A DNA stretch of 64,000 bases from Anaerolineae bacterium (GTDB lineage: Bacteria; Chloroflexota; Anaerolineae; Aggregatilineales; Aggregatilineaceae), in the NCBI GenBank assembly GCA_016930015.1, contig JAFGHR010000021.1, positions 1-64,000 on the forward strand. Direction: 5' to 3'. The first letter of the stretch is position 1. Each line of letters begins with the position of its first letter. The notes beneath the pieces were generated by a model. That model had not been told where the DNA came from. It ran no database searches and worked only from the letters and a program-made list of their open reading frames with translations. Made by a program: the position numbers and the translations under genes. Shown piece after piece: positions 1 through 64,000 of this stretch.

Positions 1-345
1 CGTATTTGGCGACGCCTAACTGCATTTAGCGGCATTCGCGTTCACCAACTTGACCGTTTCGCCGCTTAATTGGCGAAGGTATTGATACTTCCCTGTGGTT
101 TTACTATATTCCGATTGTTATAAACCGTATAGTGGCAGAATTCACCCGCCCATGCGCGGGGTGTCACTGCTGGTTAACAAACGTCCACCGGGCCACGCCC
201 AGGTGTGCCGTCGTGTCACGATCAAACAATCACCGGCCCGTCGTACCCGGCTCCGGGCAGCCGGTTTTTCCGGTTTTCCCAGACAGCGCCAATACGTTAT
301 GATCGTCTTGGTGCAGACTGTCACAAGGAATACCGTTGAGGTGCC
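1..345. other. Non-coding stretch before the GH31 gene
   Basis: No convincing coding sequence is seen here. An open frame at 95-349 exists but has no family resemblance and runs through a terminator-like hairpin. The stretch holds a small inverted repeat (TTCGCC at 58-63 with GGCGAA at 72-77) and the hairpin at 247-269. It is probably the 3' end region of a gene lying left of the window plus the leader of the next gene. No tRNA, RNase P RNA or SRP RNA motif was recognised. Confidence 0.5.
247..269 (+). terminator. Probable rho-independent terminator
   Basis: A perfect 6-bp GC-only stem with one A-T pair (CCGGCT at 247-252, AGCCGG at 259-264) with a 6-nt loop is followed directly by five T residues. 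It would end transcripts entering from the left before the GH31 gene at 346. Confidence 0.5.
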
Positions 346-2892
346 ATGAGCGAATCGGCAAGGTTTAGTGAACGACCTGAACACCATGCGTTTGGACCTA
401 AAATGATTGCGAGTATTGCCATGAACGGACTGCGTTATAACCTGGCGCTATTTTCCCGTAACCGCCGCTTCGGTCGCCGGAAGCCACGGGGACGGTTTCA
501 CACACCGGGCAAGGTGATCGCCGTGGACAAACTGCCACACGGCGCACAGCTTCATACCGAACGCGTACATGTCGATATCACGTTTCTTTCGCCCCATATC
601 ATCCGGGTGCGCATGCGGCAAGACGGTGTTTTTAACCCGCCTTTTTCCTACGCGATTGACAAGATCGACTGGCCGCCGCCAAAGGTCGCGCACCGGGATA
701 CACTGGAAGCATTCACGGCGGGCACCAATCACCTGGTGTGCCGGGTAACCAAAGACACCTGCCGCCTGGTGATCGAAACGAACAAAGGCCACGTCATCAG
801 CGAGGATAATCCCGGCCTCGCGTGGCGGGGTCCCCAGGTACGCTGGACGCGGCGGCTCCCGGAGCACGAGGGATGTTACGGGCTGGGCGAGCGTGCCGCA
901 TCGCTCGACCTGCGCGGGCGGCGCTGGGCGCTGTGGAACGCCGATCCCATGCCCTATGCGCGCGGAGCCGATCCGCTGTACACGAGCATCCCGTTTTACC
1001 TGGGCGTTCGTCCCAAGATGGCCTACGGCATTTTGTGGGATAATCCGGCGCGGGGTTATGTTGACCTGGGCGCGGCCAATCCCAAAGAAATGACGTTCGC
1101 CGCCGACGATGGCGAACTGCGCTATTACCTGATCGCCGGTAAAAACGCGGAGGATGTGCTGGCTCACTATACCGAACTGACCGGACATATGCCGCTGCCG
1201 CCGCTGTGGGCGCTGGGATTTCAACAGTCCCGCTGGAGTTATTTGTCAGAGGCCGAATTTCGCACGCTGGCGCACGAATTCCGGCAGCGCCAGATTCCGT
1301 GCGACGTGCTCTATTTTGATATCGACTATATGGACGGTTTCCGCTGTTTTACGTGGGATCACCAGCGTTTCCCGCGCCTGTCCGAGCTGGTCACCGACCT
1401 GTCGGAGCAGGGCTTCAAAAGTGTCGCCATCATCGATCCGGGCATCAAGGTTGATCCCGGCTACCAGGTGTATGAAGGCGGCGCGCAGCAGGATGTTTTC
1501 CTCAAATATCCCGACGGACAGCGTGTGATCGGGCCGGTGTGGCCCGGTCGCTGCCACTTCCCCGACTTCACCAGCGCGCGCGTGCGGGCCTGGTGGGGTG
1601 AGCAGTTCCCGGCCCTGTCACAAACCGGATTTGCCGGGGTCTGGAACGATATGAACGAACCCGCCTTGATCACGGGGTTCGGTTCCCAGACGCTGGCCGA
1701 CTACGTCGAGCATGATTATGATGGCATCGGGCAGACACATGTGCAGGGCGGGCATAACGTGTACGGGATGCAGATGGTCCGCGCCACGCGCGAAGCCCTG
1801 CAAAAACTGCGGCCCGATGAGCGGCACTTTGTCATGACACGCGCGGCCTATGCGGGCACGCAGCGTTATGCTACGACCTGGACCGGCGACAATCTCGCCA
1901 CCTGGGATCACCTGCGCCTGAGCATCAGCACGGTGCTGAATCAAAGCCTGTCGGGAATGGCGTTTACCGGGCCGGATATCGGCGGTTTTTCCGGTGAGCC
2001 AGACGGCGAGTTATTCGCCCGCTGGATGCAGCTTGGCAGTATGCTGCCGTACTTCCGCGTGCACAGCATGAAAGGCACCGCGCCCCAGGAACCCTGGCGC
2101 TACGGCGAACGCGTTGAAACGATCAGCCGTCAGGCGATCGAGCTGCGCTACCAGCTTTTGCCGTACTTCTACACACAAACGGCTGAAAACGCCCGCCGCG
2201 GCACGCCCATCGTGCGCCCGTTGTTCATGTTGGAGCCGGATGATCCCACGCTGCGCGGCCTGGACGATGCTTTTCTGGTCGGTGACGCCCTGCTGGTCGC
2301 GCCCGTGCTGGAACCGGGAGCCACTCAGCGGCAAGTTTACCTGCCTCACGGCGAGTGGTACGAGTTCGACACCGGTAAACGGCTTACAGGCGGCCAGACG
2401 ATAACCGTTGATGCCCCGTTGGAGCGCCTACCGCTGTTTGTACGCGCCGGAAAAGTGATCCCCATGTGGCCGGTGATGCAGTACGTTGGCGAAAAACCGG
2501 TAGATGAACTGCATTTGCGCGTTTATGCCGGGGCTGGCGAAACCACCCTCTATGAAGACGCGGGCAGCGGGTTGGCCTACCAGCACGGTGACTACCGCTG
2601 GTCCTACTTTACGTGCCAGTACACGCCTTCGGGGCAGTTTGCCATCAACTGGCGCCGGGCCGGAACCTACGCACCACCTTATTCCACGGTGCGCGTCGAG
2701 ATCACCGGGTGCGAGGGCGAGCCGGAAAGCGTCGATCTGGACCAGCAGGGCGCGCCGATCTGGTATTACGAAGGCGGCATTGTCGAACTGGTGGTCAAAC
2801 CGTTTGAGACAGCCCTGATCAAAGGACCGCAGGTAGACGACGTGGACGATGAACCGCCGCCACCAACCCTGTTACGTCCGCCAAGCCGTTAG
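346..2892 (+). CDS. Glycoside hydrolase family 31 alpha-glucosidase
   Basis: An 848-residue enzyme that should hydrolyse terminal alpha-glucosidic linkages of oligosaccharides by the retaining GH31 mechanism. The family signature WNDMNEP is present, with the nucleophile Asp at residue 435. The acid/base Asp is probably residue 515 in the TGDN context. An N-terminal beta-sandwich (about 60-260) precedes the TIM barrel (about 280-630), and beta domains follow. No signal peptide is evident, so it is probably cytoplasmic. The ATG at 346 follows AAGGAA at 325-330 and GAGG at 338-341. In-frame ATGs at 403 and 421 are alternatives because the first 40 residues are poorly conserved in type. The gene stands alone and runs convergently with the next gene, with a 4-bp overlap at its stop. 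Exact substrate (maltose, isomaltose, xyloside) cannot be read from sequence. Confidence 0.93.
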   Translation: MSESARFSERPEHHAFGPKMIASIAMNGLRYNLALFSRNRRFGRRKPRGRFHTPGKVIAVDKLPHGAQLHTERVHVDITFLSPHIIRVRMRQDGVFNPPFSYAIDKIDWPPPKVAHRDTLEAFTAGTNHLVCRVTKDTCRLVIETNKGHVISEDNPGLAWRGPQVRWTRRLPEHEGCYGLGERAASLDLRGRRWALWNADPMPYARGADPLYTSIPFYLGVRPKMAYGILWDNPARGYVDLGAANPKEMTFAADDGELRYYLIAGKNAEDVLAHYTELTGHMPLPPLWALGFQQSRWSYLSEAEFRTLAHEFRQRQIPCDVLYFDIDYMDGFRCFTWDHQRFPRLSELVTDLSEQGFKSVAIIDPGIKVDPGYQVYEGGAQQDVFLKYPDGQRVIGPVWPGRCHFPDFTSARVRAWWGEQFPALSQTGFAGVWNDMNEPALITGFGSQTLADYVEHDYDGIGQTHVQGGHNVYGMQMVRATREALQKLRPDERHFVMTRAAYAGTQRYATTWTGDNLATWDHLRLSISTVLNQSLSGMAFTGPDIGGFSGEPDGELFARWMQLGSMLPYFRVHSMKGTAPQEPWRYGERVETISRQAIELRYQLLPYFYTQTAENARRGTPIVRPLFMLEPDDPTLRGLDDAFLVGDALLVAPVLEPGATQRQVYLPHGEWYEFDTGKRLTGGQTITVDAPLERLPLFVRAGKVIPMWPVMQYVGEKPVDELHLRVYAGAGETTLYEDAGSGLAYQHGDYRWSYFTCQYTPSGQFAINWRRAGTYAPPYSTVRVEITGCEGEPESVDLDQQGAPIWYYEGGIVELVVKPFETALIKGPQVDDVDDEPPPPTLLRPPSR

Positions 2893-3266
2893 CCGTCGTT
2901 TTCGCCGCCGCGCGCTTGATCGCGCGCGTGCTGGATAATGGCTTCGACGTCCAACGCGGACGGCTGCCATAGAAACTTGTTCATGGCGATGGTGTCATTG
3001 TCGTCAAAAACGACACCTTCCGCTTCGAGTTTGGCCCGCTGGCGCGCGGCAACATCCGGCGACCCTTTGATGCTGATGCGTCCCTGGGCATTCACAACAC
3101 GGTGCCAGGGAACCTCCGGCTCTGGCCCGGTGAGACTGCCCAGCGCCCAGCCGACGGATCGCGCGCCACGCGGCACGCCCAGCAGCAGCGCCACCCGCCC
3201 GTAGGACAGCACGCGTCCCGCCGGGATGCGGCGTACCAATGCATACACTTGTTGGTTAAACGACAT
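2889..3266 (-). CDS. Alkyltransferase-like (ATL) DNA-binding protein, MGMT family
   Basis: A 125-residue protein of the O6-alkylguanine-DNA alkyltransferase C-terminal fold. The helix-turn-helix region and the arginine-finger area are recognisable (GRVLSYGRVA, ARSVGWALG). The active-site motif PCHRV reads PWHRVV, so the alkyl-accepting Cys is replaced by Trp. In known ATL proteins this gives a non-enzymatic sensor that flips O6-alkylguanine and hands the lesion to nucleotide excision repair; that role is inferred here. The open frame extends upstream to 3362, but the ATG at 3266 (MSFNQQVYAL) matches the usual family N-terminus and avoids overlapping the divergent gene that starts at 3304. Confidence 0.88.
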   Translation of the reverse strand: MSFNQQVYALVRRIPAGRVLSYGRVALLLGVPRGARSVGWALGSLTGPEPEVPWHRVVNAQGRISIKGSPDVAARQRAKLEAEGVVFDDNDTIAMNKFLWQPSALDVEAIIQHARDQARGGENDG

Positions 3267-3303
3267 CGGTGAATCGGCCAACCATGCACCTCGGAATCTG
3301 CTC

Positions 3304-4419
3304 ATGAAACCACATTCTGCCCGCTTATTCCGCCCCTGGACCCTGGTGCTGATCCTGGGCATGATCTATCTTGGCGTGATCCTGATTGTCAACAGCGGCG
3401 ATCCCAAAACGTTTGTCACGCTGGGTGACTGTTTCAGCCAGTGCGCCGGGCTGGACGGTGAAGCCTGCGACGATGACGAAGGTTACGACGGGCAGTTTGC
3501 CTATTATATCGCGCGTGACCCGGTTGGCTCGCCGGACTGTCTCGACATGCCCGCGTACCGGTTGCAGCGCATCCTGCTGCCCGCGTTGGGGCGAGCGCTC
3601 AGCCTGGGGCACGATGGGTTAATCCCGTGGGCGTTCGTGATCATCAACCTGGCGGCGCTCGTGATCGGGACCGCGCTGGTCGAGCGCCTGCTGATCACGG
3701 ACAAAACAAGCCGCTGGTTTGCGCTCAGTTACGGGCTGTTCATCGGCGTGTTTATGGCCGTGCGGCTCAGCACGAACGAAACACTTGCCTACGGGCTGGT
3801 GATCGCGGGCATCTGGTATGCCGAGCGTGATCGCCCCTGGCAGGCCGCGATTTTGCTGGCGCTGGCCGGATTAGCCAAAGAAACGACCGGGTTGTTCACC
3901 GCCGGATACCTGCTGTTTTACGCGCTGCGCCGCCGCTGGCGCGACGTGATCCGGCTGGCCGTGATCGTGGGTGTGCCGTTTGCCGCGTGGCAGATCGTCC
4001 TGTATGACTGGCTGGGCGCGGTCGGAATCGGGTCCGGCGGCGCGAAGGCCACCCCCTTTGAGATCATCCCCTACAACGGCGTGTGGCGGATCGCGTTCGA
4101 CGGCGGGCTGTTGGTGTTCCTGGTGCTGGGTGCGCTCGTGATCCCGGCGGCGGTGCTGCCGAGTCTGTGGGCGCTGCGGTATACCCTGCGCGATTTACGA
4201 CTGGGTCCGCCGGGCGTGTACGCCTGCCTGCTGCTGGTCAACGCTGCGATCATGCCGTTTGTGCCGTTTTCGACGTACCGTGAATATTTGGGACTGCTGC
4301 GGTTTATGCCGGGGCTGGTGCTGATGGTGGTGCTCTATGCCGCCCGGTACAAACACCAGCGCCCGCTGTTATACAGCACGCTGTGGATCGTGCTGCTGCT
4401 GTTCCTGGTCGTTGGCTGA
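3304..4419 (+). CDS. Polytopic membrane protein with GYDGQF motif
   Basis: A 371-residue protein with about nine or ten hydrophobic segments and a short basic N-terminus. After the first membrane helix comes a cysteine-containing extracytoplasmic segment with GYDGQFAYYIARDP. That motif is common in uncharacterised membrane proteins linked to cell-surface glycopolymers and resembles the catalytic-loop region of GT-C-type glycosyltransferases, but no glycosyltransferase residue can be assigned firmly. The ATG at 3304 is chosen over the upstream frame start at 3226 because it begins a normal membrane-protein N-terminus and leaves a 37-bp gap to the divergent ATL gene. Its last 51 bp overlap the convergent YfhO-like gene. 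Function unknown. Confidence 0.75.
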   Translation: MKPHSARLFRPWTLVLILGMIYLGVILIVNSGDPKTFVTLGDCFSQCAGLDGEACDDDEGYDGQFAYYIARDPVGSPDCLDMPAYRLQRILLPALGRALSLGHDGLIPWAFVIINLAALVIGTALVERLLITDKTSRWFALSYGLFIGVFMAVRLSTNETLAYGLVIAGIWYAERDRPWQAAILLALAGLAKETTGLFTAGYLLFYALRRRWRDVIRLAVIVGVPFAAWQIVLYDWLGAVGIGSGGAKATPFEIIPYNGVWRIAFDGGLLVFLVLGALVIPAAVLPSLWALRYTLRDLRLGPPGVYACLLLVNAAIMPFVPFSTYREYLGLLRFMPGLVLMVVLYAARYKHQRPLLYSTLWIVLLLFLVVG

Positions 4420-6738
4420 TCCGCGCTTCCGACTGCCGAGTGTTACCAGCCCCAACGCGACCAGCAGCGCGATCAGGCTGCCGCCCACGCCGGCCATTTC
4501 ATGATTCACACGATAACGCAACGTGACCGTGCTCTCGCCGGGGGAGATGATCACGGCCAAAAACGCCAGGTTGGCGCGGTACAGGTCCGTGTTTCGCTCG
4601 TTGATCGACGCTTCCCAGCCGGGATACCACGTGCTGCTGATCACCAGGTAGGCGGCATTCTCAGCATCCACGCGAAAGCGTAATTCGTCCGGATCATGGG
4701 GCAGGACGGTCACGCTGCCGCCTGCCGGGGCGGTCGGAATCGGCGCGTCAGGTGGATCACCCGCCAGCAGCACGGTATGTGCCGGGTCCCATGCTGGATC
4801 GCGGAGCGCGTCACTTATCGCGTCATCGGAATCGAACCATTCCGCCGAATCCACCAGCCACGCCAGCGGCGCCGGCGCATTATGCGCGGCGTCATACGGG
4901 GCATGGTACGGCGCGGTATCTCCCTGCCAGCCGTCCGGCGGTGCATCGGCAAATACCTGGGTTACGCCCGCCGCCCGGAGTAATGCCGACGATTCGCCGC
5001 CCATGTCTTCGATCAGGTCCACGTACTGGCCGTGATAACGCGGCAGCAGCGGATCAAAATTATTGAACGTCAAAATGTGGTCGAGCATAGTCAGATTCGG
5101 CAGCAGCGAGGCCCGTACCGCGTCCCGGTTATCTTTCGCCACGCGGTAATCGGACAGGTCAAAAAACTGGTCGTACAGCACCTTGTCCTGGACATCCTCA
5201 AACCAGTAGATACGCCCGTCCGGGGGTGTGATTGCGCGCGGATCGTAATAGTCGCCAGGAATCATCGGGTTCAGGCCGCCGCCCGCCCACGCCAGGTCAC
5301 ACGCGACAAATACCAGCACCGCCGCCGACCACAAAACCCGCGATTTACCGACCGGTTTTAGCCCCTCGACCGGCTGTGTCAGCGTCAGCAGGGCCGCGCC
5401 AGCGATCCAGCAGCCCAGCACGATCATACCGTCGGCGAGCACATCGAGCGTTTCGGCGTCAACATCGACCATCTGAGGGATGACGAGCGCCATCACGACG
5501 ATCCCGCCGCCGCCCGCCGCCGCCAGGCGCGACCAGAACACGACCCACTTACCGCGCCCCCAGTGCTGCACGCCGATCCCGGCCAGCACCGACAGGCTGA
5601 ACACCACCAGGACCAGCCAGCGCACCGGCTCGCGGAACGCGTCGAACGTCGGCACGTAGTCGTACAGCAGGCGGAACACCGGCCCGTGACGCCCGGTCGC
5701 GATGATCAACGCCAGCAGCGCCAGCGCCAACCACAGCGGCACACTGCGAAACGTGGGGTATTCGTCCAGCGCGCGCCGTTTTCGCATCCAGCCCACGACC
5801 GCCGCCGCCGCCGAGATCAGCGGGATAAAGCCGATATACGCCGCGTCTTCGAAAAAGATGCCGTTGGTGAGATATGAGCCATCAGCGGGCGTGCCGTAAA
5901 AATTCGGGCTGAGCAGCGTCACCAGCCGGAACGGGTTATATGACAGGTTGGCGGTAGTTTTATAATCCAGCCCGCTGGCGCGGTGCGATTCGGCCAGGTA
6001 TTCCGCCGTCGGGAGCAGTTGCACCGCCGCGATCCCCACGCCGAGTCCGATTCCCAACCCGGCCAGCAGCAGGGCCATTCCACGCTGGCGACCGGATGCG
6101 CTGCGCTGGCCCCACATGGTCGCCCACACCGCGTACAGGCCCACGCCGACCAGCGCATACCATACCGTCTGGGCGTGCCCGGCCAGAAGCTGCAAGCCCA
6201 TCACCAGCGCCAGCCAGCCGACATCACGCCAGCGCCGCCCCGTGATCACGCGGTGTACGAGCCAGAACAGCCACGGAATCCAGGCGACCGTATCCGCCGT
6301 GGGAAACGACCCCACCCGACCGATCACATACCCGGACAGCGCGTAGGACAGTGTGCTGATGCCGCGCCCCAACACCGGCAGCCCCAGCGCCCCGGTAAAC
6401 AACCACATCCCCGCCCCGGCCCACGCGAGATGCAGCAGCGCGATCACGGACATCGCCAAAGCATCCGGCAGCAGCATATGCAGCCAGTTGGGCGGGTAAA
6501 AGACCGCCGTCTGGTAGTTGGCCAGCAGCGGCGATCCCGCCCCGGTATACGGATTCCAGGACGGCAGCCGCCCCTCGGCCAGTTCGCTGAACGCAAACTC
6601 ACGCCAGGGATAAAATTGCAGCGACGGCAGGCCCCAAAACAGGGTTTTGCCTTCCAGCAGCAGCGGGTAAAACAACGCGCCCAGCATCACCCCCAGCAGC
6701 GCCAGCGGCAGCCATCCCGGCACAGATCGGTTAGTCAC
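4369..6738 (-). CDS. YfhO-family membrane protein (module B, copy 2)
   Basis: A 789-residue protein with about a dozen transmembrane segments in the first 480 residues and a soluble extracytoplasmic C-terminal part before a last membrane helix. The N-terminal loop (FYPWREFAFSELAEGRLPSWNPY followed by GxPLLANYQTAVFYPPNWL) is typical of YfhO proteins, which have a GT-C fold and are implicated in glycosylation of surface polymers. It is the last gene of a leftward four-gene run, overlapping the upstream gene by 8 bp, which suggests translational coupling. Its 3' end overlaps the convergent gene at 4369-4419. Substrate unknown; assignment to the family is by motif and topology. Confidence 0.8.
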   Translation of the reverse strand: MTNRSVPGWLPLALLGVMLGALFYPLLLEGKTLFWGLPSLQFYPWREFAFSELAEGRLPSWNPYTGAGSPLLANYQTAVFYPPNWLHMLLPDALAMSVIALLHLAWAGAGMWLFTGALGLPVLGRGISTLSYALSGYVIGRVGSFPTADTVAWIPWLFWLVHRVITGRRWRDVGWLALVMGLQLLAGHAQTVWYALVGVGLYAVWATMWGQRSASGRQRGMALLLAGLGIGLGVGIAAVQLLPTAEYLAESHRASGLDYKTTANLSYNPFRLVTLLSPNFYGTPADGSYLTNGIFFEDAAYIGFIPLISAAAAVVGWMRKRRALDEYPTFRSVPLWLALALLALIIATGRHGPVFRLLYDYVPTFDAFREPVRWLVLVVFSLSVLAGIGVQHWGRGKWVVFWSRLAAAGGGGIVVMALVIPQMVDVDAETLDVLADGMIVLGCWIAGAALLTLTQPVEGLKPVGKSRVLWSAAVLVFVACDLAWAGGGLNPMIPGDYYDPRAITPPDGRIYWFEDVQDKVLYDQFFDLSDYRVAKDNRDAVRASLLPNLTMLDHILTFNNFDPLLPRYHGQYVDLIEDMGGESSALLRAAGVTQVFADAPPDGWQGDTAPYHAPYDAAHNAPAPLAWLVDSAEWFDSDDAISDALRDPAWDPAHTVLLAGDPPDAPIPTAPAGGSVTVLPHDPDELRFRVDAENAAYLVISSTWYPGWEASINERNTDLYRANLAFLAVIISPGESTVTLRYRVNHEMAGVGGSLIALLVALGLVTLGSRKRGSANDQEQQQHDPQRAV

Positions 6739-8416
6739 GCGGCACCTCGAAGATCAGGTATGTGTCGGTTGAATCGGTCAGCGTATCCAGCAGGATCAGC
6801 CCCTCTGACCAGGTCGGCACAGCCGCGGGCATGGCAGCAGCGGGATCGCCGCTGATGTCAGCTTCCAGCGGGCCGTAAAACACGTAATCCACTTCGGCCA
6901 GCAGCGCGGCGCGTGCAGCGGCGTCCAGCGTGCCGCTAAAAAACTGCTCGGCGCGGTCTTCCTTGTCGTCCGCGTGGATCGTTTCGGGACCATGCCCGAC
7001 ATACGCGATCAGACCGGTGCGCGCGGGCAGCACGTTGCCGGTTTTTTTGGAACTGAGCACGACCGCATCACGCGGCGCGATGGCGTCCAGGCGATCCAGC
7101 ATGGTCAGCTCCGCCTGGGGACGAAACAGCGGGCGATCCGGCGTCAGGGCGCCGAACATCCCGCCCAGCCAGAGCAACATCGCTGTCGGCAGCACCAGGA
7201 TCAGAATCACCGTGCGCGCCCGCCGGTAGCGGCGAACGTGCGGAAATAACAGGCGCAGCCCGGCCACCGCCAGGATGCTCAGCGGCACGATCACGCCTTC
7301 GGCCAGCCGCCGCTGCACGTTGATCGGCAGGTAGACGAGCAGCGGCACGATCACGATCCAGGCGGCCAGCAGCAGGTACGGCAGGCTGTCGGCGGATCGA
7401 TCACGCTCGCCGGATGCACCTTTGCGCCACGCCCAGCGCAGGGCGGCCACCGCCGGAACAGCTAACACACTATAACCGAATACGTAATGCAGCGGGTGCG
7501 GTGACGGAAGCAAATTCTGCGCCGACCAGCGGCGGTACACATCACTGCTGGCGAACACAGCCGCGCTGTAGAGCAGCACCGGCAAAACAACCAGCGCCGC
7601 GCTGATCACCCGCCAGAACAACGCCCACGGGAACCGGCCCCGGCTGATCCACGCGGCCAATCCCCAGCCGCCGAGCACAACATATAACACCGCGACGTAA
7701 AACGGCACGCACAGCCCCATCACGACCCAGCACACTCCGGCGGCCAGTGTGTCGCGCAGCCACGAGCGCGGGCCGGGCGTGTGCAGTGCTCGGAACAATA
7801 ATAAGAATCCGGCCAGCATCGCGCCGCGTGCCAGCGCCAGGTGCGGCAGGCCGAACAGGATCAAAAAACTGTAACTTTCCGGCACGTAAAAATCGAGCGG
7901 CAGTGATCCGAGCCAATCACTCAGCCCGACCAGGCTCAGCGCCCAGCCCAGCCCGCCGCCCAACGCGATCAGGATCAACGCCAGCATTCGCGCCCGTGGT
8001 GATCGCAAAAATACGGCCACAAACCGGTAGCTGGCCAGGATCAGCAAAAAGCCAAACACGACTCGCGCCGCGTGGAATGTCACGGCCAGCCCCGTCATCA
8101 GGTCCGGGTTGTTCGCGCCTACGAACAACACGGTGAGTTTGCCCAGCAGGATATACGGCAGGAAAAATAACGCGCCGTCGTGCGGTTCGCTCGTGTAACG
8201 GATCGTGAACAGCCAGTCACCGCGCGCGCCCAGCCGCATTTTCGCCAGGTAACTGTAACCGTCGTCGGCGCCGAATAAAAACCCGCCAAACGTCCACCCA
8301 TCGCCCGCTGCCAGCCAGCCGACCATATACGGCAGCGTCGTGATCAGCATCACCAGCCCGCCAAACACGATCACGCGCCGCCATTCCGCTTTAGATACGC
8401 GTCCCCGATCAGGCAC
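6731..8416 (-). CDS. Polytopic membrane protein (module A, copy 2)
   Basis: A 561-residue protein with about twelve hydrophobic segments. An N-terminal loop carries DDGYSYLAKMRLGARGDWLF, then TSEPHDGALFF. The same pattern (DGxxYLxKxxxGxxGxWLFxxRxTxExHDGAxF) occurs in the product of 10477-12150, so the two are paralogues. The C-terminal extracytoplasmic domain is short. The acidic first loop and topology resemble GT-C glycosyltransferases, but no specific activity can be assigned. It overlaps both neighbours by 8 bp, so all are probably made from one mRNA. Confidence 0.75.
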   Translation of the reverse strand: MPDRGRVSKAEWRRVIVFGGLVMLITTLPYMVGWLAAGDGWTFGGFLFGADDGYSYLAKMRLGARGDWLFTIRYTSEPHDGALFFLPYILLGKLTVLFVGANNPDLMTGLAVTFHAARVVFGFLLILASYRFVAVFLRSPRARMLALILIALGGGLGWALSLVGLSDWLGSLPLDFYVPESYSFLILFGLPHLALARGAMLAGFLLLFRALHTPGPRSWLRDTLAAGVCWVVMGLCVPFYVAVLYVVLGGWGLAAWISRGRFPWALFWRVISAALVVLPVLLYSAAVFASSDVYRRWSAQNLLPSPHPLHYVFGYSVLAVPAVAALRWAWRKGASGERDRSADSLPYLLLAAWIVIVPLLVYLPINVQRRLAEGVIVPLSILAVAGLRLLFPHVRRYRRARTVILILVLPTAMLLWLGGMFGALTPDRPLFRPQAELTMLDRLDAIAPRDAVVLSSKKTGNVLPARTGLIAYVGHGPETIHADDKEDRAEQFFSGTLDAAARAALLAEVDYVFYGPLEADISGDPAAAMPAAVPTWSEGLILLDTLTDSTDTYLIFEVPRD

Positions 8417-10511
8417 GATGAACCATCCACCATCCGCAGCCAGCAGCTAGCAGCACTATACTCGCTACCAGCAGACTAAGCCAAGTCGCTGCCGGATCGG
8501 CGGCATACGTCCACTGCTGCGCCCCGGAATCCACATGCCCCGGCAGGCCGGGATCATCGCCGGGTGCATCCTGCCAGCCCTCATTTGTCACCGCAAAAAC
8601 CGGGCCGTCTACCGGTTCCGCCGCCGTGATGGTCACGCGGTTGGGACCATCCCAGGCCAGCGACACGGGCAGCGCGGCCATGTTGCGGTAGACGTACACG
8701 CCGTTGATCCGCGTGTTGAGCACCAGCCCGTCAGCCTCTAGCGGGAAGGCGGACACGACATGAGTCACCAGCCAGCGCCCCAACAGCGCCGCATCGACCG
8801 GCGCGTCACGGTTGGCGGTGGTGAAGTCACCTTCGCCGCCGCTTATTTCATAGGCCGGGATCGTCACGCTGTAACCGCTGGCAACTACGCCGGTCGCTTC
8901 CTCGGCAGCCGTCACGTAGTCCGCCAGTTGGAACGGGTCCACGCCGCCAAACTGGGCGATATCCCAGTACGCGGCGGCCTGCTGCGGCAGGCTGTAACTC
9001 GGCGAATACACGCGCACGGCCCCGGCGTCTTCCAGGTACGCGGCCAGCTCGCGGTACGGATCGAGCCATTCGCGCCGGGAACGCCCATCTACCAGCGACC
9101 GGTCGATCCACAACACATCGGCCAGCACCACGATCACAAACAGCGCTAACAACGTGTGTGCGGGTAATTTGCCCTGGATCGCCAGCAGCACGAGCAGCGC
9201 CACCGCCGGAAGCGCAAACGTACCCAGCAGCGGCGCCGTATCCAGGTAGGGGGTGAGCACAATCAGGCTGGAAAAACTGCATACCAACCCGCCGCCCAAC
9301 AGCGTCACCACGATCAGGCGCACGTTCCGCCGGTTACGCGGGCGCTCGACTAACGCCTGTGCGCCCCACCCGGCCAGATAGGGTACGATCAGCGCGGCGA
9401 TCAGCCAGATACGCGGCGGCACGCGCCACCAGCGCAGCGGCGGCACGAGTCGCACCAGCAGCGGCCATAACACAAAGTGATCGCCCATCGCGTACAGCGC
9501 GATTACCAGCAGCGCGATCCCCCAGAATGCCAGCTTACGAGGACGCAGCAGCAGCGCGATCACGGCCAGCACCAGCGTACTGATGCCGGTGTAGATCAAT
9601 GTTTCCCACGCGCCGCCGTGATTCCCGATCAGCAGCCCGGCCCAATGCCCCCAGGTCAGGCTGTCCAGCGCCGAGTCAGCCCGCGAGATCGCGCCGCGTG
9701 ACAGGTCAGCGCGCAGCAGCAGAAGCGGCACCCACTGCACCGCTGTCAGCCCAAGGGTGATCAGCCCGGCCAGCAGCACCCGCCCCCCGACAGCCCGCCG
9801 CGCCGCGCCCGTTCGCAGGTCCGGCACCTGCCACCAGCGCCACACCAGGTAAGCCGCCGCCATCACCAGCGCGTAAGCGCTCAGCCGCACGTCCGCCAGA
9901 AAACACAGCGCCGCGGCTGCCGCCAGCCATACCGGGGCGCCCGGTGCCGGGTGCGGCGTGACCAGGCGCACCACCGCCCACAGCAGCCACGGGCACCACG
10001 CCGCCGCGTACACAATATCCAGGTGACCCGCGCCCAACGCGGCGATCACGCGCGGCGCAAACGTATAACCCAGTCCGGCTAAGGCCGCCGCCCAGGGTGA
10101 TAGGCCCGTTGTACGGCTCCACAGCCACATACCGGTCCCGGCGGCCAACAAGTGCAGCGCGATCAACACGTTCAGGTGGACCGCAGGCGGCAGCACAAAA
10201 ACCAGCCACTGCGGCGGATACCAGGCTTTGTTCAGGGGATTAGCGGCGAAGGGCTGGCCGCTCATCAGCAGGGGACGCCACAGCGGCCAGGCATGATCGT
10301 GTAACACCGCGCGCCGTAAAAACAGCGCGTTGGACCAATGGCTGGTCACGGCATCCGAATAATCCGACCCCGGCGGAAACGGCAGGCTGTCCGGCTCCAA
10401 CCCGACCCCGAACAAAAAGGCCGCCACACAGACGGCCAATATGCCCATAAAACCGAGGAATAAGCGGGTTTCCGGGTTAATCCTGTTCGACCAGTTCAAT
10501 AATCGTGACAT
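8409..10511 (-). CDS. YfhO-like membrane protein (module B, copy 1)
   Basis: A protein of about 700 residues with roughly a dozen transmembrane segments, a C-terminal extracytoplasmic domain and a last membrane helix ending in WWMVHRA. The first loop (WPLWRPLLMSGQPFAANPL then YPPQWLVFVLPP) parallels the equivalent loop of the 4369-6738 product, marking it as the same type. The start is uncertain. The frame is open back to 10556, but the ATG at 10511 gives a shorter overlap (35 bp) with the upstream gene. AAGGAG lies directly against this ATG, which is too close for ideal spacing, so a slightly downstream TTG at 10499 is possible. Third-party function unknown; probably cell-surface glycan related. 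Confidence 0.75.
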   Translation of the reverse strand: MSRLLNWSNRINPETRLFLGFMGILAVCVAAFLFGVGLEPDSLPFPPGSDYSDAVTSHWSNALFLRRAVLHDHAWPLWRPLLMSGQPFAANPLNKAWYPPQWLVFVLPPAVHLNVLIALHLLAAGTGMWLWSRTTGLSPWAAALAGLGYTFAPRVIAALGAGHLDIVYAAAWCPWLLWAVVRLVTPHPAPGAPVWLAAAAALCFLADVRLSAYALVMAAAYLVWRWWQVPDLRTGAARRAVGGRVLLAGLITLGLTAVQWVPLLLLRADLSRGAISRADSALDSLTWGHWAGLLIGNHGGAWETLIYTGISTLVLAVIALLLRPRKLAFWGIALLVIALYAMGDHFVLWPLLVRLVPPLRWWRVPPRIWLIAALIVPYLAGWGAQALVERPRNRRNVRLIVVTLLGGGLVCSFSSLIVLTPYLDTAPLLGTFALPAVALLVLLAIQGKLPAHTLLALFVIVVLADVLWIDRSLVDGRSRREWLDPYRELAAYLEDAGAVRVYSPSYSLPQQAAAYWDIAQFGGVDPFQLADYVTAAEEATGVVASGYSVTIPAYEISGGEGDFTTANRDAPVDAALLGRWLVTHVVSAFPLEADGLVLNTRINGVYVYRNMAALPVSLAWDGPNRVTITAAEPVDGPVFAVTNEGWQDAPGDDPGLPGHVDSGAQQWTYAADPAATWLSLLVASIVLLAAGCGWWMVHRA

Positions 10512-12150
10512 CTCCTTCGATGACTTTCTGCTGAATACGTTCAGGCGCGATTTCATCCACGCACTTACCGGTATCGGGATAGGTCACGCCCTCGTCGTCT
10601 TTGTCAAGTGACTGCTCTTGAGGTCCCCACAAAATGTAGCCCACCTCAAACGGCACCGCGTCGCTGAACAAGGTAGTACAGTCCTGCCCGCGATACCAGG
10701 CATACATCATGTCTTTGTTTTCCTTGTTGGGCACCGTCTCAAAATCGTGTCCAAAAACGACCACCTGGTCGGTGTAAGCCGGAATCCACAGGCTGATATT
10801 GGGCGAGGCCAACACCACCGCGTCATCACGTGCCTCGTCTTTGAGCCATTCCATCGCGTGCCAGTAATCGGTTTCGATCAGCAGCCCTGTATCCAGGCCG
10901 CTGTCTGTATTGGCTACCGCGCCAAACAACGGCAGTCCCAGGTTCAATACGTTGGTCGGCAGCAGAAATACAATCAGCGCGATCATGGCCGGAGCACGCC
11001 AGTTTTGGGGCACCTTGTAAAACCAATAATCCTCCAACGCCCGTACTCCAAAATACACCAGTGGTATGATCAGGCCCAGCGCCAGGCGGCGTTGAAGGTT
11101 AAAGGGGGCGTACAGCCCCACCACGTTCACAATGAACCACAGCAGCATAAACTGGTCGCCGTCGCGCTCAAACCGGCGAACGGCGCGCGCCAGCCCCGGA
11201 ATCGCCACGATCAGCAGCAGCCCATACCCGAACAGGTACAGGTACGGGGCCGGTGACGGGGTCTGGTTCTGCTTGTTGAACGCGTGCATGACATCGTTAA
11301 AGTGGAAAACGGCCACATAATACACGGCAAACGGCACAGCCGGGAGCCACAGCATCGATGCCCAGCGCAGTTCATGGACCGGGAATTTACGCGTCAGGTA
11401 GGCACGCACGATCACATACAAAACCAGGCCGCTGCCGATCGATACGAGCGCCGTTGGTTGGATGAGCGCCAGCAGCATCGCCAGCAGCATAATACCCAAC
11501 CCGCCGTTTTCCACACTGGGCGGGGCATCATAACCGCGCCGGAACACGATCAGGTAGGCCGACGCGAGTAAGCACAAACTGGCGATGCTCAACGGAAAAT
11601 GAGGATTCGAATAGGCAGCAAAAAACGGGAACGCTTCCGGAATGTTCATGTCCACCGCGATCGCGTTCTCGTCAAACAGCAGCAAAAACCATCCCAGGCC
11701 AGAGCCAACGCCCATCAGGGCAAAAAACAACCGTCGAGGTCGCAGCCGGACCCAGATGGTTGCGCCAAGCTGGTAGATCGAGATATACATGAACAAACTG
11801 GTGGCCACGCGCGCCAGGTGAAAGATCAACACGTTCGACAAACCGATAATGCGGGCCGCGTGACCGAGAAACAGGTACACCGTGTGAAACCCGGCGCCAT
11901 CATGTTTTTCAGGTGTATGGCGCATCTCAAACAACCATTCACCCTGGCGACCCTGCTCGATCTTGGACAGGTACGTCGCGCCGTCCTTGGGGTTAGACAA
12001 CATCCCCATAAAACGCGAGCCATCATCCGACTCATTACTGGCCAACGCCCACGCATACGGCACCAGCGTGAGCGCTACCAACAGCCCGCTCAGAATGATG
12101 ACCCAACGCCATTCGACGGTCGAAATGTCCACAGAACGCAGTGTTTGCAT
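10477..12150 (-). CDS. Polytopic membrane protein (module A, copy 1)
   Basis: A 557-residue protein with about twelve hydrophobic segments, first gene of the leftward four-gene run. The N-terminal extracytoplasmic loop has DGATYLSKIEQGRQGEWLF and then TPEKHDGAGF, the same pattern as the 6731-8416 product. A run of conserved prolines and aromatic residues after helix 5 is also shared. The ATG at 12150 is preferred over the frame start at 12174 because GAGGGA sits about six bases before it. Probably a GT-C-like or transport-related envelope protein; the sequence alone does not decide. Confidence 0.75.
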   Translation of the reverse strand: MQTLRSVDISTVEWRWVIILSGLLVALTLVPYAWALASNESDDGSRFMGMLSNPKDGATYLSKIEQGRQGEWLFEMRHTPEKHDGAGFHTVYLFLGHAARIIGLSNVLIFHLARVATSLFMYISIYQLGATIWVRLRPRRLFFALMGVGSGLGWFLLLFDENAIAVDMNIPEAFPFFAAYSNPHFPLSIASLCLLASAYLIVFRRGYDAPPSVENGGLGIMLLAMLLALIQPTALVSIGSGLVLYVIVRAYLTRKFPVHELRWASMLWLPAVPFAVYYVAVFHFNDVMHAFNKQNQTPSPAPYLYLFGYGLLLIVAIPGLARAVRRFERDGDQFMLLWFIVNVVGLYAPFNLQRRLALGLIIPLVYFGVRALEDYWFYKVPQNWRAPAMIALIVFLLPTNVLNLGLPLFGAVANTDSGLDTGLLIETDYWHAMEWLKDEARDDAVVLASPNISLWIPAYTDQVVVFGHDFETVPNKENKDMMYAWYRGQDCTTLFSDAVPFEVGYILWGPQEQSLDKDDEGVTYPDTGKCVDEIAPERIQQKVIEGDVTIIELVEQD

Positions 12151-12195
12151 ATCGGTCCCTCGCTGGTTCACCAAGTTCGACCAGGTTTACAAGGT

Positions 12196-12225
12196 TTGCC
12201 GTGAGATTCTAGCGTGTAGTATAAT
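12196..12225 (+). promoter_or_regulatory. Candidate sigma-70-type promoter for the zinc-ribbon/NACHT pair
   Basis: TTGCCG at 12196-12201 and a perfect TATAAT at 12220-12225 are separated by 18 bp. The predicted start near 12232 leaves a leader of about 80 nt before the ATG at 12313, where GAGG precedes the start. Confidence 0.55.
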
Positions 12226-12312
12226 GCGCCTTGTCAATTTATGCAGCGAATGGCATTAACACTACGCTCATTGTACATCGACCTGCAAGTTCTGCCAGCC
12301 TAGAGGTTCATT

Positions 12313-13014
12313 ATGAGTCAACCCCACGCGCTTTATCACCTTCAGCGCATCGATCTTGCCCTTGATAAACGCCGGCAGCGGCTGCGCAAGATCACGACCG
12401 AGCTTGAGCAGAACACAACCGTCCAGGACGCGCGGCAAGTCGTCACCGCGCTCGAAGCCGAACAGCGCCCGCAGCAAGCCCGTTCAACCGACCTGGAACT
12501 GGAAATCCAGTCCACCATTACCCAAACCGAACAGTTATCCAACCGGCTGTACAGTGGCAAGGTCGGCAATCCCAAAGAATTGCAGGATATCCAAAACAAA
12601 ATTGCCGAGCTAAAGCGCCGCCGCTCAGACCTGGAAAGCAAATTATTGGAAACGATGCTGACGCTCGATAACCTGCGCGACTCGCTGTCTACGTCTTCCG
12701 CGTTTCTGAAAGAAACTGAATCCACGTGGACTGACGAAATGGAGGCGATGCTAACCGAGCAAAAACGCCTCAAACGTGAGATCAAAAAGCTCAAAATCGA
12801 CCGCCAAGCCGCCGAGCAGGATGTTTTCGAAAGCAACCTTGATCTATACAACACGTTACGTGTTCAAAAAAAGGGCCATGCCGTCGCCAAGCTGGATGGG
12901 GAAACATGTACCGGCTGCGGTGTGGGCCAAACCAGCACACTTGTTCAACAGGTGCGCCATGGGCAGGACGTGATCATGTGTCCTAGCTGCGGGCGCATTC
13001 TGATAGCGCTTTAA
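12313..13014 (+). CDS. Coiled-coil protein with C-terminal C4 zinc ribbon (CdsZ-type)
   Basis: A 233-residue protein. Residues about 10-180 form a long antiparallel coiled coil rich in Glu, Lys, Arg and Leu. The C-terminus is a zinc ribbon with CxxC at 199/202 and CxxC at 223/226 (CTGCG and CPSCG). This architecture is PF02591 (zf-RING_7), now called CdsZ; members bind nucleic acid or other partners, but their roles are poorly defined. The gap to the following NACHT-like gene is only 12 bp, so the two are probably co-transcribed from the promoter at 12196. Function in this organism unknown. Confidence 0.88.
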   Translation: MSQPHALYHLQRIDLALDKRRQRLRKITTELEQNTTVQDARQVVTALEAEQRPQQARSTDLELEIQSTITQTEQLSNRLYSGKVGNPKELQDIQNKIAELKRRRSDLESKLLETMLTLDNLRDSLSTSSAFLKETESTWTDEMEAMLTEQKRLKREIKKLKIDRQAAEQDVFESNLDLYNTLRVQKKGHAVAKLDGETCTGCGVGQTSTLVQQVRHGQDVIMCPSCGRILIAL

Positions 13015-13026
13015 CGGGATGCTACC

Positions 13027-15648
13027 ATGCGTTTTGATCCGATCTCGTTTCTGTTAGGGTTCCTGTCGTCCAGTGGGATCGCGTTCGTGCTGTGGCGCGC
13101 ACGTGCTCGACTGGCTCGGCTGCAAGAATCCACCGAGGCGCAGATCGCAGGCACGCGGCGTTTTATCGGGCGTTCCGCCCAGGCACGCTACTGCCGCGAT
13201 CTGCTCAATTACTTACAGCAGCACCACATTGCCGGAAGTGTGATCAACCTGACCGATATCTTACTAGAACCACGCTTGATCCCGGCGGATGGCCCGGTGC
13301 TTGCCCGTCCTGATGACGAAGAAACCCAGCGCAGCGTGTTTGACGTCGTCCCACTGATCCACAGCATGCCGCAAAGTTATGCGCTGTACAATATCGAGAC
13401 ACTCGGCATCGATGAGATCGGGATCGGCGCGCGGCACGTTGCGATTCTAGGCTCGCGCGGCACGGGTAAAACTACCACGCTGGCGACGCTGGCGCTGATG
13501 GCGTTCGGTGAAGTCGAATTTGAGTCGCTGGAAGACCTGACCGAACAGGCGATTTTAGAGGAAGAACAAAGCCTGTCCGAAGACGAACGCCGGATGCGTG
13601 CGCGTGAACGCCAGCAGATCGAAGAACGCGCGATCGAAAAACTACACGACGCTCACCAGCGTGAGCGGGAAAAACTGCTCCAAACCGAGATGGCCGACGA
13701 ACTGCCGCCGGTTGAGATATCGGGTCTTCTGCCGGTGTTTATCCACCTGTGTGACCTGGATTTTGACGCAGCGGCGTATGGCCGGAGTGATCAGCACCTG
13801 GACCCCAGCGAGCCGGTTATACGCGCAGCGCAGCAGCACGTATCCGGTGTAACGGCCCAGGTCGTCGGCAGTGTACTTTATCCCGCGTTGGAAAATGGCC
13901 GCGCCTTGATCCTGATCGACGGCTACGACGAATTGGAGCCGTCCGCACGTGACATGTATTTCCACTGGCTCCGCCAGTTTTTGGAAACATACGGGCAGAA
14001 CCTGACGGTCATCACCGGGCCGGCTGAGGGTTACGAACCATTGATGACACTCGGTTTCACGCCGACGTTTTTACGCCCCTGGCGTGAGGATGATTACGAT
14101 CAACTGGCGCGACGCTGGGGCAACATCTGGACACCGGGCGGCAAACGCCGGGTTGAGCCGCCCAGCGAACAGGCTTTGCGCCGCATCACCGCTGATAACC
14201 GGGGTCGTAATATTCTGGATGTCAGCCTGAAAATCTGGGCCGGGCTGGCCGAAGACGTGCGTGAACCTGGGCGCGGCGGCTGGTACGATGCCTGGATCAC
14301 CCGCCGCCTGTCAAAACCTGATGCTGGCGACTGGCTGGCCCTGTTAGCATCCCAGATGATCGAAGCCGGGTCACCAGTCACACGTGCCAGCCTGCTTGAA
14401 GCCGTGGCCGGTACACTCCCCGCGCCGGAAGAGGGCAAAAAAGCAGCAAAACCGGAAGACATGATCGATTTGGATGATCTGGTGCGTGACGGCTTGTTGA
14501 AACACCACGCCAATGATACCTTCAGTTTTGTGCACCCGATGATCACCAGTTATCTCGCCAGCAAAACCCTTCTCGAAGGCGGGTCAGACCTGGCAACCCA
14601 GGTCGCGCTTGACCCTGCCTGGCAGGATGCGCTGGGATTCGCCGCCGTGTCCCTGAATATGCTGCCGCCGTTATACCGCCGCTTGAGTGCCACGCCCGAC
14701 TTGATATATTCAAACCTGTTTGGATTGGTAAGCTGGCTTCCCGACGCCCCGGTTGACGCGCCCTGGCGCGGCGATGTGTTCAAACGCCTGGCGGCAGCGC
14801 TGATGGCACCGGATCAATACCCGGCCATGCGCGAGCGTGCCATGGCGGCCTTGATCGCGGCCCGCGACAAAAACGTGTTGTATGTTTTCCAGCAAGCGCT
14901 GCGTGCCGCCGATCCTGATATCCAGCGGTTGGCCTGTATTGGGTTGGGCGCCTTGGGCAGTCCCGAAGCGATCAAGGATATCGCGCCCCTGTTGGGCAGC
15001 GATAACCCCACCGTGCAGCTTGCTGCCGGGCTGGCATTGGGCGCGATCGGCACCGAACACGCGCTGGAAAACATGGTGCAGGCACTGGTTCACGGCTCCG
15101 AAGACCTGCGCCGGGCCGTTGCCGAAACACTGGCCGCGATCCCCAACGAGGGGCACAGCGTGTTACGGGATGGCATCGAATCGGACGATATCATGATCCG
15201 CCGGGCAACCGTCTACGGGTTGAGCCGGGTCCGGTCGTCGTGGGCGGTTGTGGCGCTGTACCGTATTATGCTGGAAGACGAACAATGGTATGTGCGCACC
15301 GCCGCGGAAGAAGCGTTCATGGCGGCACAAGCACCCGAACGCGCCGGGCTGCGCCCCGCTCCTGAAGCTGACTCGTTGGTGTGGCTGATCCAGTGGGCTG
15401 CCGACAAAGGGGAAGGTGTCCCTGCCGGACCCAACGCGCGGCAGGTGTTGGTCCGCGCGCTGCAAGAAGGCCAGCCGGTATACCAGGCGATGGCCGCTAC
15501 TACCCTGGGTAATATGGGGCATGTCCCGGCGCTGAAAGCGCTCTACGGTGCGCTGCGTGAACGGCATCCGGAAGTACGCAGCGCCGCCTACCACGCCCTG
15601 GCCTCGATTCAGACTCGCATGGGCGAACCGCTGCCGGGCCTGGTCTGA
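13027..15648 (+). CDS. Membrane-anchored NACHT-like NTPase with HEAT-like repeats
   Basis: An 873-residue protein. Residues about 5-25 form a single N-terminal hydrophobic anchor. Walker A GSRGTGKT lies at 142-149 (Lys148), and Walker B ALILIDGYDEL ends near 302 with its Asp at 298; the GYDEL ending is the NACHT style of STAND NTPases. Between them is a highly charged helical insert (about 165-235, with many Glu and Arg). A winged-helix-like region follows (about 440-530, with IDLDDLVRDGLLKHH). Alpha-helical HEAT-like repeats fill about 600-860 (for example IQRLACIGLGALGSPEAIKDIAPLL, given here as a description of repeat spacing only by its residues 636-660). STAND proteins act as ATP-driven switches in signalling or defence. 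No effector domain is visible. It lies 12 bp after the zinc-ribbon gene. Confidence 0.82.
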   Translation: MRFDPISFLLGFLSSSGIAFVLWRARARLARLQESTEAQIAGTRRFIGRSAQARYCRDLLNYLQQHHIAGSVINLTDILLEPRLIPADGPVLARPDDEETQRSVFDVVPLIHSMPQSYALYNIETLGIDEIGIGARHVAILGSRGTGKTTTLATLALMAFGEVEFESLEDLTEQAILEEEQSLSEDERRMRARERQQIEERAIEKLHDAHQREREKLLQTEMADELPPVEISGLLPVFIHLCDLDFDAAAYGRSDQHLDPSEPVIRAAQQHVSGVTAQVVGSVLYPALENGRALILIDGYDELEPSARDMYFHWLRQFLETYGQNLTVITGPAEGYEPLMTLGFTPTFLRPWREDDYDQLARRWGNIWTPGGKRRVEPPSEQALRRITADNRGRNILDVSLKIWAGLAEDVREPGRGGWYDAWITRRLSKPDAGDWLALLASQMIEAGSPVTRASLLEAVAGTLPAPEEGKKAAKPEDMIDLDDLVRDGLLKHHANDTFSFVHPMITSYLASKTLLEGGSDLATQVALDPAWQDALGFAAVSLNMLPPLYRRLSATPDLIYSNLFGLVSWLPDAPVDAPWRGDVFKRLAAALMAPDQYPAMRERAMAALIAARDKNVLYVFQQALRAADPDIQRLACIGLGALGSPEAIKDIAPLLGSDNPTVQLAAGLALGAIGTEHALENMVQALVHGSEDLRRAVAETLAAIPNEGHSVLRDGIESDDIMIRRATVYGLSRVRSSWAVVALYRIMLEDEQWYVRTAAEEAFMAAQAPERAGLRPAPEADSLVWLIQWAADKGEGVPAGPNARQVLVRALQEGQPVYQAMAATTLGNMGHVPALKALYGALRERHPEVRSAAYHALASIQTRMGEPLPGLV

Positions 15649-15747
15649 CGCGGGGAAACGATAAACCGGGAGAATTTATTTCCTGGAACAGCCTTACAAC
15701 GGCGTGAGTTCACGCTGTGAGTTCACAATCCGCGCCGTTTTTGTTGG

Positions 15748-16581
15748 TTAACGATTCTCATCAGCCACCGCCGCGACCGCACGCCGCAGCGCACCGGGCA
15801 AAATTTCTTCTTCCGGCTGGCAGAACACACTATCGCGCACGCTGGTGTGATAGATCAACTGGTTTCCACCGGCCCGGTAGACAATGCGGTAGCCGGGTGT
15901 ACTGCTGCTGTCGTATACGCCGTCAGGTTTCGGACAGCCCACGCTGGCATCCGGCCAGACGATCGCCAGCACACTCGCCAGCCGGAGCTGGTCACCGGGC
16001 ACGCCAAGCCGTGTGGCGGCATCACGTCGTGTTTGGGCGATCATTGATTCGGCAATCGGATCAACCGCCAGCGGTTTACCTTCCTGGGCCAACCAGCGTT
16101 CATCCTCGCATAACACCGGTTCGCCACCCTCGGCGGCATGGTAGACATAAATCCGGCTGCCTGCGAGCAGCATCACGCGCCAGCCGGGCACCGGGTCCGG
16201 AACAGTCAGGCCGGGATCAACCTGGGCCGGGCAGCCCAAAGCCGCATCCGGCCAGGTAAACGCGTCCAAGCCCAACAAACGGACTCGCGCGGAATTAACA
16301 CCCGGACGGCGGGCCAAGTCATCGAGTGATCGATCCAGTACATCCTGGGCCGCAGGGGGCAGTGTAGACGTATTGATTGCAGTTGGTTGGGGAACCAAAC
16401 TGGCCGGAGCAGGCAGATCAGTGGGTGTGGGGACGGCTGGGCTGGGTTCAAATGTGGCGGTTAGCGTGGGCGGAACCAGCGTGCGCGTAGACGGGACAGC
16501 CGAATCTTGCGTGCTGCCACCACACGCAGCCAGCATGAACACGCCTGCGCCCAAAACCGCGAACCATCGCGTCAAGATCAT
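15748..16581 (-). CDS. Lipoprotein with two tandem WPD-GCP modules
   Basis: A 277-residue protein with a signal peptide and lipobox LAAC, so Cys20 should be lipidated and the protein anchored at the outer face of the membrane. A Thr/Pro-rich linker (about 30-75) leads to two related modules. The first has WPDAALGCP with Cys117, then GWR, IYVYH and Cys158. The second has WPDASVGCP with Cys216, then GYR, LIYH and Cys254. The paired cysteines suggest one disulfide per module. The family appears in Chloroflexota genomes, but I do not know a function for it. It is transcribed leftward, alone. Confidence 0.78.
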   Translation of the reverse strand: MILTRWFAVLGAGVFMLAACGGSTQDSAVPSTRTLVPPTLTATFEPSPAVPTPTDLPAPASLVPQPTAINTSTLPPAAQDVLDRSLDDLARRPGVNSARVRLLGLDAFTWPDAALGCPAQVDPGLTVPDPVPGWRVMLLAGSRIYVYHAAEGGEPVLCEDERWLAQEGKPLAVDPIAESMIAQTRRDAATRLGVPGDQLRLASVLAIVWPDASVGCPKPDGVYDSSSTPGYRIVYRAGGNQLIYHTSVRDSVFCQPEEEILPGALRRAVAAVADENR

Positions 16582-16628
16582 TCCGTCAACACACTATCCA
16601 TGAACCGGCCCGGCCTGGCGGCCACGCT

Positions 16629-16934
16629 TTAGCGACCACGCACCAGGCATTCTTCGATCCATTCAGGAGTAACCTGTTCCACACTGATAATCTTGTTCGG
16701 CTTGTCCTCACCTGCTACGATCGCGATCTGTTCCTCGCTGACTTCGAGCACCTCGGCGAGAAACGCGAGCAACTGATCATTGGCGCGTCCCTCTGCGGAT
16801 GATTCGGTCAAACGGATCTTGAGCGAGCCGTCATCCTGAACCCCCACGATTTCGACGTTATTGGCACGCGTAACGACGCGCACGGTAAATGCTGCGCCAT
16901 GTTGTGCATCGGTGATCTTAAATTCGCGCGGCAT
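16629..16934 (-). CDS. DUF167 (YggU) family protein
   Basis: A 101-residue protein matching the DUF167/YggU fold: beta strands, then SSAEGRANDQLLAFLAEVLEVSEEQI and the basic DKPNKIISV segment where the family has a conserved GxxxRxK-type element. The family is widespread and has no defined biochemical role. GAGGTG precedes the ATG. It is the last gene of the pgeF-yggS-yggT-DUF167 run, a conserved order often adjacent to cell-division genes. Confidence 0.88.
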   Translation of the reverse strand: MPREFKITDAQHGAAFTVRVVTRANNVEIVGVQDDGSLKIRLTESSAEGRANDQLLAFLAEVLEVSEEQIAIVAGEDKPNKIISVEQVTPEWIEECLVRGR

Positions 16935-16976
16935 ACTGTAACACCTCTTTCCTTAACCAGTCGTGTGCAGGGTCTA

Positions 16977-17234
16977 TCAGCCAGTAAAAAGTGAAATCAT
17001 GAACTGGCTGACGACCTGAAGCAGGATAATAACGATGATAGGGCTAAAATCAAGTCCAGAAGCAGGCGGCAGCATGTTGCGTACGGGCTGGAGCACCGGC
17101 TCTGTCAGATCATAAATCGCGCGGGCAAGCGAGCTGTTCGGATCAATCTGAACCCAACTCATCAGCACGCGCGCCAAAATCACAAAAGAATACAACTGAA
17201 CCAATGTAGCGATCAGAAACCCGATTTGATTCAA
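16977..17234 (-). CDS. YggT family membrane protein
   Basis: An 85-residue protein with two membrane helices and the YggT signature between them (ILARVLMSWVQIDPNSSLARAIYDLTEPVLQPVR, residues about 20-53, followed by the P-x-G-LDFSPIIVIILLQ element). YggT proteins are linked to envelope integrity, osmotic stress and division-site assembly in various bacteria. It sits between yggS and the DUF167 gene with gaps of 36 and 42 bp. Confidence 0.9.
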   Translation of the reverse strand: MNQIGFLIATLVQLYSFVILARVLMSWVQIDPNSSLARAIYDLTEPVLQPVRNMLPPASGLDFSPIIVIILLQVVSQFMISLFTG

Positions 17235-17270
17235 TGCTATTTCTCCTCAGCAGCATCACCTGTTCAACCA

Positions 17271-18011
17271 CTATAAACGTGGCCCAAAAATCGCGCGTCC
17301 AATACGTACCAGGGTCGCGCCTTCCTCAATGGCCACCGGATAATCATCGGTCATTCCCATGCTCAGCTCGGTCCAGTCTGCGCTGGGAAAATCCATGGCG
17401 AGTGCGTCGCGCAGGTCGCGGAGCGCTGCAAATACCGGGCGGGTGGCTTCGGCTTCGGCCACAATAGGCGCCATGGTCATCAAGCCGCGCACGTTCAGGC
17501 CGGGCAGTGTCAGAATCGCCCGCACATCCTGCCACAGATTCGAACGCAGGGCCGCATCGTTTTGCCAACCGGCCATCTGCCAGCCATATTTGCTCATCTC
17601 GCCAGCGACGTTGATCTCCAGCAGTACGTCCAATGATTCGCTGCGCTCGGTCATCATGCGGCTGAGCCGCTCTGCCAATTTGGGGCTGTCTAACGAATGA
17701 ACCAGCGCATAACCGGACGTCACATACCGCGCTTTGCGGCCCTGAATGTGACCGACCATGTGCCAGTGTACCGGCTGTTCGGTCAGATCGGCCACCGCCG
17801 GAATTTTTTCGCTTGCTTCTTCAAGCCTGTTTTCACCGAAATGGTGTAATCCGGCGCTAATCGCGTCTGCTACTTCCTGGGCCGTGTGGGTTTTACTCAC
17901 CGCCACCAATGTCACCGTTTCCGGCGAGCGCCCCACGCGCGAACAGGCTCGCTCGATCTCAGCCTGGACACCGGCTATCCGATCATACATGCTCGTTGAC
18001 GTACTTTCCAT
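17271..18011 (-). CDS. yggS: YggS family pyridoxal phosphate homeostasis protein
   Basis: A 246-residue protein of the PLP-binding protein family (PROSC/YggS). The PLP lysine lies in LVAVSKTH near residue 40, and the family elements [36 protein letters not shown] and [28 protein letters not shown] are all present. It has no known catalytic reaction and acts in vitamin B6 and amino-acid homeostasis in the cytoplasm. It follows pgeF by 10 bp, so the two are almost certainly co-transcribed. Confidence 0.94.
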
Positions 18012-18021
18012 AGCACCTGCT

Positions 18022-18843
18022 CTATTCCGACAATGCGATCACAGCGCCAAACCGGCCTGTGCGGCCCGCTTCGGCACGGTGCGAAAAAAACTCGTCCGTA
18101 TGGCTGGCCGTGCACAACCCGGCGACCTCGATCTGGGATACACCGGCACGCTCAAGCGCCAGCCGGTTAGCGGCCCACAGATTCAGATAGGCGCTGCCGT
18201 CGTCGGCACGCCGCACCAACTCATCAACCACCCCAAACGCCTGCCGCACCGCTTCGACCACCTCGTCACCAACCTGATACCGGTCGGGGCCAATGCTGGG
18301 ACCAATCACGGCCAGCACAGCCTGAGGACGGGTGCCAAAAGCGTCTTGCATCGTGCGCAGTGCGCTCACACCGGCCCCCAACACCGTACCCCGCCAGCCC
18401 GCGTGTGCGATGCCGACGGCGGCATGGTCGGGATCGTGCAGTAAAATCGGCGTGCAGTCGGCAAACCGCATCGTCAGCGGCACGCCGGGCCGGGCCGTTA
18501 CCATACCATCAGCACGCGCCAACCAGCGGCGGTTAGGTACACGCTTGTGAACCACGACCGTGTCGGCGCTGTGAACCTGCCACACCGTGCACGATCGCTC
18601 GCCGTCTACGTCCAAGCAGGCATACATGCGGCGGTGGTTTTCGTTCACAGCGTCCAGATCATCACCAACCGTACCGCCCAGGTTTAGCGACGCCCACGGG
18701 GCCTGGCTGACGCCGCCCAACCGGGTAAAAATGCCATGTACTACGTTGTGACAGGATGCCCAAGATTCGGCCTGATAATAGACCAGGCTGCCGCCGTTGA
18801 CTCGCCGCACGATGATCCTTTTTTCCTGTGCCTGTTCAGGCAC
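18022..18843 (-). CDS. pgeF: Peptidoglycan editing factor PgeF (purine nucleoside phosphorylase fold)
   Basis: A 273-residue protein of the YfiH/PgeF family, a multicopper-polyphenol-oxidoreductase fold. The metal-site motifs are intact: QVHSADTVVV, MRFADCTPILL with its Cys, IAHAGWRGTV with its His, and GPSIGPDRYQVG. Members correct misincorporated residues in peptidoglycan precursors, and some have purine nucleoside phosphorylase or adenosine deaminase activity. It is the first gene of the pgeF-yggS-yggT-DUF167 run and is divergent from the PspA-like gene. Confidence 0.93.
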   Translation of the reverse strand: MPEQAQEKRIIVRRVNGGSLVYYQAESWASCHNVVHGIFTRLGGVSQAPWASLNLGGTVGDDLDAVNENHRRMYACLDVDGERSCTVWQVHSADTVVVHKRVPNRRWLARADGMVTARPGVPLTMRFADCTPILLHDPDHAAVGIAHAGWRGTVLGAGVSALRTMQDAFGTRPQAVLAVIGPSIGPDRYQVGDEVVEAVRQAFGVVDELVRRADDGSAYLNLWAANRLALERAGVSQIEVAGLCTASHTDEFFSHRAEAGRTGRFGAVIALSE

Positions 18844-18890
18844 AGATTATAACGCACAAATACGAACTCCGCCGATTGCCAGATGCCATT

Positions 18891-18919
18891 TTGCCTGCTT
18901 CATGAGCGCCATGTACAAT
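18891..18919 (+). promoter_or_regulatory. Candidate promoter giving a leaderless mRNA
   Basis: TTGCCT at 18891-18896 and TACAAT at 18914-18919 are separated by 17 bp. The downstream ATG begins at 18926, six bases after the -10 element, exactly where transcription would be expected to start. No Shine-Dalgarno sequence precedes that ATG. Confidence 0.5.
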
Positions 18920-18925
18920 AGGGTT

Positions 18926-19570
18926 ATGGCAGACCTGATCAATAAACTCAACACACTAATTCGGGCCAGCGTCAACGACGCGTTGAGCTTCGATTCTGAG
19001 CGCCGGTTACCGGGTGACAAACGCCCGCGACGGCCCCGGTTAGGAAAAGATATCGACCGCGAAATTGCGGCGCTGCGCGAGCGTATTAATGACGCCGTGG
19101 CTCACGAAGACCAGATCACCACGGATATCCAGGCGCTTCAACGCGTCATCACGGACTGGGATCAACAGGCGAACCAGGCCCTGGTTGACGGCAAAGAAGC
19201 GACAGCCCGCCACGCCGTCCGCCAGATGCAGATCAAACAGCGTGAACTGGCGATGTCGGAGGCCGACCTGGCCCAGCACCAACTGGCAACAACCGAGTTG
19301 ATCCGGCGTGTGAATGAGCTTGAAGCAATTGTGGCCGAAGCTCGCCAGCAAGACCAGGCCCGGTCACATGACCAGGCCCGGTCACGCGATGAAGTCGATG
19401 ATACGGACTCACTCTCAGCGCGTCTTCGAAACGCCCGCCAACAAATTGAAACTGACCAGCCGCTATCTGGCCGCCGGACCGCACAACCACCTAAAACGGA
19501 CACATCCACAGTGGATGAAGCCGATATTGATGATGACCTGGCACAACGCCGCGCCCGCCTGAGTCAATAA
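18926..19570 (+). CDS. PspA/IM30-like coiled-coil protein
   Basis: A 214-residue mostly helical protein. The start MADLINKLNTLIRASVNDAL and the later LGKDIDREIAALRERINDAVAHE, DWDQQANQALVDGKEATARHAV and QRELAMSEADL patterns resemble PspA/IM30/Vipp1 proteins, which coat and stabilise membranes under stress. It is shorter than typical PspA (about 220-250) and ends in a charged disordered tail instead of helices 5-6. An 18-bp tandem repeat at 19352-19387 encodes DQARSH-DQARSR. The ATG at 18926 is preferred over an open frame from 18797 that would overlap the divergent pgeF start. A terminator follows at 19600. Confidence 0.7.
   Translation: MADLINKLNTLIRASVNDALSFDSERRLPGDKRPRRPRLGKDIDREIAALRERINDAVAHEDQITTDIQALQRVITDWDQQANQALVDGKEATARHAVRQMQIKQRELAMSEADLAQHQLATTELIRRVNELEAIVAEARQQDQARSHDQARSRDEVDDTDSLSARLRNARQQIETDQPLSGRRTAQPPKTDTSTVDEADIDDDLAQRRARLSQ
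19352..19387 (+). repeat. 18-bp tandem repeat inside the PspA-like gene
   Basis: Two adjacent copies of GACCAGGCCCGGTCAC plus two variable bases (19352-19369 and 19370-19387), 16 of 18 bases identical. They encode DQARSH and DQARSR in the junction between the coiled coil and the tail. Confidence 0.9.
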
Positions 19571-19599
19571 CATGGCACAAGACGGAACCCGTGTAACTA

Positions 19600-19629
19600 A
19601 CCGTCTGCAAGCAGCAGGCGGTATTTTTT
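19600..19629 (+). terminator. Rho-independent terminator after the PspA-like gene
   Basis: Stem ACCGTCTGC (19600-19608) pairs with GCAGGCGGT (19614-19622) with one T-G wobble and a 5-nt loop, followed by ATTTTTT. Confidence 0.85.
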
Positions 19630-19640
19630 AACGCACGCAC

Positions 19641-19670
19641 TTTACAAAATTCACAAATATGGTGTAGAAA
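19641..19670 (+). promoter_or_regulatory. Candidate promoter of the sensor kinase operon
   Basis: TTTACA at 19641-19646 (5 of 6 consensus) is followed after 18 bp by TAGAAA at 19665-19670 (4 of 6). It lies between the terminator at 19600 and the kinase start at 19717, which is preceded by AGAGGA at 19683-19688, rather far upstream. Confidence 0.35.
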
Positions 19671-19716
19671 CACAGTAACAGTAGAGGACGACACACCAAA
19701 CAGGCACCGGCACACT

Positions 19717-22362
19717 ATGGAATTTTTGTTCAACATCAACGCTGCTCATATCCTGGTCGCGGAAAGTAACGCTGACAACATGTCCCTCATTTCCACGATC
19801 CTGGAAGACGCGGGCTATAACGTACAGCGTGCATACTATGCGGGGGATGCGCTGTATGCCATCGAGCACGGCGAATTTGACCTGGCCATACTTGACACCA
19901 ACATGAAAGATCAGACCGACCGACCGCTGATCGACAGTGTTGTTTTGCAGCCGCGTTACACTAACATCAACTGGATCGCGCTGGTCAGCCCGGATTCCAA
20001 AGAACCGGGTCACCTGCTGCGGCAGGGTGCAGCCGCCTATGTGTTATGGCCGTCGTCCCCTGACGAACTGCTGCGCCAGATCGAAAACGTGCTCCAGGGG
20101 CATACCATGACTCCCCTGCCCGTCGAGGAACCGGCGATTGCGCCGCGTCCCAGCGGCAACGGGTCGCCCGATGATATCCGCAAGTTATTGGAGCGGCGGC
20201 TCGTGGAGCAGCAAACGCTGTCAGCCCTGGCCCGCTCACTGAGCGCCGTGTTGGACCTGGATGTCCTGTTGACAGAAATCGTGGATGCCGCCGTGCGGCT
20301 TACCGGGGCCGAAGAAGGCTTACTGCTGCTGCCAGACGAAGAAGAACAAGCCCTGTATGTACGCGCGGTCAAGGGAATCGACAGCGAAACCGCGCGCAAT
20401 TTTCGCATCAAAACGCAGGACACCCTGGCCGGTCAGGTGTTTCAGACCGGCAAACCCCTGCTGATCGGTGACCAGGGCTGGCAAAAGATCAAAACGGAAT
20501 ACCTGGTGAAATCCCTGCTCTACGTCTCCCTGTCGATCAAGGGAACACACATCGGCGTACTGGGCGTCAACAACAAAACAAGTGAACGCACGTTTTCCAA
20601 GCATGATATGGAACTGCTGCAAGACCTGGCTGCCCATGCGGCGGTGGCCATCGAAAACGCCCAGTTGTATGAAGATGTGGTGCTGCGCACGCGTGAATTA
20701 AGCACCCTGTTTCAGGCTGGCAAAGCCGCTAATTCAACCCTGGCCATCGACCAGGTGCTGTCGATCATCGCGGAGCAGTTGATCGGCGCGTTGAACGTCA
20801 ACCAGTGTTATGTCGGTGAGTGGAATCCTGACGACGGGCAGTTGGACACACTCGCGGTCAGTTACCGGGCGCTGTGGAACCTGGGCGAAGGCCCCACCGT
20901 AACGGCCACAACCAACCGGGCTATCACGCAAGCGCTCGAAAACCAGCGGCTCACCGTCCTGAACGCCGTCAGCGAAGAAGCCGGTCACCCCCTGGCCGCC
21001 TGGCTTCCGCACCACTTCCGCGCGCAAAGCATCGTGTATATCCCGTTATTTGTACAGAAGCAGTGCCTGGGGCTGGTGACGCTGTACTATATCCACGCGC
21101 AGTATTCCGAACATAACCCGCTTCAGACCACACGCGTCCAGCAACTGGCGCTGGAAATGGCGCTGCGGATCACCAGTTCGAACACACAACAAAAGTCATC
21201 GCTGCGCACCGCGATGCAGATTCTGAACATCACCGCTGCCGACTGGTGCGATATTGCGCTGTGGCATCCAGCGCAGAACACATTTTACACGGTTGTATCC
21301 TGTGGCGAAGGTATCTGGCCCGAAACGCCAAAACTGAGCCTGGAGCTTGAACGTTTCCCCGATCTCACGCGCTTGTTAACCGGCGAAACAGCGTTTGTAG
21401 ATACCGCGTCACCCACCCTGTACCACCTGTCGGAAGCGGCCCACGCCAAAAGTTTCCTGGGTATTCCACTGGTCATCAAGGGGGCAACGGCGGGCCTGGT
21501 GCTGCTGCTCGACACAATCAACCAGCGCCGGTTTTCGCAGCGACAGATCGATCTGGCGCAGGCATTGGTGCTCCAGGCTGCGAATGCATTGGACAATGCG
21601 CAGCTTTACCGCGACCTGGAACTCAGCCTGGAAGAACTGCACCAGACCCAGGCCCGGCTGGTCGAGACGGCGCGCTTATCAGCCATGGGTGAATTGGCAG
21701 CGGCTGTTGCCCACCAGATCAATAACCCGCTGACCACTGTCTTGGGTGACACAGAACTGATCCTCCAGGACCTGCCGCCCGATGATCTGAATGCCGAAGC
21801 GCTTCAGGCCATCTGGCGAGCAGGTAAACGAGCGCATGAAGTCGTCCGGCGGCTGTTGGCCATGGCCCGCAGTTATTCTGTTGATGAAATACTCGAACCC
21901 CAAAACGTTAACGACACCATCAACAACACGCTGATGCTGGTCAAAAGCCATATCCAACAGGGCAACGTTACGCTCCTGGTCCAGTTGAGTAATGACATTC
22001 CCCCGGTAAACGGCATCCAGGGGCAACTTGAGGATGTATGGCTCAACCTGTTATTAAACGCCCGTGACGCCGTAATTGGCCGGCCCGAACCCACGATCGG
22101 AATCTCAACCAGCTACCAGCCGGATCAGGCGCCCGGCTATGCCACGATTGTGGTGTGGGACAATGGGGCGGGCATCCCCGAAGACACACGCCCCCAGGTG
22201 TTTGAGCCGTTCTTTACCACCAAGCCGGTCGGAGAGGGAACCGGGCTAGGGCTGCATATCTGCAAACAAATAGTCGAAAAATGCGAGGGTAGCATCTCTT
22301 TACAGAGTTTATATAATGAAGGTACACGTTTTATAATCCATCTTCCCATATTTCACAGGTAG
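19717..22362 (+). CDS. Triple-GAF sensor histidine kinase with degenerate N-terminal receiver
   Basis: An 881-residue cytoplasmic kinase with no membrane helix. The order is a receiver-like domain (about 10-130), GAF (about 165-320), GAF (about 330-490), GAF (about 495-640), HisKA with phospho-acceptor His666 in VAHQINNPL, and HATPase (about 760-880) with intact N (WLNLLLNARDA), G1 (VWDNGAGIP) and G2 (GEGTGLGLHI) boxes. The receiver keeps an Asp at 60, but the conserved Lys is Trp (Trp111, YVLWPSSP) and the acidic pair is weak (VAESNAD), so normal phosphotransfer there is doubtful. The GAF domains probably bind small ligands or respond to redox or light; which one is unknown. The OmpR-type regulator follows after 9 bp and is the likely partner. 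Confidence 0.9.
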   Translation: MEFLFNINAAHILVAESNADNMSLISTILEDAGYNVQRAYYAGDALYAIEHGEFDLAILDTNMKDQTDRPLIDSVVLQPRYTNINWIALVSPDSKEPGHLLRQGAAAYVLWPSSPDELLRQIENVLQGHTMTPLPVEEPAIAPRPSGNGSPDDIRKLLERRLVEQQTLSALARSLSAVLDLDVLLTEIVDAAVRLTGAEEGLLLLPDEEEQALYVRAVKGIDSETARNFRIKTQDTLAGQVFQTGKPLLIGDQGWQKIKTEYLVKSLLYVSLSIKGTHIGVLGVNNKTSERTFSKHDMELLQDLAAHAAVAIENAQLYEDVVLRTRELSTLFQAGKAANSTLAIDQVLSIIAEQLIGALNVNQCYVGEWNPDDGQLDTLAVSYRALWNLGEGPTVTATTNRAITQALENQRLTVLNAVSEEAGHPLAAWLPHHFRAQSIVYIPLFVQKQCLGLVTLYYIHAQYSEHNPLQTTRVQQLALEMALRITSSNTQQKSSLRTAMQILNITAADWCDIALWHPAQNTFYTVVSCGEGIWPETPKLSLELERFPDLTRLLTGETAFVDTASPTLYHLSEAAHAKSFLGIPLVIKGATAGLVLLLDTINQRRFSQRQIDLAQALVLQAANALDNAQLYRDLELSLEELHQTQARLVETARLSAMGELAAAVAHQINNPLTTVLGDTELILQDLPPDDLNAEALQAIWRAGKRAHEVVRRLLAMARSYSVDEILEPQNVNDTINNTLMLVKSHIQQGNVTLLVQLSNDIPPVNGIQGQLEDVWLNLLLNARDAVIGRPEPTIGISTSYQPDQAPGYATIVVWDNGAGIPEDTRPQVFEPFFTTKPVGEGTGLGLHICKQIVEKCEGSISLQSLYNEGTRFIIHLPIFHR

Positions 22363-22371
22363 TGGCAGACA

Positions 22372-23082
22372 ATGACAACACCGACAACACCCTATATTTT
22401 GGCAGTGGATGACGATCCGGATGTGTTAGGGACCTTGACACGAGCGCTCCAACGCGAGGGATTTGATGTTGGGCGCGCCCTGTCTGGCGTCCAGGCATTG
22501 GCTATGCTCGAAGAACGACGGCCCGACCTGATGATTCTGGATATCATTATGCCAGGGCTGGACGGGTTGGGCGTGTGTCGCAGAATCCGGGCGAACAGCG
22601 ACTATGATGATCTGACTATCCTGTTCTTGACAGCACGGGGTCAGACAGATGATATCGTTGATGGCCTGGACGCAGGCGGTGATGATTATGTTATCAAGCC
22701 GTTTGAGCTGGCAGAACTCACCGCGCGCGTGCGTGCCCTGATCCGCCGGGGGCAGCGCAGCTCGATCATCGACAGCCCGGTTATCACGATTGGCGCCTTG
22801 ACACTCGATTCCAACACCCACCAGATCACGATCGATGAGGGTCCCCCCACCCAACTCACAGCCACCGAGCACCGGCTGCTGCGGTACCTGATGGAACATG
22901 CTGATCAAGCGCTGTCACCCCAACACCTGCTTGAAGTGGTGTGGGAATACCCACCCCATACCGGCGACCCCGATCTGGTCCGTGCTCATATCCGCAATCT
23001 ACGCGCCAAGCTGGAGCGAGAAGATACGGCGCCACGGTTTATTCGCACAATCCACGGGGTAGGGTACATGATTTCAACCTGA
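22372..23082 (+). CDS. OmpR/PhoB-type response regulator
   Basis: A 236-residue DNA-binding regulator. The receiver (1-125) has the acidic VDDDPD pocket, the phospho-acceptor Asp in LMILDIIMPGLDG, the switch Thr in LFLTARG and the Lys in YVIKPFELAEL. A winged helix-turn-helix effector follows (about 140-236), with LTATEHRLLRYLMEH, LLEVVWEYPP and VRAHIRNLRAKLE. It begins 9 bp after the sensor kinase and is its presumed partner. The target promoters are unknown; the Tad-like locus 1 kb downstream is one possibility. Confidence 0.95.
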   Translation: MTTPTTPYILAVDDDPDVLGTLTRALQREGFDVGRALSGVQALAMLEERRPDLMILDIIMPGLDGLGVCRRIRANSDYDDLTILFLTARGQTDDIVDGLDAGGDDYVIKPFELAELTARVRALIRRGQRSSIIDSPVITIGALTLDSNTHQITIDEGPPTQLTATEHRLLRYLMEHADQALSPQHLLEVVWEYPPHTGDPDLVRAHIRNLRAKLEREDTAPRFIRTIHGVGYMIST

Positions 23083-23199
23083 ATCACCGCGTCAGCCAGA
23101 ATTTTTCACATAAGTTTCATGGCTTTGACCACGAATGGACGGTTTTGTCCTTTATACTAGGGTCAGGTAAATTAACGTATACCCTGGAACGCAAAATCA

Positions 23200-23901
23200 A
23201 TGCCTGACCACTCTCATATCATCCTCGCAGTCGATAGCGATTCAATCACACGGGAATCTGTTTGCCATGCTTTGCGGCGCGAAGGACATTATGTCATCGA
23301 AGCCGACAACGCCGAATTTGCCCTAAACCTGGCGCTAGAACACCATCCGGACATCATCATTCTGGATGCCGCGCTGACTGACATGAATGTCTATGAACTA
23401 TGCGCCCGTCTGCGCGCGGTGCCCCATACAAGCCGGGCATCAATCTTGTTCTTGAGCGCCAGCCAGAGCGCGCAACACGTGGCCCGCGCGCTGGATAGCG
23501 GCGGGGATGATTATGTACGCAAGCCGTTTGTAATGAGCGAACTCAACGCGCGGGTGCGGGCGCTCCTGCGACGCATACCCCACCGCAACCCGCTGCCCGA
23601 TACTGTTTTACGTATGGTCCCGGTGGCGTACCGTGTCAGCATCAATGCCCAATTCATCCAGTTGACGCCCACCGAATACCATTTGTTAGACTATCTGTGC
23701 AAACACCAGGGGGAATATTGCCCTGCTGTTCAGTTGCTCGAAGCGGTATGGAACTATCCGCCCGGCGCCGGAGACGAGGCCCTGGTGCGCAACCATATTC
23801 GTAATCTACGCCGCAAACTCGAAAAACATCCCGACCGGCCCGCGATCATTATCTCGTCACACGGGCGCGGTTATTCGTTAAATGCGCTCGTAGACTGTTG
23901 A
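23200..23901 (+). CDS. Second OmpR/PhoB-type response regulator
   Basis: A 233-residue regulator with the same receiver plus winged-helix layout as the upstream gene. The acceptor Asp is in IIILDAALTDM, the switch Ser in LFLSASQ and the Lys in YVRKPFVMSEL. The acidic pocket reads VDSDS where VDDD is usual. The effector has LTPTEYHLLDYL, LLEAVWNYPPG and VRNHIRNLRRKLE. The two proteins are similar throughout and look like tandem paralogues separated by 117 bp. No kinase gene lies directly beside this one, so it may share the upstream kinase. Confidence 0.93.
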   Translation: MPDHSHIILAVDSDSITRESVCHALRREGHYVIEADNAEFALNLALEHHPDIIILDAALTDMNVYELCARLRAVPHTSRASILFLSASQSAQHVARALDSGGDDYVRKPFVMSELNARVRALLRRIPHRNPLPDTVLRMVPVAYRVSINAQFIQLTPTEYHLLDYLCKHQGEYCPAVQLLEAVWNYPPGAGDEALVRNHIRNLRRKLEKHPDRPAIIISSHGRGYSLNALVDC

Positions 23902-24006
23902 CCTCGCCCAACAGTCACTATGTTGTTGTGACTCCTTAACAACCCTACATATCAACTAAGCCCCGGTTATCTGGATGCTCGCGCCCCCAGATCGTTGTGA
24001 GTTTGG

Positions 24007-24035
24007 TTGACAAATCTTTATGAACCCCTCACAAT
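24007..24035 (+). promoter_or_regulatory. Candidate promoter of the TadE/vWA locus
   Basis: A perfect TTGACA at 24007-24012 is followed after 17 bp by CACAAT at 24030-24035 (4 of 6 consensus). The predicted leader of about 120 nt holds an inverted repeat (CAGTGTG at 24082-24088 with CACACTG at 24118-24124) before the GAGGTG ribosome site and the ATG at 24165. Confidence 0.45.
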
Positions 24036-24164
24036 TGCACACATAGTGCTTCGCCTATCTATGGTATTATTCAAGCAAGGGCAGTGTGACCCACTTTGTT
24101 TGCTGGGGGACACAACCCACACTGTATAAAAAACATGATCCAAACCATATGTTGAGGTGACATC

Positions 24165-25172
24165 ATGCGCGCCCCCCTTCGAAGAGTAATAGCTCTACTG
24201 GATGGAACTCCAACCGGCGCTCGCGGACAAAGTCTGGTCGAATTAACCTTAACACTTCCAATCTTGATGGTCATGTTATTGGGTCTGACCGAAATTGGCT
24301 GGTATGCCAATAACTATATGACTTTGTTGGATGTGGTACGCGAAGCAGGCCGTGCCGGCGCAACCCGTGACCCAATGGCATGGTATGACGGCGAGGAAAA
24401 AAACTACCAGCGGCTGGACTGTGACGAACTTGTTGATAAGTTCGATAAGCAGCGCTTCGAAAACAATGACTTACCCCGTGGGCCAGAAGCCTCTCTACCA
24501 CCCGAAGAACGCAAATACGGTTATTTCATTGGCGGCGAAGGCCCGATTGGTTATTACGACGCTGTGGCCTGCTCGGTTATTGCTAACATGGCCCCGCTTG
24601 AGTTCAAAGATAGCACAGATGACATTGCTGTATCGGTATTTTCGTTTGCCGTCATGAATCGTGAACTACCGGTCGATAACCCTGGTACACCTCAATATGT
24701 TCGTATTGTGGGCCGCTATCCGGCACGCACGAACGAATGTGACCAGGACGACGAATACGATCCCTTTGACTGGAACCGGAATGGCAGCGGAAGTGATCTC
24801 GGTGAAGACAGCGCCCGTTATGACGCAGAATGGGATAACGTGCGCGGTTATGTATTCCGCGGCAACCACGCCAACAGCTACGGTGCTGTTGACGGTGAAG
24901 GTAACGAGATTTTGTGCCTGGGTTCCGAGTTTTCGACGTTAGAAGTCGAAAAAATGCTTGACTTCCAGGGGGATTCCGATCGCGATCGCAAAATCGTACA
25001 AACTCCCAACTTTGGCTTAGTACTGGTCGAAATTTTCTGGGAACACCAGCAGTTGTTGGCCTTGCCGTGGTTTAACTTTGGGCCACTCGAGTCAGGGTCT
25101 ACCATTCACGTCTGGAGCTTTTTCCCGGTATCGGCTGCTGAACCCAGCTTGCGCGATCTGGGCTTAGAATAA
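24165..25172 (+). CDS. TadE-like pseudopilin-type membrane protein
   Basis: A 335-residue protein with the TadE N-terminus: RGQSLVELTLTLPILMVMLL at about 24-43, in which the Glu and the hydrophobic helix mimic type IV pilin processing regions. The remaining 290 residues are acidic, predicted extracytoplasmic and rich in Asp, Glu, Asn and Tyr. This is much larger than classical TadE (about 150-200 residues). It is the first gene of a three-gene TadE-vWA-TadE run, 32 bp before the next gene. Probably a cell-surface protein or minor pseudopilin. Confidence 0.8.
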   Translation: MRAPLRRVIALLDGTPTGARGQSLVELTLTLPILMVMLLGLTEIGWYANNYMTLLDVVREAGRAGATRDPMAWYDGEEKNYQRLDCDELVDKFDKQRFENNDLPRGPEASLPPEERKYGYFIGGEGPIGYYDAVACSVIANMAPLEFKDSTDDIAVSVFSFAVMNRELPVDNPGTPQYVRIVGRYPARTNECDQDDEYDPFDWNRNGSGSDLGEDSARYDAEWDNVRGYVFRGNHANSYGAVDGEGNEILCLGSEFSTLEVEKMLDFQGDSDRDRKIVQTPNFGLVLVEIFWEHQQLLALPWFNFGPLESGSTIHVWSFFPVSAAEPSLRDLGLE

Positions 25173-25204
25173 ACACGCTACACGCGGTTAAGGGACAAAC
25201 GCGT

Positions 25205-27277
25205 ATGATGAAAGACATCCTGATCAACAATCCAATCGTACGACGCCTCAAACGCAGCCAACGCGGCCAGTCGATTCTGCTGATGGCTTTCGCTTTTATT
25301 GCCTTGATTGCGTTTGTCGGCCTGGTAACAGATGTAGCCTTATTGTTTGTGCGCTATGCGGCGCTGCGCCGCGCTGTAGACGCGGCAGCTATTGCGGCAG
25401 CCGGGCAGATTCGTGAAGGCACAGACTACGGCGAAGTGACCGTTGCCGCCCAGCAGTATATTGAACTGCACGGCATCGAATCCGACAGCGTGCTGGTCGA
25501 AACGTGTGAAACCGACATCCACAAATGGCGTATCGGGGCCCCCCCGTTTGAACTGGGCAGCGGCCCGGACGGCGGCCCCCACTCTGAAGAAGATTACTCG
25601 CCGGTCAGCAAGTATATGCCCGAAACCGAGTTGTGCGACTGGGACGACCCCCGCAAACTTGTGCGTGTCAGCGCCCAAATTGAATCACCTACCACGTTCC
25701 TGTCGCTGATCGGGATCGACTCGATCACACTCGAAACGGCGTCTGTATCCGAAACCGCCGTGCTGGACGTCGCCCTGGTGATCGACATCTCCGAGTCGAT
25801 GTCACAGGAAACCGTACAGACCGACCTGACCGATGTCGGGCTGATGCCGTCTGGCTCTGGTGGTGGGGACCTGGCGATCCGCGGCGAGTGTGAAGAAGAC
25901 CCCGCCGGCAACCCCAACTATAAATGGGCCGGCTGCTGCAACGATCCGGGGACGGGCAACGTAGGTGATGGCTCCATGCAGAACAACGGTGTTGTCGTCC
26001 CCAATGGTGTAATCTGGCACGACGAAAACAGCAACGGGATGTATGACGGCGACAGCGAAAAAGGGCTGCAAAACAATCAGCGCCAAAGTACCAGTTACTC
26101 GACCACATCAGGCTTTAACTTCAGTACGCTGATTTGTATGCCGTTCAAGGATGTTAAAGACGCCGCGCGGGCCTTCATCAAACGGCTCGACTTTGTACGC
26201 GGTGACCGCGTGGTCTTTGTGACATTTGCGCGCGAAGGTGTGGCCTATACACCCACCGATTCAGAAGGCGAAGACCTGCGCCCGCTGATCCGCAGTGAGA
26301 AAATTGCCATTACCACGCTTGACACCAAGGTTGGCGTGCTCATCAATGACACAGGGGACTGGAACATCTGTGAACGGGCATCAGTGGCCCCGGCAGAGTG
26401 GACAAAATGGCTCAACCATGAACTGACCGAGCAGCCGCCGCGCCCGCTGGCATACGAAACGTTAGCTGCCTGTGGTAACACGAACGTCGGGGGCGGCATC
26501 CTGGCGGCCAACAATGCGCTGACGGCACCTGAAGATATCCGTCGTGAAGCCGTGTGGGTCATGATCGTGCTGAGCGACGGCGCGGCCAACGTCACCGATC
26601 GTGTTGGTGATCTGCCCGACGGTGACGACATCACCTACGGTTCCTGGGGATACTGCCCGTGGCAGACCTTCTGCGTGCTCGAAGAATCGCACGAATATCA
26701 CTGGGATGAGTGTGTGAAAAACAACCCCATGCCCGAAGGTGAGAATGAACCACAGCAGCCCTGGTGTAATGACAATGATCCACGCACCCGTCATTTCTGC
26801 CTGGACTGGGAAAGCGGCGAACCGGAAGCAGAGAATATCGAGTGCAGCAATGCGGGTGATTATGACGCCGACGATTACGCCCGCGACATGGCGGATTTCG
26901 CCGGGTTGATTAACGTGGCGGAAGGTAAGCCGGGTAACTTTATCGCCATGTTCTCGATCGCGTTTGGTAAAGACATCGTCGACGAGCCAACGGCGGCGCC
27001 GCTGCTGCGTTACATTGCCGACGCGGGCGACAACGGGTTCATCGATAATAACTTCCAGCAAGACCTGCGCGAAGACCGCGATCCGATCCCGGACTATGGT
27101 TACGAAGGCCCGTGGCCCGACGAATACGGCGATCCCGGCCCGTGTGAAGACACAGCCGAAGAAACATATGGTCCCAAGGAGCAATGCGGCCAGTACTACT
27201 ACGCCGCCGACTTGAGTGAACTTAAGATCGTGTTCGAAGAAATCGCCAGCCGTCTGTTCACACGACTATCACGCTAA
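25205..27277 (+). CDS. TadG-like protein with vWA domain
   Basis: A 690-residue protein. The N-terminal segment (RSQRGQSILLMAFAFIALIAFVGLVTDVALL pattern, residues about 15-50) is the TadG/TadE-like membrane helix. A linking domain follows (about 60-185), then a von Willebrand factor A domain with MIDAS DISES at 194-198. The vWA domain carries a long acidic insert (about 215-305, including DENSNGMYDGDS, which looks able to bind calcium) and ends near the C-terminus at SELKIVFEEIASRLFTRLSR. Such proteins accompany Tad pili and may mediate adhesion. It sits between two TadE-like genes. Many cysteines in the later half suggest disulfides and an extracytoplasmic location. Confidence 0.82.
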   Translation: MMKDILINNPIVRRLKRSQRGQSILLMAFAFIALIAFVGLVTDVALLFVRYAALRRAVDAAAIAAAGQIREGTDYGEVTVAAQQYIELHGIESDSVLVETCETDIHKWRIGAPPFELGSGPDGGPHSEEDYSPVSKYMPETELCDWDDPRKLVRVSAQIESPTTFLSLIGIDSITLETASVSETAVLDVALVIDISESMSQETVQTDLTDVGLMPSGSGGGDLAIRGECEEDPAGNPNYKWAGCCNDPGTGNVGDGSMQNNGVVVPNGVIWHDENSNGMYDGDSEKGLQNNQRQSTSYSTTSGFNFSTLICMPFKDVKDAARAFIKRLDFVRGDRVVFVTFAREGVAYTPTDSEGEDLRPLIRSEKIAITTLDTKVGVLINDTGDWNICERASVAPAEWTKWLNHELTEQPPRPLAYETLAACGNTNVGGGILAANNALTAPEDIRREAVWVMIVLSDGAANVTDRVGDLPDGDDITYGSWGYCPWQTFCVLEESHEYHWDECVKNNPMPEGENEPQQPWCNDNDPRTRHFCLDWESGEPEAENIECSNAGDYDADDYARDMADFAGLINVAEGKPGNFIAMFSIAFGKDIVDEPTAAPLLRYIADAGDNGFIDNNFQQDLREDRDPIPDYGYEGPWPDEYGDPGPCEDTAEETYGPKEQCGQYYYAADLSELKIVFEEIASRLFTRLSR

Positions 27278-27325
27278 AATGAGACCGCAACTTGTCCAAG
27301 CACGGGTGCGAAGAAAGGGGTCTCT

Positions 27326-29518
27326 ATGAATTTAACAAACGAACAAACCACGACCCAGAAACAGAGTCGACGAGGACAAACACTTGCCGAGTTTGCTCTG
27401 ACACTGCCGATCCTGCTGCTGTTGATGTTTGGCGTCATTGAGTTCGCCCGCATCTTCCAGGCCTGGATCACGCTGCAAAACGCGGCTCGCACGGCGGCTC
27501 GTTACGCTGTGACCGGTCGGTGGGACGAAGACGACGTCATCGCCTGGATTGAATACACCAATCCGGGCGACGGTGAGGGGCATCCCCTGACAGGTGAAGA
27601 CCTGAAAGAAGATGTCCTGGACGATCTCGTCCCATGTACCAACGATGACGACGAAGCATTTATACGTCACTGGGGCAAAGACTGCGAGCCAGGATCAGAC
27701 GACGATCAGGGTTTGCGCGCCGACATGGCACGCTTGCCATCAATTGTGGAACGAGCACGCACGGGCGCTGCCGGGTTAAGCCTCAAACCGGGTGATAATA
27801 TTGTTGGGTTGCAGCGAGAAAACGGGAGTGCGTTTAACTCCGAAACCGTTACGGATGAAGAACCCGGCTGGTTCCATGTGTGGATATGCAGTTCACGCCC
27901 ACCCGTGTACAAAACCACCCTGAGCGCCCGGTACGAACCGAGCAGCGATCGAAATTTGCGGGTCTGCGAGGACAAAGAAGAGTCTATCGCCGCGTATGAC
28001 CCGGACCCGGATGTCGAGGGGGATGAAGTAGAAGCGGTCCCCGGCCCGAATCAATACGATGCCGGTGGCCCCGGTGACGCGGTTGAGATTATCGTGTTCT
28101 TCAACCACCCGCTGATCACTCCCCTGGGCCTGGTGGATTTTGTACAGCTTCAGGCCCGGCGCGTGATGATCAACGAGTCGTTCCGTTCGACACGCGTGGT
28201 TAACCTGCCGCCTGCGCTGGCTCAGGCAACATATACACCGTCGAACACGCCACCACCATCGAACACACCGGAGCCGTCAGTAACGCCGCTGCCGTCCGCG
28301 ACGCCTTCGAAGACACCGACCGGTGCCCCCACCGAGACAACCACGCCGACCCCGGCACCCGACTGCGACAATGTCAGGTTCCTTGGGGCCGAGATGATTG
28401 GGCAATACCTGCAAATCCGTGTCATTAATGAAAACGAATATGCGCCGCTGTTCATCGACAAAGTATTCGTCAATTGGGAGAAGAACATGGTTGTCTATCC
28501 CAATATGTTCGCCGAGTCGATGAACTTAATCGGTTCTACCGGACCACGCAGCGCATTCTGGGAAGGGCCGGATTATTCTGAGGACACACTCGCGGGCAAC
28601 ACGCCATCCGGTGAAGGTGTCTGGAGTAACGGCAATTCCCCCTACCTGACACGGCGTTTCGACAACGATGCGACCACCGTCTGGCAAATCAAGTTTAGTA
28701 ACGGCCCGGCAAACCTTGCGTCGTATTTCTCGCTTGGCCACTTCGTGGGTACGACCCTGTGGCTCGGCACGTCGTGGGGTGCCCTCGAACCCGACCCTGA
28801 CACCGATTGTATGGTTGAGCTAACCGGCTACACCATACCGGAACCCGAACCGCCCAGCGATACACCTGAACTGCACTGCGAAGACTTCGTGATCAGTTGG
28901 GGCGGCTTCGACACCAATGGTGTGGTGCGCTACACCATCCGCAATACCGGTTATGCGGTCGGTTACCTGCAAGGCGTTAACATCACCTGGAACGCGCGTG
29001 TGCTTGACCCGCCGCTGGACCCGATCAGCCTCGACTTTGTATCAGCAGGAGGGACAAACGCCTTTGACACGGCGGCTATCATCGTATGGGACCCGTATCC
29101 CGACATCACCACTTCCCCGGCAGACTCATCGGCGCTGGGCGGTTGGCTGGTGGATGCCGTGATCGAGCCGAACCGAATGATCAATATCTGGTTTGACTTC
29201 GACGGCACCACCAATCGTCTGGACCAAATCGGCTACCACCCGTCGGACTTCAACGGCACCCTGTTCGACCTGAGTGCACCTGACTGCTACGGTGGTGCTG
29301 GCACAGTCGATACGCCGATACCAACGCTCACGCCGAGCAGCACACCTACGCGTACGCATACCAACACGCCGACCAATACTGTTCCGCCAGCCAATACATC
29401 GACGTTCACGGCGACCGTAGAAAAGGTGGATACCAACACACCAACAGTTACGCGTACTCACACTAACACGCCGGAACTGGTTCCGACTGCCACCTTTACA
29501 CAGATTGGTGGTGAATGA
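27326..29518 (+). CDS. Large TadE-like surface protein with two repeated domains and Thr/Pro-rich linkers
   Basis: A 730-residue protein starting with a TadE-type segment (RGQTLAEFALTLPILLLLMF at about 16-35). A domain of about 250 residues follows, then a Thr/Pro/Ser linker (about 300-345), and two related beta-rich domains. The first begins DCDNVRFLGAEM and the second HCEDFVISWGGF; both contain an IRV/IRN strand and a V-x-W strand. A second Thr/Pro-rich tail (about 660-730) ends the protein. The linkers look suited to glycosylation or to spanning the cell wall. AAAGGGG lies five bases before the ATG. A terminator follows at 29550. Confidence 0.78.
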   Translation: MNLTNEQTTTQKQSRRGQTLAEFALTLPILLLLMFGVIEFARIFQAWITLQNAARTAARYAVTGRWDEDDVIAWIEYTNPGDGEGHPLTGEDLKEDVLDDLVPCTNDDDEAFIRHWGKDCEPGSDDDQGLRADMARLPSIVERARTGAAGLSLKPGDNIVGLQRENGSAFNSETVTDEEPGWFHVWICSSRPPVYKTTLSARYEPSSDRNLRVCEDKEESIAAYDPDPDVEGDEVEAVPGPNQYDAGGPGDAVEIIVFFNHPLITPLGLVDFVQLQARRVMINESFRSTRVVNLPPALAQATYTPSNTPPPSNTPEPSVTPLPSATPSKTPTGAPTETTTPTPAPDCDNVRFLGAEMIGQYLQIRVINENEYAPLFIDKVFVNWEKNMVVYPNMFAESMNLIGSTGPRSAFWEGPDYSEDTLAGNTPSGEGVWSNGNSPYLTRRFDNDATTVWQIKFSNGPANLASYFSLGHFVGTTLWLGTSWGALEPDPDTDCMVELTGYTIPEPEPPSDTPELHCEDFVISWGGFDTNGVVRYTIRNTGYAVGYLQGVNITWNARVLDPPLDPISLDFVSAGGTNAFDTAAIIVWDPYPDITTSPADSSALGGWLVDAVIEPNRMINIWFDFDGTTNRLDQIGYHPSDFNGTLFDLSAPDCYGGAGTVDTPIPTLTPSSTPTRTHTNTPTNTVPPANTSTFTATVEKVDTNTPTVTRTHTNTPELVPTATFTQIGGE

Positions 29519-29549
29519 TACCCCCCGTTTAGTTAGCTTCAAATCGAAC

Positions 29550-29580
29550 AAAGGCCCTGGCAAATCCGCCGGGGCCTTTT
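29550..29580 (+). terminator. Rho-independent terminator ending the TadE/vWA locus
   Basis: AAAGGCCC (29550-29557) pairs with the GGGGCCTTT arm (29571-29579), with inner GG/CC pairs, and the right arm runs into T residues. It lies 32 bp after the stop and before the convergent gene ending at 29614. Confidence 0.8.
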
Positions 29581-29613
29581 GATGTCAACTACATGAAGTA
29601 CTCACCAGCGGTT

Positions 29614-30405
29614 CTATTTGTCGGCCTGATGTTCTTCATCAGCCTGCACCAGCGCCAAACGCTGCTCGGCAATATCCAACCTGGCTTCGATCGCATCGAC
29701 GGCTTCGCGCATGGACGCTTCCAGGTACGGAAACGCCAGCCATACATTCATGATACCAAACAGGCTCCCGGTTATTACGCGGTAGATAGGCAGTGTTTCA
29801 CGCACAGGCCAATACTCGAACGGCGGGTAACTGATAATCTGGCTGAAACCATCGATGCCCATCGGCACCAGGCCCAGCAGCAGGTACAGCCAGATCGAAG
29901 CTGGGCGCAGCCGCCGCCGCACCCGTGAAAATGCCAGCGCCGCCAGCACCATCGCCCCATAGATCGCGACATCCCGCTCACACAGGGCGGTTTTGTAACC
30001 CATTTCCTCATTGCCCCGGAACGAACGCGAACGAAGCTGTAATTCCGCCGACCATTGGTACAGGTCAATTCCAGCAAAATGCGGATCGCGCGCTGCATAA
30101 ACTTCGAACGAGGTCAGGTCCGACCCGGCCACATCGCGCGGGTACACCAATTGATCGCCGAACAAAAACCACGACCGAAACGCGAACTGGTGACACATCG
30201 GGCTGTACATGGTGTACAGCACGCGGGCCCCGTCGTCGAACCCGACTTTCATTAACACGGGCGCGAGCAGCGACAGGCCAACATACAGCCCCAAAATCAC
30301 AACGGCAATCAACAGCCAGTGGCGCGACATCCAGAGGTAGATGCGGTTGGCCCGCACAGCGCGCCGCAGCCGGATTTCATCAACAGGCAGACGGGTGTTT
30401 TGCAT
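29614..30405 (-). CDS. DUF2085 family membrane protein
   Basis: A 263-residue protein with about five membrane helices. The DUF2085 hallmarks are CHQ in MYSPMCHQFAFRSWFLFG and a second cysteine in ALCERDVAIYGAMVLA; the two Cys and the His may form a metal or redox site. A short helix-rich C-terminal tail is cytoplasmic. The function of the family is unknown. It lies 50 bp downstream of the CcdA-TlpA fusion and may share its transcript, which would fit a redox role, but this is inference. Confidence 0.8.
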   Translation of the reverse strand: MQNTRLPVDEIRLRRAVRANRIYLWMSRHWLLIAVVILGLYVGLSLLAPVLMKVGFDDGARVLYTMYSPMCHQFAFRSWFLFGDQLVYPRDVAGSDLTSFEVYAARDPHFAGIDLYQWSAELQLRSRSFRGNEEMGYKTALCERDVAIYGAMVLAALAFSRVRRRLRPASIWLYLLLGLVPMGIDGFSQIISYPPFEYWPVRETLPIYRVITGSLFGIMNVWLAFPYLEASMREAVDAIEARLDIAEQRLALVQADEEHQADK

Positions 30406-30455
30406 GCACTTTGCTCTCTTAAGGTACGCGATCCCGGTAGTCGTAACTGTGCCGC

Positions 30456-32201
30456 TTAGCGGTCCAGCACGGTTTCAAGCGCTGCCAGCAGCCGCGAGGC
30501 GTCTACAATACCGGGAAAATAGTCTACGATCACACCATCCGGATCGATCAGGAAACTGGTCGGGTATCCCTGTATGCGGCGGCCATAAATGCCGTCGTTG
30601 ATGCGGCCATCCTCGTCTAACACCACCGGAAACGTCAGGCCGAATTCCTCAACAAAGGCGGCTACCTGGCTCGCGGATTCCTGGTTATCAACCGCCAGGA
30701 CGATGAATCCATCCGATCCGCGCGTATCAACCAGGGTTTGGAAATCGGGCATTTCGTCACGGCACGGACCGCACCACGTCGCCCAGAAGTTGACCAGCAC
30801 CGTCTGCCCACGAAAATCCGACAGCGACACGGTCTGGCCGTCAAGCGTCCGGGCGGTAAAATCCGGCGCGCGCTGGCCCACGTCGAGTCCTTCAGGGATA
30901 TCAGCCGCGCCTGCCGATTCACCAGCAGCATCCAGCGGCAGCGCTTCGACCGCCGCCCCGCTGCCAGATAGGCCGCCGTCGAGCGCGGGCACATCCAGCG
31001 GAGCGCTCGCATCACCAGCCGCGAGATCAGGCGCCGATACACTGTTTTCTGCCGGAGCGACTGCCGTGTTTAGCCCCTTGTCGTAGCTGATATAAAAATC
31101 TTCTTTCAGCCCGTCCTTGATGCACGCGGGCACATTCCGCCAGCGAACGCGGCCCTCGGTCGCGCCGACCACGCAGTTTTCGAGGTTGAGCGACACATCC
31201 CCAAATGTGCCTTCATTCCCGCCAATTTGAGACAGGCGTTCGAGCTGGCCGGTAAACACCAGCACGCCGACCAGGATCAAAAACGCGCCGCTGAACACTT
31301 CGATGCTCCGCATCCGTTTCTGGAGCCGCCGCAGCACGCCCTGCGCCTGATCGAGCGCCAGCGCCGTCAGCAAAAACGGGATTCCCAGGCCCAGCGAGTA
31401 GGCTGTAAGCAGCGTGCCCGCTTCCGATATCGAGCCGCCGGATGATGCCAGGGTCAGCACCGCGCCATAGATCGGGCCGATGCAGGGCGTCCAACCTGCC
31501 GAGAAGACGACGCCCATAAACAACGAGCCAAGATAACCGTAACGGTCTTGCTGCGGACCGGTCTGGCGGCGTGTATCCACGTACAGCGCCACCTGCACAT
31601 GCTGGATCACGCGTGCCCAAAACTCGCCCGCCGAGTCGGCTTTGAACGCGTTCCCAAACAACTGCACGAACAGCAGCACGGCCACCAGCGTCAAAAACCA
31701 GGATTCAACAAACAGCCAGTAAGTCACGCCGATCAGGGCCAGCGTGATCCCGGCTGATATCACATTCCCGTATGGATTCTGGTCGAGCCGGGGCGCTTGT
31801 TTTTGCAGCCATGTAAATATGCGGTTCATCACACCCAGGATGTGCAGGCCAAACAGGATCACGGCCACCCCACCAACACGCGCGATACCGTCGCGCACGT
31901 CGGCTTCGGTCACGCCCAGCGCCGTCAGTGACGACACAGCGGCAGTGGTCAGCAGGCCGAACAGCACAAAAAACAGCGTGAATCCGAGCACAAAAAACAG
32001 GCCGTGCGTCAGCGTGCCAAACCGCTGCCGGAACCCTCCGCGGAATCCTTCGGACGTATGCGGGGCTTGCTGAGATGCCTGCCGCGTCATCCGACCACCC
32101 ATATACCCGACATAGGCCGGTACGAGCGGCAGCACACACGGCGAAATAAACGATATCAAACCGGCAACAAATGCCAGGCCGATGGTCACGTCCGTACTCA
32201 T
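30456..32201 (-). CDS. CcdA-type thiol transporter fused to a TlpA/ResA-type thioredoxin
   Basis: A 581-residue fusion. The N-terminal half (1-330) is a CcdA/DsbD-beta membrane domain with the redox cysteines in [11 protein letters not shown] (Cys22) and [12 protein letters not shown] linker region (about 330-430) carries two further cysteines (LENCVVG and VPACIKDG) and Ala/Ser-rich segments. The C-terminal domain (about 440-581) is a TlpA-like thioredoxin with FWATWCGPC and a cis-Pro in GYPTSFLID. It should move electrons from cytoplasmic thioredoxin across the membrane to an extracytoplasmic reductase, for example for cytochrome c maturation. GGAGG lies eight bases before the ATG. Confidence 0.92.
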
Positions 32202-32364
32202 TACCTGGACCTCCGATCATGCAGTACCATTACACCTGATGCTGGATCACCTTGCCGCGTTGCATGTTGACGCCATGATCCACCAGGGAGGCCACAATTT
32301 ATCTTACGGCCATCTACCTTATTGGATGATCATAACCTGACCAGATATTCGCTGCCAGTGTTTT

Positions 32365-33039
32365 TTAGCGGATTGGCGTGTGCTGCCGCAGGACAAACCC
32401 CCGGATCACAATGCCGAGTCCGATGGTAACGAGCACGACTCCCACCAGGGTTTCTTCGAACGTGGCGATATCCTGCGCGCTTAACAACAAACTCAGGCCG
32501 ACACCGGCCAGCATCGCACTGCCGAGCACAGCATCCGGGCGCCGCCGCACCAGCGCCGCCAGCATCCACAGCACGGCCACGGCGACGACAAACACGGGCC
32601 ACCAGTCCTCGATCTGATCCGGCACATCGTTCAGCCGGTCCTGTTTAAGCAGCGTGCCAACAATTCCGGCGGCGACCAGGATCACCGCCAGCAGGCCCAA
32701 AGCGGGTTGAACATCCACCGCCAGCAGGCGTGGACGGCGGGGCAGCCGGGGAACTTGCAGCCGGGGGCGCGGAATAGAGACGCGGGGAAAACGGACCCGG
32801 CGGCGTGTGTCAGGCGGGGAATCATCGTACTCACGCGGGGCCGACACCGGCACAAAGGGCACCAGGTCCTGCTCACCGATTTCACCGGCATAGGAGTCGG
32901 CGAAGGCCGCATCGGAATCCGAAACCAGGTCCGAATCCAGATTCGGAACACCCTCATAAAACAGGTTATCGTCCAGTGGGGTTTGCGTATCACGCTCGCG
33001 CCGCCGGGTACGGCGGCGAAGGGGGCGCAGGCGTCGCAT
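32365..33039 (-). CDS. Small polytopic membrane protein with basic, disordered N-terminus
   Basis: A 224-residue protein. The first 115 residues are soluble: a strongly basic start (RRLRPLRRRTRRRER), an acidic stretch, and a second basic Pro/Arg segment (RVRFPRVSIPRPRLQVPRLPRRPRLL). Four hydrophobic helices fill about 118-220. The helix pattern resembles LiaF/LiaI-type or DUF5668-like membrane domains, but no residue signature supports a firm assignment. Function unknown. Transcribed leftward, after the terminator that ends the cupin gene. Confidence 0.65.
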   Translation of the reverse strand: MRRLRPLRRRTRRRERDTQTPLDDNLFYEGVPNLDSDLVSDSDAAFADSYAGEIGEQDLVPFVPVSAPREYDDSPPDTRRRVRFPRVSIPRPRLQVPRLPRRPRLLAVDVQPALGLLAVILVAAGIVGTLLKQDRLNDVPDQIEDWWPVFVVAVAVLWMLAALVRRRPDAVLGSAMLAGVGLSLLLSAQDIATFEETLVGVVLVTIGLGIVIRGFVLRQHTPIR

Positions 33040-33078
33040 GGCTCCTTACCTCCATCTCAGCCCACAGGGGCTCCAAAC

Positions 33079-33111
33079 AAAAACAGGGTGAACCGGACAG
33101 GTATCACCCTG
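33079..33111 (-). terminator. Rho-independent terminator after the cupin gene
   Basis: Read on the minus strand, CAGGGTGA (33111-33104) pairs with TCACCCTG (33091-33084) across a 12-nt loop and is followed by TTTTTG. It lies 35 bp after the cupin stop. Confidence 0.85.
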
Positions 33112-33145
33112 GCAACTGTACATTAATGCGTGCAACTTGGGAAAT

Positions 33146-33484
33146 CTACAGGTAACTGCCCTCGACACACTGTGCACCCGTGCTGCCTACGATTATGCTG
33201 TACCGTATCCCACGCGGGAGGTCCAGCCGGTCGCCAGAACGTAAAACGACACGTTTTTTGGTTTTGGGAAATGTCACTTCGAGGGAGCCCTGCACGCAAT
33301 AAAGTGTTTTGTCATAGCCGTGACTGCGAACGGGATAGCGGTAGTTGGCGGTATTGGACCAGACATAGGGGCGCAAACTTTCAACGCGCATCTGGCGAGT
33401 GATATTGTCAAGCGTGGGATGTTGGCCGCCATGCCAACGAGTCACAGATACCTGGTTGAATGTTACGACTGCCATACGCTGCAC
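33146..33484 (-). CDS. Small single-domain cupin protein
   Basis: A 112-residue protein with a cupin-like barrel: YPVRSHGYDKTLYCVQGSLEV resembles cupin motif 1 (G-x5-HxHx-E-x6-G) with some ligand positions replaced, and the LRSGDRLDLPRGIRYSI segment is motif 2. The metal site therefore looks incomplete. A GTG at 33484 is the better start because AAAGG sits six bases before it; an ATG at 33475 has no such site. Probable small-molecule binding or enzyme role, not resolved. A pair of repeats at 33500-33529 lies just upstream. Confidence 0.72.
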   Translation of the reverse strand: MQRMAVVTFNQVSVTRWHGGQHPTLDNITRQMRVESLRPYVWSNTANYRYPVRSHGYDKTLYCVQGSLEVTFPKTKKRVVLRSGDRLDLPRGIRYSIIVGSTGAQCVEGSYL

Positions 33485-33499
33485 TTATAGCCTTTGATA

Positions 33500-33529
33500 G
33501 GTTAACTCAGATTTGCTGTGGTTAACTCA
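33500..33529. repeat. Two GGTTAACTCA direct repeats, 20 bp apart, upstream of the cupin gene
   Basis: GGTTAACTCA occurs at 33500-33509 and again at 33520-33529, a spacing of two helical turns. Each copy contains the palindrome GTTAAC. The inverted repeat CATAT-ACGC-ATATG follows at 33530-33543. The spacing suggests a binding site for a regulator of the cupin gene. Confidence 0.6.
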
Positions 33530-33639
33530 CATATACGCATATGCAGGAAATAACCCAGCCGGATTGTCCGCCATGATACTACATATTGTGGCATAGATAC
33601 AAGCGTTTTGTGAAAAAAAGCATCTTTTCCAACCATTTA

Positions 33640-36315
33640 TTAATCTTCTGGGACCTGTTGCAGCCGCTTAGTCCAGTCATCCGCCAGTCGAATTAACACG
33701 GCGCGTTCCTCGTCCGGCGAATTGATCAGCCCATCCAGCCACGCCTGGCGCAAGTGCCCCAAAAGCTGGCCGTATACCGGTCCTGGTTTTATACCGGTGA
33801 GCGCCTCGATAACGTGCCCGTCCAGAGTCGGCTTGACGAATCGCCATTCGCTGGCATACCGCACGATGTTATCGCGGGCTACAGCGGTGGGAGCCGCTGC
33901 CCAGGCCACCAGCCAGCCGACATCGTGCAGCGGCTCCAACAGGCGTACAATCACGCTGGGAAGCTGCGGCTGTTCCAACTCCGGCAACTGCGCGATCGCT
34001 GTGCGGGCGTCGTGCAGGTGATTCAGGTATGCGCGTGAGAACTGAAGCCGAACCCCCAGGTGTTCCAGGTCAGCACGCGGCAGGCGGCTTGTCAGCAGCG
34101 AAAATGTGGCCAGCATCCAATTATCAAATGTTTCGAGTGACGGCCAGGGCGGGCGCTGCCGTGCGTACCGGATGGCGTAAAACGCCGAGCGCACCCATTC
34201 ATCGACCCGGAGATCGGGATGCAGCCGGGCCAAAATTCCCAGCCGTTCCAGCCGGATCAGTGATCGCAGCGGTTCCATTTCGGCCAGGATCAGCGCCAGT
34301 TCGTGCCGAATCCGGTCGCCGCTCACCCGCTCCAACAACCCTAACGCGCCCTGGATCAATTCTTCGGTGCGCGGTTCGATCCGGAACCCAAGCCGCTGTT
34401 CGAGGCGAACGGCGCGTAACATACGCGTCGGGTCTTCCACGAAACTTAAGCTGTGCAGCACCCGGATCACACTTTCATGCAAATCCTGTTCACCGCCAAA
34501 AAAGTCCAGCAGTTCGCCAAACGGTTCGGGCGAGAGCCGGATCGCCAGCGTGTTAATCGTAAAATCACGGCGCTGCAAATCCAGCTTGATCGATCCACGC
34601 TGCACGGTGGGCAGCGCCGACGGTTTTTCATAAAACTCGGTGCGCGCCGACACAAAATCAACAAATTCAGGCCAACCCGCCGCGGCGTAATCAACATCGA
34701 GCGCCTCAGCAACCGGCGCCGTCAACAACCACTTGGCCGTACCAAACTGGGCATGGCTGCGTATTTCACCGCCGTATTCATCGTGCAGCACCCGCACCAA
34801 TTCGATCGCATCACCTTCTACCACAAGGTCAATATCCATATTGGGCAGGTCCAACAGCAGGTCACGCACAAAACCACCAACTACAAACAGGCCGGTATGA
34901 CGCGCCTGGGCTTGCTGCGCTATGGCACGTACCAACGTCCACAAACCGGGCAAAATCGCCGTTTCCATTTTGCGGATGATCGCCAGGCGGCGGCTATCGT
35001 CCGGACGCTGTCCCCAGCGTTTGATCAAGTCGGTACGGGTGACAATGCCAATCAACCGGTCGCGGTCATCCACTACCGGAATCTGCCCCCACCCGGTGCG
35101 CATCATAAGCTGTTGCAGCACTTCGATCGAATCGGTGGGCCGGATAAGCACGCGTCCGGCGTCCATTATCTGGTTGACCGGCTGGCGGCTTAAGCCGTGA
35201 TTCATGGCGCGATCCACGGCTCGCCGGGTCAGCAGCCCTACCAGTTGCTCACCGTCTACCACCGGGAAACCCTCGTGACCGGTCTGCTGCATCCGGGCGG
35301 CAGCCACTTCGACAGGCGCGCGGCTCTCAATCGTCTGCAACCCCAATGACATCAATGTTTCAACACGCACGGACGCGGTAATAATCTGCGGCAGCAGGTC
35401 GAGCAGTTCGTGATGGGCGTCGGCCAGCGTGCGCTGGCGGACCAGGGCCGCTGCGGCTCGTCCGTGCCCTCCCCCACCAAAATGAACGGCCACGATAGAA
35501 ACGTCGATCGCGTCTGTGGTGCCGCGCGCTACAAGCTGGATATCACCGTTTAGCTGGACCAGCACAAACACCGCCGCCGGTTCGTATAACTCGCGTAGTT
35601 TGTGCGCCAGCGTAGCGATCTCGTCTACCGGCTGCCGGGTTACGGCTTGCGCGATCACGACCATGTGCCCGTTGACAACATGCGTCTCGGCGTTTTCGAG
35701 CAGCCGCTCATATAACGCGCGTTGTTCCGGCAGCAAGCGATGCTGCAAAAACTCGCGCACCACGTCCAGATCGGCGCCGCATTCCAGCAGCCAAGCCGCG
35801 CAGCGGATATCCCGCGCGGTTGTCGTGCCATACGACAGCGCGCCGGTATCCTCGTAGATGCCCAGCATCAACAATGTGGCTTCCAGCGGCTCAAGAAGGT
35901 ACTGCCGCGCGGAAAGCTGTTCGGTAAGCAGCGTGGTTGTCGCGCCGACGATATCGCCGGTGAAACACTGGTTATCCGCCAGATCACGGTGCAGCGGGTG
36001 ATGATCGACAAAGTGCAGGGGCGTATGGGGCCGCATACCGCGCACCGTCGAGAACGTCTGTGTATCAACCACGGTGACATGTTCGACCGAATGGCCCCGC
36101 TGCAGGTCATCCGCCAGCACAAACGGCAGCCCTTCCCCATACAAATTCAGAAAATGTTCCACGTTACGATTCAAACGGCGTGGAAGAACAGGCACAGCCG
36201 ACGGGTTCAGCCGGTGGGCGGCTAACAGCGAAGCGATAGCGTCAAAATCGGCGTTATCATGCGTCAGGATCAATTTCACGGCAGGTTTGTTCGCATGATA
36301 CTTAGCCCACCTCAT
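33640..36315 (-). CDS. DHH/DHHA1-CBS-CBS-tRNA nucleotidyltransferase fusion
   Basis: An 891-residue protein. Residues about 10-310 form a DHH phosphoesterase with DNADFDAI, the VDHHP motif and the DHHA1 glycine motif HFGGGGHGRAA. Two CBS domains follow (about 315-435). Residues about 460-660 form the polymerase-beta-type nucleotidyltransferase head, with GGFVRD at 480-485 and catalytic Asp494/Asp496 in MDID. An RNA-binding domain follows (TRMLRAVRLEQRLGF) and then a helical tail. Related fusions in deep-branching bacteria act in CCA or A addition to tRNA 3' ends. The DHH part may be a nuclease or oligonucleotide phosphatase. The CBS pair suggests control by adenine nucleotides. The start overlaps the 52-codon ORF upstream by 14 bp. 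Confidence 0.9.
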   Translation of the reverse strand: MRWAKYHANKPAVKLILTHDNADFDAIASLLAAHRLNPSAVPVLPRRLNRNVEHFLNLYGEGLPFVLADDLQRGHSVEHVTVVDTQTFSTVRGMRPHTPLHFVDHHPLHRDLADNQCFTGDIVGATTTLLTEQLSARQYLLEPLEATLLMLGIYEDTGALSYGTTTARDIRCAAWLLECGADLDVVREFLQHRLLPEQRALYERLLENAETHVVNGHMVVIAQAVTRQPVDEIATLAHKLRELYEPAAVFVLVQLNGDIQLVARGTTDAIDVSIVAVHFGGGGHGRAAAALVRQRTLADAHHELLDLLPQIITASVRVETLMSLGLQTIESRAPVEVAAARMQQTGHEGFPVVDGEQLVGLLTRRAVDRAMNHGLSRQPVNQIMDAGRVLIRPTDSIEVLQQLMMRTGWGQIPVVDDRDRLIGIVTRTDLIKRWGQRPDDSRRLAIIRKMETAILPGLWTLVRAIAQQAQARHTGLFVVGGFVRDLLLDLPNMDIDLVVEGDAIELVRVLHDEYGGEIRSHAQFGTAKWLLTAPVAEALDVDYAAAGWPEFVDFVSARTEFYEKPSALPTVQRGSIKLDLQRRDFTINTLAIRLSPEPFGELLDFFGGEQDLHESVIRVLHSLSFVEDPTRMLRAVRLEQRLGFRIEPRTEELIQGALGLLERVSGDRIRHELALILAEMEPLRSLIRLERLGILARLHPDLRVDEWVRSAFYAIRYARQRPPWPSLETFDNWMLATFSLLTSRLPRADLEHLGVRLQFSRAYLNHLHDARTAIAQLPELEQPQLPSVIVRLLEPLHDVGWLVAWAAAPTAVARDNIVRYASEWRFVKPTLDGHVIEALTGIKPGPVYGQLLGHLRQAWLDGLINSPDEERAVLIRLADDWTKRLQQVPED

Positions 36316-36460
36316 CCCAAACCGCCAGTGTGGCCCCGGTGATCACGGCGCAGACGTTCCGATCGTCGCCAAAGTTGAGAAGCACCGATAACGGCTCGTC
36401 AAGTTGTTCCTGACCGGTTTGATCACCTTGCAGGACAACGATAGTATGTTTTTTTTCCAT
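36302..36460 (-). CDS. Short ORF resembling the N-terminus of a beta-decarboxylating dehydrogenase
   Basis: A 52-codon frame from the ATG at 36460, preceded by GGGGCAGG, to a TAA at 36302-36304. It begins MEKKHTIVVLQGDQTGQEQL, which looks like the first strand and GDxTGxE loop of isocitrate/isopropylmalate-type dehydrogenases. The rest (LNFGDDRNVCAVITGATLAVWDEVG) does not continue that family. It overlaps the start of the tRNA nucleotidyltransferase fusion by 14 bp and may simply be a translated leader. It could be a gene remnant, a real microprotein or chance; the family resemblance rests on about 20 residues. Confidence 0.4.
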   Translation of the reverse strand: MEKKHTIVVLQGDQTGQEQLDEPLSVLLNFGDDRNVCAVITGATLAVWDEVG

Positions 36461-36479
36461 GGCCTGCCCCGCTTTTTTA

Positions 36480-36505
36480 ATCGTTCACCAGCTTATCGTT
36501 CACCA
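36480..36505. repeat. 11-bp direct repeat between regulator and short ORF
   Basis: ATCGTTCACCA occurs at 36480-36490 and 36495-36505, with a 4-bp spacer. On the minus strand it reads TGGTGAACGAT twice, just after the response regulator. No function is evident. Confidence 0.6.
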
Positions 36506-36519
36506 ACCGCCCACCCCAC

Positions 36520-36942
36520 TTACACATCATCACCACAGTCGGTGCCAGCCGCCGGTATATCAGTCTGCTCAACACGCATTGTGATGGCTTTGGTGATAGT
36601 TTCTTTCAACATGTCCATATTGATCGGCTTGTTGATCACCATATCGGCACCGGCTTCAGTCCGTCGTTCCTCAAGGTCAAGAGCCGAATAAGCCGTCACA
36701 AAGATAATGGGCAGGTCTTTTGTAACCGGGTTTTGCCGCATCATTTTACACAATTCGAAGCCGTCCAGAACGGGCATCATGATGTCGAGCAGCACAACAT
36801 CGGGTTTTTCTTTTTCGGCAATAGCGATCGCCTCAATCGAGTTTACAGTTGTAACCGGCTCATAACCGCTCAATTCGAGCACCATACGCAGCAGCTTCAG
36901 TGCATCAGCTTCATCATCAACAACCAGGACGCGGTATTTCAT
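36520..36942 (-). CDS. Stand-alone receiver-domain response regulator
   Basis: A 140-residue CheY-like protein with no output domain. It has VVDDEADA for the acidic pocket, the acceptor Asp in VVLLDIMMPVLDG, the switch Thr in IFVTAYS and a Lys in DMVINKPINMDML. The ATG at 36942 is chosen because AGGAGGGG lies a few bases upstream; the frame is open to 36966. It sits 120 bp downstream of the 1166-residue hybrid kinase on the same strand, so phosphotransfer from that kinase is plausible. Confidence 0.92.
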   Translation of the reverse strand: MKYRVLVVDDEADALKLLRMVLELSGYEPVTTVNSIEAIAIAEKEKPDVVLLDIMMPVLDGFELCKMMRQNPVTKDLPIIFVTAYSALDLEERRTEAGADMVINKPINMDMLKETITKAITMRVEQTDIPAAGTDCGDDV

Positions 36943-37030
36943 AAACCCCTCCTCTTTCACGCTCACGAAGCGCGTTATTTACGATAAGAGCGGGCACAGA
37001 CCATAACTCAACGGGAGAATACCCGGCTAG

Positions 37031-37036
37031 ATTATA
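37031..37036 (-). promoter_or_regulatory. Possible -10 element for the receiver-only regulator
   Basis: Minus-strand TATAAT at 37036-37031 lies 89 bp before the regulator's ATG. No good -35 element is found at 16-18 bp, so support is weak. Confidence 0.25.
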
Positions 37037-37062
37037 TAACGGGGCGACGCGACAAACCAGGA

Positions 37063-40000
37063 TCAGCCGGATTGAGCAGCCGCCACCTTGGGCAGCATCA
37101 AGTGGAAAAAACTCCCCTCATTAACTTTACTTTCGACCCACACCCGCCCGTTGTGCGCCTCAACAATTTGCTGCACAATAGCCAACCCCAGCCCGTTGCC
37201 GCCAAACTGCCGCGTGGTACCGCTGTCAACCTGATAAAAACGGCGGAAAATCTTCTCGTGTTCTTCCACCGGAATACCGATTCCATAGTCACGTACACAG
37301 GCATGCAGCATCGGTCCACCCGGATCGTCAAGTATCACGTCGATCTGGGTCGTGTTAGGACTGAACTTGATCGCGTTTTCCAGCAGTTCGGCAAACACAT
37401 CTGCGATCCGGTCGGGATCGGCATACACCAGCGGCACATTAGATGGGATATGCGGCACAATCTGCATGCCGCGCGGCTGGATTTCGCGGGCCAGATTGCG
37501 GATCACCGCCGCCAGCACACGTTCCAGGTGAATCGGTTTGAGTTCCAGGTTTTGCAGCGCGGCATCCTGAGCGACGACGATATCATTCACCAACGCGGTC
37601 AGATGTTCGGCCTTGTGGATGATCAACTCGACCGCCTGGCGCATTTCTGGATTCAGTTCGCCAAATGCGTTATCCGTGATCAGGCCCAGGTAACCCAAAA
37701 TATGCGTGAGCGGCGTTCGCAGCTCGTGTGATAAATTTTGCAGCAGATCATTTTTGATGCGGTCGGCTTCCTGAAGTTCGGTGTAGGCGGCTTCTAACGC
37801 CGATGCGCGTTTTTCTTGCGCAGCATAAAGCTGTGAATTCTCCATCGCATTACCAACAACATTAGCGATCCCCTGGCAAAGTGACAGGTCAGCCGAATCG
37901 AATACCCGCTTTTCGCGCTTAGAATCGATCAACTGGACCAGGCCGCCGGGTTCACCCCGGACAAACAAGGGCGCTAACAGGCACGTGTTCCCCCCCACGC
38001 TGCGCAGGTGAGTTTGCAGGTTCAAATCGTGGGTTAGCTGGTCAACCTGAAATGTCACGACCTCGCCCGACTCCAATGGACGGTACAGGCTGGGTGTCCG
38101 GTTTACATCCCATGTCATACCGGACTGGTTCAACCACAGCGCCCGCCCGGATTCACGCAGCAGGCGCACCGAGTTAAACTGCGGGTCCCAATACGACACA
38201 CTACACCAGCGCTGGCTGCTTCCGTCACGGACTTGCTGGCACAACGTGGTCAGGTTTGAGTGTGAAAGCCAGCTATCGACCTCTTGAGATACGATACTTT
38301 TCTCCCAATGGGTAATGATATCGCCAATCGCGGCAGCCTGATCATCCGGCAGCGTTTGCTGCGGACGTTCCGCATACACGGTCAGCACGCCGACAACATG
38401 CGATTTGAGTGTGAGCGGGAACCCGGCGACCAGTTGCAGGCCCGACGCGTTATGTTCTACGACCGCTTTGGCGTGGCGGCCCACCAACGAACAATCGGCC
38501 AGCACCATCTTGCCAGAATCGAGCACCGCGCGTGTAATCGGCAGGTTTTCGATGCGCCGGATCGGTCCATTACCCGGTGACCAGTAGGCGTCAACAACCT
38601 CGGCCAGTGTCACCAACCGGTTCGACTGCCGGTACCAGTCAGCAATCACCACGCGCTCGACCTGCATGGCCAGGCTCAGGCGAAACGCGATCTGTTCCAA
38701 TATGTCGCCAAAATCAAGCGTAGACGAAACGGCAGCGCTGGAATCAAGCAAGGTGCTGAGTTCGTTCACTCGGCGGCGCATCTGGTCTAGCAGGCGTACA
38801 TTCTCGATCGTGATCGCGGCTGAACTGGCCAGGCTTTCCAACGTTTCGAGGTCCTGCTCGTCAAACACGCCGTTCACTTTGTTGACGACTTCGAGCACAC
38901 CGATCACCTGATCGGACGATACCAGCGGCACCACGATGAGCGAGCGCACATCCGAGCCGTACATGGCCGTGTACTGCGCCTGCACTTGCGGGTTACTCGT
39001 GACATCGGGCACCAACTGTGAGCGGGCCTGACTCGCTACCCAGCCCACGATGCCTTCGTCAAACTTAACCGTGATATCCTCAGAGCCGCTAATATCAGCT
39101 CCAATCGAGGCGGCCATGATCAGCGTGTCCGATGACTCGACATCCCGCAGCAGAATAGAAGCCGACACGCCGCGCACAACTTGAAGCGCCGATTCCAGGC
39201 CGATCGTGACCACTTCTTCCGACGTGCGCGCCGACGAGATCGCATCCGATGCCCAGTGAATCGCCTCCAGGCGCTGGGTTTGCTGCATAAACGCGTCTTC
39301 GTTGCGCTGAATCTCTGACAGGTCGGTCACAACCATCACGGTTGACTGCCCCTCACCGGTCGGGGACGGGACGACGGCCCGCGATAACAGCACCGGCACC
39401 ACTTCACCGTGGCGCGTAAACAATTTCTGTGAAAACGGCAGGGTGCTGCGGCGCTGGCTGGTCAGACTCCCAACCAGCCGGTCACGTTCAGCAGGATGGA
39501 ACAGCAAACCGACACTGCGCCCGTACACCACGTCACGCGCATAGTCCGTCATGCGGAGCAGTTGGGTGTTAACGTAGGTAATCTTGGCGTCATCATCAAT
39601 CACAATCAGCCCCTCGCCCATCGTGTCAAGCACCATCTGGCGCAGGGATTGTTCAGCACGCATTTGACGGTCGCGCTCAGCCAGGTCAGCCACCAGCCGC
39701 GCGCTGCCCACCAGCATCGCGGCCTGATTGCCAAGCGTGTCAAGAATCTGCCGCGCGCGTTCCGACTCTGGTAGACCAGCATGAATCGTGCCCAATACCA
39801 ACACACCCACCGTCTGACCCGCCGAAATCAACGGTAACAGGCTCACATAGGCAAACTTAAACTGTGAAAAAGCGTAATGCAGCACACTGCCGCCCGGCAG
39901 ATTGTAAAAATGGGGAGTGGGAATGTTGATCAGGTGATTTAAGCCAAGCACAATTTCGGCCAGTGGGTTATCGCCGTGTGTGATCGGAAAACGAATCTGG

Positions 40001-40563
40001 TCTTCGTCCCCGCGCACCATGCTAAGAAAATAGTCGGCGGTGTCCTCGCCCTGGTCGGTGACAATCGCCTTGTGCACCAGCCAGCGATTATCATTGTCGA
40101 TCACCAGCAGCCAGGCCAAATTGCACGGTAAAACGTTCAACGCGGCCAGGATGATCTCGCGCAGCAGGTTGTCATATTCCGGCAGCACGCTGCCGCGTAC
40201 ATGGGTGATGCGATAAATTCGTTCCAGGAGGTCCGGGAAATAAATGGGCTGCGTGATGTAGTCCGCCGCACCGGCACTGATGCTCGCGGTACGCGCTTCG
40301 GACAAACTGCCAGAGGACACCAGAATAAACGGAATATCCGCCGTCGATGGATTTTTGTTCAAGCGGCATCCGGTTTCGATGCCGTTCATACCCGGCATCT
40401 CAACATCCAGCAAAATGAGATCGGGCTGCCCTTCTTCGGCAAGGGCTAAGGCTTGCTGCCCACGGGTTGCAACATGTGTATCGTAACCCTGGCGTCGCAG
40501 CCGCTTGGACAGCTCCTCAGCCTGGTTGGGCATATCGTCAACAATTAGAATTTTAATGGCCAT
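37063..40563 (-). CDS. Hybrid receiver-PAS-GAF sensor histidine kinase
   Basis: An 1166-residue soluble kinase. The order is receiver (1-120, acceptor Asp53), a GAF-like domain (about 130-300), PAS (about 310-430, with GEGLIVIDDDAKITYVN), GAF (about 445-600), two further GAF-like domains (about 610-910), HisKA with His946 in LSHELRTPL, and HATPase (about 1040-1160) with YGIGIP and NGLGLAI. The receiver's conserved Lys is replaced by Gln105 (YITQPIYF), so its phosphorylation-coupled switching may be altered. No membrane segment is present; signals are probably intracellular. The stand-alone regulator at 36520-36942 is a likely partner. Confidence 0.92.
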   Translation of the reverse strand: MAIKILIVDDMPNQAEELSKRLRRQGYDTHVATRGQQALALAEEGQPDLILLDVEMPGMNGIETGCRLNKNPSTADIPFILVSSGSLSEARTASISAGAADYITQPIYFPDLLERIYRITHVRGSVLPEYDNLLREIILAALNVLPCNLAWLLVIDNDNRWLVHKAIVTDQGEDTADYFLSMVRGDEDQIRFPITHGDNPLAEIVLGLNHLINIPTPHFYNLPGGSVLHYAFSQFKFAYVSLLPLISAGQTVGVLVLGTIHAGLPESERARQILDTLGNQAAMLVGSARLVADLAERDRQMRAEQSLRQMVLDTMGEGLIVIDDDAKITYVNTQLLRMTDYARDVVYGRSVGLLFHPAERDRLVGSLTSQRRSTLPFSQKLFTRHGEVVPVLLSRAVVPSPTGEGQSTVMVVTDLSEIQRNEDAFMQQTQRLEAIHWASDAISSARTSEEVVTIGLESALQVVRGVSASILLRDVESSDTLIMAASIGADISGSEDITVKFDEGIVGWVASQARSQLVPDVTSNPQVQAQYTAMYGSDVRSLIVVPLVSSDQVIGVLEVVNKVNGVFDEQDLETLESLASSAAITIENVRLLDQMRRRVNELSTLLDSSAAVSSTLDFGDILEQIAFRLSLAMQVERVVIADWYRQSNRLVTLAEVVDAYWSPGNGPIRRIENLPITRAVLDSGKMVLADCSLVGRHAKAVVEHNASGLQLVAGFPLTLKSHVVGVLTVYAERPQQTLPDDQAAAIGDIITHWEKSIVSQEVDSWLSHSNLTTLCQQVRDGSSQRWCSVSYWDPQFNSVRLLRESGRALWLNQSGMTWDVNRTPSLYRPLESGEVVTFQVDQLTHDLNLQTHLRSVGGNTCLLAPLFVRGEPGGLVQLIDSKREKRVFDSADLSLCQGIANVVGNAMENSQLYAAQEKRASALEAAYTELQEADRIKNDLLQNLSHELRTPLTHILGYLGLITDNAFGELNPEMRQAVELIIHKAEHLTALVNDIVVAQDAALQNLELKPIHLERVLAAVIRNLAREIQPRGMQIVPHIPSNVPLVYADPDRIADVFAELLENAIKFSPNTTQIDVILDDPGGPMLHACVRDYGIGIPVEEHEKIFRRFYQVDSGTTRQFGGNGLGLAIVQQIVEAHNGRVWVESKVNEGSFFHLMLPKVAAAQSG

Positions 40564-40696
40564 ACACTACGTCGCTGCCTTACCATGCAGTTTATCGTAC
40601 ATAGTATAGGCTACCAGTGGCATACCGGGAAAAACGGCCTTCACCATCCTCGGACCACATTATATCAGCAATCGCCCGTTTAGACGCAATCTCAAC

Positions 40697-41599
40697 CTAA
40701 ACCAAAGTATTCACTAACCATACCAGCAGCAGCACATTCGCGATCAGGAAAAATCCTGCCTGGGCCCGGCCACTCGCGTCAAAGGCCTGGGTGCCGCGCA
40801 TATCATCACGGGGCCGGATCACCACCAGCAGCGGCAACATGAGGATCGCCGCCAGCACAAACCATACCGGCCACAGGTCGAGCGCTACACTGCTCACAAG
40901 GCAAACACCCGCTAAAACCAGCGCCACAACCATCAAGCGCTGCGTGCGCGTGCGGCCCAGGATCGCGGCGGTGTTGACCAGCCCGGCAGCGCGATCCAGT
41001 TCATAATCGCGCACCTGGTTGTACAACTGGCCGTAAGCCGATACCAGCGCCGCCCCCAGAATCACGATCCAGACCGTGCCGGGCGCATTATCGTAGGTAG
41101 CATAACCGGCCAGAACCAGCAGCGCACTCAACACGAGCGCATGTGATACCACGTCAACCAGCGGGTGAGCTTTCAGCCGCACACCCCGCCACGAATAGAG
41201 AAAAGCCAGCGCCACCGCCAGCAGGCCCACACCTAACACGCGATCACCTAGCGCCGCGTAGAGCGCCAGCGCAAGCCCTCCCATCACGCCAGATGCCAGC
41301 CAGCCAACACGCCGGGTGATGTCGCCGGTTGTTACCGGGTTACGAGCGGCTCGCGCCGGGCTGCGTGCATCATCCGGCGCATCTTCGACATCGTTGATCA
41401 TAAACGCGCACGTGACGACCAGCAGATTAGCCGCCGTCACAACCATGATGCGCCAGTCGAGCACAACCGCTCCGGGACGGTGTTGGGCCGCCATCGTAAT
41501 GCCGAGCCACGTGGCAGGCAGTGTAAACGGGATGTGTTCTTTCCAGCGCGAAAGGCGCAGCAGTCCTACCATTGTTCGACTCAAAGGTGTTGATAACAT
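40697..41599 (-). CDS. UbiA family prenyltransferase
   Basis: A 300-residue membrane protein with about eight or nine helices. Both Asp-rich motifs of the UbiA superfamily are present: NDVEDAPDDARS near residues 67-78 (NDxxDxxxD) and DYELDRAAG near 198-206. These bind the Mg-diphosphate of the isoprenoid donor. The acceptor could be a quinone precursor, chlorophyllide, protoheme or digeranylgeranylglyceryl phosphate. The short second motif and overall type resemble the 4-hydroxybenzoate/menaquinone group but do not decide. No pathway genes lie nearby. Confidence 0.88.
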   Translation of the reverse strand: MLSTPLSRTMVGLLRLSRWKEHIPFTLPATWLGITMAAQHRPGAVVLDWRIMVVTAANLLVVTCAFMINDVEDAPDDARSPARAARNPVTTGDITRRVGWLASGVMGGLALALYAALGDRVLGVGLLAVALAFLYSWRGVRLKAHPLVDVVSHALVLSALLVLAGYATYDNAPGTVWIVILGAALVSAYGQLYNQVRDYELDRAAGLVNTAAILGRTRTQRLMVVALVLAGVCLVSSVALDLWPVWFVLAAILMLPLLVVIRPRDDMRGTQAFDASGRAQAGFFLIANVLLLVWLVNTLV

Positions 41600-41907
41600 A
41601 TCATGACCCAGTGCGCAGCAGCTTTGTCACCGATGCCAGCCGGGGATCATCGTCAAACCGCCGCCGCAGATTTTTGTCGGCCAGTGATCCAGGTTTGGCC
41701 CGGTTCTAGCCTCCCGATGATAACACGGCCCGGCAAACAATGTGTAACCGGCATCCGGAGCGTGTCGCCAGCCGTTTCTGCTCGCCTGCCGGGTTAGCTC
41801 ACGCTTGACCCACCTATTGCCATGCGCTATACTTGCCGTTCGCAGCCTGTCCTGTGAAGTCGAATCGCGCCCAGCGCGCGTTTTCTCAAAGAGGTATACC
41901 AAAACCA
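41600..41907. other. Non-coding region between ubiA-like gene and rpmH
   Basis: About 300 bp between divergent genes. It holds the promoter at 41805-41833 and the rpmH leader. No DnaA boxes (TTATNCACA) were found, although rpmH often lies beside dnaA and the replication origin in other bacteria. Short open frames here have no family resemblance. Confidence 0.6.
41805..41833 (+). promoter_or_regulatory. Near-consensus sigma-70-type promoter of the rpmH operon
   Basis: TTGACC at 41805-41810 (5 of 6) and TATACT at 41828-41833 (5 of 6) are separated by exactly 17 bp. The predicted start near 41840 gives a 68-nt leader carrying AAAGAGGT before the rpmH ATG. Confidence 0.85.
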
Positions 41908-42084
41908 ATGCCCAAGCGAACATACCAACCCAAGAAACGTCGTCGCGTGCGTGTCCATGGCTTTCGTCAGCGCATGCAGACCAAAAACGGGCGCCGTGTC
42001 CTAAGGTCGCGCCGCACCAAGGGGCGCGAATCCCTGGCGCCTAAAATGAACAACCACGTTAAAAAGGTCAATTGGAACAGCTAG
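41908..42084 (+). CDS. rpmH: Large ribosomal subunit protein bL34
   Basis: A 58-residue, extremely basic protein starting [20 protein letters not shown] and continuing with the bL34 core [19 protein letters not shown]. It binds 23S rRNA in the large subunit. The C-terminal tail ([17 protein letters not shown]) is about 10 residues longer than the usual 44-50-residue protein. AAAGAGGT at 41888-41895 fixes the start at 41908; the frame is open further upstream. rnpA follows after 24 bp. Confidence 0.96.
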
Positions 42085-42108
42085 CCCGTGTAAATCGGGC
42101 GCTCCGCG

Positions 42109-42468
42109 ATGCAGCGTCATTGGCGACTCCGCCGCACAGAAGATTTTGCACGCCTGCGTGCAACAGGGCGCGTGCGGCGGCATCCGTTTTTGATTCTGAG
42201 CGTTGCGCCTAACCACTTGTCGCACAACCGCTACGGGTTTGTTACCAGCAAACGGTTGGGTAAAGCTGTCGTCCGCAGCCGGATTCGGCGCTTACTGCGT
42301 GAAGTTGTCCGCCGCGCGCATCCATACCTGACGCCGGGTTTTGACCTGGTATTTGTTGCCCGCCCTCCCATCGTTGGCCAAACGTACCAGGCAATAGACA
42401 AGACGGTTGTCAGCAGCCTCAAAAAAGCCGGGCTCTGGCAATCGCCAGCAGGAGAGCAGAAAAAATGA
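42109..42468 (+). CDS. rnpA: Ribonuclease P protein component
   Basis: A 119-residue basic protein that assists RNase P RNA in cleaving the 5' leader of pre-tRNA. The family N-terminus (RLRRTEDFARLRATGR), the central FVTSKRLGKAVVRSRIRRLLREVVRR signature, described by its RNR-like arginine helix at about 48-70, and the DLVFVARP strand are present. Its stop overlaps the yidD start in an ATGA junction, indicating coupled translation. Confidence 0.96.
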   Translation: MQRHWRLRRTEDFARLRATGRVRRHPFLILSVAPNHLSHNRYGFVTSKRLGKAVVRSRIRRLLREVVRRAHPYLTPGFDLVFVARPPIVGQTYQAIDKTVVSSLKKAGLWQSPAGEQKK

Positions 42469-42674
42469 AAACCGTCGGATTGTCAATCATCCGCCTGTAT
42501 CAACTCACTTTCTCGCGTATCCTGCCTCCAAGTTGCCGCTACGAGCCGAGTTGTTCGCATTACACATACGAAGCCATCCAGAAATATGGTCTATTCAAAG
42601 GTGGATGGATAGGCTTACGGCGCATCTCGCGGTGCCACCCACTTAGCCCCGGCGGATGCGATCCCGTTCCCTAG
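42465..42674 (+). CDS. yidD: Membrane protein insertion efficiency factor YidD
   Basis: A 69-residue protein with an amphipathic N-terminus and the conserved YidD core: LYQLTFSRILPPSCRYEPSC, SHYTYEAIQKYGLFKGGW and RISRCHPLSPGGCDPVP, with its cysteines. It associates with the inner face of the membrane and aids YidC-dependent insertion. It overlaps rnpA by 4 bp (ATGA). Confidence 0.96.
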   Translation: MKTVGLSIIRLYQLTFSRILPPSCRYEPSCSHYTYEAIQKYGLFKGGWIGLRRISRCHPLSPGGCDPVP

Positions 42675-42691
42675 CGTTTTAAGGAGCCACG

Positions 42692-43864
42692 TTGAACACG
42701 TTTGGTGTATTCTCCTCCTCCCCTCGCCGTCTCATCGGTTTACTGCTCGTGCTGGTTGTGCTGCTGACAGCCTGCGGGGGCGTCAAAGGTGATAGTTGGG
42801 CCGGTGTTTCGTCAGACGACGAGTACATTTTTGTGTCTCATAACGAGCGTGTGGTCGCCCTCAACCCGGCCAGCGGCGCCGTCAAATGGGAGTATCCCAA
42901 AGACAAAAATGGCAAATTCTTTGCCCTGCCCGTAGTCGATAATGGCACGGTGTTTATCGGTGACTATGAAGGCAAATTACACGCCATAAACCGCGAAACC
43001 GGCGAAGCCAGGTGGGTTTACGAACCCGACCAGGGCACGATCATCGGCCCGATCTCTACCGAACCTAAAGATCGCGTGATCAGCGGCGCCGCCGTCGATG
43101 CCGAACGTGTCTATTTTGGCCTCGGCAGCCGGAACATTGTGGCCGTATCACGCGAGACGGCTGAAAAAGTCTGGACGTTTGAAACCGATCATGGTGTGTG
43201 GGGCACGCCTCTGCTCATCCCGGTCAGCGATGGCCAAAACGACCAGGATGTGCTGTACGTCGCGTCATTGGATCATTTCTTTTATGCCATCAACCCGGTT
43301 ACAGGCAAACAGTTGTGGCGCAAATCGCTTGGCGGAGCCGCCCCCGGTAACATCGTCTATGACGCCAAGCGGAACCGTGTTTACATTGGCACGTTCGTTT
43401 CCGAACTGCTGGCGCTTGATCTCGACAGCCACGAGATCGTGGCGCGTTATGAAACCGATAACTGGCTGTGGAGCGGTCCGGCTCTTGAAGATGACATGTT
43501 ATACTTCGGTGACCTGACCGGCAACCTGTACGCCGTCAAGGTCACCGACGATGGTTTTGTTCAGGACTGGAAACGTGATGTAGCCGATGACGCGATCCGG
43601 GCTACGCCGTTGGTTTTCGATGACCTGATTATCGTCGGCTCCAAGGACAAACACGTGTACGCCGTCTCGAAAGAGGACGGGTCCGAGGTGTGGAACGCAA
43701 AAACCGACGGTGAGGTTCTAAGCGAGATTGTCCTTGTCTCTGATGAATTAGAGGACGATGAAGGATCGTACAATTTGGTCGTGGTCGGCACCAGTGAGGG
43801 TGATGAGTTGGTCCTTGCGCTGAAGAGTACCTCTGGCAGCGAAGGCTGGCATTATTCCGACTAG
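42692..43864 (+). CDS. PQQ-like beta-propeller lipoprotein (BamB-like)
   Basis: A 390-residue protein with a signal peptide and lipobox LLTAC (lipidated Cys28). The mature part is a beta propeller made of repeats of the type VVALNPASGAVKWEY, LHAINRETGEARWVY, VAVSRETAEKVWTF, FYAINPVTGKQLWRK and VYAVSKEDGSEVWNA. This is the fold of BamB and PQQ-dehydrogenase-like proteins; no quinone-binding residues are assigned. The start is a TTG at 42692 with AAGGAG five bases before it. It lies between yidD (17 bp) and yidC (25 bp), so it is probably in their operon and may help envelope protein assembly. Confidence 0.85.
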   Translation: MNTFGVFSSSPRRLIGLLLVLVVLLTACGGVKGDSWAGVSSDDEYIFVSHNERVVALNPASGAVKWEYPKDKNGKFFALPVVDNGTVFIGDYEGKLHAINRETGEARWVYEPDQGTIIGPISTEPKDRVISGAAVDAERVYFGLGSRNIVAVSRETAEKVWTFETDHGVWGTPLLIPVSDGQNDQDVLYVASLDHFFYAINPVTGKQLWRKSLGGAAPGNIVYDAKRNRVYIGTFVSELLALDLDSHEIVARYETDNWLWSGPALEDDMLYFGDLTGNLYAVKVTDDGFVQDWKRDVADDAIRATPLVFDDLIIVGSKDKHVYAVSKEDGSEVWNAKTDGEVLSEIVLVSDELEDDEGSYNLVVVGTSEGDELVLALKSTSGSEGWHYSD

Positions 43865-43889
43865 TCAACGAGAGTAAAGGCGTCGCTTC

Positions 43890-44867
43890 ATGCTAGACAT
43901 CATCGTCAATCCGTTTATCACCATTTTGCTGTTCCTCTACCAGATATTGGGTGGCAATGTGGTGCTGTCGATCATCACCTTCACCGCGATGGTCCGCCTG
44001 GCCACCTTGCCGCTGACGCTCAGACAGCAGCGCTCAACCAAAGCGATGCAGGAACTTCAGCCAGAGCTTAAGCGTATTCAGGAAAAGTACAAAAACGACC
44101 GCGAACGGGCGGCTCAGGCCCAGTGGGAGTTGTATCGCGAATACGGTGTCAACCCGATGGCCGGGTGCCTGACGCTGTTGATTCAGTTCCCGATCCTGAT
44201 CGGCCTGTACCGCGCTATTGTGGTCACACTGGCGGCTACACCGCTCCAGTTGTTGGACCTGTCCGGGCGGTTGTGGGTCAGCGACCTGTCCAGCCAGGTT
44301 CCACTGGCGAACAAGTTTCTATGGCTCAACCTGGCCATGCCCGATCCGCTGTACGTTCTGCCAATTTTGGTCGTGGCGACCACCTATCTCCAGCAGAAGC
44401 TGTTGATGCCCCCCACCCAGCCATCCGCTCCGGGCGACAAACAGACCGATCAGGCCGCCGCCATGACCCGCCAGATGACAACGATCATGCCGATCATGTT
44501 CGGTATTTTTGCGCTGTCATTCGCGTCCGGGCTGTCGATCTACTTCATCGCCTCCAACTTTATCGGGATCGGCCAATACGCGCTGCTGGGCCGGATCGAC
44601 ATCAAACGGATGCTGGGGCGTGGTTCGGACGAATCCGACGAAACAGAAACAACCATGCCGGCCAAAACAGCCCGTAAAACCACGGCTAAGGCCAGCGCCA
44701 TATCCAGTTCGGTCAAACCGGCTAAGCGTGAGCCAGCGGCATTAGCAGCACCCGCGGCCAAGCCCCGGCACAAAGTTCCGCCTGTGCGTGATGCAAACGC
44801 ACGCGTCATCAAGCCCAAACGGTCGGGCATTCATGACAGCCGGGCGCAGCCCAAAACAAAAGGATAA
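43890..44867 (+). CDS. yidC: YidC/Oxa1/Alb3 membrane protein insertase
   Basis: A 325-residue protein with five membrane helices and no large periplasmic domain, the Gram-positive/Oxa1 type. The helix-1 segment with the conserved Arg is in FTAMVRLATLPLTLRQQRS. The coiled cytoplasmic hairpin (AMQELQPELKRIQEKYKND) and the NPMAGCLTLLIQFPILIGLY and PIMFGIFALSFASGLSIYF helices follow. The basic Ala/Lys-rich tail (about 255-325) should contact the ribosome. It inserts membrane proteins with or without SecYEG. An imperfect hairpin follows its stop. Confidence 0.95.
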   Translation: MLDIIVNPFITILLFLYQILGGNVVLSIITFTAMVRLATLPLTLRQQRSTKAMQELQPELKRIQEKYKNDRERAAQAQWELYREYGVNPMAGCLTLLIQFPILIGLYRAIVVTLAATPLQLLDLSGRLWVSDLSSQVPLANKFLWLNLAMPDPLYVLPILVVATTYLQQKLLMPPTQPSAPGDKQTDQAAAMTRQMTTIMPIMFGIFALSFASGLSIYFIASNFIGIGQYALLGRIDIKRMLGRGSDESDETETTMPAKTARKTTAKASAISSSVKPAKREPAALAAPAAKPRHKVPPVRDANARVIKPKRSGIHDSRAQPKTKG

Positions 44868-44878
44868 AATAATTGTCT

Positions 44879-44919
44879 GGCTGAGCAGCATGTATGCTGA
44901 GCATGTATGCTGTTCAGCC
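44879..44919 (+). repeat. Long hairpin between yidC and jag
   Basis: GGCTGAGCAGCAT (44879-44891) pairs with ATGCTGTTCAGCC (44907-44919) over 13 bp with one G-T wobble; the loop itself contains ATGCTGAGCAT. GCATGTATGCTG occurs twice in tandem. No T-run follows, so it is not a classical terminator; it may stabilise or process the yidC mRNA. Confidence 0.75.
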
Positions 44920-45031
44920 GGTTAGCACCAGCAGCACCCATCACCACCAAACACTGCCAACGACACGACTCCGGTTTGGGATCGTGATGGTGTGTTTTCT
45001 GGAACAGGCAGAAAGGAGTAAAGGCGTCCCT

Positions 45032-45064
45032 GTGCCACCTATCAGGCGGGGATTGTGCCAATGA
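45032..45064 (+). promoter_or_regulatory. Possible 10-codon leader ORF before jag
   Basis: AAGGAG at 45012-45017 is followed by GTG at 45032, ten codons (VPPIRRGLCQ) and TGA at 45062-45064. It is in frame with jag, whose ATG follows at 45068. The block GAGTAAAGGCGTC at 45016-45028 also precedes yidC at 43872-43884. No other good ribosome site lies directly before the jag ATG, so re-initiation after this leader may drive jag. Confidence 0.4.
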
Positions 45065-45067
45065 AAA

Positions 45068-45847
45068 ATGAGTGACACACGAACTGTTGAAACCAGTGGG
45101 GCCGATATTGAAGAAGCTATCGAATTAGGATTAGAACAACTGGGTGTCTCGCGTGAAAGCGTTGTTGTCGAGGTGCTGGAAGAACCAAGCCGGGGCTTGT
45201 TGGGTATAGGCGCGCGGCGAGCTCGCGTCCGGCTTTCAACCGCGGCACCGCCGCGTTCGGCCAAACCAGAAAAACCGGCTCCCCCACCCGCTGCACAACT
45301 GGCAAGACGTCCGGCACGCAGTGAGCCGCGTGAACAACCAGCGGAAGACATAACGCCGGTCAGCGAAGCCGACATGGACGACGACGCCAAAGTAGGATTG
45401 GCAACGCTGCAAGAGCTGCTTGATAAAATGCACATCACTGCCGATGTGTTGGTTTATCAGGCCGAACCAGCCGAGGGGGAAGAAACACCCTGGGTGCTCC
45501 AGATTCGCGGGAACGACCTGGGGATGCTGATCGGGCGCCGGGGTGAAACGCTGTCCGCGCTGCAATATATCACTCGTTTGATCGCCAGCCGCGAGCTTCA
45601 GCGCCGGGCCAACATTGTGCTTGACGTCGAGGGGTACAAGGCACGCCGGGAACAAATGCTCCGCCGCCTGGCCGCACGCATGGCCGACCAGGCGATCCAG
45701 CTAGGCCGGACAGTATCACTTGAGCCGATGTCGCCTTATGAACGGCGCATCGTACACCTGGCCCTGCGCGATCATCCCGATGTGATAACTCAAAGTGTGG
45801 GTGAAGGCAATCACCGCAAAGTTACGATTGTCCCAAACAGCCGCTAA
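45068..45847 (+). CDS. jag: RNA-binding protein Jag/KhpB
   Basis: A 259-residue protein. An N-terminal Jag_N domain (about 1-55, with EEPSRGLLGIGARRARV) is followed by a Pro/Ala-rich linker, a KH domain (about 115-190, GxxG-type loop IGRRGE) and a C-terminal R3H domain (about 195-259, with MSPYERRIVHLALRDH). KhpB binds RNA, often with KhpA, and affects cell division and envelope synthesis in Gram-positive bacteria. It follows yidC, the usual order, after a 200-bp gap. A terminator follows at 45872. Confidence 0.94.
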   Translation: MSDTRTVETSGADIEEAIELGLEQLGVSRESVVVEVLEEPSRGLLGIGARRARVRLSTAAPPRSAKPEKPAPPPAAQLARRPARSEPREQPAEDITPVSEADMDDDAKVGLATLQELLDKMHITADVLVYQAEPAEGEETPWVLQIRGNDLGMLIGRRGETLSALQYITRLIASRELQRRANIVLDVEGYKARREQMLRRLAARMADQAIQLGRTVSLEPMSPYERRIVHLALRDHPDVITQSVGEGNHRKVTIVPNSR

Positions 45848-45871
45848 ATGAAGGTTGGATTAACCGAGTAG

Positions 45872-45902
45872 GTGCCGCGGACAACTGTGTCGCGGCACTT
45901 TC
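45872..45902 (+). terminator. Rho-independent terminator after jag
   Basis: GTGCCGCGGACA (45872-45883) pairs with TGTCGCGGCAC (45888-45898) with one bulged G and a 4-nt loop, followed by TTTCT. Confidence 0.75.
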
Positions 45903-45924
45903 TGGTTACCCTTCTGATATTATC

Positions 45925-46815
45925 ATGAGCTTACCCAGCATGACTGAACCCACCGAATTCACGCCCGACTACCTGTTGATCGGCCACATCGCCCACGATG
46001 TAACGCCGCAAGGTCCCCAATTAGGCGGCACCGTTTCGTATGCCGCGCATACCGCTGCCGCTTTTGGGCTGAAGGTCGCGATCCTGACCAGCACCAGGCC
46101 GCAAGAGCTGCTGCTGGCCGATCTGCCTCATGGCGCCAGCGTCCACAGCGTGCCGTCCGAACACACAACTATTTTTGAAAACATCTATACCGACAGTGGA
46201 CGAACCCAGTACATCCATCACCGGGCACAAACGCTCACGCCCGATATGCTGCCGCCTGCCTGGCGATCTGCCAAACTGGTACACCTGGCACCGATCGCCA
46301 ATGAAATCGACCTGGCGTTCGCCGCGTTTTTTGCCGATCGCCCGATCTGTGTCACCCCGCAAGGTTGGATGCGTCACCGCGAGCCTGACGGACTGGTCAC
46401 GACCATGCCCTGGGACGCAGCGGAATACGTCCTGCCATACAGCACGGTGGCCGTGCTCAGCGAGGAAGATATCCGGCATGATCCATCACTGGAATACACG
46501 TTCGCGAACATGGCCCCATTACTGATTCTAACCCGCGCAGAACGTGGTGGTACGGTATACTATCAGGGGGAGGCACGACAATTTGCTGCGCACCGGGTGA
46601 CGCAGGTCGAGCCGACCGGCGCGGGGGATATCTTCGCCACGGTGTTTCACATCCTGTATTCGGGTACCGGCGTGTACCAGTGTACCGGCAGCATAGACAA
46701 TGCAGTCAAGATGGCCGCAATGCTCGCCAGCAAATCGGTACAGCGGGTCAGGTTGGCCAGCGCACCCACGCCCGACGAAATAACCGAGGCACTCGCCGCA
46801 TGTGCCGATAATTGA
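45925..46815 (+). CDS. PfkB-family carbohydrate kinase
   Basis: A 296-residue ribokinase-type kinase. The N-terminal LGGTVSYAAHTAAAFG segment binds sugar. The signature-2 loop reads VEPTGAGDIFATVF near residues 230-243, with the catalytic Asp in GAGD. The ASKSVQR element and closing helix are normal. The substrate (nucleoside, fructose, ribose or similar) cannot be told. The ATG at 45925 has no clear Shine-Dalgarno sequence; an in-frame ATG at 45940 is an alternative. It starts a short rightward run with the YbjN-like gene and the amidohydrolase. Confidence 0.88.
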   Translation: MSLPSMTEPTEFTPDYLLIGHIAHDVTPQGPQLGGTVSYAAHTAAAFGLKVAILTSTRPQELLLADLPHGASVHSVPSEHTTIFENIYTDSGRTQYIHHRAQTLTPDMLPPAWRSAKLVHLAPIANEIDLAFAAFFADRPICVTPQGWMRHREPDGLVTTMPWDAAEYVLPYSTVAVLSEEDIRHDPSLEYTFANMAPLLILTRAERGGTVYYQGEARQFAAHRVTQVEPTGAGDIFATVFHILYSGTGVYQCTGSIDNAVKMAAMLASKSVQRVRLASAPTPDEITEALAACADN

Positions 46816-46845
46816 TACCATCAGTGGAAGGGTTGAGAGCGCCGC

Positions 46846-47403
46846 ATGAGCGATTCAACGCCGAATCTACCAAACCACGATCTAGACCACAACTCCGGCT
46901 CGCCGAATCCCAACATCTTACAGGCGTTTATCACGCTGGGTGAATTTTTGGCCGAGGATAAATGGTACCCGCAGCGCATAGACAATCAATATGCCTATCG
47001 CATGCATTTCGCCGGGAAAAATGGCGATTTCCGCTGTTTCACACAGATCATCACCAACATGGAACAACTGCTGTTTTACGCGATTTCGTCGGCCCGCGTG
47101 CCCGACGAAATCCGTCCCGCCGTGGCCGAGTTCATCACCCGTGCCAACTATGGCATGCGCATCGGCAATTTTGAGATGGATTTTTCAGATGGTGAAGTGC
47201 GTTACAAATCCAGCCTGGATTTTGAGGGTGAAACACTGACTCACCAACTCATCCGAAATACAATTTATCCGGCAGTACTCAGCATGGACCGTTACCTGCC
47301 CGGCTTGCTGTCCGTGATATATGGCGGGCGCACGCCGTTTGAAGCTATTGAAGAAATCGAAGGCCAGAAGCCGGGCAAATCCCCAGGAGCCGCCTACTTA
47401 TGA
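46846..47403 (+). CDS. YbjN-like domain protein
   Basis: A 185-residue protein with a YbjN/type III chaperone-like alpha-beta fold: FRCFTQIITNMEQLLFYAI, a helix, then NYGMRIGNFEMDFSDGEVRYKSSLDFEGE and a C-terminal helix. Such proteins are thought to bind partners rather than catalyse. A flexible N-terminus of about 25 residues precedes the domain. Its stop overlaps the amidohydrolase start in an ATGA junction, indicating coupling. Confidence 0.78.
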   Translation: MSDSTPNLPNHDLDHNSGSPNPNILQAFITLGEFLAEDKWYPQRIDNQYAYRMHFAGKNGDFRCFTQIITNMEQLLFYAISSARVPDEIRPAVAEFITRANYGMRIGNFEMDFSDGEVRYKSSLDFEGETLTHQLIRNTIYPAVLSMDRYLPGLLSVIYGGRTPFEAIEEIEGQKPGKSPGAAYL

Positions 47404-49010
47404 TCGACCGCCTTGTCATAAATGGCCGGATTCACACCCTGAACCCGGCCCAGCCGCTTGTATCGGCGCTGGCATTCAGCCGCGATCGGATCGTGGCCGC
47501 CGGTGATGATGACACCATCCGCGCCCTGGCCGGTCCGCGAACCGCGATCGACAACCTGGACGGGCGGCCCGTGTTCCCCGGCCTGACCGATGCGCACATT
47601 CACTGGGAAGGAGTCGCGCACAGCCTGCGGCAGATCGATGTCTTCGAGGTTCCGACCAAACAAGACGCGCTCGACCGTGTCGCCGCACGCGCCCGTACAG
47701 TGGCGCCGGGCGACTGGCTGACCGGGCGCGGCTGGACACAGGATTTCTGGCCGGATCACGTTTTCCCGACCGCCGCCGATCTCGACGCCGTCGCGCCGGA
47801 TAACCCGGTGTATCTGGGCGCCAAAAGCGGCCATGCCGCGTGGGTCAATTCGAAGGCGCTCCGGATCGCGGGCATTACGGCCACAACCCCGAATCCGCCC
47901 GGCGCCAGTATCCAGCGTGACGCGTCCGGCAGCCCGACCGGTATCCTGCTCGAAAGCCCGGCGATGCACCTGGTATGGGACTGCGTGCCAGCCTTCACAC
48001 CCGATCAAACCGCCGACATGATGGCCGAAGCCCAGGCGCTCGCGTGGCAAGCGGGCCTGACGGGTCTTCACGATTACGACGATCCGAGCTGCATGATCGC
48101 GCTGCAAGTGCTGCGTGAACGCGGCGAACTGGGGCTGCGCGTGGTGAAAAATATCAATGATCCGTGGATCGAACACGCGCACGAACTCGGCATCCGGCAG
48201 GGATTCGGCGATCACTGGCTGCGGATCGGCGGCCTGAAGATTTTTGCGGACGGGGCGCTTGGGCCGCGTACCGCGCTGATGATCGAACCCTACGCAGGTG
48301 AGCCGGATAACACCGGCATCGCCGTCACCGACAAAGAGGACATCTACGATCTGGTCAGCCGGGCCAGCGCCGCCGGGCTGCCGTCCACGATTCACGCCAT
48401 CGGTGACCGGGCGGTGCATGACGTGCTGGACGTGTTCGAAACCGTGCGCCAGGAAGAAGCCGAACGCGGTATTTCACGCGCCGCGCGGCGGCATCGCATC
48501 GAACACGTGCAGCTCATTCATCCCGACGACGCGCACCGGCTGGGCAAACTGGGCATTATCGCGTCCATGCAGCCGATTCACGCGACCTCAGATTGGGAAA
48601 TGGCCGAACGGAACTGGGGCGAACGTGCCCGGTACAGTTATAACTGGCAGCTTCAGCGCGAAGCCGGGGCGGTGCTGGCCTTTGGCTCGGACGCACCGGT
48701 CGAGCCGTTCGAGCCGCTGAAAGGTTTCTACGCGGCCATCACCCGCCGCCGCCCGGACGGATCACCGGGGCCGGAGGGCTGGTACCCGGAGGGGCGACTC
48801 GACATGGACACCACGCTGCGCGGCTTCACACAAGGCCCGGCTTATGCGGCGGGTATGGAACACGACCTGGGCACACTGGCACCGGGCTTCCTGGCGGACC
48901 TGGTGGTGCTGGACCGTGATCTGTACGCCATCGAGCCGGACGCGATCCTCAAAACCGCCGTGCTCGGCACGATGATCGGCGGTGCATGGGTCTTCCGCGC
49001 GTTTGAGTAA
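47400..49010 (+). CDS. Amidohydrolase of the YtcJ type
   Basis: A 536-residue metal-dependent hydrolase of the amidohydrolase superfamily (amidohydro_3). The metal ligands are in GLTDAHIHWEG (HxH), KIFADGALG (lysine region), STIHAIGDRAV, RRHRIEHVQLI and FGSDAPVEPFEP (final Asp). It hydrolyses amide or ester bonds, with broad or unknown natural substrates. No signal peptide. Start shared in an ATGA overlap with the YbjN-like gene; a terminator follows. Confidence 0.92.
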   Translation: MIDRLVINGRIHTLNPAQPLVSALAFSRDRIVAAGDDDTIRALAGPRTAIDNLDGRPVFPGLTDAHIHWEGVAHSLRQIDVFEVPTKQDALDRVAARARTVAPGDWLTGRGWTQDFWPDHVFPTAADLDAVAPDNPVYLGAKSGHAAWVNSKALRIAGITATTPNPPGASIQRDASGSPTGILLESPAMHLVWDCVPAFTPDQTADMMAEAQALAWQAGLTGLHDYDDPSCMIALQVLRERGELGLRVVKNINDPWIEHAHELGIRQGFGDHWLRIGGLKIFADGALGPRTALMIEPYAGEPDNTGIAVTDKEDIYDLVSRASAAGLPSTIHAIGDRAVHDVLDVFETVRQEEAERGISRAARRHRIEHVQLIHPDDAHRLGKLGIIASMQPIHATSDWEMAERNWGERARYSYNWQLQREAGAVLAFGSDAPVEPFEPLKGFYAAITRRRPDGSPGPEGWYPEGRLDMDTTLRGFTQGPAYAAGMEHDLGTLAPGFLADLVVLDRDLYAIEPDAILKTAVLGTMIGGAWVFRAFE

Positions 49011-49034
49011 CTTATTACAGGTAGAACATCACCA

Positions 49035-49065
49035 ACGGGGCATCGCGGCTTGATGCCCCGTTTTT
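49035..49065 (+). terminator. Rho-independent terminator after the amidohydrolase
   Basis: ACGGGGCATC (49035-49044) pairs with GATGCCCCGT (49052-49061) over 10 bp with a 7-nt loop and is followed by TTTT. It touches the stop codon of the convergent M23 gene. Confidence 0.9.
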
Positions 49066-50254
49066 ATTTGAGCGTGATATCAAGCCAGTTGGTTTGCCCG
49101 GCGATGATGGTCACTTCACCCTGAAAACGCAGCACATCCTGGATGCGCACATACACATCATAACGGCCTTCGGGTAAATCACCACGCGTGTAGTGCTCGC
49201 CGTAAAACGGATCGGGATTCACGCTGTTGTCCTCGTAACTGGTCGCGTAACGGGTCGGGCCTTCGTCCGCGCTGAGTGTGATCGTCGCGCCATATATGCG
49301 GCTGCCATCCCGGTCAAATACACGCCCCGCCAACACGCCGAATCCCATCCACGAGCGCAGCCACAAATCCGGGTTGACCGTGCTCCCGTAGTCGTATGGA
49401 TCGTTCAACCGGACTTCAAAATGCAGGTGCGCACCCAGCGCGACACCCGTCGCGCCGACTTCGCCGATTTTATCGCCCAGTTTTACGCGCTGCCCGCTGG
49501 TTACATCAACCTGGGACATGTGCCCGTACAGCGTATACAGCGGCTCGCCGGTGGGCGCCACCAGGTCATGCTCAAGGATCACCAGGTTGCCGTAAAAATC
49601 GAGCTGGGGACCAAACTGCTGCTTGCTGTCGCTCCCGGCATACACCACCCAGCCATCGGACACCGCCAGAATCGGGGTGCCGGATGGGTTTTGGGTGTCC
49701 ACGCCATGGTGTATCTTAAACTGGCCGCCGCCAGTCGAGCCGTAGGCGTAACTGCGCGAAAAATAATCTTGAATGATCCCCGCCGGATCACGCGGGAAGG
49801 GGCGGGCAAACCAGTAATGATCCGCCAGTTCTTGCGAGCCATCAAACACGACGGCTGCCGCCGGTGACAGCAGCACCGGCCCCTGAGTCGCGCGCGGGGT
49901 GTTGGTGGGATACGGGGGGAGCGCTGCCGGGCTGCTGGTTGGCGCAGCCGTCGCAGGGACGGCGCTGGCAGGCACACCGGTCGCTGTTGGCTGCTGAGTA
50001 GGCAACGCCGTAGGCGGCGCCACAGTCGGCACCGTGGGCGGCGTAGTGGCCGTGGCGGAGGGTTCCGGCGCAGCGGTCGGAACGTCGGTAGCGATCGCCT
50101 GCATGGCGATCAACGTGGCTAACTCATCCGGAGTCACACTCGGCGTGTGTGATGGCACTGCCGGTGTCGAGTCTGGCCCGGTGCCACACGCCGCCAACCC
50201 GATACTGATCACAAACATAACAATAACAGTTCTTGCCCAACCGGTTACACCCAC
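49064..50254 (-). CDS. M23-family metallopeptidase lipoprotein
   Basis: A 396-residue protein. The GTG at 50254 is preferred because GGGG lies about seven bases before it and a signal peptide with lipobox LAAC (Cys23) follows at once; the frame is open to 50377. A Thr/Pro/Ala-rich linker (about 27-130) leads to the LytM/M23 domain (about 175-310). It has IHHGVDTQN for the first His and Asp ligands, HxH in AHLHFEVRL, and the metal-adjacent YGHMS. A carboxypeptidase-regulatory-like beta domain follows (about 320-396). It should cleave peptidoglycan peptide bridges outside the membrane. Confidence 0.9.
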   Translation of the reverse strand: MGVTGWARTVIVMFVISIGLAACGTGPDSTPAVPSHTPSVTPDELATLIAMQAIATDVPTAAPEPSATATTPPTVPTVAPPTALPTQQPTATGVPASAVPATAAPTSSPAALPPYPTNTPRATQGPVLLSPAAAVVFDGSQELADHYWFARPFPRDPAGIIQDYFSRSYAYGSTGGGQFKIHHGVDTQNPSGTPILAVSDGWVVYAGSDSKQQFGPQLDFYGNLVILEHDLVAPTGEPLYTLYGHMSQVDVTSGQRVKLGDKIGEVGATGVALGAHLHFEVRLNDPYDYGSTVNPDLWLRSWMGFGVLAGRVFDRDGSRIYGATITLSADEGPTRYATSYEDNSVNPDPFYGEHYTRGDLPEGRYDVYVRIQDVLRFQGEVTIIAGQTNWLDITLK

Positions 50255-50312
50255 ACTTGTCCCCTTTTCCTGTTCCCGCCTTACAATATCCGGCTCTTTT
50301 CCACCGGCAGAA

Positions 50313-51911
50313 CTACGCGCCGATGCCTGTACGTTCCTCGGCGGCGGCCACAACACTATCACGCAGTTCGCGCGCACGCGCCACCAGTGCGGTGATGTCG
50401 TTTTTATACCGATCGGTCAGATCGGCGTCGTCAAAGCTGGCGGTATTGACCAGCACATTAAACGCCGCCCCTTCGACCGCAGCTAAGCCCATCAGGGCCG
50501 CCACACCGGCATCACTGGCAGCGTTTTTGTTGCCGTGTTTGGCGACCTGTTCGGCCAGTTCCATCGCGTTGAGCGCCAGCCGGGCCACATTCAGCGGGAT
50601 ATCAGCCGCATAAACCAGGCTGTCCTGGATCACCTCCGGGCGCCCTGGCTGCTCTTTGGGCAGCCGGTACGCGGCCATGACCGCGTCAAACGCCTGAATG
50701 TCCTCCTCAATCGCGTGCAGGAGTTTGCGCCGCAGATCAGCCGCCCCGGCAGCCACCGCCTGCATGATTTCTTCGACATCGGCGTATTTCTTTTTGCCAG
50801 TGGTCAGTTGGGCAACCATCTCGGCCAACGCCGCGCTCAGCGCTCCGGCCAACGCCGCGACCGCCCCGCCGCCGGGCGTAGGCTCCGCCGCCGCGACTGC
50901 ACCGGCAAACGCCGCCGGGATATCGTAGGGCTGTTTGATCACCGGGACCGGGCGCGCCGCCTCGTCAGGAACGGGTGGTTCTTCTTCGGCCAGCGGTGAC
51001 GGTTCGGCTTCGGCCTGTTGAATCCGGTATTCAAGCAGTTGATCCGGCTCGAACTGGTCGATCTGCAAATACCAGCGCGCCGCATCGACAAAAAACGCCT
51101 GCGGCGCCAGCCCGATCAACTCCGTATGTGTGATGCTTACGCCGTAACGCTCGGCTTCACGCCGGATCAATTCAACAACGCGGAATACCGGCGTTTTCTG
51201 ATAGTTCGTCAGGTTCATCGATACCTGCGCCTGTCCCTCGACCAGGAAACCCGCCGCCTTGACAAAGCGCAGTCCCCCGCTCGAATGGCGCACCGCACGC
51301 GCAATTTTGGACGCGATCTCGACATTGTTGGTGCCCAGGTACACGTTAAACGCCACCAGCGGCGGACGCGCCCCGATCACCGATGCCCCCGCCGTGCCCA
51401 TCACCGCCGGGCCAAAATCGGGCATACGCTCCGGGTCGGTTTCGATCACCTCGGCAAGTTGTTCGTACTGGAATGTAGAGCTGCGCAGTTTCGCCAGGTT
51501 TTCACGGTCCGGGCGTGTGGCCGCCGCCTCGTACAGGTACACGGGAATACCCAACTCATCCCCGACACGCTGTCCCAGCCGCCGAGCGATATCGGCGCAC
51601 TCGCCCATCGTTACATCACGGATCGGCACAAACGGCACCACGTCCGCCGCGCCCAGCCGGGGATGCTCGCCAGTATGGACGGTCATGTCGATGTGGTCGG
51701 CGGCGGTCTTGATCCCGGCGAACGCGGCACGTTCGACGGCTTCGGGCGCGCCTACAAAGGTGATCACCGTGCGGTTGTGGTCGGGGTCGCTGCTGGTGTC
51801 GAGCACATGAATCGCGGCGGCCTGTCGTATCGCCGCCACAATCGCCTCGATCACGTCCGGGCGCTGGCCCTCACTAAAATTGGGGATACACTCTACCAGT
51901 GGTCGTTTCAT
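50313..51911 (-). CDS. Glutamate formimidoyltransferase-formimidoyltetrahydrofolate cyclodeaminase fusion
   Basis: A 532-residue protein with both FTCD halves. Residues about 1-300 form the formimidoyltransferase, with VECIPNFSEG, DSSDPDHNRTVITFVG-type substrate motif (DTSSDPDHNRT), HPRLGAADVVPF and QVSMNLTNY. Residues about 330-520 form the helical cyclodeaminase, with PTPGGGAVAALAGALSAALA. The enzyme moves the formimino group from formiminoglutamate to tetrahydrofolate and releases ammonia, in histidine breakdown. The fused form is typical of animals and occurs in some bacteria. A charged linker (Glu/Pro-rich, about 300-330) joins the halves. No other histidine-degradation gene lies near. 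Confidence 0.92.
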   Translation of the reverse strand: MKRPLVECIPNFSEGQRPDVIEAIVAAIRQAAAIHVLDTSSDPDHNRTVITFVGAPEAVERAAFAGIKTAADHIDMTVHTGEHPRLGAADVVPFVPIRDVTMGECADIARRLGQRVGDELGIPVYLYEAAATRPDRENLAKLRSSTFQYEQLAEVIETDPERMPDFGPAVMGTAGASVIGARPPLVAFNVYLGTNNVEIASKIARAVRHSSGGLRFVKAAGFLVEGQAQVSMNLTNYQKTPVFRVVELIRREAERYGVSITHTELIGLAPQAFFVDAARWYLQIDQFEPDQLLEYRIQQAEAEPSPLAEEEPPVPDEAARPVPVIKQPYDIPAAFAGAVAAAEPTPGGGAVAALAGALSAALAEMVAQLTTGKKKYADVEEIMQAVAAGAADLRRKLLHAIEEDIQAFDAVMAAYRLPKEQPGRPEVIQDSLVYAADIPLNVARLALNAMELAEQVAKHGNKNAASDAGVAALMGLAAVEGAAFNVLVNTASFDDADLTDRYKNDITALVARARELRDSVVAAAEERTGIGA

Positions 51912-52060
51912 CGCTGTTTGCGCGCTCCGGATGCAAACCCGCCGGGTCGCGTTCTCCCCTTTCTCTATATTGTTGTTTTAATGAAGTTTCTACCGCCAAC
52001 CAGGGTATTGCTACCGCAGGGGACACGCTTTGTCAAATACACCGTTTATGAGCGGACCAG

Positions 52061-52089
52061 TTGCACTGGTGTTGCTTCCTGCTTATAAT
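52061..52089 (+). promoter_or_regulatory. Candidate promoter of dnaG-rpoD
   Basis: TTGCAC at 52061-52066 and a perfect TATAAT at 52084-52089 are separated by 17 bp. The leader to the dnaG ATG would be about 38 nt. Confidence 0.65.
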
Positions 52090-52133
52090 TCTAAACTACT
52101 CATGGGGTAGTTGGTGGGAACACGTCAATAAGC

Positions 52134-54161
52134 ATGTCTGTCGTAGATGACATAAAAGCCCGCCTGGACATTATCGATATCGTCTCAGGATACGCCAACC
52201 TTCAAAAGGCCGGTCGTAACTATAAAGCCTTGTGCCCGTTTCATCAGGAGCGTACCCCGTCGTTTGTGGTTTTTCCAGATACACAAACCTGGCGTTGTTT
52301 CGGCGCGTGCGGTGAAGGTGGCGATATCTTCAGCTTTGTGATGAAGATCGAAGGCTGGGACTTCAGCGAAACCCTGCGCGAACTGGCCAAACGTGCCGGA
52401 ATCGAATTAACGCCCCAGAGTCCGCAGCAAATCGAGCAAGCATCTGAAACCGAACAACTGCGGGAGCTGCTGGAAGAAGCGGCTCGTTTTTTCCATGATC
52501 GCTTGTTAAACGCACCAGAAGCCGACCATGCACGCGCCTACGTCCAAAAACGGCACCTGGGCGCGGAAGCCGTCGAGGCGTTTGTAATTGGTTACGCGCC
52601 GGATGACTGGCGTCAGGCGCTCGAACACTTACAAATGCGCGGTTATTCACAGGATATGATCATTGACGCCGGGGTTGCGATCCGCAACGAAAAAGGCAAC
52701 GTATACGATCGTTTCCGCAACCGGTTGATGATCCCGATCCGCGATAACCGGGGACACACCGTCGGCTTTGGCGCCCGCGCCCTGGACCCGGAAGACCGGG
52801 CCAAGTACCTGAATTCGCCGCAGGGACCGCTGTTTGACAAAAGCCGCCTGCTGTTTGGGCTGGACATGGCCCGGCGCACGATCCGCGAGACGGAAACCGT
52901 CGTGGTGGTCGAAGGGTATATGGACGTGATACAGGCGTATCAGGCTGGATTCGGCAACGTGGTAGCGCAGATGGGCACCGCCCTCACCGAAACACAGCTT
53001 CGCCAGCTTGACCGGTACGCCAGCCGGTTGATCCTGGCCCTGGACCCGGACACCGCCGGGGTTAATGCCACCATGCGCGGCCTGAACGTGGCGCGCGAAA
53101 CGCTCGAAGGCGAACACACCGTCACCTTTGATCCACGTGGCATGATGCGTTACACTGGCATGTTAGATATGGATATCAAGGTCGTCAGTTTGCCCGCCGG
53201 TCAGGACCCTGACGACCTGATCCGCGAAAATCCCGATGCCTGGGAAGACCTGCTCCAGCGAGCTGTGCCGGTGGCGGATTATGTCATCGACCAGCGCACA
53301 GCTCACCTGGACAACCGTGCATCGTTACATGAGCGCGAACAGATTGCTCGTGAACTGCTGCCCATTCTGACCGCGACCGAAAGCGATATCCAGCGCAGCG
53401 GGAATATCCAGGCATTGGCGCGGCGGGTACACATTGACGAGCGTACCTTGCTCCAATGGACACACCGCCAACAGGCAGCAGCAACCAGGCCGCAGCCCTC
53501 ACTGCGCGAACAACGGCGCCTGGCCGGACGCCCACAACGCTCCGCTAAAACCGATGGGGCGCCGGGACAATCGATACCGCGCGAGGGGTTTTGTCTGCGG
53601 CTGCTGCTGGAACAGCCCGAACGGTTGTTTGCAGCAAATCGAAAACTGCGGGAATTAAACACTGATGATGCTGAACTGGGCATGGTGCTGGCCCCCCTGG
53701 GGGCGGATGATTTCAGCCGGACCGACTACCAGATCATCTTCCGGGAGTTAGAACAATCACTTTATCAGGATGACCTGGAACCGCTGGACTACCTGCGCGA
53801 GTGCCTCACGCCTGAGTTGTTTGAGGTGGTCGAGGCCCTACGGATCGAGCCGTTAGACTCGTTTCAGCAGCATTCAGGCCGGATGTGGGTCACCGAATTG
53901 GAGTCGATTCAGCGCGATCAAGCCCGTATCAACTCACAACCCAGGGCAGACACAACCCTGTTGATCGAAGACGTGCTCACCCTGCGGCATAATCGCCTGG
54001 AACGCGAACGACACGAGCTGTATTTTGTGCAGCAAGACGCGCCGGGCGACGATTTGACAGATCAGGCATATCACGCCACAGTTAAGGCAAATGTCCGCGC
54101 CCGACGATTGATCTACCAGGCACTACAGAAAATGCGCGGGTTTTCCCGTGAACGTTCGTGA
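52134..54161 (+). CDS. dnaG: DNA primase DnaG
   Basis: A 675-residue primase that makes RNA primers for replication. The N-terminal zinc finger has Cys34, His37, Cys55 and Cys59 in CPFHQERTPSF and CFGACGEGGDIF. The catalytic core follows, with RFRNRLMIPIRDNRGHTVGFGARAL described by its DNA-binding loop, YLNSP, and the TOPRIM motif VVVEGYMDVIQAYQAG. LILALDPDTAG is the second metal-binding part. The C-terminal third (about 480-675) should bind the DnaB helicase. The sigma factor gene follows after 45 bp, the classical dnaG-rpoD order. Confidence 0.96.
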   Translation: MSVVDDIKARLDIIDIVSGYANLQKAGRNYKALCPFHQERTPSFVVFPDTQTWRCFGACGEGGDIFSFVMKIEGWDFSETLRELAKRAGIELTPQSPQQIEQASETEQLRELLEEAARFFHDRLLNAPEADHARAYVQKRHLGAEAVEAFVIGYAPDDWRQALEHLQMRGYSQDMIIDAGVAIRNEKGNVYDRFRNRLMIPIRDNRGHTVGFGARALDPEDRAKYLNSPQGPLFDKSRLLFGLDMARRTIRETETVVVVEGYMDVIQAYQAGFGNVVAQMGTALTETQLRQLDRYASRLILALDPDTAGVNATMRGLNVARETLEGEHTVTFDPRGMMRYTGMLDMDIKVVSLPAGQDPDDLIRENPDAWEDLLQRAVPVADYVIDQRTAHLDNRASLHEREQIARELLPILTATESDIQRSGNIQALARRVHIDERTLLQWTHRQQAAATRPQPSLREQRRLAGRPQRSAKTDGAPGQSIPREGFCLRLLLEQPERLFAANRKLRELNTDDAELGMVLAPLGADDFSRTDYQIIFRELEQSLYQDDLEPLDYLRECLTPELFEVVEALRIEPLDSFQQHSGRMWVTELESIQRDQARINSQPRADTTLLIEDVLTLRHNRLERERHELYFVQQDAPGDDLTDQAYHATVKANVRARRLIYQALQKMRGFSRERS

Positions 54162-54206
54162 TCTAACCAGCAACAGTCACCGTATCTTAGCCGGTATCAG
54201 GATGAT

Positions 54207-55916
54207 ATGGCACGCGATCGGAAAAACAAACCCCAAGAAACCGGTAACGCCGAGATGAGCATCGAAGAGTTGATCGCCAAAGGAAACAAAGACAAACAAC
54301 TCGGCGAACGTGAAGTGTTGGCGCTGTTCGATGATCCGGACAGTGAAGAAGCCCACGCGCTGCTCGAACAACTAGAAGAGTTGGGGGTTGATATCATCAA
54401 CGAGAGCCACAACGCCAATTACGGGTTGGATACAGACGAACTTGATGAAAATGGCGTGGATACCGACGGGTTCGATTCTGCTGAAAACGAAGTCGATGTT
54501 GCACGTTTGGAAGCTGCCGCGCTGGCTGATGATCCGGTACGCATGTACCTGAAGGAAATCGGGCAGGTTCAACTGCTTGATTCCGACCGCGAAACCTGGC
54601 TGTCATCACAGATCGCGGCATGTAAGCTGCTAGATTCCATTTCGCAGCAACTCGCTCTCGAAGCCCAGGCCGGCGGTTATCCCGCGCCAGGGCCTGTGGA
54701 CATTCTGCTGGCAGTATACGAGCATATGTTGACCTTCTGGTGGCAGGTGCTCGACAATATCACCATGTTCAATATCGAGCCGCCGCTGATCGATCTGCTG
54801 GTTAGCGAAACTCAAAATTTGCGCCACAGTTGGAACAGCGAGCAGCCGTCCTACATCCGGCACTACCTGGAACAGGGTGACTGGGGCCGTGATGACAACT
54901 GGAATAAGGTTGCCGCCAACCTGTTCGAAGTGTTCCAGGCGCTCTATCTGATCCCGGAACCGCTGCAAGATCAACTGGTGCAAGCGTTCATCACCAACGA
55001 GACCTGGCCGGATGCGGACACAGTCAGCAGTTGGCGTGATACACCGAATGAGCATATGGCATCGCTCATTGAACACGAATTTGAACAAGCCAACATCCGG
55101 GGCCCCGAAGCCGCCGAAGCGCTGACACGCGCGAATTTACGGCTGGTGGTCAGTGTCGCCAAGCGGTATATGGGCCGGGGCATCAACTTCCTGGACCTGA
55201 TCCAGGAGGGTAATATCGGTTTGCTGCGTGCAGTCGAAAAATTCGACCATACCAAAGGGTTCAAGTTCAGCACCTACGCCACGTGGTGGATTCGGCAGGC
55301 AATCAGCCGCGCGATTGCCGACCAGGCACGCACGATCCGTATCCCCGTGCACATGGTTGAAACCATTAACCGGTTGATGCGTGTCCAGCGTGACATGATC
55401 CAGGAGTTAGGGTCGGAGCCAACCGCCGAACAGATCGCGCTGGAAATGGAATTTCTGGAAGCGGACGAAATCGACGCGATACGGGTGGCGTGGAAAACAG
55501 AGGAAAAACTCGATCCCGTGCTGGCACGCAAACTGCGCCGCGCCGCCAACAAGGTCCGCCGCGTTTTACGCATTTCGCAAGAGCCGATGTCGCTCGAAAT
55601 GCCGGTCGGCCAGGAAGACTCCAGCCTGCTGGGTGACTTCATCGAGGATGACAAAATCCCCGGCCCGGTCGATGCGGCGGCTCGCCAACTGCTCAAAGAA
55701 CAAATTCGGGGCGCACTGGCCGTGCTCAACACGCGCGAGCGCGAAGTGCTGGAAATGCGCTTCGGCCTGCGTGACGGGCAGGAACACACGCTTGAAGAAG
55801 TCGGACGTCACTTTGGCGTCACGCGTGAGCGCATCCGCCAGATCGAAGCTAAAGCCCTGCGCAAGCTGCGCCATCCTAACCGCAGCCACCCGCTGCGTGA
55901 TTATCTTGAGCTGTAA
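54207..55916 (+). CDS. rpoD: Primary RNA polymerase sigma factor
   Basis: A 569-residue sigma-70 factor. The N-terminus resembles the region 1.1 helices ([25 protein letters not shown]). Region 1.2 is [17 protein letters not shown] near 108-124. A long non-conserved region follows. Region 2 is at about 300-385, with [18 protein letters not shown] and [15 protein letters not shown] that bind and melt the -10 element. Region 3 follows. Region 4 is at about 500-565, with [26 protein letters not shown] that reads the -35 element. CAGGA lies five bases before the ATG. A terminator follows. Confidence 0.96.
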
Positions 55917-55955
55917 TCACAACTCAACAATCTGTGCGTTTTCCACACACAATCA

Positions 55956-55993
55956 CACCTGCCGGGGCATCAACTAACTGGCAGGTGCGTTTT
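55956..55993 (+). terminator. Rho-independent terminator after rpoD
   Basis: CACCTGCC (55956-55963) pairs with GGCAGGTG (55980-55987) over 8 bp with a 16-nt loop, followed by CGTTTT. Confidence 0.75.
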
Positions 55994-56173
55994 ATCATTG
56001 ATCCCGCCGCCGGGTTGCCGGTTGGCGCTGTCTGCTGATATGCTGTACACAGTACGGTTGATCAAACAGGCGCGCAGATTCCGTATAACTCCACATAGGC
56101 ATGTAGGCATGACGGTGTTTGGAACCGCGTTTTGCGGCGGTGTTTTACGCATCAGAACAGGACGGGCAGCAGT

Positions 56174-57421
56174 ATGATCAGGCATCCCTGGACTCTAATA
56201 CTCATCGTGGTTGTGTTGGTCACCGGGCTAACGGCGTGCTCCAAAGCAGAAGAAAGCCGCACGCCCACACCTGACCAGGACAGTATCGAAGCCGCCAGCA
56301 CCCTGTTTGCCCAACCGACGCGTGTTGTCGGCAGCGCACCCACGGCTACGCCGATGAATCAGGCGGAATTGGAACTCAGCCGCCTGGTTGCCCAGATGGA
56401 ACAGGCCGTTCTGGCCGGTGATCACGACGCGTATATGACCCACATCTGGGATGGTGATCCCGTATTCAAAAATGACCACGAGCAGTGGGCGCTGGACTGG
56501 CAGGCTCACCCGCTGAAAGCCTTTGAAATCCGGCTCAACGGGGTTCAAGCCACATCACCGACAACGGCTACAGCGCGAATGACCATGATCTGGACCCAGG
56601 CAGTTGACATCGAAGCCGGATCGTCCGGCGGCACGACGATATCCGCCATATTTTTCAAAGAGGGTGACACGTGGTTTTTTGCCGGTGAAGACTGGAAAAT
56701 GCTGGAAGTGGACACGATCCGGCTGTATTATTTTGCTGATGCCAGCGTGAATTACGAAGCCCAGGCCGCCGTGATCGGTGACTACCTGCCCAGTATTGTT
56801 ACACGCCTGACACGCGAGTTTGATATCACATTCGAGCAGCCCATCTACCTGCGCCTGTACGAAAATCCGCCCATGCTGCAAACCATGACCCGGCTGTCGA
56901 TGCCTGAGATCAACGTGTGGAACGAGCCGGGTGAATCGATCAAAATGACGCTCACAGCGTACAACACTGCGCCGAACGAACCGGACGTATCCCGCGAATT
57001 GACACGGTTGGTGCTCTATGACATGGGCAGCGGCACACATGGTAATTTTCCCTGGTGGCTGGAAGACGGCATCGCCGAGTATGGCGCCGACCTGCTCCGC
57101 ACGTTCAGCCAACACAGCCGGTCGCTCAAACAAATAGCCGCGCTCGCCTTCGCACCGGACGACGCGGATCAACACCTGGTCGGCTGGGATCGACTGGCGC
57201 GGGAAGCCAGCCTGACACCCGGCGAACACACGACCGCCATCTACCAGACGGCGACCCTGCTGCACTTCATCACCGAGCAGTACGGCAGCACCACCCGTAA
57301 CGCCTGGATTCGGGCCATCGCCACCGATCAAACGCTGGACGACGCGTGCCAGGATCACCTGGGCGCCAGTTTTGACGATCTCACTACCCAGTGGTTTGAC
57401 TGGCTGCTGACCTACCGGTAG
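56174..57421 (+). CDS. Lipoprotein with inactive peptidase-MA-like domain
   Basis: A 415-residue protein with a signal peptide and lipobox LTAC (Cys22). An NTF2-like region lies at about 65-185 and a peptidase-MA-like (gluzincin) region at about 195-415. The usual HExxH zinc motif reads RELTR (residues 274-278), so both His ligands are gone. The downstream WLEDGIAEYGA element, which supplies the third ligand in active members, is kept. This predicts a binding protein rather than a protease. The ATG at 56174 is chosen because the signal peptide starts there; the frame is open to 56132. Confidence 0.78.
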   Translation: MIRHPWTLILIVVVLVTGLTACSKAEESRTPTPDQDSIEAASTLFAQPTRVVGSAPTATPMNQAELELSRLVAQMEQAVLAGDHDAYMTHIWDGDPVFKNDHEQWALDWQAHPLKAFEIRLNGVQATSPTTATARMTMIWTQAVDIEAGSSGGTTISAIFFKEGDTWFFAGEDWKMLEVDTIRLYYFADASVNYEAQAAVIGDYLPSIVTRLTREFDITFEQPIYLRLYENPPMLQTMTRLSMPEINVWNEPGESIKMTLTAYNTAPNEPDVSRELTRLVLYDMGSGTHGNFPWWLEDGIAEYGADLLRTFSQHSRSLKQIAALAFAPDDADQHLVGWDRLAREASLTPGEHTTAIYQTATLLHFITEQYGSTTRNAWIRAIATDQTLDDACQDHLGASFDDLTTQWFDWLLTYR

Positions 57422-57531
57422 GTATTCAGCATACCTGAAAAAATGCGCTCCACTTTTCGCCGACGAGATGTTAGAATAACTGCGCGACGCGGTGATGTCG
57501 TGCGCTGTGATGCGGAACATCACAGGTTATC

Positions 57532-58770
57532 ATGTTGGTCGAACGGATTCATCGTATGACAACGGAAAAACTCTATTATACCGATTCATATACCACCACA
57601 TTTGACGCCCAGATCATTGCACGCACAACCGAAACGAACAGGCCCGCCGTGATCCTGGACCGGACGTTTTTTTACCCGACCAGCGGCGGCCAACCACATG
57701 ATACCGGCCACCTGAACGAGTTGCCGGTGGTGGATGTTGTGATCCGCGAAAGTGACGAGGCGGTGCTGCACGTCCTGGAAACTGAACCGGCCAACGATAC
57801 TGTCACCGGCCAGATCAACTGGGCGCGGCGCTTCGACCATATGCGGCACCACACCGGGCAGCACATTCTCTCGCAGGCGTTTGTCCGGGTGATCCGGGCT
57901 GAAACGGTGGGGTTTCACCTCAGCCCCGACAGCGTGACGATTGACTTGAACGTGGGCAAAATCAAAGCGGCAGCAGTTGATGACGCCGAAACCCTGGCAA
58001 ACCAGATCGTGGCCGAAAACCGCCCGGTGCGCGCCTGGTTCCCCGCTCAAGACGAACTGGCCGACCTGAGCTTGCGCAAAGTGCCCGATGTCACCGGCAG
58101 GTTCCGCGTGGTGGATATCGACGGCTTCGACATAACCGCCTGCGGCGGCACACATGTAACCCGTACCGGCGAGATCGGCTTGATCAAAGTGCTGCGCGTG
58201 GATAAACGCGGCGAGTATGTGCGGGTTGAATTCCGCTGCGGGGAGCGGGCGCTGCTGGATTACCGCCAGAAAAACGCGCTCATGAACCAGCTCGCCGCCG
58301 ACTTGACCGTTGGCTACTGGGAAGTTCCCGACGCGTTGGACCGTTTGCGAGCCGAAAACAAAGCGCTGCGCCGTGACCTGCGCGCCCAGCATGAAATCAT
58401 ACTCAAGGCTGAGGCTGACAGTTTGTGGCAAGCCGCCGATCAGCGGGACGGTTTCCGCCTGGTGGTCCAGGCATTCGAAAACCGCGACACAGCCGAGATT
58501 CGCCAGATCGCACAACATCTGATCAGCAATCCGGCGACCGTGGTTGTGCTCGGTGCCGCCGGATCAAAGGCGCAGCTTATCGCCGCCCGGTCGGATGATT
58601 TGACGGTTGATATGGTCCCCGCGCTCAAGGCCGGGCTGGCCGTGTGGCATGTGGATCGTGGGGGTGGCCGCCCCTCGTTTGCGCAAGGCGGCGGCGCACC
58701 AGCCAATCTGAACGAGGTCAACACGGCCCTGCAAACCGCCGTTAAGACCATCCAAACCACAATGACCTGA
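57532..58770 (+). CDS. AlaX-type alanyl-tRNA editing protein with DHHA1 domain
   Basis: A 412-residue protein related to the editing half of alanyl-tRNA synthetase, without the aminoacylation core. It starts with a beta-barrel (FYPTSGGQPHDTG). The zinc and catalytic motifs RHHTGQHILSQAF and CGGTHVTRTGEIG are intact, a coiled coil follows (about 260-300), and a C-terminal DHHA1 domain ends the protein (GLAVWHVDRGGGRPSFAQGGG). It should hydrolyse Ser- or Gly-charged tRNA-Ala in trans. The ATG at 57532 has AGG seven bases before it; an in-frame ATG at 57556 is also possible. It precedes the MBL-fold gene by 25 bp. Confidence 0.93.
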   Translation: MLVERIHRMTTEKLYYTDSYTTTFDAQIIARTTETNRPAVILDRTFFYPTSGGQPHDTGHLNELPVVDVVIRESDEAVLHVLETEPANDTVTGQINWARRFDHMRHHTGQHILSQAFVRVIRAETVGFHLSPDSVTIDLNVGKIKAAAVDDAETLANQIVAENRPVRAWFPAQDELADLSLRKVPDVTGRFRVVDIDGFDITACGGTHVTRTGEIGLIKVLRVDKRGEYVRVEFRCGERALLDYRQKNALMNQLAADLTVGYWEVPDALDRLRAENKALRRDLRAQHEIILKAEADSLWQAADQRDGFRLVVQAFENRDTAEIRQIAQHLISNPATVVVLGAAGSKAQLIAARSDDLTVDMVPALKAGLAVWHVDRGGGRPSFAQGGGAPANLNEVNTALQTAVKTIQTTMT

Positions 58771-58795
58771 CGACGACAGATAGAGGGGTTGTATT

Positions 58796-59665
58796 GTGCA
58801 AGAACTAGCTCCCAATGTATTTGTTGAAACCGGCTTCCGGCGTGTGAATGTAGGCGCCATCTTGACGGATGACGGCTTTGTGTTGATCGACACGCCGCCG
58901 TACCCGATCGATGCCATCCAGTGGCGTGATATGTTAGCCGACCTGTCGGAGAAGCCTATCCTGGCGATTGTGAACACAGACTACCACCGCGACCGGATCA
59001 TCGGCAACTGCTGGTTTGGTACGCGCGTAGTCGTCAGCCACTCCGAAGCCATTTCTTATATTCAAAACCTGCCGTCGTCGTTTCTGGATTCGGCGGTCGA
59101 AACCCTGACCAGCAGTTCGCCCGAACGTAATTCGTTTGTGGGCATGCGCTTGATCACGCCGACAATTGGTTTCGACCGGCGTATGCAGCTTCGTTATGGA
59201 CGGCGCACGATCCCGCTGCTGGCCATGCCCGGACCTACTGCCGGGAGCATTTGGGTCCACCTGTCTGAACAGCGTATCGTGTTTACGGGTGACAGCGTGA
59301 TCGCCAACCAACACCCATACATCTCTGGCCCGCACACCAAAAGCTGGCTTGACAACCTGACTCTGCTGCGCCGGGCCCGTTTTTCAGCCGAGATCATCGT
59401 GTCCGGTCGCGGAACACTCACCAGCAAAAGCGCCACCGAGCCGATTTCGAACTACCTACGCCTGGCACGGCGGCGGGTTTTTAGCCTGTATCGCGCAGGC
59501 CATCCACGCGCGGATACGGCAGCACTGGTGCCCGAACTGCTGGATATGTTCCCGTATGCCGAGGAGAATATCGACATTGTCCAGCGCCGTATCAAAACGG
59601 GCCTCGATCGTATCTATGAAGAGTTTAAAGCGGGCGAAAAAACCAACGACATCGCCCCAAAATAG
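58796..59665 (+). CDS. Metallo-beta-lactamase-fold protein with degenerate metal site
   Basis: A 289-residue protein with the MBL fold outline: VETGFRRVNVGAILTDDGFVLIDTPP at the start (described by residues 9-34), then a HxHxDH equivalent, and GDSVIANQHPYI near residue 167. The core motif reads DYHRDR (residues 62-67), keeping the second His and the Asp but losing the first and last His. The later GHTPGS motif reads GPTAGS. Two-metal chemistry is therefore unlikely; it may bind one metal or none. The start is a GTG at 58796 with AGAGGGG about seven bases upstream. Its stop lies in the left arm of the repeat at 59659. Confidence 0.8.
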   Translation: MQELAPNVFVETGFRRVNVGAILTDDGFVLIDTPPYPIDAIQWRDMLADLSEKPILAIVNTDYHRDRIIGNCWFGTRVVVSHSEAISYIQNLPSSFLDSAVETLTSSSPERNSFVGMRLITPTIGFDRRMQLRYGRRTIPLLAMPGPTAGSIWVHLSEQRIVFTGDSVIANQHPYISGPHTKSWLDNLTLLRRARFSAEIIVSGRGTLTSKSATEPISNYLRLARRRVFSLYRAGHPRADTAALVPELLDMFPYAEENIDIVQRRIKTGLDRIYEEFKAGEKTNDIAPK

Positions 59666-59760
59666 CGTGACTGCCAACAGCCCAGGCCGGTTGCACCAGA
59701 TGATCAAAACACACCACCATCACCGCGCAAGTCAGCGCTTTCGCCTGGGCACGCTATTTT
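59659..59760. repeat. Interrupted long inverted repeat
   Basis: The right arm CCTGGGCACGCTATTTT (59744-59760) matches a left arm in two parts: AAAATAGCGTG (59659-59669) and CCCAGG (59681-59686), with 11 extra bases between them. The 17 paired positions are perfect. The loop is about 57 nt. The right arm ends in TTTT, so it might terminate the MBL transcript; a degenerate mobile repeat is another reading. Confidence 0.8.
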
Positions 59761-60073
59761 GATAAGCGTACTCCCCTACCCGATTTGCACCCTCATACGC
59801 AGCGTGCGCGTTATCGTGTGCGTCACCTGGCCGACCATACATTCCTGAAACGCCGTCCAACTGCCGGATTCCTGGCAGCGTCGGCCTGGCGGAATTCACA
59901 CAGGATATGGTGTGGTCTGATACCGAGTAAAAAAGTATAAAATGCATTAATATGCGCACCACCACCAGGGTTTAGTGTATAATAATCTTACTTTGGCAAA
60001 CTCCTTTAACGTCTCGCGTGTCAGGTTGCCAATCACAGTTGACATAACCGCCGCGTTGATAGGTCAGAACAAC
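59666..60073. other. Non-coding region before the receiver-kinase gene
   Basis: About 400 bp. It holds most of the inverted repeat at 59659-59760 and AT-rich -10-like elements (TATAAT at 59978-59983, without a -35 element at the right distance). The frame of the kinase is open up to 59975, but those residues do not resemble a receiver. A minus-strand open frame at 59732-59965 has no support. Confidence 0.5.
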
Positions 60074-61198
60074 ATGCCTGAAACAACCATCCTATTCGTC
60101 GAAGACAATGAAGACCTGCGCGAGAATGCGGCATTGGTGCTCAGTCTTGAAGGATATACCGTGCAACTGGCCAGCGATGGTCAGGAAGCGCTTGAAATCC
60201 TTGACACGGGGATCATGCCCCACCTCATTGTCAGCGACATTATGATGCCGCGCATGGATGGTTATGAGTTTTTTAAAGCCGTGCGGCGGCGCGCGCATTT
60301 GCGCGGTGTGCCGTTCATCTTTCTAACCGCACGCGGATCACGGCGTGATATCTCGACCGGTAAACTGCTGGGTGTTGACGATTACCTGGTCAAGCCATTC
60401 GATCCTGAAGATTTTTTGATCGCGGTTCAAAACAAAATTCAGCGCGCCGCCGATATGCGTGCCCAGGCTGCCGAAAGCCTGAACGAAGCCCGCCGTTTGT
60501 TGGTGCAGCTTTTATCACACGAGCTGCGCACCCCGCTCACCTACGTCACCGGGGGCTTCGCGCTGCTGGCCGAAGAGTTGGAAGGGACCACTGCTGATGA
60601 TATCCGCATCAGCCTGGCATTGATCCAGAGCGGCACCCAGCGACTCAACCGGCTGGCCGAACAAATGGTGCTCTACTCTGAGATTATGAGCGAGTTTATC
60701 AATCACCAGATCGAACAGTCCTGCGAAAACTGGGAACTGGAAACCCTGTTGGCCGATGCGCTTAATGAACTGAACGATTTAACTCAAGAACACAATACGT
60801 CATTTCGGCACATCATGCCCGAAAACGATCAAGTGGTTGTGCGTGGCGCAAAAGACCTGCTTGTCAGGGCCATTAGCGAAGTGCTGCGTAACGCGATCCA
60901 GTATTCACCAGAGGGCGCCCAGGTTGATTTGATCATCGAGCAGCAGGACAACTATGGTGTGCTGACCATAGTCGATCAGGGCATGGGTATACCAGCCGAT
61001 AAACAAGAAACGATCTGGGATGTTTTGATCCAGGTTGGCCGTGAGCGTACCGAACAACAAGGCGCAGGCATGGGGCTGCCGATTGCCAAGGGGATTATGA
61101 CCGCCCACAATGGTGACGTGCATCTATACAGTGTTCCGAATGAAGGAACCAAGGTGTCGCTTACATTTCCGCTGGCAGCACCGTCAACAAGTGAGTGA
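60074..61198 (+). CDS. Receiver-histidine kinase hybrid
   Basis: A 374-residue soluble protein. The receiver (1-125) is intact, with FVEDNEDL, acceptor Asp55 in VSDIMMPRMDG, FLTARGS and Lys107 in YLVKPFDPEDF. HisKA has His149 in LSHELRTPLTYV. HATPase (about 245-370) has LLVRAISEVLRNAIQYS, VDQGMGIP and GAGMGLPIAKG. Receiver-first kinases usually pass or receive phosphate from another kinase. The ATG at 60074 is preferred because AGGTCAG precedes it and the receiver fold begins there. Confidence 0.92.
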   Translation: MPETTILFVEDNEDLRENAALVLSLEGYTVQLASDGQEALEILDTGIMPHLIVSDIMMPRMDGYEFFKAVRRRAHLRGVPFIFLTARGSRRDISTGKLLGVDDYLVKPFDPEDFLIAVQNKIQRAADMRAQAAESLNEARRLLVQLLSHELRTPLTYVTGGFALLAEELEGTTADDIRISLALIQSGTQRLNRLAEQMVLYSEIMSEFINHQIEQSCENWELETLLADALNELNDLTQEHNTSFRHIMPENDQVVVRGAKDLLVRAISEVLRNAIQYSPEGAQVDLIIEQQDNYGVLTIVDQGMGIPADKQETIWDVLIQVGRERTEQQGAGMGLPIAKGIMTAHNGDVHLYSVPNEGTKVSLTFPLAAPSTSE

Positions 61199-61199
61199 T

Positions 61200-61979
61200 C
61201 TAAAAACCCAGTGATGCCCCGCCGTCGATCAAAATAGTCTGCCCCCGAATCATAAATGCCTCTGGCGAGCACAAAAAAGCCACCACGTTAGCGATATCAT
61301 CCGGCGTCAGCACTTGCCCGGCAGGAGTCCGCGCCAGGGCATAGGCAAATCGTGCTTCGAAATGCTCACGCATGCCAGGGAAATGTTGTAACGCGTCGGT
61401 GCGCACCATCCCGGCAGAAATCGCGTTCACGACAATCTTCATGGGGGCCAGTTCAACCGCCAGGTAACGAGTCACAGCCTCTAGCGCGGCTTTGGACGCC
61501 CCTACAACCACGTATTCGGGCAGCACACGCTGCGCCCCAATACTCGATACATTCACGATCGCGCCGCCGCCGCGTGCCTGCATGATGGGCGCCGCACGCT
61601 GCGCCAGAAACAACGCCGCCCGCGCATTGATGTTCAGCGTCCAGTCCCATCCCTTAACACGCTGCTCCATGACCGCGCGGTTGTACCCCGACGCGGCGTT
61701 ATGTACCAGCACGTCCAGGCCCCCCAACATGTGCGCCGTCGTATCCACCAGGCGCTCGATATCCTCCGGGCTGCCCACATCGGCCCGGATGACATGCGCT
61801 CGCTGGCCTAACGCACGGATCGCCTCGGCGGTTTCCTCAGCAGGTTCGCGGTTGCGGAAATAATTAACGACCACATCCGCGCCTTCGGACGCAAACCGCA
61901 GCGCAATTGTTTTACCGATACCGCGCCCGCTGCCCGTCACCAGCGCGACTTTGCCTGCAAAACGGTCTGTGTGCTGCAT
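61200..61979 (-). CDS. FabL-like enoyl-ACP reductase (SDR family)
   Basis: A 259-residue short-chain dehydrogenase. The NADP site is TGSGRGIGKTIA, then NAASGYN, NVSSIG with the catalytic Ser region, and Tyr/Lys in YVVVGASKAALEAVTRYLAVEL. The C-terminus (TDALQHFPGM, TPAGQVLTPDDIANVVAFLCSPEAFMIRGQTILIDGGASL) closely follows the Bacillus FabL pattern rather than FabG. It probably reduces enoyl-ACP in fatty-acid synthesis. GGGGAG just before the ATG at 61979 fixes the start; the frame is open to 62102. Confidence 0.82.
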   Translation of the reverse strand: MQHTDRFAGKVALVTGSGRGIGKTIALRFASEGADVVVNYFRNREPAEETAEAIRALGQRAHVIRADVGSPEDIERLVDTTAHMLGGLDVLVHNAASGYNRAVMEQRVKGWDWTLNINARAALFLAQRAAPIMQARGGGAIVNVSSIGAQRVLPEYVVVGASKAALEAVTRYLAVELAPMKIVVNAISAGMVRTDALQHFPGMREHFEARFAYALARTPAGQVLTPDDIANVVAFLCSPEAFMIRGQTILIDGGASLGF

Positions 61980-62062
61980 AGTGCTCCCCTTTTTGCCAGG
62001 CCGTATGGGCACGTGTGCGATGAACAGCTTCGATTTCAGGCCAACCTGCCAACACGGCTTGA

Positions 62063-62875
62063 TCACAATGAGTGGATAGTTACCCGGTCCAGTGCGAACC
62101 ACTGCGGTTCATCCGTTGTGAGCACGCCAAACTTAAAGTGACCCTGCGGCGTCACAACCGCGTACTGATTATCGATCCACGCGATAAAACCGAGCGGTCC
62201 GCGCGGCGCAGTGGGTGCCACGTGCACCGGCTGGCCGTCAACTCGAAAACATACTGAATCCGGCAGCCAGTCCAGTTCGTATGTATGCGGCTCCGACAAA
62301 TCAACGCTAAGCTGTGCCTCGGACACGCCGAGCGCCCATTGGCCGACCGGCCACAGCCGCCGGTACACAACCGGCACACGCATCAGCGCAAAACCCAGCG
62401 GCGCGACAGGTGCCATCAGCCAAAAGCGCAGGCGGCTGGCGTCGATGGTGGCCGCTTTCCACCCATAACCCGGTACACCGCATGCCAGAGCCATGTTATT
62501 GGGCGGCGATCCGAAAAAAAACCATACCGCACGCGGCAAACGCGGCAGCCCGCGCTGTACCGGCACAAATGGCTCGTTCCAGAAGCCAAATCCGGCTGTG
62601 CCCCGCAAGCGTTCGGTGGTGTGCGATGCCCAGGCGCGAACCGTCAAACGCAATGGGGGGCGCCACGGGAACGCCCGCCTGGGCAGCCCCTGGTAATCGG
62701 TAATTTGAGCATCATTGTAACGGCAAGTGTCGCTCGGATCGAGCACACACCGCAGCACGCCGTCCGCCTGGTTCAACCGGCCCGTGCCGATGGCCATCGG
62801 CTTCCAGCACGCGCACACGTCAGCAGATTCAAACGTATCCGTGCGCACGAGTCGGCCAGGAGGCGGCGTGTTCAT
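62063..62875 (-). CDS. Concanavalin-like (GH16-type fold) protein
   Basis: A 270-residue protein with no signal peptide. Beta-strand patterns (RLTVRAWASHTTERLRGTAGFGFWNEP, HTYELDWLPDSVCFRVDGQPVH, GPLGFIAWIDNQYAVV) match jelly-roll lectin/glucanase folds of the LamG/GH16 type. The GH16 ExDxxE catalytic motif is not seen, so binding rather than hydrolysis is likely. It starts 6 bp after the HAD gene stop and lies upstream of the FabL-like gene on the same strand. Function unknown. Confidence 0.6.
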   Translation of the reverse strand: MNTPPPGRLVRTDTFESADVCACWKPMAIGTGRLNQADGVLRCVLDPSDTCRYNDAQITDYQGLPRRAFPWRPPLRLTVRAWASHTTERLRGTAGFGFWNEPFVPVQRGLPRLPRAVWFFFGSPPNNMALACGVPGYGWKAATIDASRLRFWLMAPVAPLGFALMRVPVVYRRLWPVGQWALGVSEAQLSVDLSEPHTYELDWLPDSVCFRVDGQPVHVAPTAPRGPLGFIAWIDNQYAVVTPQGHFKFGVLTTDEPQWFALDRVTIHSL

Positions 62876-62881
62876 CAGATT

Positions 62882-63493
62882 CTACCCGGCAGTCGTTTCG
62901 AACAAACGCAGCAGTTCGGCCTGGATATCTGTTTCAGGCCGGTACAGGATGGCGTGAATACCGAGCGCCTCCGCGCTGTGGATATTCGCCGCGAGATCGT
63001 CAATACACACGGCCTCGAACGGTGCGATCTTCAGCGCTCGTAACGCAACACGATAGGCGGTGGGGTCGGGTTTCATGACGCCGATCTTGGCCGAGATCAA
63101 CACCTGGTCAAAGAGCGTGTTTATGTCCAACTCGCGCAGCTTGGCTTCGAGTTGAAGGCTGTCATTGCTCAACAGCACAACCGGGTATCCCTGCTCTTTT
63201 AACGCACGGATCAGGTCAATCAGGTCATCGTTGAGACGATCACCGCTGAAATAATCGCGGCGCAAGTCATCCATGTTATCGGGTGTGGTGTACAGCAGTT
63301 CGGCAACACCTTTCCAGTAAGCATCGTTAGAGATGCGTCCCAGTTGAACCTGAACCCAAATGTCACTCTGGTGAACAGCGCGTTCTACGCTGCCCGGCGG
63401 CAGTCCAAGCCGTTGATCCCAGGCAAGGCGCGGGCCGGGGTCTTCTGTGCGCATGATCACGCCGCCAAAGTCGAAGATCAATCCTTTTATCAT
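62882..63493 (-). CDS. HAD-superfamily hydrolase (subfamily IA)
   Basis: A 203-residue phosphatase-type protein. Motif I reads IFDFGGVIMRTED; the second Asp of DxD is Gly-Gly here, as in many HAD-IA haloacid-dehalogenase-like members of this subgroup. Motif II is LLSNDS, motif III the Lys in IGVMKPDPTAY, and motif IV CIDDLAANI. A small helical cap lies at about 15-85. Substrate unknown. The next gene downstream starts 6 bp after the stop. Confidence 0.9.
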   Translation of the reverse strand: MIKGLIFDFGGVIMRTEDPGPRLAWDQRLGLPPGSVERAVHQSDIWVQVQLGRISNDAYWKGVAELLYTTPDNMDDLRRDYFSGDRLNDDLIDLIRALKEQGYPVVLLSNDSLQLEAKLRELDINTLFDQVLISAKIGVMKPDPTAYRVALRALKIAPFEAVCIDDLAANIHSAEALGIHAILYRPETDIQAELLRLFETTAG

Positions 63494-63575
63494 CGGGCTT
63501 CCATGTATAATCTCATTCCGCCAGCAGATAGGCTATAATCTTACCATAAGCCCGGAAAAAACTGAGCAGTCATTC

Positions 63576-64000
63576 GTGACAACACCACCTGTAGAAAACG
63601 TCCCGACAACAACCCCAGCCCCAGTCAAACACACGCTGCGGTTTTACCAGCGCTGGTGGATTTTGGCGAACGCGATGACAGACGGCCTGTTGCAATATCT
63701 CTGGCAGGCCATTTATCGTTTTTCCAAACACGGCACACGTGAAGCAGCCGCCCTGTCATATTACGGACTGTTTTCGCTGTTCCCACTCATGCTGCTGCTG
63801 ATCGTGGTGATCGGGACCATTTTAGGACCGGCTGCCGCTCGCAGCCAGATTGACGATGGGCTGCGATTGTTTTTGCCCAAAACAACGGCTGAGTTCCTGC
63901 AAGATAACATCGCTGAGGCGCTTGAACAGCGCAGTTCGTTCGGGATTGTCGCGGGTATCATGCTGCTGTGGTCGTCATTGGGGCTGTTCTCTAACCTGTC
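63576..64000 (+). CDS. YihY/BrkB family membrane protein, cut by the window end
   Basis: The first 141 residues of a membrane protein. The family start RFSKHGTREAAALSYYGLFSLFPLML (conserved ALSYY/ALAYY segment with a helix) and the loop LPKTTAEFLQDNI are recognisable; two to three helices are seen before the edge. The family is of uncertain function, once annotated RNase BN and now thought to be an envelope protein. The GTG at 63576 is the earliest start; an ATG at 63678 would cut into the conserved N-terminal part. TATAAT at 63534-63539 may be its -10 element. Confidence 0.85.
   Translation, partial: MTTPPVENVPTTTPAPVKHTLRFYQRWWILANAMTDGLLQYLWQAIYRFSKHGTREAAALSYYGLFSLFPLMLLLIVVIGTILGPAAARSQIDDGLRLFLPKTTAEFLQDNIAEALEQRSSFGIVAGIMLLWSSLGLFSNL

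What the first reader, a model, noticed from the sequence alone, without database searches (positions are those of the whole stretch)
4369..12150. Four overlapping membrane-protein genes in an A-B-A-B order
The products of 10477-12150 and 6731-8416 share the loop pattern DGxxYLxKxxxGxxGxWLF followed by HDGAxF. The products of 8409-10511 and 4369-6738 share the YfhO-type loop with YPPxWL. The order A1-B1-A2-B2, with overlaps of 35, 8 and 8 bp, points to duplication of a two-gene unit. It would make a paired system, perhaps two membrane glycosyltransferases working on one surface polymer. The pairing is inferred; no biochemical function is known to me.
Basis: partly seen in the sequence, partly recalled or inferred. 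Interest (0 to 1): 0.6.

Follow-up and report, generated by a model that had tools for sequence, protein, structure and literature searches.

The report
Conserved four-gene membrane glycosyltransferase cassette
[quoted passage not shown] the set recurs in the same order in distant relatives, and its last member has always lost the amino acid thought to drive the reaction, so it may be an inactive helper.

Summary
Four minus-strand genes overlap in the order A1-B1-A2-B2. A1/A2 share 30% identity over 546 aa; B1/B2 share 28% over 336 aa. The cassette is colinear in a dozen Anaerolineae contigs, with overlapping or nearly abutting genes in all but two. In 199 genomes of the class, A1, B1, A2 and B2 orthologues co-occur (B1 with B2: 21 both, 3 single). 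Confident AlphaFold models of A2 and B2 match GT-C glycosyltransferases (STT3, AglB, Pmt4, AftD, ArnT). "Membrane glycosyltransferases" is therefore well supported at fold level.

The simple story of a duplicated A-B unit is not. A1, A2, B1 and B2 are four old clades. Ordinary YfhO proteins lie between B1 and B2 in the tree; sisterhood is disfavoured (AU p = 0.033). B2 is closer to other YfhO proteins of its own genome than to B1.

Unexpected result: the first-loop aspartate that serves as catalytic base in GT-C enzymes is present in A1 (27/27, one as Glu), A2 (25/25), B1 (27/27) and 30/30 other YfhO proteins, but in 0/25 B2 proteins. I propose three active transferases plus a probably non-catalytic partner, making or decorating a surface glycan. 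Chemistry and acceptor are unknown; nothing was tested at the bench.

The parts
10477..12150 (-). A1: GT-C-type membrane protein (557 aa), first gene of the cassette; first-loop Asp at residue 56 (codon 11985-11983)
   Evidence: ORF; 30% identity to A2; A1 clade of 28 rows, SH-aLRT 99; first-loop acid in 27/27
8409..10511 (-). B1: YfhO-like GT-C protein (700 aa) with the first-loop Asp (residue 53 of this ORF, codon 10355-10353)
   Evidence: ORF; no Pfam hit of its own but homologous to B2; B1 clade of 29 rows, support 99; Asp 27/27
6731..8416 (-). A2: GT-C-type membrane protein (561 aa); first-loop Asp52 (codon 8263-8261)
   Evidence: ORF; AlphaFold pLDDT 94.3; STT3/AglB/DPY19/AftA/ArnT folds, Z up to 21.1; A2 clade of 25 rows, support 99
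4369..6738 (-). B2: YfhO family protein (789 aa) without the first-loop Asp; invariant W35-G36 and Q41-F42, P44-W45 there; C-terminal outside beta domain (about residues 625-742) and a last membrane helix
   Evidence: PF09586 E = 7e-18; AlphaFold pLDDT 91.7; GT-C matches Z up to 17.5; Asp 0/25; B2 clade of 19 rows, support 100
6628..6636 (-). B2 codons for W35-G36-L37: the place where other YfhO proteins carry the first-loop Asp (position 37)
   Evidence: alignments; position 37 is the first residue of the first-loop helix H37-54 in the model
3226..4419 (+). Convergent neighbour: GT87 / AZOBR_p60025-family cell surface glycopolymer formation protein, overlapping the 3' end of B2 by 51 bp
   Evidence: same family at the same place in L042 and L043 (convergent) and in L113 and L115 (co-directional)

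Best explanation
[quoted passage not shown] Sugars carried on a polyprenyl phosphate are flipped outward, and A1, A2 and B1 transfer them to a surface glycan (or a surface protein), each using the first-loop aspartate as catalytic base. B2 keeps the fold, other conserved YfhO residues and a large outside beta domain but has lost that aspartate. It most likely does not transfer sugar itself and instead holds the acceptor or scaffolds and regulates the others. Basis of each step: gene order, homology, co-occurrence and loss of the Asp are shown here; GT-C fold comes from predicted models of A2 and B2 and is inferred by homology for A1 and B1; lipid-linked donor, outside reaction and surface glycan follow from established knowledge of GT-C and YfhO proteins; a physical complex and the helper role of B2 are inference.
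For: Fold: A2 matches STT3, AglB, DPY19, AftA and ArnT over nearly the whole chain (Z 16-21, 443-483 residues aligned); B2 matches STT3, Pmt4, AftD and ArnT (Z 13-17.5). A profile of the A family hits the PDB sequence 3vu0 at E = 3e-5 (from memory, the C-terminal domain of an archaeal AglB). Linkage: A1-B1-A2-B2 colinear in the window and 11 other loci: L040-L044, L051, L096, L110, L113, L115 and, with inserted genes, L099. The 8-bp overlaps recur in L041, L042 and L043. Co-occurrence in 199 genomes: A1/B1 21 both and 6 single (p = 2.5e-22), B1/B2 21 and 3 (p = 4e-25), A2/B2 15 and 9 (p = 1.6e-15). Active-site acid: A1 27/27, A2 25/25, other A 39/39, B1 27/27, other YfhO 30/30, B2 0/25, including six B2 genes read from other contigs. 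The equivalent Asp is the catalytic base in PimE, ALG6, ArnT and PglB (PMC12041525); GtlB first-loop Asp-to-Ala variants are inactive (PMC5836110). Context: NF046093 glycopolymer protein beside the cassette; Bac_transf initiating sugar transferases directly after B2 in L098 and L080; GT2 genes resembling polyprenyl-phosphate sugar synthases near the genes in L115, L099, L140 and L141; one GtrA-type flippase gene in the genome.
Against: No activity, lipid carrier or acceptor was measured. No GT2 or flippase gene lies inside the cassette in this genome. A2 is on a different contig in G083 and G055, and B2 in G006, G015 and G080, so tight linkage is not required everywhere. G127 has A1-B2 without B1. 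A1 and B1 were not modelled. Co-occurrence counts ignore relatedness of genomes. An Asp-less GT-C protein could still be active by another residue: B2 keeps conserved E246 and E297 and has its own acids D298 and D553.
Confidence: 0.55

Rival explanations
1. All four are active transferases, each adding one sugar of a repeat unit in turn; B2 uses a different catalytic acid or mechanism, and gene order only reflects co-transcription.
For: B2 keeps the GT-C fold, an outside beta domain, and conserved E246 and E297, with clade-specific acids D298 and D553. Relatives carry additional GT-C genes (PMT_2, GT87) at the same loci, as expected for a multi-sugar glycan.
Against: No acid lies 20-31 residues before the end of the conserved loop motif (PxW[NRST]) in 25/25 B2 proteins, while 57/57 B1 and other YfhO proteins have one; this position holds the catalytic base in characterised GT-C enzymes.
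Confidence: 0.25
2. The cassette is a tandem duplication of an ancestral A-B pair, and the two pairs now act on different substrates.
For: A1/A2 and B1/B2 are homologous and alternate; A1+A2 as sisters is not rejected (p = 0.26).
Against: B1 and B2 are separated by ordinary YfhO proteins; AU p = 0.033 against sisterhood; B2 scores higher against three other YfhO genes in its own genome than against B1. Several lineages have A1-B1-B2 without an adjacent A2 (L070, L075, L076, L098, L102).
Confidence: 0.15
3. The A proteins are oligosaccharyltransferase-like: they move a finished glycan from a lipid carrier onto protein, with the YfhO-like proteins modifying the glycan.
For: The best structural matches of A2 are STT3 and AglB, and the one PDB sequence hit of the A profile is 3vu0 (archaeal AglB from memory). 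O-glycosylation of archaellin was reported in a chloroflexotal species (PMC12488501).
Against: The WWDxG acceptor-binding motif of STT3/AglB/PglB is absent from the A consensus; the A C-terminal domain is short.
Confidence: 0.1

Closest known systems
YfhO (PF09586), e.g. B. subtilis and S. aureus YfhO of teichoic-acid glycosylation
   Same: B2 is over the Pfam cut-off; B1 is homologous to B2; GT-C fold; many membrane helices and a large outside part; YfhO genetically required for GlcNAc on lipoteichoic acid (PMC5836110, PMC8035078)
   Different: Two YfhO-type genes alternate with another GT-C family; B2 lacks the first-loop Asp; no adjacent GtrA or CsbB gene here; Chloroflexota, in which teichoic acids were not examined here
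STT3/AglB/PglB oligosaccharyltransferases and AftA, ArnT, DPY19 (GT-C superfamily)
   Same: Overall fold of A2 (Z 16-21) and first-loop Asp at the start of the first outside helix
   Different: About 10-13% identity; no WWDxG motif; no hit in Pfam or NCBIfam to any OST family
PgfM1/PgfM2 of Streptococcus mutans (NF047589, NF047590)
   Same: Two membrane proteins needed together for one surface-protein glycosylation (PMC5856776); weak profile matches to B2 (0.004 and 3e-6)
   Different: Far below the family cut-offs; Pgf genes are accompanied by PgfS (GT2) and PgfE; no A-type partners
PIGU of the GPI transamidase
   Same: A GT-C-fold subunit whose first-loop DxD motif is replaced (SSW) and that serves as a scaffold (PMC12653191); appears among B2 structural matches (7wld_U, Z 8.9)
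   Different: Eukaryotic, low structural score, no sequence relation shown; its complex attaches GPI anchors to proteins

Membership tests
GT-C glycosyltransferase superfamily | GT-C membrane fold | tested here: met
   A2 and B2 models match many GT-C structures over most of the chain; A1 and B1 by homology only
GT-C glycosyltransferase superfamily | Acidic residue (Asp) in the first outside loop: A1, A2, B1 | tested here: met
   27/27, 25/25, 27/27
GT-C glycosyltransferase superfamily | Acidic residue (Asp) in the first outside loop: B2 | tested here: not met
   0/25 by alignment and by distance count
GT-C glycosyltransferase superfamily | Transfer of sugar from a polyprenyl-(di)phosphate donor | not testable with these tools
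   needs enzyme assay
YfhO (PF09586) | B2 over the Pfam gathering score | tested here: met
   64.8 bits against a cut-off of 28.5
YfhO (PF09586) | B1 over the Pfam gathering score | tested here: not met
   no family listed for B1; relation rests on B1/B2 homology and the tree
STT3/AglB/PglB oligosaccharyltransferase | WWDxG motif in the C-terminal domain of the A proteins | tested here: not met
   absent from the 73-sequence consensus
Multi-component (three-component) transmembrane glycosylation system | Polyprenyl-phosphate sugar synthase (GT2) and flippase with the GT-C gene | tested here: inconclusive
   GT2 genes beside the cassette or beside an unlinked B2 in L041, L115, L099, L140, L141, none in the window cassette; one GtrA gene elsewhere in the genome; the genome's closest GT2 lies next to another YfhO gene on C76
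Tandem duplication of an A-B gene pair | A1/A2 sisters and B1/B2 sisters | tested here: inconclusive
   A1+A2 not rejected (p = 0.26); B1+B2 rejected at p = 0.033 on a reduced set; full-set tests did not finish

The most novel reading that the evidence does not exclude
A bacterial hetero-oligomeric GT-C complex of four paralogous subunits in which one YfhO-type subunit is a dedicated pseudo-glycosyltransferase, conserved under selection as an acceptor-binding or scaffolding part, a bacterial counterpart to PIGU.
Probability: 0.3. Interest if true: 0.75.

Novelty: new variant of a known kind. Interest (0 to 1): 0.5.

Why it matters
A fixed quartet of GT-C genes with one Asp-less YfhO member suggests that extracytoplasmic glycosylation in Chloroflexota may use dedicated non-catalytic GT-C subunits. 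A review asks exactly whether smaller GT-C enzymes need a second protein to bind the acceptor polymer (PMC8035078). It also gives a sequence mark (invariant W-G and Q-F-x-P-W around the missing Asp) for finding such partners, and an entry point to the poorly known envelope glycans of Anaerolineae. The A family has no Pfam or NCBIfam model of its own, so these genes are now unannotated.

Tried and rejected
Full-set AU tests (66 and 92 rows) did not finish and were replaced by reduced sets under LG+G4. An NCBIfam call failed because one badly chosen reference contained stops. Sequence search of the B alignment against PDB found nothing. The promoter and terminator scan gave only consensus matches, somewhat more than in shuffles, none usable as evidence. 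Literature search for YfhO with Chloroflexi, and for GT-C pseudoenzymes, returned no paper. Considered and dropped: a transporter or flippase role for A (its fold matches are GT-C, with transporter folds only at background scores); chance similarity of the loops (E-values and conservation exclude it). Models could not be exported, so the exact superposition of Asp52 on the STT3 catalytic Asp was not measured; only its place at the start of the first outside helix was read from the DSSP line.

Full report
WHAT IS THERE. Four minus-strand ORFs run A1 (10477-12150), B1 (8409-10511), A2 (6731-8416), B2 (4369-6738). The stated overlaps are correct for these starts; A1 starts at an ATG with an AGGGA site, while the B1 start is uncertain because its GGAG touches the ATG. 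A1/A2: 30% identity over 546 aa, E = 1e-54. B1/B2: 28% over 336 aa, E = 5e-18. A1 and B2 are not detectably similar by BLASTP. Only B2 reaches a Pfam family, YfhO. The genome is a 4.04-Mb draft assembly; both of its A genes are in this cassette. B2 also matches B1 and three further YfhO-like genes on other contigs.

GENE ORDER ELSEWHERE. I fetched flanks of the A matches from a 199-genome survey of the class and of four related MAG contigs named as Anaerolineae, Anaerolineales or Chloroflexi, then classified the ORFs by score against the four window proteins. A1-B1-A2-B2 is colinear in L040, L041, L042, L043, L096, L044, L051, L110, L113 and L115, and in L099 with extra genes between; gaps are mostly overlaps or a few tens of bases, with L044 (363 bp) and L099 the exceptions. 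L040 and L096 are cut by contig ends. Reduced forms: A1-B1-A2 (L046, L049), A1-B1-B2 (L070, L075, L076, L098, L102), A1-B2 (L080). In G083 and G055 A2 is on another contig (L097, L101). In G006, G015 and G080 B2 is on another contig.

CO-OCCURRENCE. Counting orthologues by tree clade or strong score in the 199 genomes: A1/B1 21 both, 4 and 2 single; B1/B2 21 both, 2 and 1 single; A2/B2 15 both, 2 and 7 single; Fisher p from 3e-14 to 4e-25 for all six pairs. Both B1-without-B2 cases (G085, G143) are highly fragmented assemblies. The p-values ignore relatedness and should be read as strong association only. In a 201-genome sample of the phylum the A family occurs in 45 genomes, in several families.

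FAMILY HISTORY. In the A tree, A1 (28 rows, SH-aLRT 99) and A2 (25 rows, 99) are separate clades, with about 39 other A proteins outside both. In the YfhO tree, B1 (29 rows, 99) and B2 (19 rows, 100) are separate, with 18 other YfhO proteins between them. Reduced-set AU tests: B1+B2 as sisters p = 0.033, A1+A2 p = 0.26. Within its own genome B2 is closer to three other YfhO genes than to B1. A single duplication of an A-B unit is therefore disfavoured on the B side and open on the A side. The four genes were already distinct before the sampled families of the class diverged.

FOLD. A2 was modelled from 73 sequences at pLDDT 94.3. It matches STT3, AglB, DPY19, AftA, Pmt4, PglB and ArnT, Z 16-21. 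B2 was modelled from 41 sequences at pLDDT 91.7 and matches STT3, Pmt4, AftD, PglB and ArnT, Z 13-17.5. For helical proteins Z up to about 13 can be background; the top values lie above that, and GT-C entries fill nearly all high ranks. A1 and B1 are inferred by homology.

THE MISSING ASPARTATE. In GT-C enzymes an Asp at the tip of the first juxtamembrane helix is the catalytic base; PimE D58 and its equivalents in ALG6, ArnT and PglB are described in PMC12041525, and first-loop Asp-to-Ala variants of GtlB fail to complement in PMC5836110. In the A alignment this position (A2 Asp52) is acidic in 27/27 A1, 25/25 A2 and 39/39 other A. In the YfhO alignment it is Asp in 27/27 B1 and 30/30 other YfhO but in 0/25 B2. 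A count by distance, without use of the column, agrees: an acid lies 20-31 residues before the end of the conserved loop motif (PxW plus one residue) in 27/27 B1, 30/30 other and 0/25 B2. B2 has W35, G36, Q41, F42, P44 and W45 invariant there. The loss also holds in B2 genes read from other contigs than their cassettes. Members of the B2 group were chosen by overall score and tree, not by this residue. B2 keeps conserved E246, E297 and Arg residues, so it is not decaying.

SURROUNDINGS. The convergent gene 3226-4419 belongs to the AZOBR_p60025 'cell surface glycopolymer formation' family; the same family lies at this place in L042 and L043 and is co-directional in L113 and L115. Directly after B2 come sugar-phosphate initiating transferases (Bac_transf) in L098 and L080, and a GT2 gene in L041. 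L099 and L115 carry GT2, methyltransferase and PMT_2 genes. Unlinked B2 genes in L140 and L141 sit with GT2 plus PMT_2 or GT87 genes. The 247-268-aa GT2 proteins resemble polyprenyl-phosphate sugar synthases, well below family cut-offs. All this points to a surface glycan, without naming it.

MECHANISM. Shown: linkage, co-occurrence, fold of two members (predicted), conservation and loss of the Asp. Established elsewhere: GT-C proteins use lipid-linked donors outside the membrane, and YfhO proteins are needed for teichoic-acid glycosylation (PMC5836110, PMC8035078). Inferred: A1, A2 and B1 are active; B2 is a helper; the four act on one polymer, perhaps as a complex. PIGU is a known GT-C-fold subunit whose loop DxD is replaced and which serves as scaffold (PMC12653191); this is an analogy, not membership.

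VERDICT. The feature is real and conserved. It is a new arrangement of known kinds of protein, with one surprising, testable property (the Asp-less B2). I rate it a new variant of a known kind, interest 0.5.

Noticed in passing
window 12313-15648: A divergent pair, a CT398/CdsZ-like coiled-coil zinc-ribbon protein (Pfam and NCBIfam) and a P-loop NTPase with HEAT-like repeats, sits beside the cassette; ORF pairs of similar sizes sit at the same place in L041, L042, L043, L096, L113 and L115 (only the L041 pair was scanned).
   Followed up: partly
window 3226-4419 and 4369-6738: The convergent GT87/AZOBR_p60025-family gene overlaps the 3' end of B2 by 51 bp.
   Followed up: partly
L072:6350-11108: Three A-family genes in tandem with 4-bp overlaps and no YfhO gene between them (G011).
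   Followed up: no
L098:522-2006, L102:865-2337: A 494-aa protein with no Pfam family follows the Bac_transf gene directly downstream of the cassette in L098; an ORF of matching size and place in L102 also has no family.
   Followed up: no
L093:3298-7983 (G000:C76): A 1561-aa YfhO-like protein of the same genome lies next to the GT2 gene that is 50% identical to the cassette-associated GT2 of L115, probably a separate glycosylation system.
   Followed up: no
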